Assembly: GCA_030154045.1 (NCBI GenBank)
Contig: JASKKU010000001.1
Coordinates: forward strand, 65,025-104,563
Direction: 5' to 3'
Source: Candidatus Woesearchaeota archaeon
GTDB taxonomy: Archaea; Nanobdellota; Nanobdellia; Woesearchaeales; JASKKU01
Length of the DNA stretch: 39,539 nucleotides
This document shows positions 1-39,539 of the stretch, one piece after another. The notes below the pieces were generated by a model. That model had not been told where the DNA came from, made no database searches, and saw only the letters and a program-made list of their open reading frames with translations. Both the position numbers and the translations under genes were made by a program. Numbering within the stretch: position 1 is the stretch's first letter; every line of letters starts with the position of its first letter.

Positions 1-29
1 ACATATTTAATACATATATTAATACAAAT

Positions 30-482
30 ATGAACAATCAAAAATCTAGTCTTAATGAGGAGTTAAACATAAACAAAAACGAAGTTACTAATGGTCTCTC
101 AACTCAGAGTTATAGTAAGAAAAATCTAAAAGAAGAATTGGAAAAACTCTTTTCTGAATTTGAAAACAATTCTAAAAAAGATGAAGAAAAAACCGCAAGT
201 CAGGAAACCAATAAAAACAACAACCATAAAAACAAAACCAAAAATAAAGAGTTGTTTGAGCAGATTTCTCATTTATTGGAGAATAACAAGGCGCAAGACT
301 TAACCTTCATGATTTCTGAAGTTATAGGTCATTCCTTAATTTATGAATTAATTGAGTTCCTTAATGCAAATGAAAGATTTGTTGCCAAAAACAAACTAAT
401 AGATGTATTGAATTTATTAAACAAAAGAAAGCAAATTAAAGATGAAGAATTCAATAAATTGTTGTTTGAATTAACAAAATAG
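30..482 (+). CDS. Hypothetical protein, disordered N-terminus plus helical C-terminal domain
   Basis: I do not recognise this 150-residue protein. Residues 1-70 are rich in Asn, Lys, Glu and Ser and look disordered. Residues 75-150 are predicted helical, with a regular hydrophobic pattern (LFEQISHLLENN, LIYELIEFLNAN, LIDVLNLLNKR) and a charged end, so this half is probably a small folded all-helical domain. There is no signal peptide or membrane segment. The ATG at 30 follows an AT-rich stretch (TTTAATACATATATTAATAC) that could hold its TATA box, giving a leaderless or near-leaderless mRNA. It converges with the RNase P protein gene, stops 20 bp apart. Function unknown; the open frame and codon use look real. 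Confidence 0.7.
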   Translation: MNNQKSSLNEELNINKNEVTNGLSTQSYSKKNLKEELEKLFSEFENNSKKDEEKTASQETNKNNNHKNKTKNKELFEQISHLLENNKAQDLTFMISEVIGHSLIYELIEFLNANERFVAKNKLIDVLNLLNKRKQIKDEEFNKLLFELTK

Positions 483-501
483 AACATAAAAAATTAAAGT
501 T

Positions 502-1089
502 TTAGATAATCCCATCAAAGAAAGACATTGCTGTTTTTACGTCAGAAGGGTCTACTTTAAACAATTTCAAAAAGGATTTTATATCCTCTGGGTTCTTTAA
601 AGCTATAGGTTCATCCACCAATGTTAAAGGGATAAAAGGCACGCCATGTTTTCTACACAACCTTATATTTTGAGAGATCCTTCTCAACAAAACATTGATC
701 GGAATTCTTTCTGAGAACAAGTTCGAGAGATTTATACCATAGACTTTCTTGTTTTTCTTCATAATCACGGCAATGACATCATCAATCCCAGAATTAATTT
801 TAACAAGAGAATCTTTCTTCTCACTTAACTCGCAATTTATCATAATTCCTTGTATCTTGGATTCTGCAAACATTCTAGGGTTTTTTGAACAATCAAACAA
901 CACAAAATCAAAATTAGATATCTCTCGCACCTTAGGCATGCTATCAAAAATACCTGCAATTGGAGTCTCAAGTTTTAAGTTGCTAAAGTCTTTTCGGTCA
1001 TTATATACAAAACATAACTTCAAGTTTAGCTCTTTTGCAGCTGTCAAAAATTCAGATTCGTTGTCCTTCGGCTTAACAAAATCCAGCAT
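502..1089 (-). CDS. rnp3: RNase P protein component 3 (Rpp30)
   Basis: Protein subunit of archaeal RNase P, the ribonucleoprotein that removes the 5' leader of pre-tRNA; in other archaea Rpp30 pairs with Pop5. The 195 residues have the family's TIM-barrel-like pattern. The best signature is near residue 135: an Asn-Val-Leu-Leu-Arg-Arg-Ile-Ser-Gln-Asn-Ile-Arg-Leu-Cys-Arg-Lys segment, followed by a strand-like stretch (FIPLTLV) and a helix ending the fold (ALKNPEDIKSFLKLF). Length is close to the usual 200-240. The ATG at 1089 has a TATA-like TTTTTAAG at about 1109-1117, consistent with a leaderless start. Three tRNA genes and the CCA and RNase Z enzymes lie further along. Assignment is by motif recognition only. 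Confidence 0.85.
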   Translation of the reverse strand: MLDFVKPKDNESEFLTAAKELNLKLCFVYNDRKDFSNLKLETPIAGIFDSMPKVREISNFDFVLFDCSKNPRMFAESKIQGIMINCELSEKKDSLVKINSGIDDVIAVIMKKNKKVYGINLSNLFSERIPINVLLRRISQNIRLCRKHGVPFIPLTLVDEPIALKNPEDIKSFLKLFKVDPSDVKTAMSFFDGII

Positions 1090-1130
1090 AAAAGTTTAGA
1101 AGCTCTTCCAACTTAAAAAGGTTTGTGAAT

Positions 1131-1448
1131 TTAGCTTAGATTTTGCTTATTTGAACTTAATGCGATTTTTCTTTCCAGTATTGCAAAATAATGTTCAACT
1201 AGCAATTGTACAATGTATGAGAAAATAAAAATTATAAGGAAAACATAGGATATGAAAGCGAGCTTAGGTAACTCAACTTTTGTAACAAACAAGGTTACTT
1301 GAATTAAAATAAAAATTAACAAAGATAAAGATTTAATGAACAGCAGAAACTCAATAACGGCTGAGTATCTTGCAGCTTTTTGATGATAAAAATTAAGCAA
1401 ATCATGAAAATCCAATTCATCGTTCTTCTTTACATCTTGCAAATTCAT
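1131..1448 (-). CDS. Small two-helix membrane protein
   Basis: Unrecognised 105-residue protein. A 30-residue charged N-terminus is followed by two hydrophobic helices (about residues 35-56 and 64-84) separated by a short turn containing VTKVELPKL, then a basic C-terminal tail (LERKIALSSNKQNLS). The topology is probably a hairpin with both ends on the cytoplasmic side. It lies between rnp3 and the tRNA-thiolation pair on the same strand, 41 bp upstream of rnp3 and 58 bp downstream of the thiolase, so it may be co-transcribed with one of them. There is nothing to suggest a function. Confidence 0.65.
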   Translation of the reverse strand: MNLQDVKKNDELDFHDLLNFYHQKAARYSAVIEFLLFIKSLSLLIFILIQVTLFVTKVELPKLAFISYVFLIIFIFSYIVQLLVEHYFAILERKIALSSNKQNLS

Positions 1449-1506
1449 ATCTCAAATTTAAAATAAGTTCAAATTATAAATTTTGCTATTATATCAAAGA
1501 AGGAAA

Positions 1507-2406
1507 TCAAGCCAACTGTTTTTTATAATAACAAGCTCTGCAAATTTCTTGCGAACTTGGCTCACCACAAATTTTGCACCTTTTAATCTCACCATTTGCA
1601 TAGGCTTTTTTCAAATCAGGCAAAATTCTTAACAAATAGTTTATAAGATTATACTTCACATTAATATCTTCTAATTCAAGCTCGTTCAAAAAAGTTCTTG
1701 CAACTTCTCTAAAAGAACTTGATGCATAAGGGCATTCAACAAATCTTAAGTTAAAACCTTTAATTAGAGAATAAACAAAAACCTCCTTTTCCCTGCACCA
1801 AAACAAAGGCTTTGCTCTTGTAGTAAACCCTGATGATGAAATCACTCCTGTAATAGGTCCCTGCCTTGCTATTAAGTCTGTGTTCGCATTAAAAATGTTC
1901 ATTAAAAAAGACTGGGCTTCATCATCTAAATTATGCCCTGTCAAAATAACATCATAATCTTTAGAATATTTATTTAACAAGTATCTTCTAAAAATCCCGC
2001 ACAGCCTGCAGGATTTCGTGTTTATTTTTTTTAAACTTTCATCCAGTGTGTAGTTAAATTCCTGTTTAAAAGAAACAATTCTTAAAGGCACCTTCAAATC
2101 AGAACAAACTCGTTTCAAATCATTAATAGTGTATTCCCTATAGCCTTTGATTCCCTCATCTATACACAATGCTTCAATTTCTATATTTAAGTTCTTATTT
2201 TCAACATACTTCTGGGTAAGATACAAAGTTACGGTTGAGTCTTTTCCTCCAGAGACAGCAACCCCTATATTTTTTGCGTTTGAAATCAACTCAAAATTGT
2301 CAAAGGTATCAAAAACACAACTTTCAAAGAATTCCACAAAATGTTCTTTGCATAAGGGCCCTATTCTTGTTTCAATAACAGCTTTTTTACCACAGTGACA
2401 AAACAT
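1507..2406 (-). CDS. ttuA: tRNA 2-thiolation enzyme, TtuA/NcsA family
   Basis: ATP-dependent sulfurtransferase of the TtuA/NcsA (Ncs6) family, which adenylates a tRNA uridine and replaces its 2-oxygen with sulfur. Visible parts in order: an N-terminal zinc knuckle (C3, C5, C19, H22); the PP-loop SGGKDS at 52-57; C133 and C136 (CRLCG) and C225, the three cysteines that hold a [4Fe-4S] cluster in studied TtuA proteins (spacing matches Cys130/133/222 of the family); TGHNLDDEAQ at 156-165; and a C-terminal zinc finger (C277, C280, C289, C292). At 299 residues it is full length. Its ATG directly follows the stop codon of the ubiquitin-like carrier gene with no spacer. Whether the target is U34 (NcsA-like) or U54 (TtuA-like) cannot be read from sequence alone. 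Confidence 0.9.
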   Translation of the reverse strand: MFCHCGKKAVIETRIGPLCKEHFVEFFESCVFDTFDNFELISNAKNIGVAVSGGKDSTVTLYLTQKYVENKNLNIEIEALCIDEGIKGYREYTINDLKRVCSDLKVPLRIVSFKQEFNYTLDESLKKINTKSCRLCGIFRRYLLNKYSKDYDVILTGHNLDDEAQSFLMNIFNANTDLIARQGPITGVISSSGFTTRAKPLFWCREKEVFVYSLIKGFNLRFVECPYASSSFREVARTFLNELELEDINVKYNLINYLLRILPDLKKAYANGEIKRCKICGEPSSQEICRACYYKKQLA

Positions 2407-2604
2407 CTAACCACCTGAAATAACTGAAAGGATTTTTACATCATCTTGCTCGGACATAGGTTCATCCCCCAAAACAATCTCATCATTCTTAACCACAACA
2501 ACTTCTTGAGGATTAAGATTAAGTTGTTTCAATAAATCTGGAACAGTTTTACCTTTAAATTCAACATCCAAATACTTCCCTTCCTTTTCCAAAAAGACTT
2601 TCAT
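2407..2604 (-). CDS. Ubiquitin-like sulfur carrier (ThiS/MoaD/SAMP/TtuB type)
   Basis: A 65-residue beta-grasp protein ending in Val-Ile-Ser-Gly-Gly, the exposed diglycine tail that an E1-like enzyme activates to a thiocarboxylate. The pattern fits the fold: two N-terminal strands (MKVFLEKEG, YLDVEFKG), a helix (TVPDLLKQLNLNP), then VVVVKNDEIV and VKILSVISGG. It is first in a two-gene operon with the TtuA/NcsA thiolase, so it is most likely the sulfur donor for tRNA thiolation; a role as a SAMP-like protein modifier is also possible. No E1-like enzyme is in the window. A TATA-like run (CTTTTTTATTTTTG, about 2623-2637) sits about 27 bp upstream of the ATG, suggesting a leaderless mRNA. Confidence 0.85.
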   Translation of the reverse strand: MKVFLEKEGKYLDVEFKGKTVPDLLKQLNLNPQEVVVVKNDEIVLGDEPMSEQDDVKILSVISGG

Positions 2605-2727
2605 TTTGATAAATAGAAAAACATCTCAAAAATAAAAAAGTATTGTTTTAAGTTATATTTGATTTTGTTACAGAATTTTTGTTGAACAATTTTAAAGTAA
2701 AGAGAAATAAGAGAAATTAAACTTGAA

Positions 2728-3036
2728 TTAATTCAAATTATCCAAAACATATTTGAACACTTCTAAGTCTTCTCCAGTAAGTTTTGAAAGAACGCTTTGT
2801 TTGGTCGCCCATAGATAACTCTTGTATTGTGAAGAAACCGTAACAGGCAAATTCATATTTGACTCGAAAACCTTTATCTTAATATCGTTGTAATTTAGAG
2901 TCTGGACTTCTCTTAAAACTGGTGTTGACAATGGCAAAGAATCATCTTCTGAATAAAATAGACACCAATCCTCTTTTTTACCTATCAAGAAAAATATTTC
3001 CCCGTTTTTATCAAAAATAATATAATAAGTTTTCAT
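2728..3036 (-). CDS. Hypothetical protein, about 102 aa
   Basis: Unrecognised small soluble protein. The frame stays open to 3114, but I prefer the internal ATG at 3036: an AT-rich TATA-like element (TTTAATAAATA, about 3056-3071) is centred about 27 bp upstream of it, the usual leaderless geometry in this window, and the longer N-terminus would read through that promoter. The protein starts with strand-like segments (MKTYYIIFD, EIFFLIGKK), has a central acidic patch, and ends in two short helices (VLSKLTGEDLEVFKYVLDNLN). It is divergent from TBP across about 140 bp. The beginning loosely recalls a Nudix-type N-terminus, but no Nudix box is visible, so no function is assigned. Confidence 0.6.
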   Translation of the reverse strand: MKTYYIIFDKNGEIFFLIGKKEDWCLFYSEDDSLPLSTPVLREVQTLNYNDIKIKVFESNMNLPVTVSSQYKSYLWATKQSVLSKLTGEDLEVFKYVLDNLN

Positions 3037-3177
3037 AAAGCAGTTTGGAAAACTAATATTTATTAAATATTTCTGTTTTGGTAAATAAAGTTTGCAAAAA
3101 AAACAGAAACGCATACTTAGGTTTAAAAAAGAAACATTTATAAATTAAAATAAATAGCAGAGGATTGAGGGGGTAAT

Positions 3178-3741
3178 ATGACTACAAAAAAAGATAATAA
3201 AAAATCTATCACAGTTGTCAATATAGTAGTCAGTTCATCTTTAGGCAAAGAAATCCCGTTAGAAAAGATGGCTACAACTCTGGCTAATACCGAATATAAC
3301 CCTGAACAATTCCCAGGGTTGGTTCTTAGAATAAAAGATCCAAGAACCAGTGCATTAATATTTAATTCTGGAAATATTGTCTGTACAGGTGCACGCTCTC
3401 TTGAAGAAGTTAGGAGAGCTATTGACAGAATCAAGGAAAATGTGGCAAAAATCGGCATAATTGTTGATATTGAACCAGAGATCACTATTCAAAACATTGT
3501 TGCTTCAGGAAGCATTGGTATGGACCTCAATCTAAATAAACTAGCAATCAAAATGAGAAATACAGAGTATGAACCTGAACAATTCCCTGGCTTGGTTTAC
3601 AAGCTAAATGATCCAGAGACGCCTGCAACATTCTTGCTTTTCTCAAATGGAAAGATTGTATGTACAGGTACTAAAAGCGAAAAAGAAGTGGAGATTGCCG
3701 TACAGAAACTAATTGAAAAGCTCAAACAACACATAGATTAA
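3178..3741 (+). CDS. tbp: TATA-box binding protein
   Basis: General transcription factor that bends TATA-box DNA and recruits TFB and RNA polymerase. The 187 residues contain the two imperfect direct repeats of the TBP saddle; each carries the hallmark E-P-E-Q-F-P-G-L-V segment (near residues 42 and 131) and an ICTG-type strand (IVCTGARS, IVCTGTKS). A 7-residue basic N-terminus precedes repeat 1, and there is no long acidic C-terminal tail. Unlike many neighbours it has a leader: a TATA-like ATTTATAAATTAAAATAAATA lies about 30-45 bp upstream and a strong Shine-Dalgarno run (GAGGGGG) sits 5 nt before the ATG. It is a single-gene unit followed by mcm on the same strand. Confidence 0.97.
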   Translation: MTTKKDNKKSITVVNIVVSSSLGKEIPLEKMATTLANTEYNPEQFPGLVLRIKDPRTSALIFNSGNIVCTGARSLEEVRRAIDRIKENVAKIGIIVDIEPEITIQNIVASGSIGMDLNLNKLAIKMRNTEYEPEQFPGLVYKLNDPETPATFLLFSNGKIVCTGTKSEKEVEIAVQKLIEKLKQHID

Positions 3742-3834
3742 AAAGCATTTTTGTTTTTAAATTCAATTTCTTAAAATTTTTAAAACATTCAAACAAAGAT
3801 TTTATTAATTAAAAGTTTCTAACTCTTTTAAGCA

Positions 3835-5865
3835 ATGGACATAGAGCAACAGATTGACAAGTTCAAAGAATTTCTTGATTTAAAACATAAGAAAGATATA
3901 ATAGACAACCTTAGAGAGGGAAAACACTTTGTCAATGTAGACTTTCAGGAACTTGTTAAATTTGACCCTGAATTGGCTGAGCATGTTCTTGAAAATCCTG
4001 CAGAAGCTTTTGAAACTGCTGAACTTGGCTGTAAATCTTTGGAATATTTTCCTGCTGAAGAGGTTCAACGATTTAAAGTTAGATTCTATAACCTTCCTGA
4101 GAAGAATAAATTATTAATCAGGGATATAAGGTCAGTTCATTTAAATAAACTCATAGTTGTAGAGGGAGTTGTCAGACAAAAATCGGATGTCAGGCCCAGA
4201 GTTCTTTCAGCTAAATTCGAATGTCCACAATGTGGTAATATTCTTACTGTTTTCCAGAAGGGAGACAGCTTTAAAGAACCAACAAAATGCAGTTGCGGTC
4301 GGAAAGGCAAGTTTAAGCTCTTAAATATGGATATGGTTGATTCGCAAAGAATTGTGCTTGAAGAAATACCTGAACAACTTGAAGGTGATGCTCAACCAAA
4401 ACGTATAAATGTTTTCTTGGAAGACGACTTAGTTAGTCCAATGAGTGAAAAAAAGACGAATCCAGGTTCTAAAATCCGCGTTTCTGGAATACTTAAAGAG
4501 ATCCCTATTTACACCAGAACTGGGAGCAAATCCGTAAGGTTTGATTTGATGATTGAAACTAATTTTGTTGAACCGCTTGCAGAAGATTATTCTGAAATAA
4601 AAATAAATGAAGAAGACGAGCTTAAAATCAAAGAATTAGCAAAGAGGGAAGACTTATTTGACATTTTAGTTAAAGCTGTTGCACCCTCAATTTATGGTTA
4701 TGAGAATTTAAAATTGGCATTACTTCTTCAACAAGTAGGTGGTGTTGAAAAAATAAGAAATGATTCTTCAAGGTCAAGAGGAGACATTCATGTCTTATTG
4801 ATTGGCGACCCAGGAGCAGGTAAATCTCAACTGCTTAAACGAATGAGCATAGTTGCACCTAAGGCGAAATTCGTCTCAGGAAAAAGTGCTTCAGGTGCGG
4901 GTTTGACTGCTACAGTTGTACGAGATGAATTTCTAAGAGGATGGGCTCTAGAAGCTGGTGCATTAGTTCTAGCGAATAATGGTTTGTGCGCTATCGACGA
5001 GTTAGATAAGATGGATAAAGAAGACAGGTCTGCAATGCACGAAGCTTTAGAACAGCAAACTATAAGCATTAGCAAAGCAAATGTGCAAGCCACATTAAGT
5101 GCCAAAACTACTGTGCTTGCTGCAGCAAATCCTAAGCTAGGCAGATTTGACCCTATGACTCCTATAGCTAAACAAATTGATTTGCCTCCTACTTTGATAA
5201 ACAGGTTCGATTTAATATTCATAGTCCGAGATATTCCTGCAAAAGACAAAGATGAAAGATTAGCCGAGCACATCTTAAGAATACATCAAAACCCAACAGA
5301 GACTAAAGCAGAGTTATCTACAGAATTCTTAAGAAAGTATATTGCTTATGCTAAGCGAAGGTTTAAACCAAAACTTACAAATGCAGCAATCAAAAAAATA
5401 AAAGAGTTCTATGTTGAATTAAGAAACTCAGGTTCAACTGACGAGGATGCTGTAAAACCCATACCCATCTCAGCAAGACAATTAGAGGCTTTAGTAAGAT
5501 TATCAGAAGCAAGCGCAAAGATAAGATTATCTGATAAAGTGACTGTTGAAGATGCAATGCGTGCTATTGAGATCTTAACTACCTGCTTACAAGAGGTTGG
5601 TGTAGATCCAGAAACAAAAAAGTTTGACATTGATCTAATAACAACAGGAATAAGTAGCAGCCAAAGAAACAAGATTGCTATTGTAAGACAGATCATTGAT
5701 GAACTGGAACAAAGTTTAGGTAAGGTCATACCTATTGAAGAAATTGTAGAGCGAGCCACCGAAAGAAATATTCCAAGTTCACAAGTTGAGGAAATTATTG
5801 AAAAACTCAAAAGAAGCGGAGATTTGTTTGAGCCGAGAAGAGGTCATGTCCAAAAAGTCATCTAA
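3835..5865 (+). CDS. mcm: MCM replicative helicase
   Basis: Homohexameric 3'-5' helicase that unwinds DNA at the replication fork. Domains in order: helical N-terminal A domain; OB-fold with a zinc ribbon (C130, C133, C152, C154); AAA+ core with Walker A GDPGAGKSQ (324-332), Walker B CAIDELDKM (385-393), sensor-1 Asn in AAANPKLGRFDP, and arginine finger R457 in LINRFDL; and a C-terminal winged helix (about 605-676). At 676 residues it is the normal archaeal length, with no intein. TATA-like TTTATTAATTAAAAG (about 3801-3815) is about 27 bp before the ATG, so the mRNA is probably leaderless. It lies 5 kb from the predicted origin and cdc6, in the same replication island. Confidence 0.98.
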   Translation: MDIEQQIDKFKEFLDLKHKKDIIDNLREGKHFVNVDFQELVKFDPELAEHVLENPAEAFETAELGCKSLEYFPAEEVQRFKVRFYNLPEKNKLLIRDIRSVHLNKLIVVEGVVRQKSDVRPRVLSAKFECPQCGNILTVFQKGDSFKEPTKCSCGRKGKFKLLNMDMVDSQRIVLEEIPEQLEGDAQPKRINVFLEDDLVSPMSEKKTNPGSKIRVSGILKEIPIYTRTGSKSVRFDLMIETNFVEPLAEDYSEIKINEEDELKIKELAKREDLFDILVKAVAPSIYGYENLKLALLLQQVGGVEKIRNDSSRSRGDIHVLLIGDPGAGKSQLLKRMSIVAPKAKFVSGKSASGAGLTATVVRDEFLRGWALEAGALVLANNGLCAIDELDKMDKEDRSAMHEALEQQTISISKANVQATLSAKTTVLAAANPKLGRFDPMTPIAKQIDLPPTLINRFDLIFIVRDIPAKDKDERLAEHILRIHQNPTETKAELSTEFLRKYIAYAKRRFKPKLTNAAIKKIKEFYVELRNSGSTDEDAVKPIPISARQLEALVRLSEASAKIRLSDKVTVEDAMRAIEILTTCLQEVGVDPETKKFDIDLITTGISSSQRNKIAIVRQIIDELEQSLGKVIPIEEIVERATERNIPSSQVEEIIEKLKRSGDLFEPRRGHVQKVI

Positions 5866-5946
5866 TCTTTATTACAATCAATTAAATGAAATAAAGTTTG
5901 TTTTTATTATCTGAAATTCAGTTTATGAAAATAAAAAGGTGCTAAA

Positions 5947-6732
5947 ATGAATCCTATAAAAGAATTAAGAAAAAAAAGATTATCTTCAGTACAAAGGGTT
6001 GTTGATTTTATTCTAAAATTTTTATTCGTGCTCTTGCTCTTTTTATACATAAGTAATATTAGCATCAATATAATTACTCAAAAGATTAATGATAATCAAG
6101 ATGTTATTATAGATTTAATAATACAACAAGAATTAAACGAAACGCTAACTCAGTATCCTCAAATGACCGAAGAACAAAAAACTCAAATCATGAATGTGTT
6201 AAAAGAAGAAGTCAAAAACAAGGCGAGCAGTGAATTAAATGGTTTAACTCAATCAATAAAAGACGCTTACAAATCAAAATTGGGAATTTTGGCAAACCTT
6301 TCAAACAGAACTATTTTGATACTTCTTGTAGTTATATTTATTTTAATTTTTATAAACAGCGGCTTATTATTAACAACACATTTTGTTGAAAAAATATTAT
6401 TAGAACTTGCTTTGCTTTTTGCCCTACCAAGCATAATATGGACTTATATTCTAAAATCTGGGGTTGTTGAAAAAATAATTTTATCACAATTGGCTGATAT
6501 AAAATCCACACAAAATAAAGCTATTATACAAATAATACAAAAGATACTTCAAAAAATCTCAGAGATATTTCATTTTGAACAGTATTTAACAATAGCTTTA
6601 ATCTTATTAGTATCCGGAATAGCTTTGTTAATAGGTATCAGATTTTTAGCAAAGCACAAATTACAATATCTTGAAGAACACAAAATGGAACAAGATATTA
6701 AACAAAGCAATGAAAGTGAGCAAAACAACTAA
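5947..6732 (+). CDS. Four-helix membrane protein, unknown
   Basis: Unrecognised 261-residue integral membrane protein. A basic N-terminus (KELRKKRLSSVQR) precedes helix 1 (about 21-43); an 80-residue Gln/Glu-rich extramembrane stretch follows; then helices at about 122-143, 148-168 and 212-234, and a charged cytoplasmic-type tail. The N-terminal basic residues suggest the N-terminus is inside, placing residues 44-121 outside. The ATG at 5947 follows GGTGCTAAA, a reasonable Shine-Dalgarno. Its stop is only 3 nt from the ATG of the RPA-like gene, so the two are almost certainly co-transcribed and probably translationally coupled. No catalytic motif is visible. Confidence 0.75.
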   Translation: MNPIKELRKKRLSSVQRVVDFILKFLFVLLLFLYISNISINIITQKINDNQDVIIDLIIQQELNETLTQYPQMTEEQKTQIMNVLKEEVKNKASSELNGLTQSIKDAYKSKLGILANLSNRTILILLVVIFILIFINSGLLLTTHFVEKILLELALLFALPSIIWTYILKSGVVEKIILSQLADIKSTQNKAIIQIIQKILQKISEIFHFEQYLTIALILLVSGIALLIGIRFLAKHKLQYLEEHKMEQDIKQSNESEQNN

Positions 6733-6735
6733 AAA

Positions 6736-7557
6736 ATGAACGCGCAAAAGAGATCACCCGCAAGGATTGTAGAGTTACAAACTATAGAAAAAGCAAATCT
6801 AATAACTAATGAAAACACAAACTATTTGTTAATCAACAACGAAAAAGTTGACAGAGTTAATGTTATAGCAATAGTTGTTGATATAAACAGGAACGAAATC
6901 ACAAACAATATTTTGCTAAGATTAGATGATGGAACTGCGATAACAACAGTCATGATATTTGACCCTGAGTTGTTTGATGAAAACATTAAGATAGGAGATT
7001 TTGTAAATGTCATAGGAAGAGTTAGAGAGTTTGAAAAATCAAGATACATTGCTGGTGAAATTATAAGGAAAACTACTAAATCTTGGTTTAATTATAGAAA
7101 AAAGCTCCTTGAGAAAATAAAACCAAACTTAAATCTTGAAAAACAAAATCAAAGCACAAATATATCAAGCATAAATCAAACATCTAAGGAAATCAATACA
7201 GATTTGAATAAAAAATCTGAAGCACAAACTCTTTCTCAAACACAAGAAGATAAAGTTGAAGAAGATTTGTTAATTGATGAGGTTGATTTAAATTCTGTTA
7301 ACAATAATTCTGAAAATAAAGAAAGTGGTGAAAAAAAGAATGAAGATAAAAAAATAGCTGACCAAAATAATACAAAACCCATAAACAAGGATAAATTAGT
7401 TTATGATCTGATTAAAAAACTTGATGATGGTGAAGGCGCAGACTTGGACCAAATCATTATTAAATCCAAACTTGAGGATTGTGAAGATGTAATCAAAAAA
7501 CTGCTCAGAGAAGGAGAAATTTATGAGATAAGACCAAACAAGTTCAAGGTATTATGA
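6736..7557 (+). CDS. RPA32-like single-stranded DNA-binding protein (OB-fold plus winged helix)
   Basis: Likely an archaeal RPA-type ssDNA-binding subunit. Residues about 38-112 form an OB-fold pattern (VDRVNVIAIVVDI, ILLRLDDGTAITTVMIF, KIGDFVNVIGRVREF, YIAGEIIRKT), the DNA-binding core. Residues 130-218 are a long low-complexity Asn/Glu/Lys linker. Residues about 222-273 look like a winged helix (LVYDLIKKLDDGEGADLDQII, VIKKLLREGEIYEIRPNKF). OB plus flexible linker plus winged helix is the layout of eukaryotic RPA32 and archaeal RPA32-like proteins, where the winged helix is a docking site for repair factors. No zinc finger of the RPA70/RPA41 type is seen. It lies directly after a membrane-protein gene and 1.3 kb from the origin. 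Confidence 0.75.
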   Translation: MNAQKRSPARIVELQTIEKANLITNENTNYLLINNEKVDRVNVIAIVVDINRNEITNNILLRLDDGTAITTVMIFDPELFDENIKIGDFVNVIGRVREFEKSRYIAGEIIRKTTKSWFNYRKKLLEKIKPNLNLEKQNQSTNISSINQTSKEINTDLNKKSEAQTLSQTQEDKVEEDLLIDEVDLNSVNNNSENKESGEKKNEDKKIADQNNTKPINKDKLVYDLIKKLDDGEGADLDQIIIKSKLEDCEDVIKKLLREGEIYEIRPNKFKVL

Positions 7558-7619
7558 TGTTATATTCGAAAAAAAATAATTAGAAGGATAATTAAAAAGA
7601 CTAACATGGTTTCTAGACA

Positions 7620-8474
7620 TTACAAGTTAAGAGCTGGTGTAAGATAAACTTCAATTAACGCTGCCAAAAACAAAATCAAGATGCTTATAATAACCAAATC
7701 ACTAACATCAAAAACTATGTTCTCGAATTTTTTTGTTGAGAAATGGTGTTTAACTATGGCAAAAGAAATAATACTGCCAGCAAGACCTGCAACAAAATAA
7801 GCAGCTATTTCAGGGATACCATGAATTGAAAACCTAAGAAAACTAAAAACAAACGCTTTCAGATAATCTACAAAAGTCAAGACTTGTGATGATGATAAAA
7901 ACTCATTTAATTTAATTCTAAAATAAGAATTTAAAGCAACACCTAAGACAGAACTATTCCAAATTAAAATAAACAAAGCTCCAACACCAAATAATAAAGA
8001 GAAAACTAAACATAGAATCATAACTTTAAAATTATTAGAGAAAATTGTTCCAAACCTCAAAAGATTCTGATAAAAACTTCCTGTTAACTTTGGATTTATG
8101 ACTGATAACACTTTCAATTGTGGTTCAAACACCTGTTGAAAAGAACTATGGGATAAAAATAGAGCTATTAAAAAGAAACCTAAGGTAACGCCTAAAAACA
8201 TAAAAAGAAAAGTATTTATTGCTTTTAAATGATGTTTTAAAATAAGTTCCTCAGAATCAAGCAGAACATCTTCATCTTCTTCTAACGAACTAATCCTATA
8301 AAAAATAGGTGTCAAAGCAATCAAGATCAAAGAAATAGCTACAATTGAAGGATTTTGTGGAAATGCAAAGATACCTATCAAAACTGAAAGGATTGCATAA
8401 ACCAAGCTAAAGAAAAATATCAAATAAAAATGCTTCTCAACTTTTTCAGCAGGCAAGTTGATTTCTAAGACCAT
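7620..8474 (-). CDS. SpoIIM-family (stage II sporulation protein M-like) membrane protein
   Basis: Polytopic membrane protein of the SpoIIM/DUF95 family, common in archaea and of unknown role. The diagnostic stretch is an S-V-L-G-V-A-L-N-S-Y-F segment followed by H-G-I-P-E-I-A-A-Y-F-V-A-G-L-A-G, near the third quarter of the protein. About six hydrophobic segments are visible. I start it at the ATG at 8474 (284 aa), not the upstream TTG at 8528: a TATA-like TTAAATATG (about 8500-8508) lies about 27 bp upstream of this ATG, and an N-terminus reading MVLE followed by an AEK-type charged segment is what I recall of archaeal homologues. It points away from the origin and converges with the RPA-like gene. 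Confidence 0.85.
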   Translation of the reverse strand: MVLEINLPAEKVEKHFYLIFFFSLVYAILSVLIGIFAFPQNPSIVAISLILIALTPIFYRISSLEEDEDVLLDSEELILKHHLKAINTFLFMFLGVTLGFFLIALFLSHSSFQQVFEPQLKVLSVINPKLTGSFYQNLLRFGTIFSNNFKVMILCLVFSLLFGVGALFILIWNSSVLGVALNSYFRIKLNEFLSSSQVLTFVDYLKAFVFSFLRFSIHGIPEIAAYFVAGLAGSIISFAIVKHHFSTKKFENIVFDVSDLVIISILILFLAALIEVYLTPALNL

Positions 8475-8573
8475 CAAGATATCAAACGCTAATTCATATT
8501 TAAAAAACTTTTTGAAAAAATAAGCCAAGTATTAAACTTACAGATGAAAAATCGAGAAAAAGTAAACACCACC

Positions 8574-8594
8574 ACACCTTGATTTCCTTTGAAA
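8574..8594 (-). promoter_or_regulatory. ORB-like element 2 (degenerate)
   Basis: Read on the - strand this is TTTCAAAGGAAATCAAGGTG followed by T. It matches the strong box at 8844 in about 16 of 21 positions, including the central AGGAAAT and part of the G-run. It is inverted relative to that box, as expected for the far side of an unwinding element. Weak alone; the arrangement raises confidence. Confidence 0.5.
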
Positions 8595-8595
8595 C

Positions 8596-8615
8596 AACCT
8601 TTGTTTCGAGTGCAA
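8596..8615 (-). promoter_or_regulatory. ORB-like element 3 (degenerate)
   Basis: Read on the - strand: TTGCACTCGAAACAAAGGTT, about 15 of 20 positions like the mini-ORB form TTCCACTGGAAACAAAGGGG. It is in tandem with element 2 at about 21-bp spacing, two helical turns, so Orc1 protomers would bind on one DNA face. Confidence 0.45.
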
Positions 8616-8632
8616 GGCTTTTGATCAAAGAG

Positions 8633-8823
8633 TCATATATATAGTTAATATATAATTGATATAAAGCATGTAAGAATATATATTTTTTAGAAAAGTATAT
8701 TTAATAATAAAAACAATATATTTATTTATTCTTTTCCATATTGAAAATAATTAATATTAAGTTATTATTTCATTTAATTTAACTTTCTTTATTTTACTAT
8801 TTTATTTTTCCTCTGATTCGCAA
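8633..8823. other. AT-rich duplex unwinding element (predicted)
   Basis: About 190 bp almost entirely A and T, including repeated TATATA and AATATATT blocks, between the inverted ORB boxes. It has no open frame and no hairpin of note. It is the most AT-rich continuous stretch I can see in the window. Confidence 0.55.
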
Positions 8824-8843
8824 TTAATTTTTAATTAAACGAC

Positions 8844-8864
8844 TTCCACAGGAAATGGAGGGGT
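8844..8864 (+). promoter_or_regulatory. Origin recognition box (ORB), near-consensus
   Basis: TTCCACAGGAAATGGAGGGG followed by T. It contains both halves of the archaeal ORB: the partial dyad TTCCAC-GGAAA and the GGAGGGG G-string contacted by Orc1/Cdc6. It lies 25 bp upstream of the cdc6 TATA box, so initiator binding could also affect cdc6 transcription. Confidence 0.85.
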
Positions 8865-8889
8865 CACAGGGTTATTTCAAATGGAAAAG

Positions 8890-8899
8890 TTTAAATTAT
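8890..8899 (+). promoter_or_regulatory. TATA box of cdc6
   Basis: TTTAAATTAT centred about 27 bp upstream of the cdc6 ATG at 8922, implying a leaderless transcript. The ORB at 8844-8864 lies just upstream, where BRE-proximal factors would sit, so autoregulation by Orc1 is plausible. Confidence 0.65.
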
Positions 8900-8921
8900 A
8901 AACAATTAATCTCCTTTCAGC

Positions 8922-10130
8922 ATGGACAAACCTTTGAAAAGTTTCTTTAAGAAATTCCTTGAAAGAGAGACTCTATTTGTAAATAAAGAAGTTCTTGAGG
9001 TTTCATTCACACCTAAAAACATTTTGCATAGAGATAAACAGATTGAGGAACTTGCTGAGATTCTAGCTCCTGCTTTAAAATTCAATAAACCTTCAAATAT
9101 CTTCATATATGGTAAAACAGGTACAGGTAAAACTGTCACTGTAAATAGAGTTGTTTATGATCTTGTTGAAGTTGCAAGAGAGGAGAATGTTCCTTTGAAT
9201 TATGTTTATGTTAATTGTAAGCTTGGTAGAGCAGATACGGAATATCGATTAATAGCTTATATTTGCAGAGAACTAGGCATTGATTTGCCATCAACAGGTT
9301 TACCTACTGATGAAGTTTACAACATTTTTTACAAAGCGGTTGACAAGAATAAACAATTATTAATCTTAATTTTGGATGAGATTGACCAATTAATATTTAA
9401 GATGGGTGATGATGTACTTTACACCTTAACTAGAATCAATTCTTACCTAACAAACTCAAAAATATCTTTGATAGGTATCTCTAATTTTGTTAAATTATTA
9501 GAACAGGTTGACCCTAGGGTTAAATCTTCTTTAGGAGAGGAAAGCGTAGTTTTTCCACCTTATGATGCTAATCAGATTAAAGATATCCTTGAAGACAGAG
9601 CTAAGAGAGCTTTTAGGTCAGATGCTCTAGAGCAAGGTGTTTTAGAGAAATGCGCAGCTATTGCTGCTAGAGACCACGGTGATGCTAGAAGGGCTATTGA
9701 TTTATTGAGAGTTGCGGGAGAGCTTGCTGACAGGGAAGGTTCAAAGAAGATTACTTTAAATCATTTAGATGCTGCTCAAGAGAAATTGGAAAAGGACAGA
9801 GTGCTTGACATTGTTGCTTCTCAACCAAAACAACATCAATGCGTTCTGTTTAGTTTGATTCTTTTAGATAACACTAAAAAGAAAGACGAAAGCATAACAA
9901 CAGGCGCAGTTTATGAAAAATATGTACAGTTATGCAAAAATTTGGATATTAGGCCTTTAACACAACGCAGAGTTTCAGACATTATCTCAGAATTTGACAG
10001 TTTAGGCTTAATTCAAAGTGTTGTCAAATCTAGGGGTCGGTTAGGTAGAACGAGGGATATTAGCATAGCTTTTGATATTTCAGTTAGACCGAGAGTTGTT
10101 TCCTTATTAAAACAATCATTGGGCTATTAA
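8922..10130 (+). CDS. cdc6: Orc1/Cdc6 replication initiator
   Basis: Origin-binding AAA+ initiator that recognises ORB elements and loads MCM. Visible: Walker A GKTGTGKT (64-71); Walker B ILDEIDQL with D152/E153; sensor-1 region GISNF near 185; sensor-2/lid region with AARDHGDARRAIDLLR near 245-260; and a C-terminal winged helix (about 305-402) containing TQRRVSDIISEFDSLGLI. At 402 residues it is the usual length. It is the first gene to the right of the predicted origin, transcribed away from it, and is followed by both PolD subunit genes on the same strand. It is the only orc1/cdc6 gene in the window; whether the genome has another is not visible here. Confidence 0.98.
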   Translation: MDKPLKSFFKKFLERETLFVNKEVLEVSFTPKNILHRDKQIEELAEILAPALKFNKPSNIFIYGKTGTGKTVTVNRVVYDLVEVAREENVPLNYVYVNCKLGRADTEYRLIAYICRELGIDLPSTGLPTDEVYNIFYKAVDKNKQLLILILDEIDQLIFKMGDDVLYTLTRINSYLTNSKISLIGISNFVKLLEQVDPRVKSSLGEESVVFPPYDANQIKDILEDRAKRAFRSDALEQGVLEKCAAIAARDHGDARRAIDLLRVAGELADREGSKKITLNHLDAAQEKLEKDRVLDIVASQPKQHQCVLFSLILLDNTKKKDESITTGAVYEKYVQLCKNLDIRPLTQRRVSDIISEFDSLGLIQSVVKSRGRLGRTRDISIAFDISVRPRVVSLLKQSLGY

Positions 10131-10230
10131 CAAAACAGCTTTTAAAAATATGTTTTTTAAAGAATATTTTTTAAAACAATTCTCGTTAAAAGTAAATCTT
10201 TTTTAAGTTTGGTTTTTTCCTAAGAATAAC

Positions 10231-12228
10231 ATGGTTGAAAATTCTTTAGATGACTCAAATATTGTTGATGAAACTATTAAAAATAGTGACGAGTTTATAG
10301 ACTTGGAACAAAAGGAAAACCTCGAATCAAACTTACAAAATTTAGATGAGACTTTTCTTGATTTGGAAGATTTAAAGTATGATACTGAATTGAATTCAAA
10401 AAAGCTCAAAGATATCATTTCTTCAGCAATAGAGAAAGGTATCTTCTTATCGCCTGAAGTCATTGATAAACTCACACAATCTGATTTTGACTATGAATCT
10501 TTTATAGAAAAATTGTCTCAGAACCAAAGCTTACTTTATGTTGATGAATCTCTTTTAGACAAAAATGATCTTGATTTTGATGATTTGAATTGGTTTGATT
10601 TTGATAAAGCAATCGTTGAGAAAGAGGTTAACAATAATCCTAAACTGTACGATTCCTTTATCGAGATAATCAAAAATAAATCTGAGTTCCCCGTTGATAA
10701 ATTTCTTAAAAAAGACGAACATAGACCTTTTTTCGATCAGGATATGGATATTTCTCTAGATATTGTTGATCATGTTCAAGCGAATGATGTTGCTTATTCA
10801 AATACTCCAGCTTTAGAAAATTCTCAAATTGGTGAAAAAAATAATGAAAGCAAGAAGCTAAAAGAAAAGAAGATCAAAGAACTCTCCCAAAACCAAAAAG
10901 GTGGCACTCAAAAAAATAACAAAACTGAAGAAAGTATTATTTCAAATAGTCTGTTTAGCCACGAGTTTGAAGGCTTACCTTCGAATGTTGAGGTTATTTC
11001 CTCTTATACAAATTTAGACCAAAAACTTGATGTTCAGAATTTTGTAAATTATTACAGACAAAGGTTAAAAACTTTTGTAAGGATGCTTTCAACAAGAACC
11101 GAATTGCAAGGTTTAAAATCCATTAATAAACTTCGTGGAGAAAGTGAAGTTTCCATTATTGGTTTGATTAATAACATTGTTGACACAAAGAATGGCATTT
11201 TCATAGATGTTGAGGATTTAACAGGCGTTATAAGGGTAATTGTTACTAAGGATAATGAGGAGTTGTATAATATCGCTTCTGAGTTGGTTTTAGATCAAGC
11301 GATAGGTGTTTCAGGATTTCTTAAAAACAACGTTATTTATGCAAAGACAATTTTGGAACCAGGCGTGCCAAACAGCATTCAGGTTAAGAAAGCTAAAGAA
11401 GACGTTAACCTTGCAATTATTAGCGATTTACATGTAGGTTCTAAACTCTTTTTAGAAAAAGAATTCATGAAATTTATTGATTGGATTAATGGCAACTATG
11501 GTAATGAAACCCATAGAGAACTTGGTTTAAAGACTAAGTATTTAATCATTGCAGGCGACCTTGTTGATGGTGTAGGTGTTTATCCAGGACAAAAAAGTGA
11601 GCTCAAGGTAACAAGCATTAAAGAACAATACGATTATGCAGCTTGTCTTTTATCCAAGATTAGAAAGGATGTAACGATAATTATTTCTCCAGGAAATCAC
11701 GATGCTGTTAGATTAGCAGAACCTCAGCCAGCATTAGATAAAGATTTTGCTGAATCGCTTTACAAAATGGAAAATGTTATCCTTGTAAGTAATCCTTCGT
11801 GGTTGAGAATTCACAATGTTGATGGTTTTTCAGGTTTTAAAGTTCTAATTTATCATGGTTACTCTTTTGATTATTACATCCGAAATATAGATTCTTTGAG
11901 GAATAGTGGCGGTTTTGACAGATTTGATTTGGTGATGAAATTCTTGCTTAATAAAAGACATCTATCACCCTCTCATGGTGCAACACTTTTTGTACCTGAT
12001 CCTGAAAAAGATCCTCTTGTTATTGAGGAAGTGCCTGATATATTTATCGTTGGTCATAATCACAGACCCAATGTCGGCAGTTTTAATAATATTGTTTTGG
12101 TTTCAGGTGGAACTTGGCAGCTAAAAACCCCTTTCCAAGAAAAAATAGGTCACGATCCTTTGCCTGGTAGAGTTCCTGTATTCAATTTAAAGACAAGAAA
12201 AATAAATCTGTTGAGATTTGTTGAATAA
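10231..12228 (+). CDS. polB: DNA polymerase D small subunit DP1
   Basis: Proofreading 3'-5' exonuclease subunit of the archaeal replicative polymerase PolD, a calcineurin/Mre11-like phosphoesterase. Residues 1-250 are an acidic, low-complexity N-terminal region with a helical part (KLKDIISSAIEKGIFLSPEVIDKL). An OB-fold follows at about 300-375. Phosphoesterase motifs: SDLHVGS (about 400), GDLVDG (about 442), PGNHD (about 487), YHGYSFD (about 541), GHNH (about 608). All metal-ligand positions appear intact, so the exonuclease should be active. At 665 residues it is in the usual range. A TATA-like TTTTTTAAG (about 10199-10207) is about 27 bp upstream, suggesting a leaderless mRNA. The large subunit gene begins 21 bp after the stop, so the two should be co-expressed. 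Confidence 0.97.
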   Translation: MVENSLDDSNIVDETIKNSDEFIDLEQKENLESNLQNLDETFLDLEDLKYDTELNSKKLKDIISSAIEKGIFLSPEVIDKLTQSDFDYESFIEKLSQNQSLLYVDESLLDKNDLDFDDLNWFDFDKAIVEKEVNNNPKLYDSFIEIIKNKSEFPVDKFLKKDEHRPFFDQDMDISLDIVDHVQANDVAYSNTPALENSQIGEKNNESKKLKEKKIKELSQNQKGGTQKNNKTEESIISNSLFSHEFEGLPSNVEVISSYTNLDQKLDVQNFVNYYRQRLKTFVRMLSTRTELQGLKSINKLRGESEVSIIGLINNIVDTKNGIFIDVEDLTGVIRVIVTKDNEELYNIASELVLDQAIGVSGFLKNNVIYAKTILEPGVPNSIQVKKAKEDVNLAIISDLHVGSKLFLEKEFMKFIDWINGNYGNETHRELGLKTKYLIIAGDLVDGVGVYPGQKSELKVTSIKEQYDYAACLLSKIRKDVTIIISPGNHDAVRLAEPQPALDKDFAESLYKMENVILVSNPSWLRIHNVDGFSGFKVLIYHGYSFDYYIRNIDSLRNSGGFDRFDLVMKFLLNKRHLSPSHGATLFVPDPEKDPLVIEEVPDIFIVGHNHRPNVGSFNNIVLVSGGTWQLKTPFQEKIGHDPLPGRVPVFNLKTRKINLLRFVE

Positions 12229-12249
12229 GTTTTTTGAAAGATTTTGAAA

Positions 12250-15200
12250 ATGGCTGAAGCTTCAGAACGAATGAAAAAGTATTTTGATAGTTTAGTTAGT
12301 GAGACTAATAAAGCTTATGAGATAGCCAATAAAGCGCGTAAGAAGGGTGTTGATGTAGTTAGAAATGTAGAAATAAGGTTAGCCAAAAACATGGCTGAAC
12401 GTGTTTTTGGTTTAATTTCTGTAGTTGCGCCTCATTTAGATGAAGAAAAAATAATCAATAGAATTCAAGAATTAGAGAGAAAGTACGAACCACTTGATTG
12501 GAGGGTTGCTTTAACAATAGCTTTAGAGGTAGCTCAACAAAAGTTTGGCAAGTTTGAAACTGAGCGAGAAGCCATGGAAGTGGGCATTAGAACAGGATTT
12601 ACTTATCAAACTGTCGGCATAGTCGCAGCCCCTCTTGAAGGTTTTACTGATTTAGAATTTAAGAAAAGAAAAGATGGTAAAGAATATTTCTCAGTTAAAT
12701 TCTCAGGCCCAATTAGGGGTGCAGGTGGTACTGGAGCAGCATTCTGTGTTTTGTTAAGTGATTTCATTAGAAAAAAGATGGGTTACGCTCCTTATGATCC
12801 AACTGATTTGGAAGTTAAAAGGTATGTTCAGGAAATTTACGATTATGCCGAAAGAGTAACTGTTCCACAATACTTGCCAACTCCTGAAGAAATTGAGTTT
12901 TTAGTCAGACATATTCCTGTTGAGGTTTCCGGAGAGCCAACCGAAAACATTGAAGTTAGCAACTATAAGGATTTAGACAGAATTGAAACGAATAGAATTA
13001 GGGGTGGTATGGTTTTGGTTATGGCTATGATTGCTTTAAAAGCTCCTAAGCTTTGGAAAAGAGTTGCGAAGTGGGGTAAGGAGTTTGATTTGGATTGGAT
13101 GTGGCTTGGTGATTTTTTAAAATTGCATGATGAGATTAAATCTAGAGCCAAAGCTGAAGAATCTAACAATGAATCAAAAGATAAAGATGAAGAGAAACTG
13201 AAACCAAACTATATCTTTATCTCTGAGCTAGTTGCAGGCCGACCAGTTTTTGCTTATCCTTTAAGAGATGGTGGTTTTAGAGTTAGGTATGGTAGAGCTA
13301 GAAATACAGGTTTTTCTTCAGCAGGTCTTCATCCAGCCACAATGGCTATTGTTTCTGATTTTATTGCAACAGGAACACAGTTAAAACCTGAACTTCCTGG
13401 TAAAGGTGCTGGTTCAAATGCTTGCGATTCTATAGAACCTCCAATAGTTTTACTTGATGATGGATCTGTAAAAAAAGTCAAAACAAGAGAAGAAGCCAAG
13501 AAACTTTATCCTCGAGTTAAAGAAATCTTGTTCTTAGGAGATATCTTGTATAATTATGGTGATTTCAGTGAAAACAATTCAAAGTTAGTTCCAGCAGGTT
13601 ATTGTCCTGAGTGGTGGTTTGCTGAATTAGAGAAAGCAATTAAGGATAACAATTTAGATTTTAATGATACTTTAAAGTCGATTTTTTCAGAACAAACTCT
13701 AAAAAATCTACAGTTTCCGCCTTTGTTTGTTCCAACACTTGAAGAAAGCATTAAGGCTTCAAAAGAACTAAACGTTCCTTTGCATCCTGAATACATCTTT
13801 TATTGGAATCAGATAAAACCTTCTGATATAATTCTCATTTTGAACGCTCTGCTTGATAAAAGTAAATTAACAAAAGAACCGAGTTTTAAGCTAGTCATTA
13901 AAGCAGATAAAAAAGATAATCGCGTTAAACGATGTTTAGAATTAATTGGTTTAGAACACGACTTTGTTAATAACGAACATATTGTAGTTAAAGGCGATTT
14001 GGCTAAAGCCTTCTTGCTGAATTTAGGTATTGATGAGAACGATTATTTCTCTTCAATTCAAGACCAGATAAACAAAATCTCATCTTTGTCAATTTCTGAA
14101 TTCAAAAAGGCTGTGGAAGTGGTAGACAAACTATCTGAGTTTGTAATACGAGATAAATGCGGAGTTTTTATTGGAGCAAGAATGGGTAGGCCTGAAAAAG
14201 CTAAAATGCGTGCTATGAGTGGTAGCCCTCATATGTTGTTCCCTGTAAGCGACCAGGGTGACAGGTTAAGGTCTTTTAATGTGGCAATTGAAAAAGGATT
14301 TGTTCAAGCAGACTTTGCGCATTTTAAGTGTCCAAAATGCAATAATGAAACCATTTTGCCTCTTTGTGAAAAATGTGGAACGCCTTGTGAACAGATGTAT
14401 TACTGTCCTTCTTGCAAAAAGTGGATGAAAGAACAGGTTTGTCCTGTTCATAATACTCCAAACAAGGAATATAGTAACAAGAAAGTCCCTCTTAAGGATT
14501 TAGTTAACCATGTGAGAAGTCAGTTTAATATCAGATACATACCTCCTCTTATCAAAGGAGTTAGAGGGACTGTTAATCGAGATCATGTTCCTGAACATTT
14601 TGTTAAAGGCATTCTTAGAGCTAAATACGGCATTTATGTGAATAAAGATGGAACTATAAGGTTTGATATGACTGAATTGCCTATAACACATTTTAAACCA
14701 AAAGAGATACATACGAGCGTTGAGAAACTTAGAGAATTAGGTTATGAGAAAGATATCTTTGGAAACCCGCTTGTTGATGAAGACCAAATTCTTGAGATAT
14801 TCCCTCAAGATATTATCCTGCCTTTAAGTTCAGGATTTTCAGAAGGCGCTGATGAGGTTTTTGTTAGGGTTGCAAAGTTTATTGATGACCTTCTTGAAAC
14901 TGTTTATGGCTTGCCAAGATACTACAATGTTGAGAAGAGAGAGGATTTAATTGGAAAGTTAGTTATTGGCTTAGCTCCTCATATCTCTGCAGGCATGGTC
15001 GGCAGAATTATAGGTTTCTCAGAAATACAGGCATTGCTTGCTTCACCTTTATTTCACGCTGCTTTAAGAAGAGATTGTGACGGCGATGAAGGTTGCATTC
15101 TGTTACAAATGGATGCTTTCCTCAACTTTTCTAAAAGATTCCTGCCTGACAGAAGAGGGTCTAGAACTATGGATGCACCTTTGGTATTAACAACAGTGTT

Positions 15201-15834
15201 GAATCCTTCAGAAGTTGATGATATGGTTTTGGGTTTGGATGTAGCTAGCAGATATCCTCTTGAATTTTATGAAGCAACTTTGCAATATAAAATGCCTTAT
15301 GAAGTTCATGTTGAACAGCTTAAAGACAGAATAGGTACTGAACAGCAGTACGAGAATTATGGGTTTACCCATCCTGTTAGCAATATAAATTACACAAACA
15401 TAGCTTCTTCATATAAAACTTTGGAAACCATGATGGATAAGTTGAATAAAGAAATGGAAATTGCTGGCAAAATTAGGGCTGTTGATGCTTCAGATGTAGC
15501 AAGCTTAATTATTGAAAAACACTTTATGAAAGATTTGAAAGGTAACTTAAGAAAATTTTCAATGCAAGTTTTTAGATGCGTTAATTGTAACGAAAAGTAT
15601 AGAAGAGTTCCTCTGTCTGGAAAATGTCCGAAATGCGGAGGAAAGATTATCTTTACTATTTCTGAAGGTTCGGTTACCAAGTATTTACAACCTTCTTTAG
15701 AATTGGCTGAGAAATATGATGTTGACGCTTACATAAGAGACTCCTTAAACATTGTGAAAACAAGAATTGACTCGCTTTTTGGAAAAGAAAAAGAGAAACA
15801 GCAAGGTTTATCTGCTTTTATGAATAAATCTTAG
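12250..15834 (+). CDS. polC: DNA polymerase D large subunit DP2
   Basis: Polymerising subunit of PolD, with an RNA-polymerase-like two-barrel active site. I start it at the ATG at 12250 rather than an in-frame TTG two codons earlier (1194 aa). Visible: N-terminal family signature GPIRGAGGTGAA (near 155-166); a zinc-binding block with several CxxC pairs (about 693-735); the catalytic loop D942-C-D944-G-D946; a C-terminal zinc ribbon (CVNC...CPKC, about 1109-1130); and at the extreme C-terminus Q1184-Q-G-L-S-A-F-M, a PCNA-interacting PIP box. No intein interrupts the catalytic loop, where some archaea carry one. Its stop overlaps the stop of the convergent DUF424 gene. Confidence 0.97.
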   Translation: MAEASERMKKYFDSLVSETNKAYEIANKARKKGVDVVRNVEIRLAKNMAERVFGLISVVAPHLDEEKIINRIQELERKYEPLDWRVALTIALEVAQQKFGKFETEREAMEVGIRTGFTYQTVGIVAAPLEGFTDLEFKKRKDGKEYFSVKFSGPIRGAGGTGAAFCVLLSDFIRKKMGYAPYDPTDLEVKRYVQEIYDYAERVTVPQYLPTPEEIEFLVRHIPVEVSGEPTENIEVSNYKDLDRIETNRIRGGMVLVMAMIALKAPKLWKRVAKWGKEFDLDWMWLGDFLKLHDEIKSRAKAEESNNESKDKDEEKLKPNYIFISELVAGRPVFAYPLRDGGFRVRYGRARNTGFSSAGLHPATMAIVSDFIATGTQLKPELPGKGAGSNACDSIEPPIVLLDDGSVKKVKTREEAKKLYPRVKEILFLGDILYNYGDFSENNSKLVPAGYCPEWWFAELEKAIKDNNLDFNDTLKSIFSEQTLKNLQFPPLFVPTLEESIKASKELNVPLHPEYIFYWNQIKPSDIILILNALLDKSKLTKEPSFKLVIKADKKDNRVKRCLELIGLEHDFVNNEHIVVKGDLAKAFLLNLGIDENDYFSSIQDQINKISSLSISEFKKAVEVVDKLSEFVIRDKCGVFIGARMGRPEKAKMRAMSGSPHMLFPVSDQGDRLRSFNVAIEKGFVQADFAHFKCPKCNNETILPLCEKCGTPCEQMYYCPSCKKWMKEQVCPVHNTPNKEYSNKKVPLKDLVNHVRSQFNIRYIPPLIKGVRGTVNRDHVPEHFVKGILRAKYGIYVNKDGTIRFDMTELPITHFKPKEIHTSVEKLRELGYEKDIFGNPLVDEDQILEIFPQDIILPLSSGFSEGADEVFVRVAKFIDDLLETVYGLPRYYNVEKREDLIGKLVIGLAPHISAGMVGRIIGFSEIQALLASPLFHAALRRDCDGDEGCILLQMDAFLNFSKRFLPDRRGSRTMDAPLVLTTVLNPSEVDDMVLGLDVASRYPLEFYEATLQYKMPYEVHVEQLKDRIGTEQQYENYGFTHPVSNINYTNIASSYKTLETMMDKLNKEMEIAGKIRAVDASDVASLIIEKHFMKDLKGNLRKFSMQVFRCVNCNEKYRRVPLSGKCPKCGGKIIFTISEGSVTKYLQPSLELAEKYDVDAYIRDSLNIVKTRIDSLFGKEKEKQQGLSAFMNKS

Positions 15835-16124
15835 TTCAAATTTAAGTAGAATGCATATTTTATCCCAGCAATCTCTTTATAATCATCGATCAAACCTAGT
15901 TCAAGAGCTAGCGAAACGCTCTCTTCTCCAATAAAATTAACTAAATAAACATCTTTGTCTTCAAGCAGTTCCTCAATTTCAACGCTATTCTTCTTTTCCC
16001 CTGAAAAATACTTATATGTTAAATCAAGAATGAAGTCTCCTTCACTGAACCTCTTACCAAACAAGTTGTCATCTACAATGGTTATTATCTTGCGTTCTTT
16101 GTCTTCTTTAATATTAACTATCAT
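15831..16124 (-). CDS. DUF424 family protein
   Basis: Small archaeal protein of the DUF424 family, function unknown. The typical pattern is visible: IITIVDDNLFGKRFSEGDF, then YFSGEK, then VYLVNFIGEESVSLALELGLID, and a closing IAGIKYAFYL where many members have a G-x-x-H-A ending. I prefer the ATG at 16124 (97 aa): the frame extends to 16166, but that start lies inside the aIF2-beta gene, whereas 16124 is 10 nt past the aIF2-beta stop and gives the usual N-terminal strand. It is third in a histone - aIF2-beta - DUF424 operon, suggesting a link to translation. Its stop codon overlaps the polC stop on the opposite strand. Confidence 0.75.
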   Translation of the reverse strand: MIVNIKEDKERKIITIVDDNLFGKRFSEGDFILDLTYKYFSGEKKNSVEIEELLEDKDVYLVNFIGEESVSLALELGLIDDYKEIAGIKYAFYLNLN

Positions 16125-16134
16125 TTTTAAACTC

Positions 16135-16539
16135 TTATATGTTTTTAACAGGTCTCTTGGCACCACAAGCCAAGCACTTCATAAACATAAAGCCTTTCTC
16201 CTTAACCAGTTCAGTATCGGGCCTTTTACAGTCGGGACATATCACGAAAGCATCGACATATTCTTTGATCTTTTGGTTAATTCTACTGGCTGAAATCCTG
16301 GTGCCTAAAAATAAAGCCTTTCCTTTTATTTCACCTGGAGTAGCTAGTTCCCTTTGAAGAAACTTTAGCAAATGCTGGGAGTCTCTTCTTAAGTCAGAAC
16401 AGATCTGACTAAAATTAGCAATCATTGTTTTATTACCTTCGATTCTCACAACTGCTTCTCTTATATTAAATCTAGTTTGTTCTTTAAGCTTTTTAGGAAT
16501 CTTATCATAAGCTCTATTTAATGCATCTTCATAATTCAT
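16135..16539 (-). CDS. eif2b: Translation initiation factor aIF2 subunit beta
   Basis: Beta subunit of archaeal initiation factor 2, which with the gamma and alpha subunits brings initiator Met-tRNA to the ribosome. The 134 residues show the family order: N-terminal helix (YEDALNRAYDKIPKKL), alpha-beta core with VVRIEGNKTMIANFSQIC and HLLKFLQRELATPGEI, then a C-terminal zinc ribbon (C101, C104, C122, C125). Full length for archaea. The ATG at 16539 is preceded by AAAAGGTGAG, a strong Shine-Dalgarno that overlaps the end of the upstream histone gene, whose stop is only 4 nt away, so the two are translationally coupled. Confidence 0.95.
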   Translation of the reverse strand: MNYEDALNRAYDKIPKKLKEQTRFNIREAVVRIEGNKTMIANFSQICSDLRRDSQHLLKFLQRELATPGEIKGKALFLGTRISASRINQKIKEYVDAFVICPDCKRPDTELVKEKGFMFMKCLACGAKRPVKNI

Positions 16540-16543
16540 AATC

Positions 16544-16765
16544 TCACCTTTTAATTATAGTTTTTTTAATTGCAAACTCGATATCTTTTAGATTAATTGT
16601 TTTTTTGCCAGAGTTTTTAGCAACACTTATGGCGATATCAATAGTCTTCTCAATCTTCTCTTCTAAATACTTCTTTAACTCTAACAAAGCAAACTCGCTT
16701 ACTCTTAAAGCTGATTTATCCTTGAATTCTTTCTTTAAACCGAAAAGTGAAACGAGTTTACTCAT
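16544..16765 (-). CDS. Archaeal histone (paralogue 1)
   Basis: A 73-residue histone-fold protein that would dimerise and wrap or compact DNA. The fold markers are ALRVSEFALLELKKYLEEKIEKTI (helix 1/L1/helix 2, with the Arg in the R-V-S motif that enters the minor groove) and KKTINLKDIEFAIKK (L2 and helix 3). The N-terminal arm differs from classic HMf-type histones, reading MSKLVSLFGLKKEFKDK without the proline-rich start, so it may pack differently. It is the first gene of the operon with aIF2-beta and DUF424 and is divergent from hjc. The second histone lies at 39141-39365. Confidence 0.88.
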   Translation of the reverse strand: MSKLVSLFGLKKEFKDKSALRVSEFALLELKKYLEEKIEKTIDIAISVAKNSGKKTINLKDIEFAIKKTIIKR

Positions 16766-16784
16766 ATTTTAAGGTTATTGAACA

Positions 16785-16800
16785 AATTATATAAATATTT
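16785..16800. promoter_or_regulatory. Shared bidirectional TATA box for histone and hjc
   Basis: AATTATATAAATATTT, an almost symmetric TATA element in the 52-bp gap between divergent starts. Its centre (about 16792) is about 26 bp from the histone ATG (16765) and about 26 bp from the hjc ATG (16818). Both distances fit leaderless archaeal promoters, and I see no second TATA-like block in the gap. Confidence 0.6.
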
Positions 16801-16817
16801 CCTGTTTTTAAATAAAC

Positions 16818-17219
16818 ATGAATCGAAAGCGTAAAGGAATAACTGCTGAACGCGAGCTTTTGCATAAGTTTTGGAAAGCTGGCTGGGCTTGTGTTAGAAT
16901 TGCTGGTTCTGGCTCGATAAAGTACCCTATGCCTGATGTTATAGCTAGCAACGGTTTTAAGCAAATTGCTATTGAAATAAAGAACATAGGCTCAGATTAC
17001 AAATATTTCCCTAAGAAAGAGATAAAAGAGCTGATTGAGTTTAGTCAAAAATTCGGAGCAATTCCTTTCGTAGCTGTAAAGTTTTCAGGTAAACCTTGGT
17101 TATTTTTATCAGTTGATGACTTAAAAGAGACCAAACAAGGATTTGCCATCCAGTTTGAGAATGAGAAAGCCAAAGGTTTCTCTTTTGAAGAGTTAATTGA
17201 GTTTTTTGATAAATTGTAA
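16818..17219 (+). CDS. hjc: Holliday junction resolvase Hjc
   Basis: Homodimeric endonuclease of the archaeal Hjc family that cuts four-way junctions in recombination. The nuclease motif set is complete: E11/E13 in TAERELLHKF, the GSGS stretch at 30-33, D40 in PMPDVIA, and E53-x-K55 in IAIEIKN, the (E)...PD...ExK arrangement of this superfamily. At 133 residues it is typical length. It is divergent from the histone operon and apparently uses the same TATA box; its own ATG would be leaderless. The downstream gene starts about 43 bp after the stop. Confidence 0.95.
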   Translation: MNRKRKGITAERELLHKFWKAGWACVRIAGSGSIKYPMPDVIASNGFKQIAIEIKNIGSDYKYFPKKEIKELIEFSQKFGAIPFVAVKFSGKPWLFLSVDDLKETKQGFAIQFENEKAKGFSFEELIEFFDKL

Positions 17220-17262
17220 GCCAAGTTTTATTCTCTAGTCGATATTGAAAATTAACACTTTT

Positions 17263-18003
17263 ATGAAAAAGTATAAAAACTCCAAGTTCGATAAACAACT
17301 CATGGACCAGCTCTCTGAGTGGATTAAGGATAAGCTGTCTCAAGGTTTTTCAGTTGAGCAAGTAAAGAAAGCGCTAAGCGAAGAGGGGTTTGATCCAACT
17401 TTGGTTGATGCTGTTCTAGATAATAAGAAGACAGTTCATCATTTAAAAAATCATTTGATTCTAATAACAATAATCCTTTCACTTCTATTGATTTCTCTTT
17501 TATTTCTTATAGTTAATTTGGACAACACACCTCCTTCTCAAGAAGAAAAATCACTAATTAATGTTTCTTTTAATAATGAAAGTAGATTCAACTTGTTCTT
17601 AGATAAAGGCTTTTTTGTAACTACTGACAAAATCAAATTCAATGTAATTGATGATGCTTTACAATACACAAATCTTAGTAATAAGACTTTAGATATAGTA
17701 ATTCTCAAAGTTTCGAAATTTGATGAACCTATTGAGCAAACAGTTAATTTTGTGGAAGAGAACCTAAACTCAACATACCCTTCAAAGTTCTTGAAAAGTT
17801 CAGAACAACTCTATCACAACAATCACAAGATGATAAGAAAAGAATATGTTGTAATTGAGAGAAACATCAGAAGAATCATTGAGAACGCTTTTATTGATTT
17901 TGACAACAGAACCCTTTACATAAGTTATAAATGCAACGAAGAAGATAAACAACAATGCGATTCGCTTTTTGTAGAAGCTTTAGAGCATATCAGTTTAATT
18001 TAA
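17263..18003 (+). CDS. Single-pass membrane-anchored protein, unknown
   Basis: Unrecognised 246-residue protein, started at the ATG at 17263 rather than an in-frame TTG at 17245. Residues 10-55 form a small helical module (LMDQLSEWIKDKLSQGFSVE, then VKKALSEEGFDPTLVDAVL) resembling a UBA-like helical repeat often seen before membrane helices in archaeal proteins. A single transmembrane helix follows at about 65-86. The remaining 160 residues are outside if the N-terminus is cytoplasmic; the alternating strands (GFFVTTDKIKFNVID, LDIVILKVSKF, RKEYVVIERNIRRIIENAFI) recall a PsbP/DcrB-type sandwich, which is only a guess. It follows hjc on the same strand and converges with nmd3, 4 bp apart. Confidence 0.7.
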   Translation: MKKYKNSKFDKQLMDQLSEWIKDKLSQGFSVEQVKKALSEEGFDPTLVDAVLDNKKTVHHLKNHLILITIILSLLLISLLFLIVNLDNTPPSQEEKSLINVSFNNESRFNLFLDKGFFVTTDKIKFNVIDDALQYTNLSNKTLDIVILKVSKFDEPIEQTVNFVEENLNSTYPSKFLKSSEQLYHNNHKMIRKEYVVIERNIRRIIENAFIDFDNRTLYISYKCNEEDKQQCDSLFVEALEHISLI

Positions 18004-18007
18004 TTCT

Positions 18008-18958
18008 TTAATCAACAATAAAGTATTCGCCATCAAACTCTATTATATTAACTTTTGAATTCAATTTTACATTTTTACCCAAAGGGTTTTTGACAGCTAT
18101 CAACTGATACTCCTCATCCAAAACCTTTAACGGTCTTTTGGATACAACCCTTGCTTTTATTTTTGGGATTTTAATATACTTATCGTTTTTTATTCGAGTC
18201 TCTTTCAAAGTAAAGAGGTCTAACACCTTGTTTGTTTTTCCAGGCGTGAGCATTTTATAAATTGTATCATTATAGAAAAAAACATCACCTTTTTTTATTT
18301 TCAAAGGTTTGTATGCAAGATTTAGTCTGTAAACGTCTTTGCTTGTTTGTCTATCTCGAGTATGCAAACTTGCACTTTCCTTCACAAAACCGCCGAACTG
18401 TTCTACAAGTTTGTTACCTATGCTTTTTAACTTGTTTTTGTCAATTAAATAATACTCGAAACCTTTTTTTGTTTGTTTCTTATTGCTTACAGGAATGTTT
18501 TCTTTTTCAAGCAGTTTCTCAATATAGTTTATTACATCTTCATTAAATGTGAGAACTTGAAGGATTCCTTCAAAATATTTGCTGGCTTTTTTTGAACACA
18601 ACGGACAAACAAACTTTTCAACATCCAGTTCAATCTGCCAATCATCTTTGATTTCTTTGCCATTGACTTTGGCAAAAATTTTGAGATTCACTAAAAATTG
18701 TTTATCGCCTTCTTCAAGGGATAAGTTATGTTTTATTATCTTGTATCTCTTGTCAAAACTTATATGTTTTAATATGGCTTTCTCTAATTGTTCGTTGTCT
18801 TCAATCTTGTGATTGCCTTCGTATAATGAACTGCATTTAACACATTTTTTTAACTTGACGGGTTTGATATTTTTGATTATAGGGCTTATTTGTAAGAAGC
18901 AATCAATGCACAGGTTCTCTAATTCAGCGGGTTTTTTGCCGCAATTTATACACTTCAT
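18008..18958 (-). CDS. nmd3: NMD3-family ribosomal 60S/50S export-type factor
   Basis: Archaeal homologue of the NMD3 N-terminal half, a large-subunit ribosome assembly factor. It has the zinc-binding start C3/C6/C17/C20, a second pair CVKC (39-42) and a CPLC pair near 117-120. The beta-rich C-terminal half (LAYKPLKIKKGDVFFYNDTI, VSKRPLKVLDEEYQLIAVKN) resembles the eIF5A-like/SH3-like domains of the family. At 316 residues it lacks the eukaryotic nuclear-export tail, as expected in archaea. It is the last gene of the operon CCA enzyme - CTP-type kinase - nmd3, separated from the previous gene by 16 bp. Confidence 0.85.
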   Translation of the reverse strand: MKCINCGKKPAELENLCIDCFLQISPIIKNIKPVKLKKCVKCSSLYEGNHKIEDNEQLEKAILKHISFDKRYKIIKHNLSLEEGDKQFLVNLKIFAKVNGKEIKDDWQIELDVEKFVCPLCSKKASKYFEGILQVLTFNEDVINYIEKLLEKENIPVSNKKQTKKGFEYYLIDKNKLKSIGNKLVEQFGGFVKESASLHTRDRQTSKDVYRLNLAYKPLKIKKGDVFFYNDTIYKMLTPGKTNKVLDLFTLKETRIKNDKYIKIPKIKARVVSKRPLKVLDEEYQLIAVKNPLGKNVKLNSKVNIIEFDGEYFIVD

Positions 18959-18974
18959 AATTTTTTAGAACCAT

Positions 18975-19574
18975 CTATAGATTAAATATTTTTCTCACAA
19001 TGATTACACTGGTTGCTGCAGCTAAAGGAATTATGAAATTATCATCTACACTGTTCTTGTTTACTTCCCAATCAAGATACTCGGCAACCATTCCTCCAAG
19101 AGACGCAACGAACCCGAAAAAAGGTCCAATGAATAAAGATGCACCAGCCCAAGAAACTAAAAATCCGAATATGCTTGGAAACCAGATTTTCTTCTTTAAT
19201 CTTTTAATCTCGAGATAATATGTCCTAACCAAGCTAGTAATTGCATCACCAAAAGTTATTATCCAAATCGAAGCTAACGCTAGGTTTTTCTCAAATAATT
19301 CGTAAGTCAACAAAATGCCGAAAACAAGGAATATTGCACCCTTTCCAGGGAATGTTTTAATGTATTCTTTCCTTTCAAAAGATTCAACAAGTTTTGAAAT
19401 TAAAGGAATCCTATACCTTCTTACTAAAAATGATAAAACAACTCCTAACACAAGAATTAAGAAAATTTGGAAACCTGTTATCATATCAAAATAAATAGCC
19501 ATCATAAAAAACAACCCTGCAATTGTATGGAGCAGTTTGCGTTTAGCTTCAAACAAGGTTTTTTCAAGCTTCAT
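18975..19574 (-). CDS. Polyprenol/phytol kinase-like CTP-dependent membrane enzyme (SEC59/DGK1/VTE5 type)
   Basis: Polytopic membrane protein of the CTP-dependent lipid kinase / phosphatidate cytidylyltransferase-like group. Motifs: E-A-K-R-K-L-L-H-T-I-A-G-L near the N-terminus (R-K-x-x-H-x-x-x-G), PGKGAIFLVFGILLTY (near 76-91), a FGDAITSLVR segment (near 109-118) and a C-terminal VDDNFIIPLAAA (near 180-190), matching the conserved pattern of dolichol/phytol kinases. Five to six membrane helices. It would phosphorylate an isoprenoid alcohol using CTP, feeding lipid or glycan-carrier synthesis. The start overlaps the end of the CCA gene by 11 bp. The exact substrate is unknown. Confidence 0.75.
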   Translation of the reverse strand: MKLEKTLFEAKRKLLHTIAGLFFMMAIYFDMITGFQIFLILVLGVVLSFLVRRYRIPLISKLVESFERKEYIKTFPGKGAIFLVFGILLTYELFEKNLALASIWIITFGDAITSLVRTYYLEIKRLKKKIWFPSIFGFLVSWAGASLFIGPFFGFVASLGGMVAEYLDWEVNKNSVDDNFIIPLAAATSVIIVRKIFNL

Positions 19575-20874
19575 CTTCTATCACTTGTTTGTTTATTTTG
19601 TAAACCTTAAAATCTTTAACTTTTGTTAAGAATCTTTCATTTTTAACTAAATCGTCAATTAACTCAAAAGGGTTTGTGTATCTTCTAGTTACTTTTGCAA
19701 AATATCTCCCATCTTCTAAAAAAACTTTATCGTTGTACTTTGATTTGAAATTTAAGATGTTTTTATGAAACTCTTTTTTATCTGGAGGACCTAAGATAAT
19801 TTTTTCCTTGCTTAAAGGTTTTTTATCAAAGATCAAGTAACAAAAAGCATCATCTTTTTTGTTCCAGTCGAAGAAACTATCTAATACTTTAAACTCATTT
19901 ATCTCAAGTTGCTCTTTAACAAACTCAAAAGCTTTGAACATCTTTGTGCCAGCAACATCTTTGCTTTTCTCATCTAAAGGCGTTAATTGAAAAATTACTC
20001 CAGGGTTTTCCCCAATTCTCTCTTTGGCTGAGTTTAAATCGAGAAACTTTATCTCGAAGAAATCTTTGCTGGGTTGTTCTAAAAATCTTTTACAAATTTT
20101 GATGAATTTTATAGTATTTTCTTTGCTGAGCGCTGAAGCAGCATTCCTCTCTTTTATAATGGGGTCTATAACAATCACTTCATTTTTTATTTTATCCTTG
20201 TTAAGGAAGAATATTGGATTCAAGTTTTTGTAATGCTTTTCAGTGTCAATTATAACAGGAAAAGTCCATTTCGAAGCATTTTTTATCAAGTTTAAGAAAG
20301 AACCGTAATGCGATACTAAAATATCAACAACATGTCCTGAAAACCCATTTATGTATGATTCAGCGCCATATAACTTTTGGGCTTTAAGGAAAACTTTCGT
20401 TACTTTTACTTCAAGAGGCAAATCTGGATTCTTTTCTTTTTTCTTATTAAACCAAAGAACATGGAACGGTGAAACATCCGTTGTATTTTTGGCTTGAGAT
20501 GGGTCTTGTATTAAATATACAGGAACAACCTCAAACAAAACATTTTTGTATTCAAAATTAAAATAATCCCGTGATCCATGAACCCTTACAGGCTTAAATT
20601 GTTTAAGAAGCTCTTCGCTTAAATCCGATAAGCTCTCTTCCCTATAACTCATATCAAATCTAAGAAAAATATCGCAATCAAAATCATTCCCTAAAAATGT
20701 TTGTTTAGCAAAAGAACCTCCTATGAAAACCTCAACCTTTAACTGCTTTTTTTTAACCTCTTCTTTAAGCAGATTAACTACTTCATCTAAAACACTAGTA
20801 TCTACTTTGATATCAATCTCTCTTTTAACTTCATCAATAATCTTCTTTATTTCTTCCAGCTTGCTTTTATTCAT
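19564..20874 (-). CDS. cca: CCA-adding tRNA nucleotidyltransferase (archaeal class I)
   Basis: Adds or repairs the 3' CCA of tRNA. I start it at the ATG at 20874 (436 aa, usual archaeal length): the frame stays open to 21099, but that extension runs antisense through the tRNA-Val gene. Nucleotidyltransferase signature GGSFAKQTFLGNDFDCDIFLRF begins at about 52, with G-S at 53-54 and carboxylates D66/D68. The third metal-ligand position appears to be E115 in FEVVPVY, where I recall Asp in most class I enzymes. Later segments (SGHVVDILVSHYGSF, the LGPPDKKEFHKNI tail region) fit the central and tail domains. None of the three tRNA genes here encodes CCA, so this enzyme is required for them. Confidence 0.93.
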   Translation of the reverse strand: MNKSKLEEIKKIIDEVKREIDIKVDTSVLDEVVNLLKEEVKKKQLKVEVFIGGSFAKQTFLGNDFDCDIFLRFDMSYREESLSDLSEELLKQFKPVRVHGSRDYFNFEYKNVLFEVVPVYLIQDPSQAKNTTDVSPFHVLWFNKKKEKNPDLPLEVKVTKVFLKAQKLYGAESYINGFSGHVVDILVSHYGSFLNLIKNASKWTFPVIIDTEKHYKNLNPIFFLNKDKIKNEVIVIDPIIKERNAASALSKENTIKFIKICKRFLEQPSKDFFEIKFLDLNSAKERIGENPGVIFQLTPLDEKSKDVAGTKMFKAFEFVKEQLEINEFKVLDSFFDWNKKDDAFCYLIFDKKPLSKEKIILGPPDKKEFHKNILNFKSKYNDKVFLEDGRYFAKVTRRYTNPFELIDDLVKNERFLTKVKDFKVYKINKQVIEDEA

Positions 20875-20979
20875 TTTTATATCAGATTGATTTGATAAAG
20901 GTCTTAAGAATACAGGGGTTTTATTTTTATATAAAGCTTTTGAGTCTAAGTCTAAATTCTGTGGTTGAGAATCAAAAAA

Positions 20980-20988
20980 TTTATATTT
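20980..20988 (+). promoter_or_regulatory. TATA box of tRNA-Val
   Basis: TTTATATTT about 27-35 bp upstream of the tRNA-Val 5' end, followed by a pyrimidine-rich leader. It fits an archaeal tRNA promoter. Confidence 0.5.
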
Positions 20989-21014
20989 GAGAGATTTTCC
21001 TTTTCCTACTAGTT

Positions 21015-21087
21015 GGGCCCGTAGTCTAGTGGCTATGACGTCTCTTTGACGTGGAGAAGGTCCCCAGTTCGAATCTGGGCGGGCCCA
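21015..21087 (+). tRNA. tRNA-Val (anticodon GAC)
   Basis: A 73-nt cloverleaf: acceptor GGGCCCG pairs with CGGGCCC, discriminator A at 21087; D-arm GTCTAGTGGCTATGAC; anticodon stem TCTCT/GGAGA with loop TTGACGT, giving anticodon GAC; T-arm CCCAG-TTCGAAT-CTGGG. There is no intron and no encoded CCA. Stems are fully paired apart from one T-G pair in the anticodon stem. Confidence 0.95.
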
Positions 21088-21197
21088 TCCTTTTATCATT
21101 CTCTAAATCTCTTTGTTGATATTAACATGTGATTTTTAAACAAATTTTTTCATAAATTCCAAATGTTTTTTAAATTTCTAACACCATCCTATATTTT

Positions 21198-21518
21198 ATG
21201 AACTATGAGAATCTGTCTGAAAACCAGAAGAAGGTCTTAGAGATTTTGAAGAATGTTTACGATCCTGAGATCCATATAAACCTTTTTGACTTAGGATTAA
21301 TTTACGACATCCAGTTTGACGAAGAGAACAAGAAGATAAAAATAAAGATGGGTTTAACAACAATGTTTTGCCCTTTGGCTCCAATGATTTTAGGCGAGAC
21401 TAGAGAATCTGTGAAGCAAGCATTTGAAGATTATGATGTTGATGTAGAATTAGATTTAGAAAGGCCTTGGAGCCCTGACCAGATGAACCCTGATGTAAGA
21501 AATGAGTTGGGATTATAA
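21198..21518 (+). CDS. DUF59/MIP18-family Fe-S cluster assembly protein (SufT/PaaD-like)
   Basis: Small protein of the DUF59 (MIP18/SufT/PaaD) family, involved in maturing iron-sulfur proteins. The family signature is clear: VYDPEIHINLFDLGLIYDI (near 20-38), a KIKIKMGLTTMFCPLAP segment with the conserved T-x-x-x-C-P, then the RESVKQAF helix and VELDLERPWSPDQM ending. At 106 residues it is complete. A TATA-like TTTTTAAATTT (about 21168-21178) is about 27 bp upstream of the ATG, so it is probably leaderless and monocistronic. It converges with the RNase Z gene, stops 2 bp apart. An in-window client could be TtuA, if it carries the predicted [4Fe-4S] cluster. Confidence 0.88.
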   Translation: MNYENLSENQKKVLEILKNVYDPEIHINLFDLGLIYDIQFDEENKKIKIKMGLTTMFCPLAPMILGETRESVKQAFEDYDVDVELDLERPWSPDQMNPDVRNELGL

Positions 21519-21520
21519 AA

Positions 21521-22417
21521 CTAAAACTTTACTTTCATAAAATCATATGCAGCAATGGTGTTGCTAAATATTTCTTTCGCCTGTTCTAATAATAAACTTA
21601 TATCATCATATCTCTGAGAGAAGTGGAACAGGATTAGTTCCTTTACATTTGACTGGGATGCTATTAGTGCAGCATCCTTGGATGTTAGATGCAATCTTTC
21701 TCTTGCCTTTTCTTCTAGTTTTGAATCGAAAGTAGCTTCGCTAATCAAAATGTCGGCATCTTTGGCAATTCTGTAAGCATTATCACAAACAGTTGTGTCT
21801 GCAAGATAACCTATTTTCTTGCCTTTTATTACATAACCAACATCTTTTGGTCTAATGATTTTGCCTTTGACTTTTATGTTCTGACCTTTCTTAAGCTTCT
21901 GAAGATGAGGCCCTTCTTCAATTCCGAATTCTTTCAACAAATCTTTATTTAAATTGATTTTATCTTTTTCAACAAACTCAAACCCGAAACATTTAACGCT
22001 GTGCTCTAGTTCTCGCGCGTAAATCGAAAACTCTTCGTTTTCAAATATCAACCCGCCTTTTTTGATTTCGTAAATCTTTAACTCGTACTCTCTTTCAAAA
22101 GGATATATTTCTAATAGCTTTTCAATTCTCTCTTTTGTTGTTTCTGGACCAAATATCTGAATCTCGCCTTTGAAATTATTTCCTGCTAATGTTTGCAAAA
22201 GGCCAGGCAAACCTAATACATGGTCTCCGTGCCAGTGAGATATGAATATTTTTGTGATTTTATTACTGCTTATCTTAGCGAATTTTAACTGTCTCTGAGT
22301 TCCTTCGCCACAATCAAATAATAGAATTTCTTTGTTATATCTAATTAAGAACGCAGGATGATTCCTTTCCTTAGTAGGAGCCATGGATGATGTTCCTAGG
22401 AATACAATTTCTTTCAT
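21521..22417 (-). CDS. rnz: Ribonuclease Z (tRNA 3' endonuclease)
   Basis: Metallo-beta-lactamase-fold endonuclease that removes the 3' trailer of pre-tRNA. Motifs: MKEIVFLGTSSMAP start; LLFDCGEGTQRQL (33-44) typical of short-form RNase Z; metal motif SHWHGDH with H61, H63, D65, H66; VLGLPGLLQTL after it; LADTTVCDNAY with the metal-bridging Asp; and HLTSKDAA/LFHFSQRYDD near the C-terminus with the remaining histidines. At 298 residues it is the normal short-form length. A TATA-like element (about 22439-22449) is about 27 bp upstream of the ATG. Because no CCA is encoded on the tRNAs here, RNase Z and then CCA addition is the expected 3' route. Confidence 0.95.
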   Translation of the reverse strand: MKEIVFLGTSSMAPTKERNHPAFLIRYNKEILLFDCGEGTQRQLKFAKISSNKITKIFISHWHGDHVLGLPGLLQTLAGNNFKGEIQIFGPETTKERIEKLLEIYPFEREYELKIYEIKKGGLIFENEEFSIYARELEHSVKCFGFEFVEKDKINLNKDLLKEFGIEEGPHLQKLKKGQNIKVKGKIIRPKDVGYVIKGKKIGYLADTTVCDNAYRIAKDADILISEATFDSKLEEKARERLHLTSKDAALIASQSNVKELILFHFSQRYDDISLLLEQAKEIFSNTIAAYDFMKVKF

Positions 22418-22471
22418 ATTTAACAGATTCGTGGAAAACTATTTAAATTTTTATAAAATCTAAAGAATGCG

Positions 22472-22490
22472 TTATAAAAAGTTTTAAAAA
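22472..22490 (+). promoter_or_regulatory. TATA region of tRNA-Trp
   Basis: Two overlapping candidates, TTATAAAAA and TTTTAAAAA, 26-44 bp upstream of the tRNA-Trp 5' end. Confidence 0.45.
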
Positions 22491-22515
22491 CTACCTCTTT
22501 TAATCTCATTTTTGT

Positions 22516-22625
22516 GGGGACATGGTGTAACCAGGCAGCACAGCTGGCTCCAGTTTTTGGAGCGTTGAGCTTTATGCTATGAAAGAAGAAACCAGCTGAT
22601 CAGGGTTCAAATCCCTGTGTCCCCA
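22516..22625 (+). tRNA. tRNA-Trp (anticodon CCA) with a 37-nt intron
   Basis: Acceptor GGGGACA pairs with TGTCCCC, discriminator A at 22625; T-arm CAGGG-TTCAAAT-CCCTG; anticodon stem GCTGG/CCAGC. The anticodon loop would be CTCCAGA after removing 22554-22590, the canonical position between nucleotides 37 and 38. By hand the precursor folds into a relaxed bulge-helix-bulge: loop CTCC pairs with intron GAAG (one C-A mismatch), flanked by 3-nt bulges, and intron TTTT pairs with GAAA. Anticodon CCA is at 22550-22552. No CCA is encoded. The splicing endonuclease is not in the window. Confidence 0.93.
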
Positions 22626-22648
22626 CTGTTCATATAAAAAGAAAAAGA

Positions 22649-23935
22649 TTATACTTCGTCTTCATCGAAAAGCGGTTCTTCTTCGATATTTGCTGTTAAG
22701 CTACTCTTAACTTGATTTATTTTTACGCAAAATGGTTGTTTTAAAAGAGTCAGTGCTTCATCGCTTAAATCACTTAATTCTCCAACGTAAGTTAAACAGA
22801 ATCTATCTAATTTTTTTGAAGAATATCCGCCAAAACTGTATTGTATCGGATCGTATATCGTTTCGATTCTGTCACGTTCTCCATCACCATCAAAATCGAG
22901 TGTATATTTTACACCCGAAGTATCCAAAACATAAATTAAAACTTTTGCTCCGTTTGATGCTGCCCAAGGTTTTAATATTAAATTTGGACTTATTCCGTAA
23001 CTGAATCTATAATAATAAACGTCTCTGCCGTTGTTGTTCTTCCGTACAAGTTGTTTTTTTCCATCTATAAACAATGCAGGAGAACCTCCAGTTAACATAG
23101 TAGATGTACCCTCATCTTTCATTTTTTGGGTATTTTCAAAGAGTGCTTTACAAATACTTTGAGCTGGATTTGCAAAACTATCTAGAACAGAAGTAATTCC
23201 TGAAATATCCTTTAACCATCCACTTTTTAAATCTTTTAAATCTGGAAAGAGCTGTTCAAAACCACGGAAGATAACATTTAGATTATTGAAGTTTTGAATA
23301 TAAGATTTAAGAGTATCTTGCCATATTTGTTTTTTGATTTGTTCACGCGTTTCTTCGTCTTGAATTTGGCTTGCTATATTAAGTTTGTAAAATAGAGGCT
23401 TATCTTTAATTGAGTCATAAAATTCATCTTTACCAAGTTTACTTAAAGTCTCATCTATAATAAACTGCTTTTTTGTTTTATTCTCAGTATTTATTGCTTT
23501 ATCTAAAACTAAATTTATTATTCTATTTCTTATTGTGTCATTTTTTGTTGCTTTTGCTAGATTTAAAGAAAATTCTACACTTATTTGTTCTATTAAGTCT
23601 TCATTGTTTTTTACGAAAGATGAAACTAGTTCGAGGAGTGGTTTCATAAACACAACATCCTTTTTTGGTTCTGCTTGCTCTTTTAGGTTTATTTCTGTTT
23701 TATCTGAAAGAACTTTTACCTGATTATGGTTAATAGACCCACCAGTTGTTAAAGGCGTTAGGTCTTCTTGAGGTTGATTTTCTTCTTTGGTTTGCGTATT
23801 TGATTTGTCAGCATTATCATTTTTAGCTGTCTCTTTATCAAAATCAGATGAGCTTTCTGTGAGTGTATCTGATATCGCAAAAGGTATTACACTCAACAAA
23901 ACCAAAAGCATCAAAAAAACAGCTAGCTTCTTCAT
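22649..23935 (-). CDS. Exported protein with calcium-loop-like motif, unknown
   Basis: Unrecognised 428-residue secreted protein. It has a clear N-terminal signal peptide (MKKLAVFLMLLVLLSVIPFA). A 55-residue acidic Ser/Thr/Asn/Gln-rich linker follows, then an all-helical stretch of about 150 residues, and a beta-type C-terminal half. Near residue 348 is DFDGDGERD, a D-x-D-x-D calcium-loop pattern like EF-hand, dockerin or thrombospondin type 3 repeats. It is the third gene of an operon of exported proteins; its ATG has a good Shine-Dalgarno (GGTGA). Function unknown; probably part of the same cell-surface assembly as the two upstream genes. Confidence 0.8.
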   Translation of the reverse strand: MKKLAVFLMLLVLLSVIPFAISDTLTESSSDFDKETAKNDNADKSNTQTKEENQPQEDLTPLTTGGSINHNQVKVLSDKTEINLKEQAEPKKDVVFMKPLLELVSSFVKNNEDLIEQISVEFSLNLAKATKNDTIRNRIINLVLDKAINTENKTKKQFIIDETLSKLGKDEFYDSIKDKPLFYKLNIASQIQDEETREQIKKQIWQDTLKSYIQNFNNLNVIFRGFEQLFPDLKDLKSGWLKDISGITSVLDSFANPAQSICKALFENTQKMKDEGTSTMLTGGSPALFIDGKKQLVRKNNNGRDVYYYRFSYGISPNLILKPWAASNGAKVLIYVLDTSGVKYTLDFDGDGERDRIETIYDPIQYSFGGYSSKKLDRFCLTYVGELSDLSDEALTLLKQPFCVKINQVKSSLTANIEEEPLFDEDEV

Positions 23936-23951
23936 GATTTCACCTTAAATT

Positions 23952-26900
23952 TTAGATATTTTGTTCATCTTCAAAAGCAGGTTCACCAATATTTTCGTTA
24001 TTGGTTTGAGTTTCTTCTTTGGGGAACATACTTTCATACTTGCTCAAGACTTCGCTTGCATATCCCTGTCCGAAATCTTTGAAAATTTCAATTTGTCGAT
24101 TAACTAAATTAATCATGTCGGACACCTGGGCGAGCTGTGCTACCGCTGTAGTGACCGGTCCAATATATGTGGAAGTGCTAGGATATGTCGCTAAAATTGC
24201 ACTGATTGCTGCAGATATTGGATTTTTCACAGTCTCAGATGCTATTCCTATACTGTTGATTAATTTTGAATACGTGTTATATCCTGAAGGCGTAATGATT
24301 GAAATAAGTTCTATAGCTTGTCCTAAAGCGTTTTCGCAAATATACTCATCAGCAGCATTATCGCACAAATAAATAGGGTATTTTTGTTCTATGGAATCCA
24401 AATAACATCCTAATCTTGAGGTTTCAATATAATAATACTTTGTTAAAGTACTCATAATAGGAGGAATATAACAGTTGTGCATAACACCAATAATCACGTT
24501 TTCTCTAGGATCAGGACATGAAGTTAATCCGTCAAAGTAATTTTTTGAACTTTTAAGATTATTACAAACTTCTTCTTTTGCTTTTGGACAACTAAATGCT
24601 TCACAAAACTTTGATAAGGCTGGAGTTATATCCTTATGTGCTTCATTAACTGGTTGTACAGCTTCGCCAAGACCTGGAAAAATAGCATTAAGTCCTATTG
24701 CAATAGCATTTAGCGCGGCATCAGCCTGGGTAAATGCAGTGTAGGCATCACAGACATCTTTAGCAATACTATATGTAGGTATTATATATTTTCCTATAAA
24801 TTCGTTAAGTGATTTTACTAGCTCATATTGGGTTTTAATTTTATCAAAAACAACATCACTATCTCCAACACCCAAATAATTACCGTCATAAAACTTGATT
24901 GTAAATGTTATGTTTTCTTCTTCAGGGTTTACTGTTACAGTTTCACCGCGCTTTGTTTTTATCCTTACAATGCAGTTTACATCCTCTTTAGTCTTAGGTT
25001 TTGAGCCATAAGGTATCTTTATCTTGAAAGTTATCTCCTTGCTTCCAGGTTTGTAATCGTTTTGATAGAATGATTTTACTTCAGCACCTATCTCAGAGTT
25101 ACATTCACCGATTTCAAACGAAACCATGTTCTGGTTACTTCTACGAGCTTTAAATTCAACATCTGCAAAAGCATATAAATTCATTTTTTCGCTTAAGCTC
25201 CTATCAATCTCGTTTGGATAAACCTTTATTTCACCAACGGTCCAAAAATCATTTGAAGGGTTTTCATTTCTACGATAAACATTAACTGTAACAGTTTTTA
25301 TCTCAGAATTATTTGCAGCATCATAAACTCGTATAGGCAACTCTTCACTGCATTCTCTTATACTGCTTACATAAAGCTCGCAGGTAAAATTGCGGTCATC
25401 GTTTTTTTCACATTGTTGAACATAAATAGAATCATCGCCGTTTATTTTTGAGAAATTAGCCTCAGCAAAGATTTGGTCTGAGAAATCTTTACCTGTAATT
25501 TTTATCCTTAATGAATCGCCTTCTTTTATGAACAATTCATCATCTTGGTTTGTGATATCAATATTATTTATCTCAGGCGGATACAAATCAATGTAAAAGT
25601 TTTTCCCAGTTGTAGATTCCACAACATTATTACAATCATCTTTTGTTTCTGCAGTTATTGCAACATTAACAACTTGTTCATTATATGCAAAAGAAGGATT
25701 TATTCCTTTGAATAAACAAATCCGTTCACCATTTTCGTTATAACATTCATCAGCCCTTTTCCTTCCAAAAGCTACACTAGTGATATACGCCTTTTTGTCA
25801 TAAAAACCGCAACCCTGTTCATCAAAGATTACAGCAATGGTTGAATCAGAACTTAAGAAATTGTCCTCTATCGAAGTGGTTGCTTTAATCTCAGAAACTT
25901 TTGGTTTTATGTCGTCAATATAAAGACTATAATCCTGCGAGTACTCGGCAATATTATTTGACAAGTCCTTTGCAAGACCACTATAGCGTAATATGTAATT
26001 TGAATTAGGATTGCTCACACTGAAAGTTATTGGGTCAAAATAACACTCAAATTCGTCAGCACTAATTTTGTTACAACTTGCTAGCTTGTTTCTAAATGTG
26101 AAAGTTGCAAAACCATCTTTGAATAAAGTGAAATTGCTTTGTGCAAACAACTGTTCGCTATTCTCTTTGAATTTCAAATAAGGTACTACTGTGTAAATTT
26201 TGTTTTTTTGTAAGTAAGGTCCGATTTTGTGGCTTCTATCTTGAGAGTATAATGAAAAACTTTCAAACTCCGGTTCTGGAGCTTGGTCGTCAATTGTTAT
26301 ATTTTGACAAACCTCATTAGATTCTCGTCCAAAGAAATCTATGGCTACTGCACAAACTTTAGAAACCTCTTCAACATTTCCGAAATTAATTATAGGAATC
26401 TTAACACTGTGTTGATATTTTCCACACACGCCGCTTTCATCAAACAAAGGATAATCATACGATGCCCCATTATCTAATTTCAATCTTAAGCTTTTCAGAC
26501 CAGCGCATTTCCCTGAGAGAAGAGGTTGGTCTACGACATCTAGGGTAAAGCTAAGTTCTTCACTAGATTTAAGATGTGAGTCTAAGATTGTAAACTGGTT
26601 GATTACAGGGCTTTTATCATCGAGGCATACTCTTACAGTTTTTTTAAATTGTGTATCATTAGCATAATAAACAGAATGCGTTTCACAATCTGAAGACATT
26701 AACCAGCCAAGGTTAACTGTACAAGCATAGGTTGGAATGTTGGGGTCAATTAGATTACAGACACCATCTATATTAGAAATCGGCGTATCATCTACTTTGA
26801 TTTTACTTTCATCTAAATCATTGAGATAATTTATCGTTATGTTCAGAATGATTTCTTCAGCATGATTTTCAACAACGCCTTCAACACCATGTTTAGAACC

Positions 26901-26990
26901 AAAAGCTTTTACCTCTAGATCATATGCTAAGCTTACATTAATAACTATAAAAAACATCAAAATTATGTTCAATAAAGTTAACCTTTTCAT
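23952..26990 (-). CDS. Large exported multi-Ig-like protein with Cys-rich helical C-terminal domain
   Basis: Unrecognised 1012-residue secreted protein with a signal peptide ending near VSLAYDLEVK. Residues about 25-680 look like tandem immunoglobulin/cadherin-like sandwiches: the recurring DDQAPEP, DDIKPKV and DLYPPEINNI joints and repeated exposed cysteine pairs are typical. The last 300 residues differ: predicted helices with nine cysteines in C-x(n)-C spacing (VCDA, FCEAFSC, VCNN, SCPD, NCYI, GCYL, LCDN, ICEN), so probably a disulfide-stabilised helical domain, then an acidic tail. The start overlaps the upstream stop in an ATGA, so translation is coupled. I infer a surface adhesin or structural role but cannot name a family. 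Confidence 0.85.
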   Translation of the reverse strand: MKRLTLLNIILMFFIVINVSLAYDLEVKAFGSKHGVEGVVENHAEEIILNITINYLNDLDESKIKVDDTPISNIDGVCNLIDPNIPTYACTVNLGWLMSSDCETHSVYYANDTQFKKTVRVCLDDKSPVINQFTILDSHLKSSEELSFTLDVVDQPLLSGKCAGLKSLRLKLDNGASYDYPLFDESGVCGKYQHSVKIPIINFGNVEEVSKVCAVAIDFFGRESNEVCQNITIDDQAPEPEFESFSLYSQDRSHKIGPYLQKNKIYTVVPYLKFKENSEQLFAQSNFTLFKDGFATFTFRNKLASCNKISADEFECYFDPITFSVSNPNSNYILRYSGLAKDLSNNIAEYSQDYSLYIDDIKPKVSEIKATTSIEDNFLSSDSTIAVIFDEQGCGFYDKKAYITSVAFGRKRADECYNENGERICLFKGINPSFAYNEQVVNVAITAETKDDCNNVVESTTGKNFYIDLYPPEINNIDITNQDDELFIKEGDSLRIKITGKDFSDQIFAEANFSKINGDDSIYVQQCEKNDDRNFTCELYVSSIRECSEELPIRVYDAANNSEIKTVTVNVYRRNENPSNDFWTVGEIKVYPNEIDRSLSEKMNLYAFADVEFKARRSNQNMVSFEIGECNSEIGAEVKSFYQNDYKPGSKEITFKIKIPYGSKPKTKEDVNCIVRIKTKRGETVTVNPEEENITFTIKFYDGNYLGVGDSDVVFDKIKTQYELVKSLNEFIGKYIIPTYSIAKDVCDAYTAFTQADAALNAIAIGLNAIFPGLGEAVQPVNEAHKDITPALSKFCEAFSCPKAKEEVCNNLKSSKNYFDGLTSCPDPRENVIIGVMHNCYIPPIMSTLTKYYYIETSRLGCYLDSIEQKYPIYLCDNAADEYICENALGQAIELISIITPSGYNTYSKLINSIGIASETVKNPISAAISAILATYPSTSTYIGPVTTAVAQLAQVSDMINLVNRQIEIFKDFGQGYASEVLSKYESMFPKEETQTNNENIGEPAFEDEQNI

Positions 26991-29041
26991 TCTGATCTAA
27001 ACCTCATTCTTAATTTATCAGGGTTTTCGGATAAGAAATTCATTAAGTCTGAAACAATCTTTAAGTCGTCATAATCTTCAGGTAAAAGTGTTACAGGAAC
27101 AGAGATCTCTAAAACATTGTGATTATATAAGTCCGTACCTGAAATCTCGAGCTCTTTAATGTTAACTATTGAAACAGGATAATTCGTAATATTTGTCCCG
27201 TTTAATTTTTTAAGGCATAACAGTTCGCCGCCAACCACGCATTTTTCAGGGATTTCTATTGTATCATTGTAGATTATTGTTGAAATGATTCTGTACTCTC
27301 CTGGAACTAAATTAACATATTTTTCCAAAGCATTAGAACCATTTATCTTAAAAGTGACAGTGTATTTTGGATTCTCTAGATTATACATTATGAAGGTTCC
27401 CTTTTCTTTAGAATTAAAATTATCTAAAGCAAAGTTTATTCTATGGTTTTCAACATCCTCTTTACTAAGTTCAGCTTTGCCAATTTTCATTTTGATTTCT
27501 TTTTCAGGATATGCTGTGAGGACTACTACTGTAGTATCCCTCGAGGAAATTAAGTTTTCAGTAATATAATATCCTGGTTTGTATGCGCGGACTGTAAAAA
27601 TACCTTCAGGCAATCCTGTTATAATCTCGCCACCTTCGTTTGTTTTACCTAACCCGCAGATGGTATTCAAAGCATATAACGAAACTTCAGCATTTTCTAC
27701 AGGCTTACCAAAGAAATCTTTAATTTTAATACGATGCTCTCCTCCCCAGAACCTGTCATCACAGATGCTCGTATCAGGAGAACCCACAACTGAACCAACA
27801 GTGCTGTTTTCAAGAAGTATGTTATTGTTTCTTATGTTGCCTTCCAACGCAATTCTAAAAGTATAACCTCTCCCATTCAATGCTTTACTATCAGTTATAT
27901 CTACCAAGACAGGATAAGAAACTTGATAAAGGGTGCGATACCTAGTGACACCGGCAATATCTAACAGACGAAGTATTATATTATCATTTGCTGGTGCAAG
28001 ATTCACTGGCATAATAATCCCTTCTTGATCTCCAAACGCAATGAAGGGTTTCCATCTAGGATTATATGTGAAACTGATGTTCAAGTCCTTAACATTGTCA
28101 TCTTTTATATCCCAAACCAAGAACCCTTGAAGTGTCTTTCTTTCCCCTTCTGTTTTTATACCAAAATCAAAATTTTTGCTGTTATTTATAGTAATTTGGT
28201 TGAGGTACGCTGCAAGTATTTGAGTTATTTTTTCTCTGACTTTATCTGCTTGCCACATCACAGGACTAAAATCAATGAATGAAACATCGTAGAATGGCGG
28301 TAATTTGTTTTTATCTTTTCCAGAGTATAAAGATATCAAATCTATAACTGAAACTTCTAAGAATCTGGTTTTAGCTTCGTATGCGGCAATCTCTGAAGCA
28401 ACAGTCCAAATCTTTTTGAAAGGGATGTCTAATTCAGAGGTATATTCTTCCCTATGTTTGATGCCGCCTTCACCAAGTTTTTCTATCTCAATTGGGAAAT
28501 CTAGTTTGGCCTTAACATTTTTATCTGTTAAGATTACATCAACACTCGGTAAGTCTTTGATATAAATCTTAAAGTTTCCATCATCCTTCCAATTTTCAGT
28601 GAAACATTTAAACACATCCAAGGCAATGTATTCTTCAGCTTGTTTTTCTACTTGAGTTAATGAAGGTGCTAGGGAACCGAATCTACAGTTCCCTTCACAC
28701 AAGTTTGGATCTAGCATAAAATACCAGTACGCAACTGCATAATTATTATTTACAGGCAACGCATAACTATCCGTTGGGTCTTCAGGATTAATTTCAAAAG
28801 CTGCACTTGTAATCCAACCCCCATTGTTTCCTATTTTTTCAAATGTTTTCTCTAAGGAATTGTCAAGACAACTCTGAATTAGATTATCCACTGGCGTAGT
28901 TTCCGGATTAGAAAATAATATGTTGTTGGTTGAAAAAAACCCTTGGTTTTGTGTTGAGATAACAAAAAGAACGACAATAACTAACGCGATTAATCCAACT
29001 ATGAGAGGTATACTTGCAGCTGCTTTTTTCATTTTAATCAT
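26987..29041 (-). CDS. Membrane-anchored surface protein with carboxypeptidase-regulatory-like domain
   Basis: Unrecognised 684-residue protein. I take the ATG at 29041 because it is preceded by a plausible Shine-Dalgarno (AAAGGT), whereas the longer frame starts with TTG. The N-terminus (KKAAASIPLIVGLIALVIVV) is a single membrane helix with a short basic start; it resembles an uncleaved anchor or archaeal pilin-like leader. The rest is outside. Residues about 435-495 match the carboxypeptidase D regulatory fold (GKPVENAEVSLY, GEIITGLPEGIFTVRAYKPGYY), a small beta-sandwich. It is first in the operon with the 1012- and 428-residue exported proteins, overlapping the next gene by an ATGA. Confidence 0.82.
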   Translation of the reverse strand: MIKMKKAAASIPLIVGLIALVIVVLFVISTQNQGFFSTNNILFSNPETTPVDNLIQSCLDNSLEKTFEKIGNNGGWITSAAFEINPEDPTDSYALPVNNNYAVAYWYFMLDPNLCEGNCRFGSLAPSLTQVEKQAEEYIALDVFKCFTENWKDDGNFKIYIKDLPSVDVILTDKNVKAKLDFPIEIEKLGEGGIKHREEYTSELDIPFKKIWTVASEIAAYEAKTRFLEVSVIDLISLYSGKDKNKLPPFYDVSFIDFSPVMWQADKVREKITQILAAYLNQITINNSKNFDFGIKTEGERKTLQGFLVWDIKDDNVKDLNISFTYNPRWKPFIAFGDQEGIIMPVNLAPANDNIILRLLDIAGVTRYRTLYQVSYPVLVDITDSKALNGRGYTFRIALEGNIRNNNILLENSTVGSVVGSPDTSICDDRFWGGEHRIKIKDFFGKPVENAEVSLYALNTICGLGKTNEGGEIITGLPEGIFTVRAYKPGYYITENLISSRDTTVVVLTAYPEKEIKMKIGKAELSKEDVENHRINFALDNFNSKEKGTFIMYNLENPKYTVTFKINGSNALEKYVNLVPGEYRIISTIIYNDTIEIPEKCVVGGELLCLKKLNGTNITNYPVSIVNIKELEISGTDLYNHNVLEISVPVTLLPEDYDDLKIVSDLMNFLSENPDKLRMRFRSE

Positions 29042-29135
29042 ACACAACCTTTATCTCTCGCCTTTTAGGATTTTTAAATTTTTTGTTAATTTTGTGTAGA
29101 AAATAGAATTAAAAATTAATTCGCAATATTATAAA

Positions 29136-29207
29136 AGCCTTCATGGGGATTTGAACCCCAGACCTGCTGCTTACGAGGCAGCCGCTCTACCGCTGAGCTA
29201 TGAAGGC
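29136..29207 (-). tRNA. tRNA-Thr (anticodon CGT)
   Basis: A 72-nt cloverleaf on the - strand: acceptor GCCTTCA/TGAAGGC with discriminator U; D-arm GCTCAGCGGTAGAGC; anticodon stem GCTGC/GCAGC with loop CTCGTAA, giving CGT; T-arm GGGG-TTCAAAT-CCCC region. No intron and no encoded CCA. Confidence 0.95.
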
Positions 29208-29229
29208 GTATTTTATTTGTTAAAGAAAT

Positions 29230-29241
29230 TCATATAAAAAT
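29230..29241 (-). promoter_or_regulatory. TATA box of tRNA-Thr
   Basis: On the - strand ATTTTTATATGA, about 25-34 bp upstream of the tRNA 5' end, as expected for an archaeal tRNA promoter. Confidence 0.5.
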
Positions 29242-29316
29242 ATTTCTTGTTAACTAGATCAGAACTCTATTAAGCAAAGAAACGAAATTAAAAGAACAAA
29301 ACAAAAATTAAGAAAT

Positions 29317-30630
29317 TTAAGGATAATACCTCACCATAGTCCTTGGGAACGCTATCGCATCTTTAATGTGGTCTAGACCGCACAACCATTTTACAATTCT
29401 TTCAACACCCATTCCAAATCCTGAGTGAGGCACTGAACCATACTTTCTAGTGTCCAAATAAAATCCGTACTGATCAGGGTCTTCACCTTGTTCAATTAGT
29501 CTTTGTTTAAGTTTCTCTAAGTCTGTTTCTCTTTCTGATGCTCCGATAAGTTCCCCGTTTCCTTCTGGGGCTAACAAGTCAAATCCTAACACAACTTTTG
29601 GATTTTTTGGGTCTTCTTTCATATAGAATGCCTTAATCTCTTTTGGATAATGAGTTACAATTATTGGCACATCGTACAAACTCACCAATTTCTCTTCTTC
29701 TATTGTCCTTAAATCTTTGCCCCAGGGCACTTCAAAATTAAACTTATCCTTAAGGATTTTCAAAGCATCATCGTAAGTCATCCTTACAAACGGCTTTTCA
29801 ATTACAGGTTTTAGTTTTGAGATATCTCTGCCTAATACTTCTAAATCCTCTTTGTTTTTTTCAAGAACTCTCTTGACAACATGTTTTACTAACGCTTCAG
29901 CTCTGTTTTGCAAATCTTCAAAATCTTCCCAAGCAGCTTCCATTTCGGCATGCCAGTACTCTGCTAAATGTCTTGAAGTTTTGGACCTTTCTGCTCTAAA
30001 ACTTGGTGCAATACAGAATATTTTTTCTAATGCAAAGATTACTGCTTCTGCGTGAAGTTGCCAGGTTTGAGCCAAGTACATTTTTTTGTCAAAGTACTTT
30101 ACCTCGAACAAAGTTGAACCACCTTCACACTGTGTTGCTTGGATTATTGGCGACTGTGTTTCATAAAACCCTTCAGATAGAAAATATTCTCGAATTGCTT
30201 GAAACACTGTGCTTCTTACTTTCAAAACAGAAGTCATCTTTCTGCTTCTAATCCAAAGATGCCTCACATCATCAATAAAATCTCTGCTCAAGTCCTTAGT
30301 AATGGGGAACATTGGGCTTTTGCCAACAATCTTTATCTCTGAAACCTGAATCTCAAAACCAGTTGGCGCTTTTTCTTGTTTTATTACGTTACCTTTTACA
30401 AGAACTGAAGCCTCAACATCTGCATCTTTTTTTATCTCTTCCCATTTTTCTTGAGAAAACGAACTCTTATCCAGAACACATTGAACAATCCCTGAAGAGT
30501 CTCTTACTACAATAAATGCATAGTTCTTGGTTTTTCTTTCTCTATAAATCCAACCTCGGATTTTAACTTCCTGGCCAACTTTAGTTGGAACTTCCTTTAT
30601 TTTGATGAAACTATCTTTCATGCTTAACAT
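29317..30630 (-). CDS. asnS: Asparaginyl-tRNA synthetase
   Basis: Class IIb synthetase charging tRNA-Asn. An N-terminal OB-fold anticodon-binding domain (VKIRGWIYRERKTKN, FIVVRDSSGIVQCVL) precedes the catalytic core. Motif 2 is in FRAERSKTSRHLAEYWHAEME, where the YWHAEME ending after SRHL points to AsnRS rather than AspRS. Motif 3 is GFGMGVERIVKWL near 408-420, and the C-terminus AIAFPRTMVRYYP also fits archaeal AsnRS. I use the ATG at 30630 (437 aa), with GAGGTTGATC upstream as Shine-Dalgarno; the longer frame starts with TTG. A non-discriminating AspRS-like alternative is less likely but cannot be excluded without alignment. Confidence 0.9.
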   Translation of the reverse strand: MLSMKDSFIKIKEVPTKVGQEVKIRGWIYRERKTKNYAFIVVRDSSGIVQCVLDKSSFSQEKWEEIKKDADVEASVLVKGNVIKQEKAPTGFEIQVSEIKIVGKSPMFPITKDLSRDFIDDVRHLWIRSRKMTSVLKVRSTVFQAIREYFLSEGFYETQSPIIQATQCEGGSTLFEVKYFDKKMYLAQTWQLHAEAVIFALEKIFCIAPSFRAERSKTSRHLAEYWHAEMEAAWEDFEDLQNRAEALVKHVVKRVLEKNKEDLEVLGRDISKLKPVIEKPFVRMTYDDALKILKDKFNFEVPWGKDLRTIEEEKLVSLYDVPIIVTHYPKEIKAFYMKEDPKNPKVVLGFDLLAPEGNGELIGASERETDLEKLKQRLIEQGEDPDQYGFYLDTRKYGSVPHSGFGMGVERIVKWLCGLDHIKDAIAFPRTMVRYYP

Positions 30631-30857
30631 ATTGATCAACCTCTTGCTATTTTCGATTTTTAAGGTTTGTATATTTTGTTTAACTTAATCATGATGTATC
30701 TTGCAAACAAAACTCAAATTAAAAATTAATTTAGTTTTAAAAGTTTGGGTTATAATAGACTATCAATTATTAGAATTAGTGCTTTTATTAATTATTGGAA
30801 ACACATTTATTTGAAAAAAAGGTATCATTGTTAAGCAAAGGCTGTGTAAAGCACTAT

Positions 30858-31232
30858 TTAAACTTTTTCGTTTGGGTTTTTGAATCCTAATTTGATACAG
30901 CTTTCTTTTATTGGTTCAATGCATTTATGAATCCTGCAAACAGCGCCTTCTTTTTCAAAGATGTCTATCACTTGTTTTACTAAAAGTTGAAGGCTTATCT
31001 CGCCGTTTATTAATTTGTCAATTCGCTCATCAATTATACTTTTTTCTTTCTTATTAAACAACACTTTTGAAGCTCTCTTGTTCTTAAGGTATTGATTTAT
31101 TGCAGAAGGTGTAAATCCCATAATTTTTGCAACCTCTTTTTGCTTAAAGCCTCTCTCTAAAAGCTTTTGAGCAACATACTTTCTTATTGCTGGAGCAACA
31201 TACAAGTATTCCACATCAATAGAAATCATCAT
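30858..31232 (-). CDS. COG2522-type HTH transcriptional regulator
   Basis: A 124-residue regulator. An N-terminal Xre/Cro-type helix-turn-helix is clear: IRKYVAQKLLERGFKQKEVA, then KIMGFTPSAINQYLKNKRAS with the recognition helix near 41-55. A helical middle (IIDERIDKLINGEISLQLLVKQVIDIF) precedes a C-terminal CRIHKCIEPIKESC with three cysteines that could bind a metal or cluster. The layout matches COG2522-family archaeal regulators; the ligand is unknown. A perfect palindrome (31236-31253) covers the predicted transcription start, so autoregulation is likely. It is divergent from the MoxR gene, 151 bp apart. Confidence 0.8.
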   Translation of the reverse strand: MMISIDVEYLYVAPAIRKYVAQKLLERGFKQKEVAKIMGFTPSAINQYLKNKRASKVLFNKKEKSIIDERIDKLINGEISLQLLVKQVIDIFEKEGAVCRIHKCIEPIKESCIKLGFKNPNEKV

Positions 31233-31235
31233 TCT

Positions 31236-31253
31236 AATTAACAGGTGTTAATT
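31236..31253. promoter_or_regulatory. Palindromic operator upstream of the COG2522-type regulator
   Basis: AATTAACAGGTGTTAATT, perfect 8-bp arms and a 2-bp centre. It begins 3 bp upstream of the regulator ATG and ends beside its TATA-like box (AAGTATTTAACTT on the - strand, 31255-31268). A bound dimer would block initiation. Confidence 0.65.
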
Positions 31254-31383
31254 TTAAGTTAAATACTTTTCTATAACTTTGTTTCTTTTGTTTCTTTTTA
31301 TGTAGTTTTATTCTTTTATTTAATCTGTCTTGGTTTTAATGCTAGCAATAGTTTTTTAAATAAAAATACTTACATCACAAATC

Positions 31384-32397
31384 ATGATATTTGAAGAAAT
31401 TAAAGAATCAATTCTTAATGGTGCGCAGTTTGATGATTTTTTAGGTCAAGAGGATGTACAACAAAACCTTAAATCAGCATTAGTTTCAGGCCATCATGTT
31501 ATCTTGGTAGGACCGCCAGGTGTTGGCAAAACAACTCTTGCAAAGAATGTTGCTAAGCTTCTAAAGCCTATAGAAGTAAATGATTGTGGGTTTAATTGCG
31601 ATCCAAAAGATCCTTGGTGTCCTGTTTGCCGTTCAGGAAAAGAAGTAAGAAAAAAAGTTTTATCCCCTGAAGAAAGGTTTGTTAGAATCCAAGGCAGCCC
31701 TGATTTAACTTTTGAAGATTTGATTGGTGATATTGACCCTCAAAAAGCTTTGAAGTATGGTGCCTTTTCAATTGAAGCGTTTAAACCAGGAAAAATATTC
31801 AAAGCTAACAAAGGCATACTTTTCTTTGATGAATTGAACAGGTGTCCGCCAAAGCTACAGAATTCTTTACTTCAGATTCTTGAAGAGCGTAAAGCAACAA
31901 TTGGCAGTTATGAACTTGATTTAAAATCTGATTTCATTCTCATAGCAACTATGAACCCTGATGATGAGAATACTGAACCTTTATCTGATGTGTTTTTAGA
32001 TAGGGTTGATGTAATTTTTGTCAATTACCCAGAGAATTCCGATGTCGAGAAAAAGATTGTTATGTCAAAAGGGAAGAAATTAATTGATGTTAAGCCAGAG
32101 TTTGTTAATATTATTGTTGAATTTATTAGAACTTTAAGAAACAACGAGAATCTAGATAAAAAACCATCTGTAAGAGCAACCTTATCTCTATATGAAAGGT
32201 CTCAAGCAAACGCTTTGTTAAATGGTAGAAAAGAACCGACCATAGAAGACATTTTACAGAGTCTTAAATCCGTTTTAGTTCATAGAATTAAATTAAAACC
32301 AAGTCTGGATTTTAAGACAACTACAGAACAATTCTTGGAAAAGGAGTTTGCTTCTTTTGTGGATAATCTCAAAAAATCTCAAGGTGATTATCCGTAG
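31384..32397 (+). CDS. MoxR/ChlI-like AAA+ ATPase with four-cysteine insert
   Basis: MoxR-type AAA+ ATPase, thought to act as a remodelling chaperone with a VWA partner. Walker A GPPGVGKT (43-50), Walker B GILFFDELNR (D149, E150), sensor-1 ATMNPDDE (189-196) and arginine finger around R207 in FLDRVDVIF are present. Between Walker A and the core is an insert with C68, C72, C79 and C82 (C-x3-C-x6-C-x2-C), a likely zinc or Fe-S site. At 337 residues the length is normal. A TATA-like TTTTTTAAATAAAAAT (31353-31366) is about 25 bp upstream of the ATG, so the mRNA is probably leaderless. The VWA gene begins inside its last codons, so the two are one operon. Confidence 0.9.
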   Translation: MIFEEIKESILNGAQFDDFLGQEDVQQNLKSALVSGHHVILVGPPGVGKTTLAKNVAKLLKPIEVNDCGFNCDPKDPWCPVCRSGKEVRKKVLSPEERFVRIQGSPDLTFEDLIGDIDPQKALKYGAFSIEAFKPGKIFKANKGILFFDELNRCPPKLQNSLLQILEERKATIGSYELDLKSDFILIATMNPDDENTEPLSDVFLDRVDVIFVNYPENSDVEKKIVMSKGKKLIDVKPEFVNIIVEFIRTLRNNENLDKKPSVRATLSLYERSQANALLNGRKEPTIEDILQSLKSVLVHRIKLKPSLDFKTTTEQFLEKEFASFVDNLKKSQGDYP

Positions 32398-33589
32398 CAT
32401 AAACTCTAGTAAAACTACCGAAAGTAATGAAGGAGACGAGAATGTAAATTCTTTCTTATCAAAAAAAGAAAGCGAAGAAGATAAATTGCCTAGAGACGTT
32501 CTATTTGATGATGAAAAGAGCGACAATGCACGATTGATTTATGAGGCTGCAAGTCATAACTTAGCTCTCTTTGTTCCTGATTCGATGTTCTTGAATCTTG
32601 TGGAAAATTTTAGAAACGCTCGCAAACTTTACGGCGAGACTTTTATTAGGCTGCTTACAGGTTTCGATCCGGATTATATTGAGAGAAACCTTAAAATTCC
32701 TGAGTTTAAAAAACTATTAAAGAAAAAGATAACTGATAAGATTCAAGAGCTTAAGAAAAACGATTTGTTAGATGAAAATTACCAATTAACAGATTTGGCT
32801 TACGAGTTTTCTATTGTTGAGACTTCTCTGAAAGAACTGGAAAATGTTAAGTCAAACAGTTTTTCTTTCAGGAAAGGCTCGGTTAAATCTAAAGAAGGAA
32901 TCACTGACGAAATTGTTAAGTTCACACCAAATTTCTCTATTAAAGATGTTGCTATAAGGAATACAGTAAGAAAGGCTGTTTCAAGAAATCACCGCCAAAT
33001 ACAGATTGAAGATTTATCAGTTTATGAACATATAAATGAAAACAAGGTTGAAACAATTATCTGTATAGATGCATCTTCTTCAATGAAAGGCGAAAAAATT
33101 GCCAACAGTAAAAAAGCAGCTTTAGTTCTAGCGTATAAATCTATAAAAAATCACGATTCTGTTGGCCTTCTAGTCTTCCAAGACAGGATTGTTGATAGGG
33201 TTAAGCCTACAAAAAGCCTTAAAGAAATAGTAAGTCATGTTTCTAAAATTAGAACCGGAAGAATGACTAATCTTGCTTTAGCTATAAAAGAAGCCATACC
33301 TTTATTTAGTAAAAATGTAACAAAGAACTTGATAATAATCACTGATGCTATGCCTACTTCAGGCGAAGAACCTTTAAACCAAACTCTTAATGCAGCTTTA
33401 TTGGCTCGTGAAAAAAAGGTTCACTTGACAATTGTTGGTGTAGGCTTGACTAAAGAAACTACAGAAATTGCAAAAAAGATAGTTGACTTCTCTAAAGGTG
33501 TTTTATACATTGTAAAGAATCCAAAGGATCTAGATGTAATCTTGATAGAAGAGTATTATTCTCTAAAATCAAAGACATCATTTAGCTGA
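32384..33589 (+). CDS. VWA-domain protein, partner of the MoxR ATPase
   Basis: Von Willebrand factor A protein paired with the MoxR-type ATPase. The MIDAS metal site is complete: D229-A-S231-S-S233 with M234-K-G following, then T-N in GRMTNLALAI and the D in IITDAMP. The first 160 residues are helical and unlike named domains; a long acidic N-terminal segment (KESEEDKLPRDVLFDDEKSD) precedes them. The start is uncertain: no ATG is available, and the GTG at 32384, inside the last codons of the ATPase gene, is the best candidate (401 aa). A TTG at 32348 is the alternative. The 3' end overlaps the convergent DUF192 gene by 34 bp. No signal peptide, so it is probably cytoplasmic. Confidence 0.85.
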   Translation: MIIRSINSSKTTESNEGDENVNSFLSKKESEEDKLPRDVLFDDEKSDNARLIYEAASHNLALFVPDSMFLNLVENFRNARKLYGETFIRLLTGFDPDYIERNLKIPEFKKLLKKKITDKIQELKKNDLLDENYQLTDLAYEFSIVETSLKELENVKSNSFSFRKGSVKSKEGITDEIVKFTPNFSIKDVAIRNTVRKAVSRNHRQIQIEDLSVYEHINENKVETIICIDASSSMKGEKIANSKKAALVLAYKSIKNHDSVGLLVFQDRIVDRVKPTKSLKEIVSHVSKIRTGRMTNLALAIKEAIPLFSKNVTKNLIIITDAMPTSGEEPLNQTLNAALLAREKKVHLTIVGVGLTKETTEIAKKIVDFSKGVLYIVKNPKDLDVILIEEYYSLKSKTSFS

Positions 33590-33921
33590 ATGTTTTTACT
33601 ATTTATAAATCCATTTTCAACTTCAATAACATATTTAGCTTTATGTTTTGGATTATACTTTGTAAAAGGTTTGAAATTCTCTTTCATTTCAACAACTGTT
33701 TTTTTTGAATCCAAGTAGATTACATCTATTGGGTAAAAGACAAAGAACATGTGTAAAGGGACTCTCCTTTCTTTATTAAACGCAAAAACTAAAGGATGCT
33801 TCATCTTGAAAGTAAACATCAAGCCTTTAGCGTGCTGCCAAGTGTTTGTCAGATAGGCTGCTTGAGGTATTATTGTTTCAGTTTTTTTCCTAATCATCCT
33901 TAGTACTTTAACAAACTTCAT
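33556..33921 (-). CDS. DUF192 family protein
   Basis: Small protein of the DUF192 family, widespread and of unknown function. Pattern visible: IPQAAYLTNTWQHAKGLMFTFK (the usual GLM box), HPLVFAFNKERRVPLHMFFVFYPIDVIYLD (family core with the P-hydrophobic-D strand), then KYVIEVENGFINSKNIQLNDVF (the E-x-x-x-G-x-I ending). The common tryptophan of the F-W-M-K/N motif is replaced by His-Met-Phe here. It has 121 residues and no signal peptide, whereas many bacterial members are exported. Its last 34 bp overlap the end of the VWA gene on the opposite strand. Confidence 0.8.
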   Translation of the reverse strand: MKFVKVLRMIRKKTETIIPQAAYLTNTWQHAKGLMFTFKMKHPLVFAFNKERRVPLHMFFVFYPIDVIYLDSKKTVVEMKENFKPFTKYNPKHKAKYVIEVENGFINSKNIQLNDVFDFRE

Positions 33922-33950
33922 ATTTTGCCTTTTATCTTCTAATGACCAAC

Positions 33951-34397
33951 TTATACCCTCTGATTTTGGGCTAGCATTATTATTGAAGAATCCCCATCTT
34001 TCAAGGCAACAACCTTTCCTGTTTTAATTAAGTTTTTGATATACCTGTAAAAAGTCGCTTTAGAACACAGTTTTTCTTTATCTACAACTATCGATTTTAA
34101 TTGAGTGGTAGAAATAGCTCCTAAAGCCAAGATTGCCAGTATTCTATCATATGCGGAAATGCTGCTACTTTTTACTCTTTTATTTTGTTTATATTCCTGG
34201 TTCTCTTCACTTCTTAACTGGTTTTTTATTTCTTTTAATTCCTTGAGAATTTCAGACATGACTTTGGTAAGTTCCTTGTTCTGGGTTTCAAGCTCTTCTA
34301 ACTTTTGTTTCTGGTTGAGAATATCTTCCTTTACTTTTATAAAACTCTTCTTTACAGTTTCTCTAAATCTCTCGAACTCTAACTCAGGAATCGGCAT
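33951..34397 (-). CDS. Coiled-coil plus HTH DNA-binding protein (candidate TGAGACT-array regulator)
   Basis: A 148-residue protein I do not recognise by name. Residues about 5-68 form a long helical segment with strong coiled-coil character (KVKEDILNQKQKLEELETQN and KVMSEILKELKEIKNQL), implying a dimer or higher oligomer. Residues 82-148 look like a winged-helix/HTH module: DRILAILALGAISTTQLKSI, then KEKLCSKATFYRYIKNLIKTG as recognition helix, then VVALKDGDSSIIML as wing. The gene starts 40 bp from a dense TGAGACT array with roughly helical-turn spacing (34437-34621), the best local candidate for its binding site. Binding is inferred from adjacency only. Confidence 0.7.
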   Translation of the reverse strand: MPIPELEFERFRETVKKSFIKVKEDILNQKQKLEELETQNKELTKVMSEILKELKEIKNQLRSEENQEYKQNKRVKSSSISAYDRILAILALGAISTTQLKSIVVDKEKLCSKATFYRYIKNLIKTGKVVALKDGDSSIIMLAQNQRV

Positions 34398-34410
34398 TAA
34401 ACAAAGGGTT

Positions 34411-34427
34411 CTTTTTATAATTTAAAT
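34411..34427 (-). promoter_or_regulatory. TATA box of the coiled-coil/HTH gene
   Basis: On the - strand ATTTAAATTATAAAAAG, centred about 22-25 bp upstream of the ATG at 34397. A second - strand candidate (GTATATAAG, 34544-34552) lies beyond most of the repeat array. Confidence 0.55.
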
Positions 34428-34436
34428 AGTTTTTCA

Positions 34437-34621
34437 TGAGTCTCGTGCGCAGTTTAATTTAAATAGAGACTCCTCGAGACTTGTCTCTTTTGAGACTGCT
34501 TTGAGACTGTCCTGAGACTGGGTTGAGACTCTCCCTAACAATTCTTATATACGACACCCCTTTATTTCCACTGCAGAAATTGATACTTTTTTGAGACTCA
34601 AAGTCTCATTTTTTGAGACTC
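34437..34621. repeat. TGAGACT heptamer array (candidate operator or iteron cluster)
   Basis: Ten copies of GAGACT, mostly extended to TGAGACT, lie within about 185 bp. Plus-strand copies start at 34466, 34476, 34492, 34503, 34514, 34525, 34593 and 34615; minus-strand copies are at 34438-34444 and 34602-34607. Four in a row (34492-34530) have exactly 11-bp periodicity, about one helical turn, putting them on one DNA face. The spacers between these four are unrelated (CTT, TCC, GGT), so the heptamer, not the whole unit, is conserved. Copies at 34593 and 34602 form TGAGACTcaaAGTCTCA. The array is directly upstream of the coiled-coil/HTH gene and downstream of the phosphoesterase gene. Confidence 0.85.
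34592..34614 (+). repeat. Perfect inverted repeat followed by a T-run within the array
   Basis: TGAGACTcaaAGTCTCA (7-bp arms, 3-nt loop) followed by TTTTTT. As DNA it is a two-site palindrome of the heptamer; as RNA on the + strand it would be a short hairpin plus U-tract, terminator-like. Which role matters is unknown. Confidence 0.6.
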
Positions 34622-34674
34622 GTCTATTTTTTTAAACAGAAACCAGACTACTCAAACGTTAATTTTATAAACTG

Positions 34675-34731
34675 ATGTTGGGAAAAGAAATCATTCCGCA
34701 GTTACAACTTGGAAGCAAGTTAGGGTTTTAA
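34675..34731 (+). CDS. Possible 18-residue small ORF
   Basis: ATG at 34675 encodes MLGKEIIPQLQLGSKLGF, then TAA, overlapping the phosphoesterase stop by 4 bp on the other strand. The last codons include a 6-bp hairpin (AACTTG-GAAG-CAAGTT). No clear Shine-Dalgarno; a TTTTTTTAAAC box lies about 40 bp upstream. It may be chance. Confidence 0.2.
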   Translation: MLGKEIIPQLQLGSKLGF

Positions 34732-35324
34732 AAATTAAGAATCATTCCTTTAGGCCCGGGATTGCAAAAAATTCTATTGTCATCCCGGCAAAGCTTGCCT
34801 TCATTCTCGTGAAAATGACCTGATAACGCTAATATCTTTTTAGTTGAGTGCGTCTTTAGAAACTTTGCAAAAGATTGATTTCCAAAATGAACATTATCTA
34901 ATTCATCAAGACATGAATCTTTTGGAGGCGCATGCGTAAGCAATACTATTTTTTCGAATTTTGAGATTTCTGTTTTGTTTTTTCTAACAAATCTTTCAAA
35001 TTCTGGCTCTCTTTCAGAGAAGCCTCCACCACCAAAACCTATGAATAAAGTATCTTCAAACCTAAACAGTTTCTTATGTAGGAAAACTAAATTGCTATTA
35101 ACGCTACTTATCTGACTAAACAGCTCAGGGTCATCATGGTTTCCATGAACCATAAGGACTAAAGTGGGTATCTGTTTTAGCTTTTTAACAATGTCCGGAT
35201 TTATTTCTCCGAAGATGGTTAGATCACCTAAGAACACTACAATATCCGCTTTTTTTGACAGCCTATAAACTCTGTCAACATAATTCTTCTGATTATGTAT
35301 GTCTGTAAATGCTAATATCTTCAT
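34728..35324 (-). CDS. Calcineurin-like metallophosphoesterase
   Basis: A 198-residue single-domain phosphoesterase of the calcineurin-like superfamily (YfcE/MJ0936-like size). All five blocks are present: FTDIHNQ (6-12), FLGDLT (32-37), VHGNHDD (59-65), THAPPKDS (near 130) and SGHFHEN (near 168), so the two-metal site is complete. Members act as phosphodiesterases or nucleotidases; the substrate here is unknown. There is no signal peptide. It is transcribed toward the TGAGACT array and is probably a single-gene unit. Confidence 0.88.
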   Translation of the reverse strand: MKILAFTDIHNQKNYVDRVYRLSKKADIVVFLGDLTIFGEINPDIVKKLKQIPTLVLMVHGNHDDPELFSQISSVNSNLVFLHKKLFRFEDTLFIGFGGGGFSEREPEFERFVRKNKTEISKFEKIVLLTHAPPKDSCLDELDNVHFGNQSFAKFLKTHSTKKILALSGHFHENEGKLCRDDNRIFCNPGPKGMILNF

Positions 35325-35427
35325 ATTTTGATGTGAGAAATCGGCTATTTAAAAAATCTATGCTGTCTTTTAGTGAGATGTAACCTAAAATTGATAATCT
35401 TTTATAAACTAAATTAAAAAGAAAAAT

Positions 35428-36051
35428 TTATTCTGACAAGTCAAAACTTAGAATAACTTTTTTATCTCCGTCAGGAAAGTTTGTTCCTACATTTGAGACA
35501 GCATACTGCCAGAACCAGCTGCCGTTAATGTTTTTTAAGGTAACAAACTCAAATTTGGATACATTCTCACCGAGTTTGTTGATTGCTACATCCCTTATTT
35601 TATGTGAGAATGTTTCTAGTTTGTCTTTAATGTTATTGATGTCTTGTTCTGAAACTTTAACCTTTTTTCCTTGATCCTGAAAGTACCCATCTACTATTGT
35701 AATGATGCTTGATGAAATGTCATACTCTTCTTTAAAATCGTTTACTGATTTCTTGTCAATCGCTCCAATAAGCCAACCTTCCTTAGTATCGCCTTCCACA
35801 TAACACAAATCTTTAGAGCTTATTAAGCAATCTATTCTAAGCTCTGAGTGAAATTCTGGCTTCTCTGTTTCTTCAACTTGCGGACTCGTATTAGATAAGT
35901 TATCAATTGTTGGAACTGTTTCACTAGTATTCGTTTGATTCTTTATGGCTTGTTGGGCTGGCGGTTTTAAATAAACATATAGTAAAACAAACGCAATGAT
36001 TACAAGGGAAATTACTATAACCTTGATTCTTTTTTTAGTTTTAGCTTTCAT
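35428..36051 (-). CDS. Single-pass membrane-anchored extracellular protein, unknown
   Basis: Unrecognised 207-residue protein. The ATG at 36051 is preceded by GGGTGAG, a strong Shine-Dalgarno that overlaps the upstream gene's stop; an in-frame GTG at 36063 is the alternative. A basic start (MKAKTKKRIK) leads into one membrane helix (about 11-28 in this numbering), then a Thr/Asn/Pro-rich linker and a mixed alpha/beta domain of about 130 residues outside, with a cysteine pair (RIDCLISSKDLC). It follows the 726-residue multi-Ig surface protein in the same operon, so the two probably function together at the cell envelope. Confidence 0.78.
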   Translation of the reverse strand: MKAKTKKRIKVIVISLVIIAFVLLYVYLKPPAQQAIKNQTNTSETVPTIDNLSNTSPQVEETEKPEFHSELRIDCLISSKDLCYVEGDTKEGWLIGAIDKKSVNDFKEEYDISSSIITIVDGYFQDQGKKVKVSEQDINNIKDKLETFSHKIRDVAINKLGENVSKFEFVTLKNINGSWFWQYAVSNVGTNFPDGDKKVILSFDLSE

Positions 36052-36059
36052 TTCACAAC

Positions 36060-38240
36060 TCACCCAATTATATTGATAGTTATAGGTTTGTTTATTTCAG
36101 TTATGCCATTTGATACGATTATGTCGCCAGCTATCTCTTTCTTGCTTGAGTCTTTTGGAATAAACCCTATATAACATCTGTCGCTTTCTTTTGGAGATAA
36201 CTTAAATTCATCAGGTGTTATATATGCAAAGTCTTTAAGCTCGTCGCTTACTTTACAAGTGTAAGTCTGATTGAAAAGACCGCAGTTTTCTACTTCAACA
36301 TTTACTACTTTGCTCTTTCCAACCTCTACGTTGATTTTATCCATGTTTAAGATGGCTTTCGTACAAAAACACTCATCATTATCTTTTACATTGATGTTTG
36401 ATTTGAATATTTTGCTGGTGTTTAGCTTAGTAGATTTTACAATAATACTGCACAAACTCTTCTTTCCGCTAGCCTCAAGTGGAACAGTGCCCTCAAGTTT
36501 TATTTTGGCATTTTCTCCAGATTTAAGGAACACTTTATCTGTTTTTGGATTAATCCATGAAGGACAGATATAGTCCAAGGTGTATTCATCATCTTTAGTT
36601 CCTTTATTTGTTAAAATTCCTGTCAATTCAATGTTCTGTGTAGTACAAGCATCTATATCTTGTAAGCTCATATCAAAATCGTAACATTTCTCAACCTCAA
36701 TGATTCTTTTGATAACCTTCTTTATCTCAGGATGGTCGTGATTAGATACAACAACTTCAAGGGTTACATCTCCACTCAAGTTGCTTGTGTTCAAAAATAG
36801 ATTCACTTTACCTTCTTGACCTTTACTTAACTCAATGCTGTCAGCTTCGCTCATTAACTCTTTTGGATTTAAGACTTTAATATCATATGTTGAATCAGCT
36901 TCACCTGTGTTCTTTATTTTAAGAGGTAAAACCAATTTTTGATTAGCACAGGCTTCTGAAGTATTATCTTCAAGTTCAGCCTCTAAATCATAACAATTCT
37001 TTACATCTAATGTAACAAAGGCTTTATCTTCGCAATAATCATTCTTAGCTCTAATTATTGCACGATACTCTCCAGCTTTGTTTAGAGGCTTGACTTTGGC
37101 AACAAACTCCTTTACTTCATTTTTGCCTAATACAACATCATTTAATTCGGGAGTTAACCACGGCGAATCACTCTCTATTTCAAACTCAGATTTTATTCCG
37201 TTATTTAACACGCTCATTAAAACAGATATCTCTGCCTTTGTGCCTGCACAAATCTCAATAGGTGTAGGACTCGAGATAAGAGAAACCCCACAGCAGTTCT
37301 TTGCCGTTACTTTGGAATATAATTTTTTATTGCCAGCATACTTTGAATCAATATTGATTACAATATCCTTTTCACCAAGTTCTGAAGGAGTAACATTTAA
37401 GGTTATCACTTTTGAATTGCCGGCAGCAATTCTTACTTCTGAAGGTACTTTAATATCATCGCTTGATAACTTGAAGACTTCATCAATCTTTCCAGTATTG
37501 GTTATTGTGAGTAATAGTTTTGCGCTTTCCCCAAGGCACACATCTTGTGGTTTGGTTAATGTTGCTTCAAAACTTGAACAAGGGTCAACCTTTATCTTGA
37601 AAGTATCACTTCCAGAGATATAATTGTCTTCTGTTTTATAGTTAAGTTTTACAGAATACTCTCCAGGATTCTGGAATCCATCGGATTTAAATGTGATTTC
37701 TTTTGTTTCAAGAGGATTTAAACTAACTTCAGTTTCAATATCGCCTTTTGAAACATTTAAAAAGAGGTCCTCCTTAACCTTTCCTTTGTTGCTTACTTCG
37801 AAACTTTCTGTGATAGGCTCTTTTACGCAAGTCTCAATATCTTTTGTTTTTACATCAACAGCTCTGCATTCTTTTAGTTTGTATTTTTGTTTGAAGGTAT
37901 AACTTTTGTTTTGTTCGTCAGCAACATTTAGTGTAAATTCATAATCTCCTGGTTTTTTGTCACATTCTGGCGTCAAGAAAACCAAGATACTCTTGCTATC
38001 CTTTCCTTCAATCTTCAAATCTTCAGGTACAATATTTACTTCGTTGTCTTCCGAGAATATATGTAATGATTTCGTTGAAAGCTCATCATTTATTATTGTG
38101 ATCTTATATGCGCTCGCAAAACATTGGCAAACCTCTTCTGGACTCTGAACGGTTTTAAATTCTAACGCAACAGTTGTTTTTAACAACATTAAAGTCAATA
38201 CGACAAGAACTACAAAATGCATTAATCGGCTATTTTTCAT
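36060..38240 (-). CDS. Exported protein with tandem Ig-like repeats (S-layer or adhesin-like)
   Basis: Unrecognised 726-residue secreted protein with an N-terminal signal peptide (about residues 1-26, ending TTVALEF). The mature part is about seven tandem beta-sandwich repeats of roughly 95-105 residues. Each begins with a conserved cysteine near the joint (CSSFEATL, CCGVSLIS, CYDLEAEL, CYDFDMSL, CFCTKAIL), contains a second cysteine (DVCLGE, EICAGT, EACANQ, DACTTQ) and an N-x-G turn (NTGKIDE, NTGEADS, NKGTKDD) as in CARDB/NEW3-like modules. Paired cysteines suggest one disulfide per repeat. No anchor helix is visible; the downstream membrane protein may hold it. The ATG at 38240 follows AAGGTG. 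Confidence 0.85.
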   Translation of the reverse strand: MKNSRLMHFVVLVVLTLMLLKTTVALEFKTVQSPEEVCQCFASAYKITIINDELSTKSLHIFSEDNEVNIVPEDLKIEGKDSKSILVFLTPECDKKPGDYEFTLNVADEQNKSYTFKQKYKLKECRAVDVKTKDIETCVKEPITESFEVSNKGKVKEDLFLNVSKGDIETEVSLNPLETKEITFKSDGFQNPGEYSVKLNYKTEDNYISGSDTFKIKVDPCSSFEATLTKPQDVCLGESAKLLLTITNTGKIDEVFKLSSDDIKVPSEVRIAAGNSKVITLNVTPSELGEKDIVINIDSKYAGNKKLYSKVTAKNCCGVSLISSPTPIEICAGTKAEISVLMSVLNNGIKSEFEIESDSPWLTPELNDVVLGKNEVKEFVAKVKPLNKAGEYRAIIRAKNDYCEDKAFVTLDVKNCYDLEAELEDNTSEACANQKLVLPLKIKNTGEADSTYDIKVLNPKELMSEADSIELSKGQEGKVNLFLNTSNLSGDVTLEVVVSNHDHPEIKKVIKRIIEVEKCYDFDMSLQDIDACTTQNIELTGILTNKGTKDDEYTLDYICPSWINPKTDKVFLKSGENAKIKLEGTVPLEASGKKSLCSIIVKSTKLNTSKIFKSNINVKDNDECFCTKAILNMDKINVEVGKSKVVNVEVENCGLFNQTYTCKVSDELKDFAYITPDEFKLSPKESDRCYIGFIPKDSSKKEIAGDIIVSNGITEINKPITINIIG

Positions 38241-38353
38241 GAGTTACACCTTGTATCTATTTTCAAATAAATAAGGACAACTCTACAGGAGTTATTATAT
38301 TTTATAAAGTTTATGCTTTTATAGATATATAAAAATCCAAATAACCTTGATTC

Positions 38354-39148
38354 TTAATTGCTGAGTTTCTTAGAAATATTTTGTAGGTCTTTAGGACTTA
38401 TTTTAATTACTCCTTTCTGCCAGTCTTGGATTATTCTTTTAGCAGTTCTATTTGTGTCAACAACACCGCCAGAAGTAAGATAATTTAGCTTGGCACCTAC
38501 CTCTTCAAGAATTGTTTCAGCATCGCTATCATAGTCTATTCCGTAGAAAATACTCAAAGGCTTTTTGAGATATTCGATTAAGCTTAATGCAACCCCTTCA
38601 ACATCTTTTAACTTATTAGGGTCTTTTGAGCCAAGCAATGCAAGTCTAACCTCATCATCTTTTTTGAGGTTTACGACTCCAGGAGTATCTATCAGATAGA
38701 CTTTTTTCTTCATTTTAAGTAATTGCTTGCCTTTAGTAAATCCAGAAACTGGAGAGGTTAAAACTTTGCCTCCTCTTGATAACGAGTTCAAGAGAGAACT
38801 TTTGCCAACATTAGGTTGACCGAAAACACCTATAACAACCTTATCTTTGCCTTTTTTTAGAAGTTCTTCAGCTTTTGAATTGATATACTTCCTTAAATTT
38901 CTCATGTTATAGCCGTTCTTTGCCGAAACAATAAACACAGGTTTCAAACCCTTAATTTGATCTTGAATTGCACTTTTAGGCATAATATCTGATTTGTTGA
39001 TGACAAAAACCAATTCTTTCCCAAGCTCTAACACTCTTTTCTCTAAATTTCGGTTCCTGCTTAACTCAACTAACCTGGCATCTAATACTTCTAAGAGAAT
39101 ATCCGCTTCTCTTATAATGTCTAGAACAATCGACCTGTATTTACTCAT
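38354..39148 (-). CDS. Circularly permuted GTPase, YlqF/RbgA family
   Basis: Ribosome-assembly-type GTPase with permuted motif order: G4 NKSD (51-54), G5 SAK (75-77), G1 GQPNVGKSS (110-118), G2 Thr near 138, G3 DTPG (154-157). This order defines the YlqF/RbgA/MTG1 group, which acts in large-subunit maturation. The C-terminal helical region (ILEEVGAKLNYLTSGGVVDT, then AKRIIQDWQKG) also fits. At 264 residues it is complete. Its start overlaps the end of the histone gene by 8 bp, so the two are translationally coupled. With NMD3 it is the second ribosome-assembly factor in this window. Confidence 0.92.
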   Translation of the reverse strand: MSKYRSIVLDIIREADILLEVLDARLVELSRNRNLEKRVLELGKELVFVINKSDIMPKSAIQDQIKGLKPVFIVSAKNGYNMRNLRKYINSKAEELLKKGKDKVVIGVFGQPNVGKSSLLNSLSRGGKVLTSPVSGFTKGKQLLKMKKKVYLIDTPGVVNLKKDDEVRLALLGSKDPNKLKDVEGVALSLIEYLKKPLSIFYGIDYDSDAETILEEVGAKLNYLTSGGVVDTNRTAKRIIQDWQKGVIKISPKDLQNISKKLSN

Positions 39149-39365
39149 TTTCTATTAACTTGATTGCTAGTTCTATATCTTTAACTTGGATGGTTTTGCC
39201 ACCCTCAACTTCTTTTAACTCAAGCACTTCTTTAATTATCTCTTCAATTAATTGATTGCTTGCATCAGATAATGCTTTCGCAGCATCTTTAGAAATCCGA
39301 AACCCTTTCTCATTAACGAGCTTTTTAATAGGTAATACAGGAACAGCTTGCTTGTTCTTTGGCAT
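39141..39365 (-). CDS. Archaeal histone (paralogue 2)
   Basis: A 74-residue histone-fold protein closer to classic HMf-type histones than the first paralogue: VPVLPIKKLVNEKGFRISKD has the proline-containing arm and the R-I-S minor-groove arginine, and GGKTIQVKDIELAIKL gives the L2 loop and helix 3. It would form homodimers or heterodimers with paralogue 1. It lies 13 bp after the aIF1A gene and overlaps the permuted GTPase gene, so all three are one operon. Confidence 0.93.
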   Translation of the reverse strand: MPKNKQAVPVLPIKKLVNEKGFRISKDAAKALSDASNQLIEEIIKEVLELKEVEGGKTIQVKDIELAIKLIENE

Positions 39366-39378
39366 TTTTATTTTGATA

Positions 39379-39539
39379 TTAAAACTCGTTTAATTCATCT
39401 ATGAAATTTAGGTAACCCTTTCTTCTCAGCCATTGCTCTTCAGATTTTCTGTATTTGTAGAGTATATCTCCTTTTTCATCCCCGCCAAATTCCCACGGTT
39501 CAACTATCAAAATATCCCCAGGCCTTACCCATAACTCTC
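39379..39539 (-). CDS. eif1a: Translation initiation factor aIF1A, C-terminal part (runs off the window)
   Basis: The window edge cuts the 5' end; 52 residues plus the stop remain. The tail of the aIF1A OB-fold is plain: ELWVRPGDILIVEPWEFGGD, then KGDILYKYRKSEEQWLRRKG, which matches archaeal aIF1A endings. aIF1A helps assemble the initiation complex on the small subunit. It is upstream of histone paralogue 2 and the permuted GTPase in one operon; the promoter is outside the window. Confidence 0.93.
   Translation of the reverse strand, partial: ELWVRPGDILIVEPWEFGGDEKGDILYKYRKSEEQWLRRKGYLNFIDELNEF

Follow-up and report, generated by a model that had tools for sequence, protein, structure and literature searches.

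A phased heptamer array enclosing an origin recognition box beside a coiled-coil winged-helix gene: a putative replication-control site in Woesearchaeota

Between a phosphoesterase gene and the gene of a 148-aa protein, the genome of a Candidatus Woesearchaeota archaeon carries a dense array of heptamers which encloses an archaeal origin recognition box (ORB), a motif that the earlier note on this DNA had not mentioned. We examined the locus in the window, i.e. the whole analysed stretch of 39,539 nucleotides, and in related genomes (features are listed in Table 1). Judging from sequence comparison, array and ORB together point to a previously undescribed replication-control site. The explanation towards which we lean, and which we hold to be reasonably probable, is a self-targeting nucleoprotein control site, where the protein would sit on the heptamers, autoregulate its own gene and engage Orc1/Cdc6 at the ORB. 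Homologues of the protein are found in 155 of the 353 genomes of the order, which makes the locus widely conserved; it joins a named cis motif to an unannotated protein family, and its link to Orc1/Cdc6 can be tested.

Table 1. Features of the array locus and of the cdc6 region in the window.
Feature	Position	Strand	Basis or remarks
MCM gene	3835-5865		
Classical oriC candidate, same genome	8529-8921	.	ORB 8844-8864(+), inverted ORB-like copy 8574-8594(-), AT-rich ~8697-8796
orc1/cdc6 initiator gene, presumed source of the binder for both ORB sites	8922-10130	+	Pfam Cdc6_lid, Cdc6_C, AAA
Both PolD subunits	10231-15834		
Gene of the 148-aa coiled-coil winged-HTH protein (short form), presumed heptamer binder	33951-34397	-	sequence, AlphaFold2
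TATA-like promoter element TTTAAATTATAAA of the 148-aa gene	34414-34427	-	17-30 nt before the start codon; matching position in relatives
Promoter-proximal heptamer block	34439-34530	.	GAGACT 34439(-), 34466, 34476, 34492, 34503, 34514, 34525 (+); degenerate copy 34483(-)
ORB CTGCAGTGGAAATAAAGGGGTGTC, presumed Orc1/Cdc6 site	34553-34576	-	consensus in PMC4153887; gap between the two repeat blocks
Promoter-distal heptamer block	34592-34620	.	inverted pair 34592-34608 and copy 34614-34620
Calcineurin-like phosphoesterase gene, other border of the intergenic region	34728-35324	-	

The array exists as described and greatly exceeds chance expectation. It sits in the intergenic region 34398-34727, and all ten GAGACT hexamers which the earlier note had counted in about 185 bp were recovered in 34439-34620, eight on the plus and two (34439, 34602) on the minus strand. 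Seven of the ten extend to full TGAGACT heptamers, and an eleventh, degenerate copy (GAGAC) stands on the minus strand at 34483. The exact 11-bp period claimed for four copies was seen at 34491/34502/34513/34524, the last four of the promoter-proximal block, and the claimed perfect inverted pair, TGAGACT-CAA-AGTCTCA, at 34592-34608. In 5000 runs of a Markov simulation of the 330-bp intergenic region GAGACT was expected 0.36 times and reached a maximum of 5, and ten copies of any hexamer occurred in none of them. The genome (805 kb) holds 80 copies of TGAGACT, seven of them in the array, and a scan of its whole length found no second dense cluster; the phased pair TGAGACTNNNNTGAGACT has exact matches at the array only, three in number. 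Multiple direct repeats with a period of about 11 bp near the gene of their presumed binder are what is expected of an iteron-type site. The array region is 65% AT with one ORB, and as single-stranded DNA it folds mildly better than shuffled sequences (z -2.1). A CRISPR-like or RNA element was ruled out, as the phased spacers are 4 bp long and the Rfam matches in the window are tRNAs only. The distal block also has two hairpins followed by T-runs, as in a terminator, but these hairpins consist of heptamers, and this reading was rejected because it leaves the phased block and its conservation unexplained.

The neighbouring 148-aa protein had been described as a long coiled coil with a C-terminal HTH, and this is borne out by the AlphaFold2 model (11-sequence alignment, mean pLDDT 84.5), in which a single helix at residues 5-76 is followed at 82-142 by a predicted winged HTH of three helices and two strands. 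Neither Pfam, NCBIfam nor PHROGs gave a family match above the curated cut-off, a Rep family included, and the position is chromosomal; sequence-based searches for relatives of solved structure returned nothing convincing. Foldseek matched the model to generic winged-HTH folds only (ArsR/SmtB, MarR, PadR, AspA), none with E below 0.001, the AspA-centromere complex 5K5Q being a weak match at rank 11 (E 0.01). Homologues come in two forms told apart by profile score, a short one of mostly 110-165 aa, to which the protein of the window belongs, and a long one of mostly 190-250 aa; some genomes have both. The gene tree separates the two forms, except that the genome of the window and its sister G001 fall on the long-form side on a long branch. 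Among the carriers are Candidatus Woesearchaeota MAGs, Nanoarchaeota MAGs and the closed genome Archaeon GW2011_AR15 (AR15). Beyond the order only weak and mostly partial matches were found; in other orders of the class (G353-G559) these cover N-terminal residues 5-60 in proteins of 200-280 aa, which suggests a wider family sharing the coiled-coil part and lacking the winged HTH of the 148-aa protein.

Genes surrounding the locus (DUF192, phosphoesterase, MoxR/VWA) vary between relatives, and this touches on the reading of the array as a centromere-like partition site to which the 148-aa protein would attach as centromere-binding protein. Repeated sites with 11-bp phasing upstream of the gene that encodes their presumed binder, the winged-HTH fold and the presence of 5K5Q among the weak Foldseek matches would suit such a role, but the neighbourhood contains no motor gene, strong ParA-type ATPases are not present in all carriers (AR15 has a weaker match, G098 none above the cut-off) and array and oriC are between 26 and 402 kb apart, depending on the genome. 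Since no motor gene accompanies the locus, ParA-type partition is disfavoured; partition with a ParA partner was ruled out, there being no conserved partner, and a partition role appears quite improbable.

The tie between array and gene put forward in the earlier note holds up among relatives. We counted heptamer cores (GTCTCA, GTCCCA or TTCCCA) in the 420 bp upstream of each homologue gene and found at least three upstream of 27 of the 34 short-form and 24 of the 29 long-form genes, as against 3-4% of shuffles; seven of the 34 short-form loci have fewer than three. Most copies share one orientation in loci of both forms, and their same-strand spacing is by far most often 11 bp (58 short-form and 55 long-form cases), 22 and 33 bp forming additional peaks. 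Upstream of the start codon, the near edge of the array is met at a median distance of 43 (short form) and 44 (long form) bp, immediately ahead of the TATA box. In each of the two closed genomes read, no cluster is as dense as the one at the gene, with 6 copies vs 3 elsewhere in AR15 and 15 vs 5 in G011. Comparison across genomes brings out, at the level of sequence, the array with its phasing and position and its occurrence once per genome, and likewise the ORB and the co-variation described below. In some other homologue loci the array is just downstream of the gene; the long-form loci of G053 and G234 (L010, L248) have 15-copy arrays there, so autoregulation alone may not account for the array. 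In several long-form arrays (upstream regions L011, L013, L258 and L270, and at 437.3 kb in G011) the gap that houses the ORB in short-form arrays contains a TCGTCGA-like element; as a central element of long-form arrays it was dropped, since no more than about a third of the loci have it.

The proposal of the earlier note that the neighbouring protein binds the array is supported by this company of arrays and homologues, its own refuting case, homologues lacking nearby clusters, not having been borne out, and further by the heptamer variant, which changes with the predicted recognition helix. Helices with CSKA pair with GTCTCA (median GTCTCA fraction 1.0, 27 loci) and those with CSKS with GTCCCA/TTCCCA (median GTCTCA fraction 0.11, 24 loci), the p-value of this co-variation being 4e-10 in a test that ignores relatedness. 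G000 and G001, the genome of the window and its sister, are grouped with the long forms in the tree and retain the combination of CSKA and GTCTCA. Nothing else speaks as strongly as this co-variation for a reading of the heptamers by the protein itself, and we consider it very likely that they are bound by the protein encoded next to them.

The published archaeal ORB consensus is CTTCCAGTGGAAACGAAAGGGGT (PMC4153887). The box in the array fits TCCA-nn-GGAAA with a G-run, the one mismatch, GCA for CCA in the TCCA half, being shared with a listed ORB of M. intestinalis, and its core CAGTGGAAATAAAGGGGT equals an ORB listed for M. luminyensis (PMC4153887). The motif recurs ahead of cdc6 within this lineage. 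Calling ORBs at up to three mismatches and within 500 bp of homologue genes, we found one near 30 of the 35 short-form genes (25 upstream within 500 bp, five just downstream) and near none of the 31 long-form genes; as a label on the gene tree, the presence of an ORB requires 5 changes vs 22 for shuffled labels. Unbiased word counts gave the heptamer together with ACACCCC, the end of the ORB, in short-form loci and heptamers alone in long-form loci. The ORB pattern is present in 107 of 338 genomes, where the reversed control almost never appears, and its genome-wide matches lie mainly beside short-form genes or at cdc6. Heptamer cores within ±250 bp of an ORB averaged 0.09 at the 23 loci without a short-form homologue and 5.4 at the seven with one; the co-occurrence that the earlier note had proposed as a test is seen from both sides, ORB loci without a homologue having essentially no heptamers and most homologue genes being accompanied by an array. 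In 14 of the 32 ORBs of short-form loci a heptamer core is fused to the 3' end of the ORB (GGGGTGTCTCA), while the ORB of the window is three positions off the short-form consensus and has no fused heptamer. The ORB is very likely bound by Orc1/Cdc6.

The mechanism that we favour would run as follows. The 148-aa protein would multimerise through its coiled coil, and its C-terminal winged HTH would bind heptamers which, phased at 11/22/33 bp, lie on the same side of the helix and immediately precede the promoter of its gene, a location from which it would control its own expression. In short-form loci Orc1/Cdc6 would bind the heptamer-flanked ORB. The two proteins would then form a complex linking the 148-aa protein to the start of replication at a distance from the classical oriC, with the site serving as an auxiliary (second) origin or else titrating or timing Orc1/Cdc6. 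Binding, multimerisation and the replication role we infer from comparison. Of the roles first suggested for the array, that of an autoregulatory operator is favoured by the fixed distance between array and promoter, whereas that of a nucleoid-organising site fared less well, since one dense array per genome disfavours a general nucleoid protein, with isolated weak sites still possible. The other readings overlap, and the likelihoods that we attach to them do not sum to one. According to one of them the array is a plain operator controlling its own gene only, with the ORB letting Orc1/Cdc6 time its transcription. The fixed place just upstream of the promoter, the single array per genome and the retention of array and gene without ORB in the long form are in accordance with it, but up to 15 copies over 250 bp are more than ordinary operators have and in some genomes the array is downstream of the gene, and we regard it as unlikely that this is the whole function.

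The role of the ORB in the array is not obvious because a classical oriC exists elsewhere in the genome. The region immediately before cdc6, with PolD and MCM nearby, has a textbook oriC layout, in which a stretch of 91% AT lies between the ORB and its inverted copy, and similar ORB pairs are present at cdc6 in most relatives checked. The replication cluster 3835-15834 comprises MCM, a SpoIIM-like gene, Cdc6 and both PolD subunits. The two ORB sites of the window are 25.7 kb apart; an oriC would be expected to adjoin a cdc6-family initiator gene, and cdc6 is at least 24 kb from the array (402 kb in AR15). No inverted ORB pair flanking an AT-rich unwinding region was found at the array locus, while the cdc6 region has both. 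A classical oriC at the array, first considered on account of the ORB and the raw skew of AR15, was downgraded because of the ORB-AT-ORB region beside cdc6/PolD/MCM and the disagreement of the codon-corrected skews.

The strand skews, which give a mixed picture, also bear on a stronger form of the favoured mechanism, in which array and ORB are an active second origin and the 148-aa protein is a WhiP-like, origin-specific co-initiator. In AR15 a distance of 2.7 kb separates the only close ORB match (870,424) from the point where the raw cumulative GC skew is lowest (873,171); the match adjoins the gene-orientation minimum (870,091), and cdc6 is 402 kb away. However, the raw skew of AR15 is largely a gene-orientation effect, the codon-corrected GC minimum being at 672 kb and an extreme of the corrected T-A skew at 470 kb, adjoining cdc6, and the array has neither an AT-rich unwinding region nor an inverted ORB pair. 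That the corrected skew places no origin at the array was counted against the joint-site reading too. In G011, which carries no short form (1.20 of its 1.30 Mb was read) and has an ORB at cdc6, the corrected GC-skew minimum (782 kb) is near cdc6 (765 kb) and away from the array, by which long-form arrays were ruled out as origins. An origin at a short-form locus is possible, not established, and we consider the co-initiator version rather unlikely. A further reading has the ORB capture Orc1/Cdc6 (titration) under the gate of the 148-aa protein, with no origin activity at the site. ORBs that occur singly or in tandem at a distance from cdc6, with no AT-rich region, would suit it, a heptamer fused to the ORB end would allow competition or cooperation of the two proteins, and a precedent exists in the ORB cluster of Haloarcula oriC2 (PMC4010727), but one or two ORBs per locus are few for a sink, and such a function is rather doubtful.

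Direct repeats about one helical turn apart, near the gene of their binder, are known as iteron or parC-type arrays from bacterial plasmids. The 148-aa locus resembles these in its repeats of about a helical turn near the gene of the presumed binder, but it is chromosomal, includes an ORB, and no Rep domain or motor was found in it. To our knowledge no heptamer array accompanies WhiP or oriC3 of Sulfolobus, and replication control in DPANN archaea is almost unstudied. WhiP, too, is a DNA-binding protein of the winged-helix type whose gene adjoins a putative replication site (PMC4010727), but it is Cdt1-related and oriC3 has no ORBs. UBP and the ucm element of Sulfolobus origins are similar in that a small DNA-binding protein has its motif inside the Orc1 site region (PMC12141716), but UBP occupies sites by the hundred and has its motif within oriC, while the 148-aa protein has one array per genome, in cis. 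In AspA-ParB-ParA of pNOB8 and in SegAB, too, a protein recognises sites upstream of its own gene, AspA being a winged HTH (PMC5120986), but the 148-aa cassette has no ParA/ParB or SegA partner, and AspA nucleates on one 23-bp palindrome, not on a heptamer array. Initiator sites proposed to control rather than start initiation are datA-like titration sites and the Haloarcula oriC2 ORB cluster (PMC4010727); those are clusters of initiator sites, whereas here one or two ORBs lie inside the array of another protein. From the cdc6-linked oriC the array ORB differs in being away from cdc6, without inverted pair or AT-rich region and inside another protein's repeats. The parts are therefore known, namely iteron-like arrays, ORBs, UBP (PMC12141716), WhiP and Haloarcula Cdc6 titration (PMC4010727) and AspA (PMC5120986). 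In the open-access literature searched, where absence is not proof, we found no description of the protein family, of the heptamer code or of an array around an ORB away from cdc6, and the earlier impression that no archaeal system with this motif had been described stands within that scope. More tentatively, it is possible that, apart from the cdc6 oriC, the chromosomes of Woesearchaeota contain a replication locus of a second kind, where a lineage-specific coiled-coil winged-helix protein on phased heptamers around an ORB would fire or license replication with Orc1/Cdc6, the long-form paralogue marking a further, ORB-less self-targeting site. If the replication role is true, these archaea would possess a second site associated with the initiator, and the protein family underlying it would be specific to them.

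Two minor observations concern other parts of the window. A 110-base Rfam tRNA match at 22516-22625, missed by ARAGORN, is probably an intron-containing tRNA, and an archaeal histone-fold gene (39141-39365, minus strand) is situated at the window edge.
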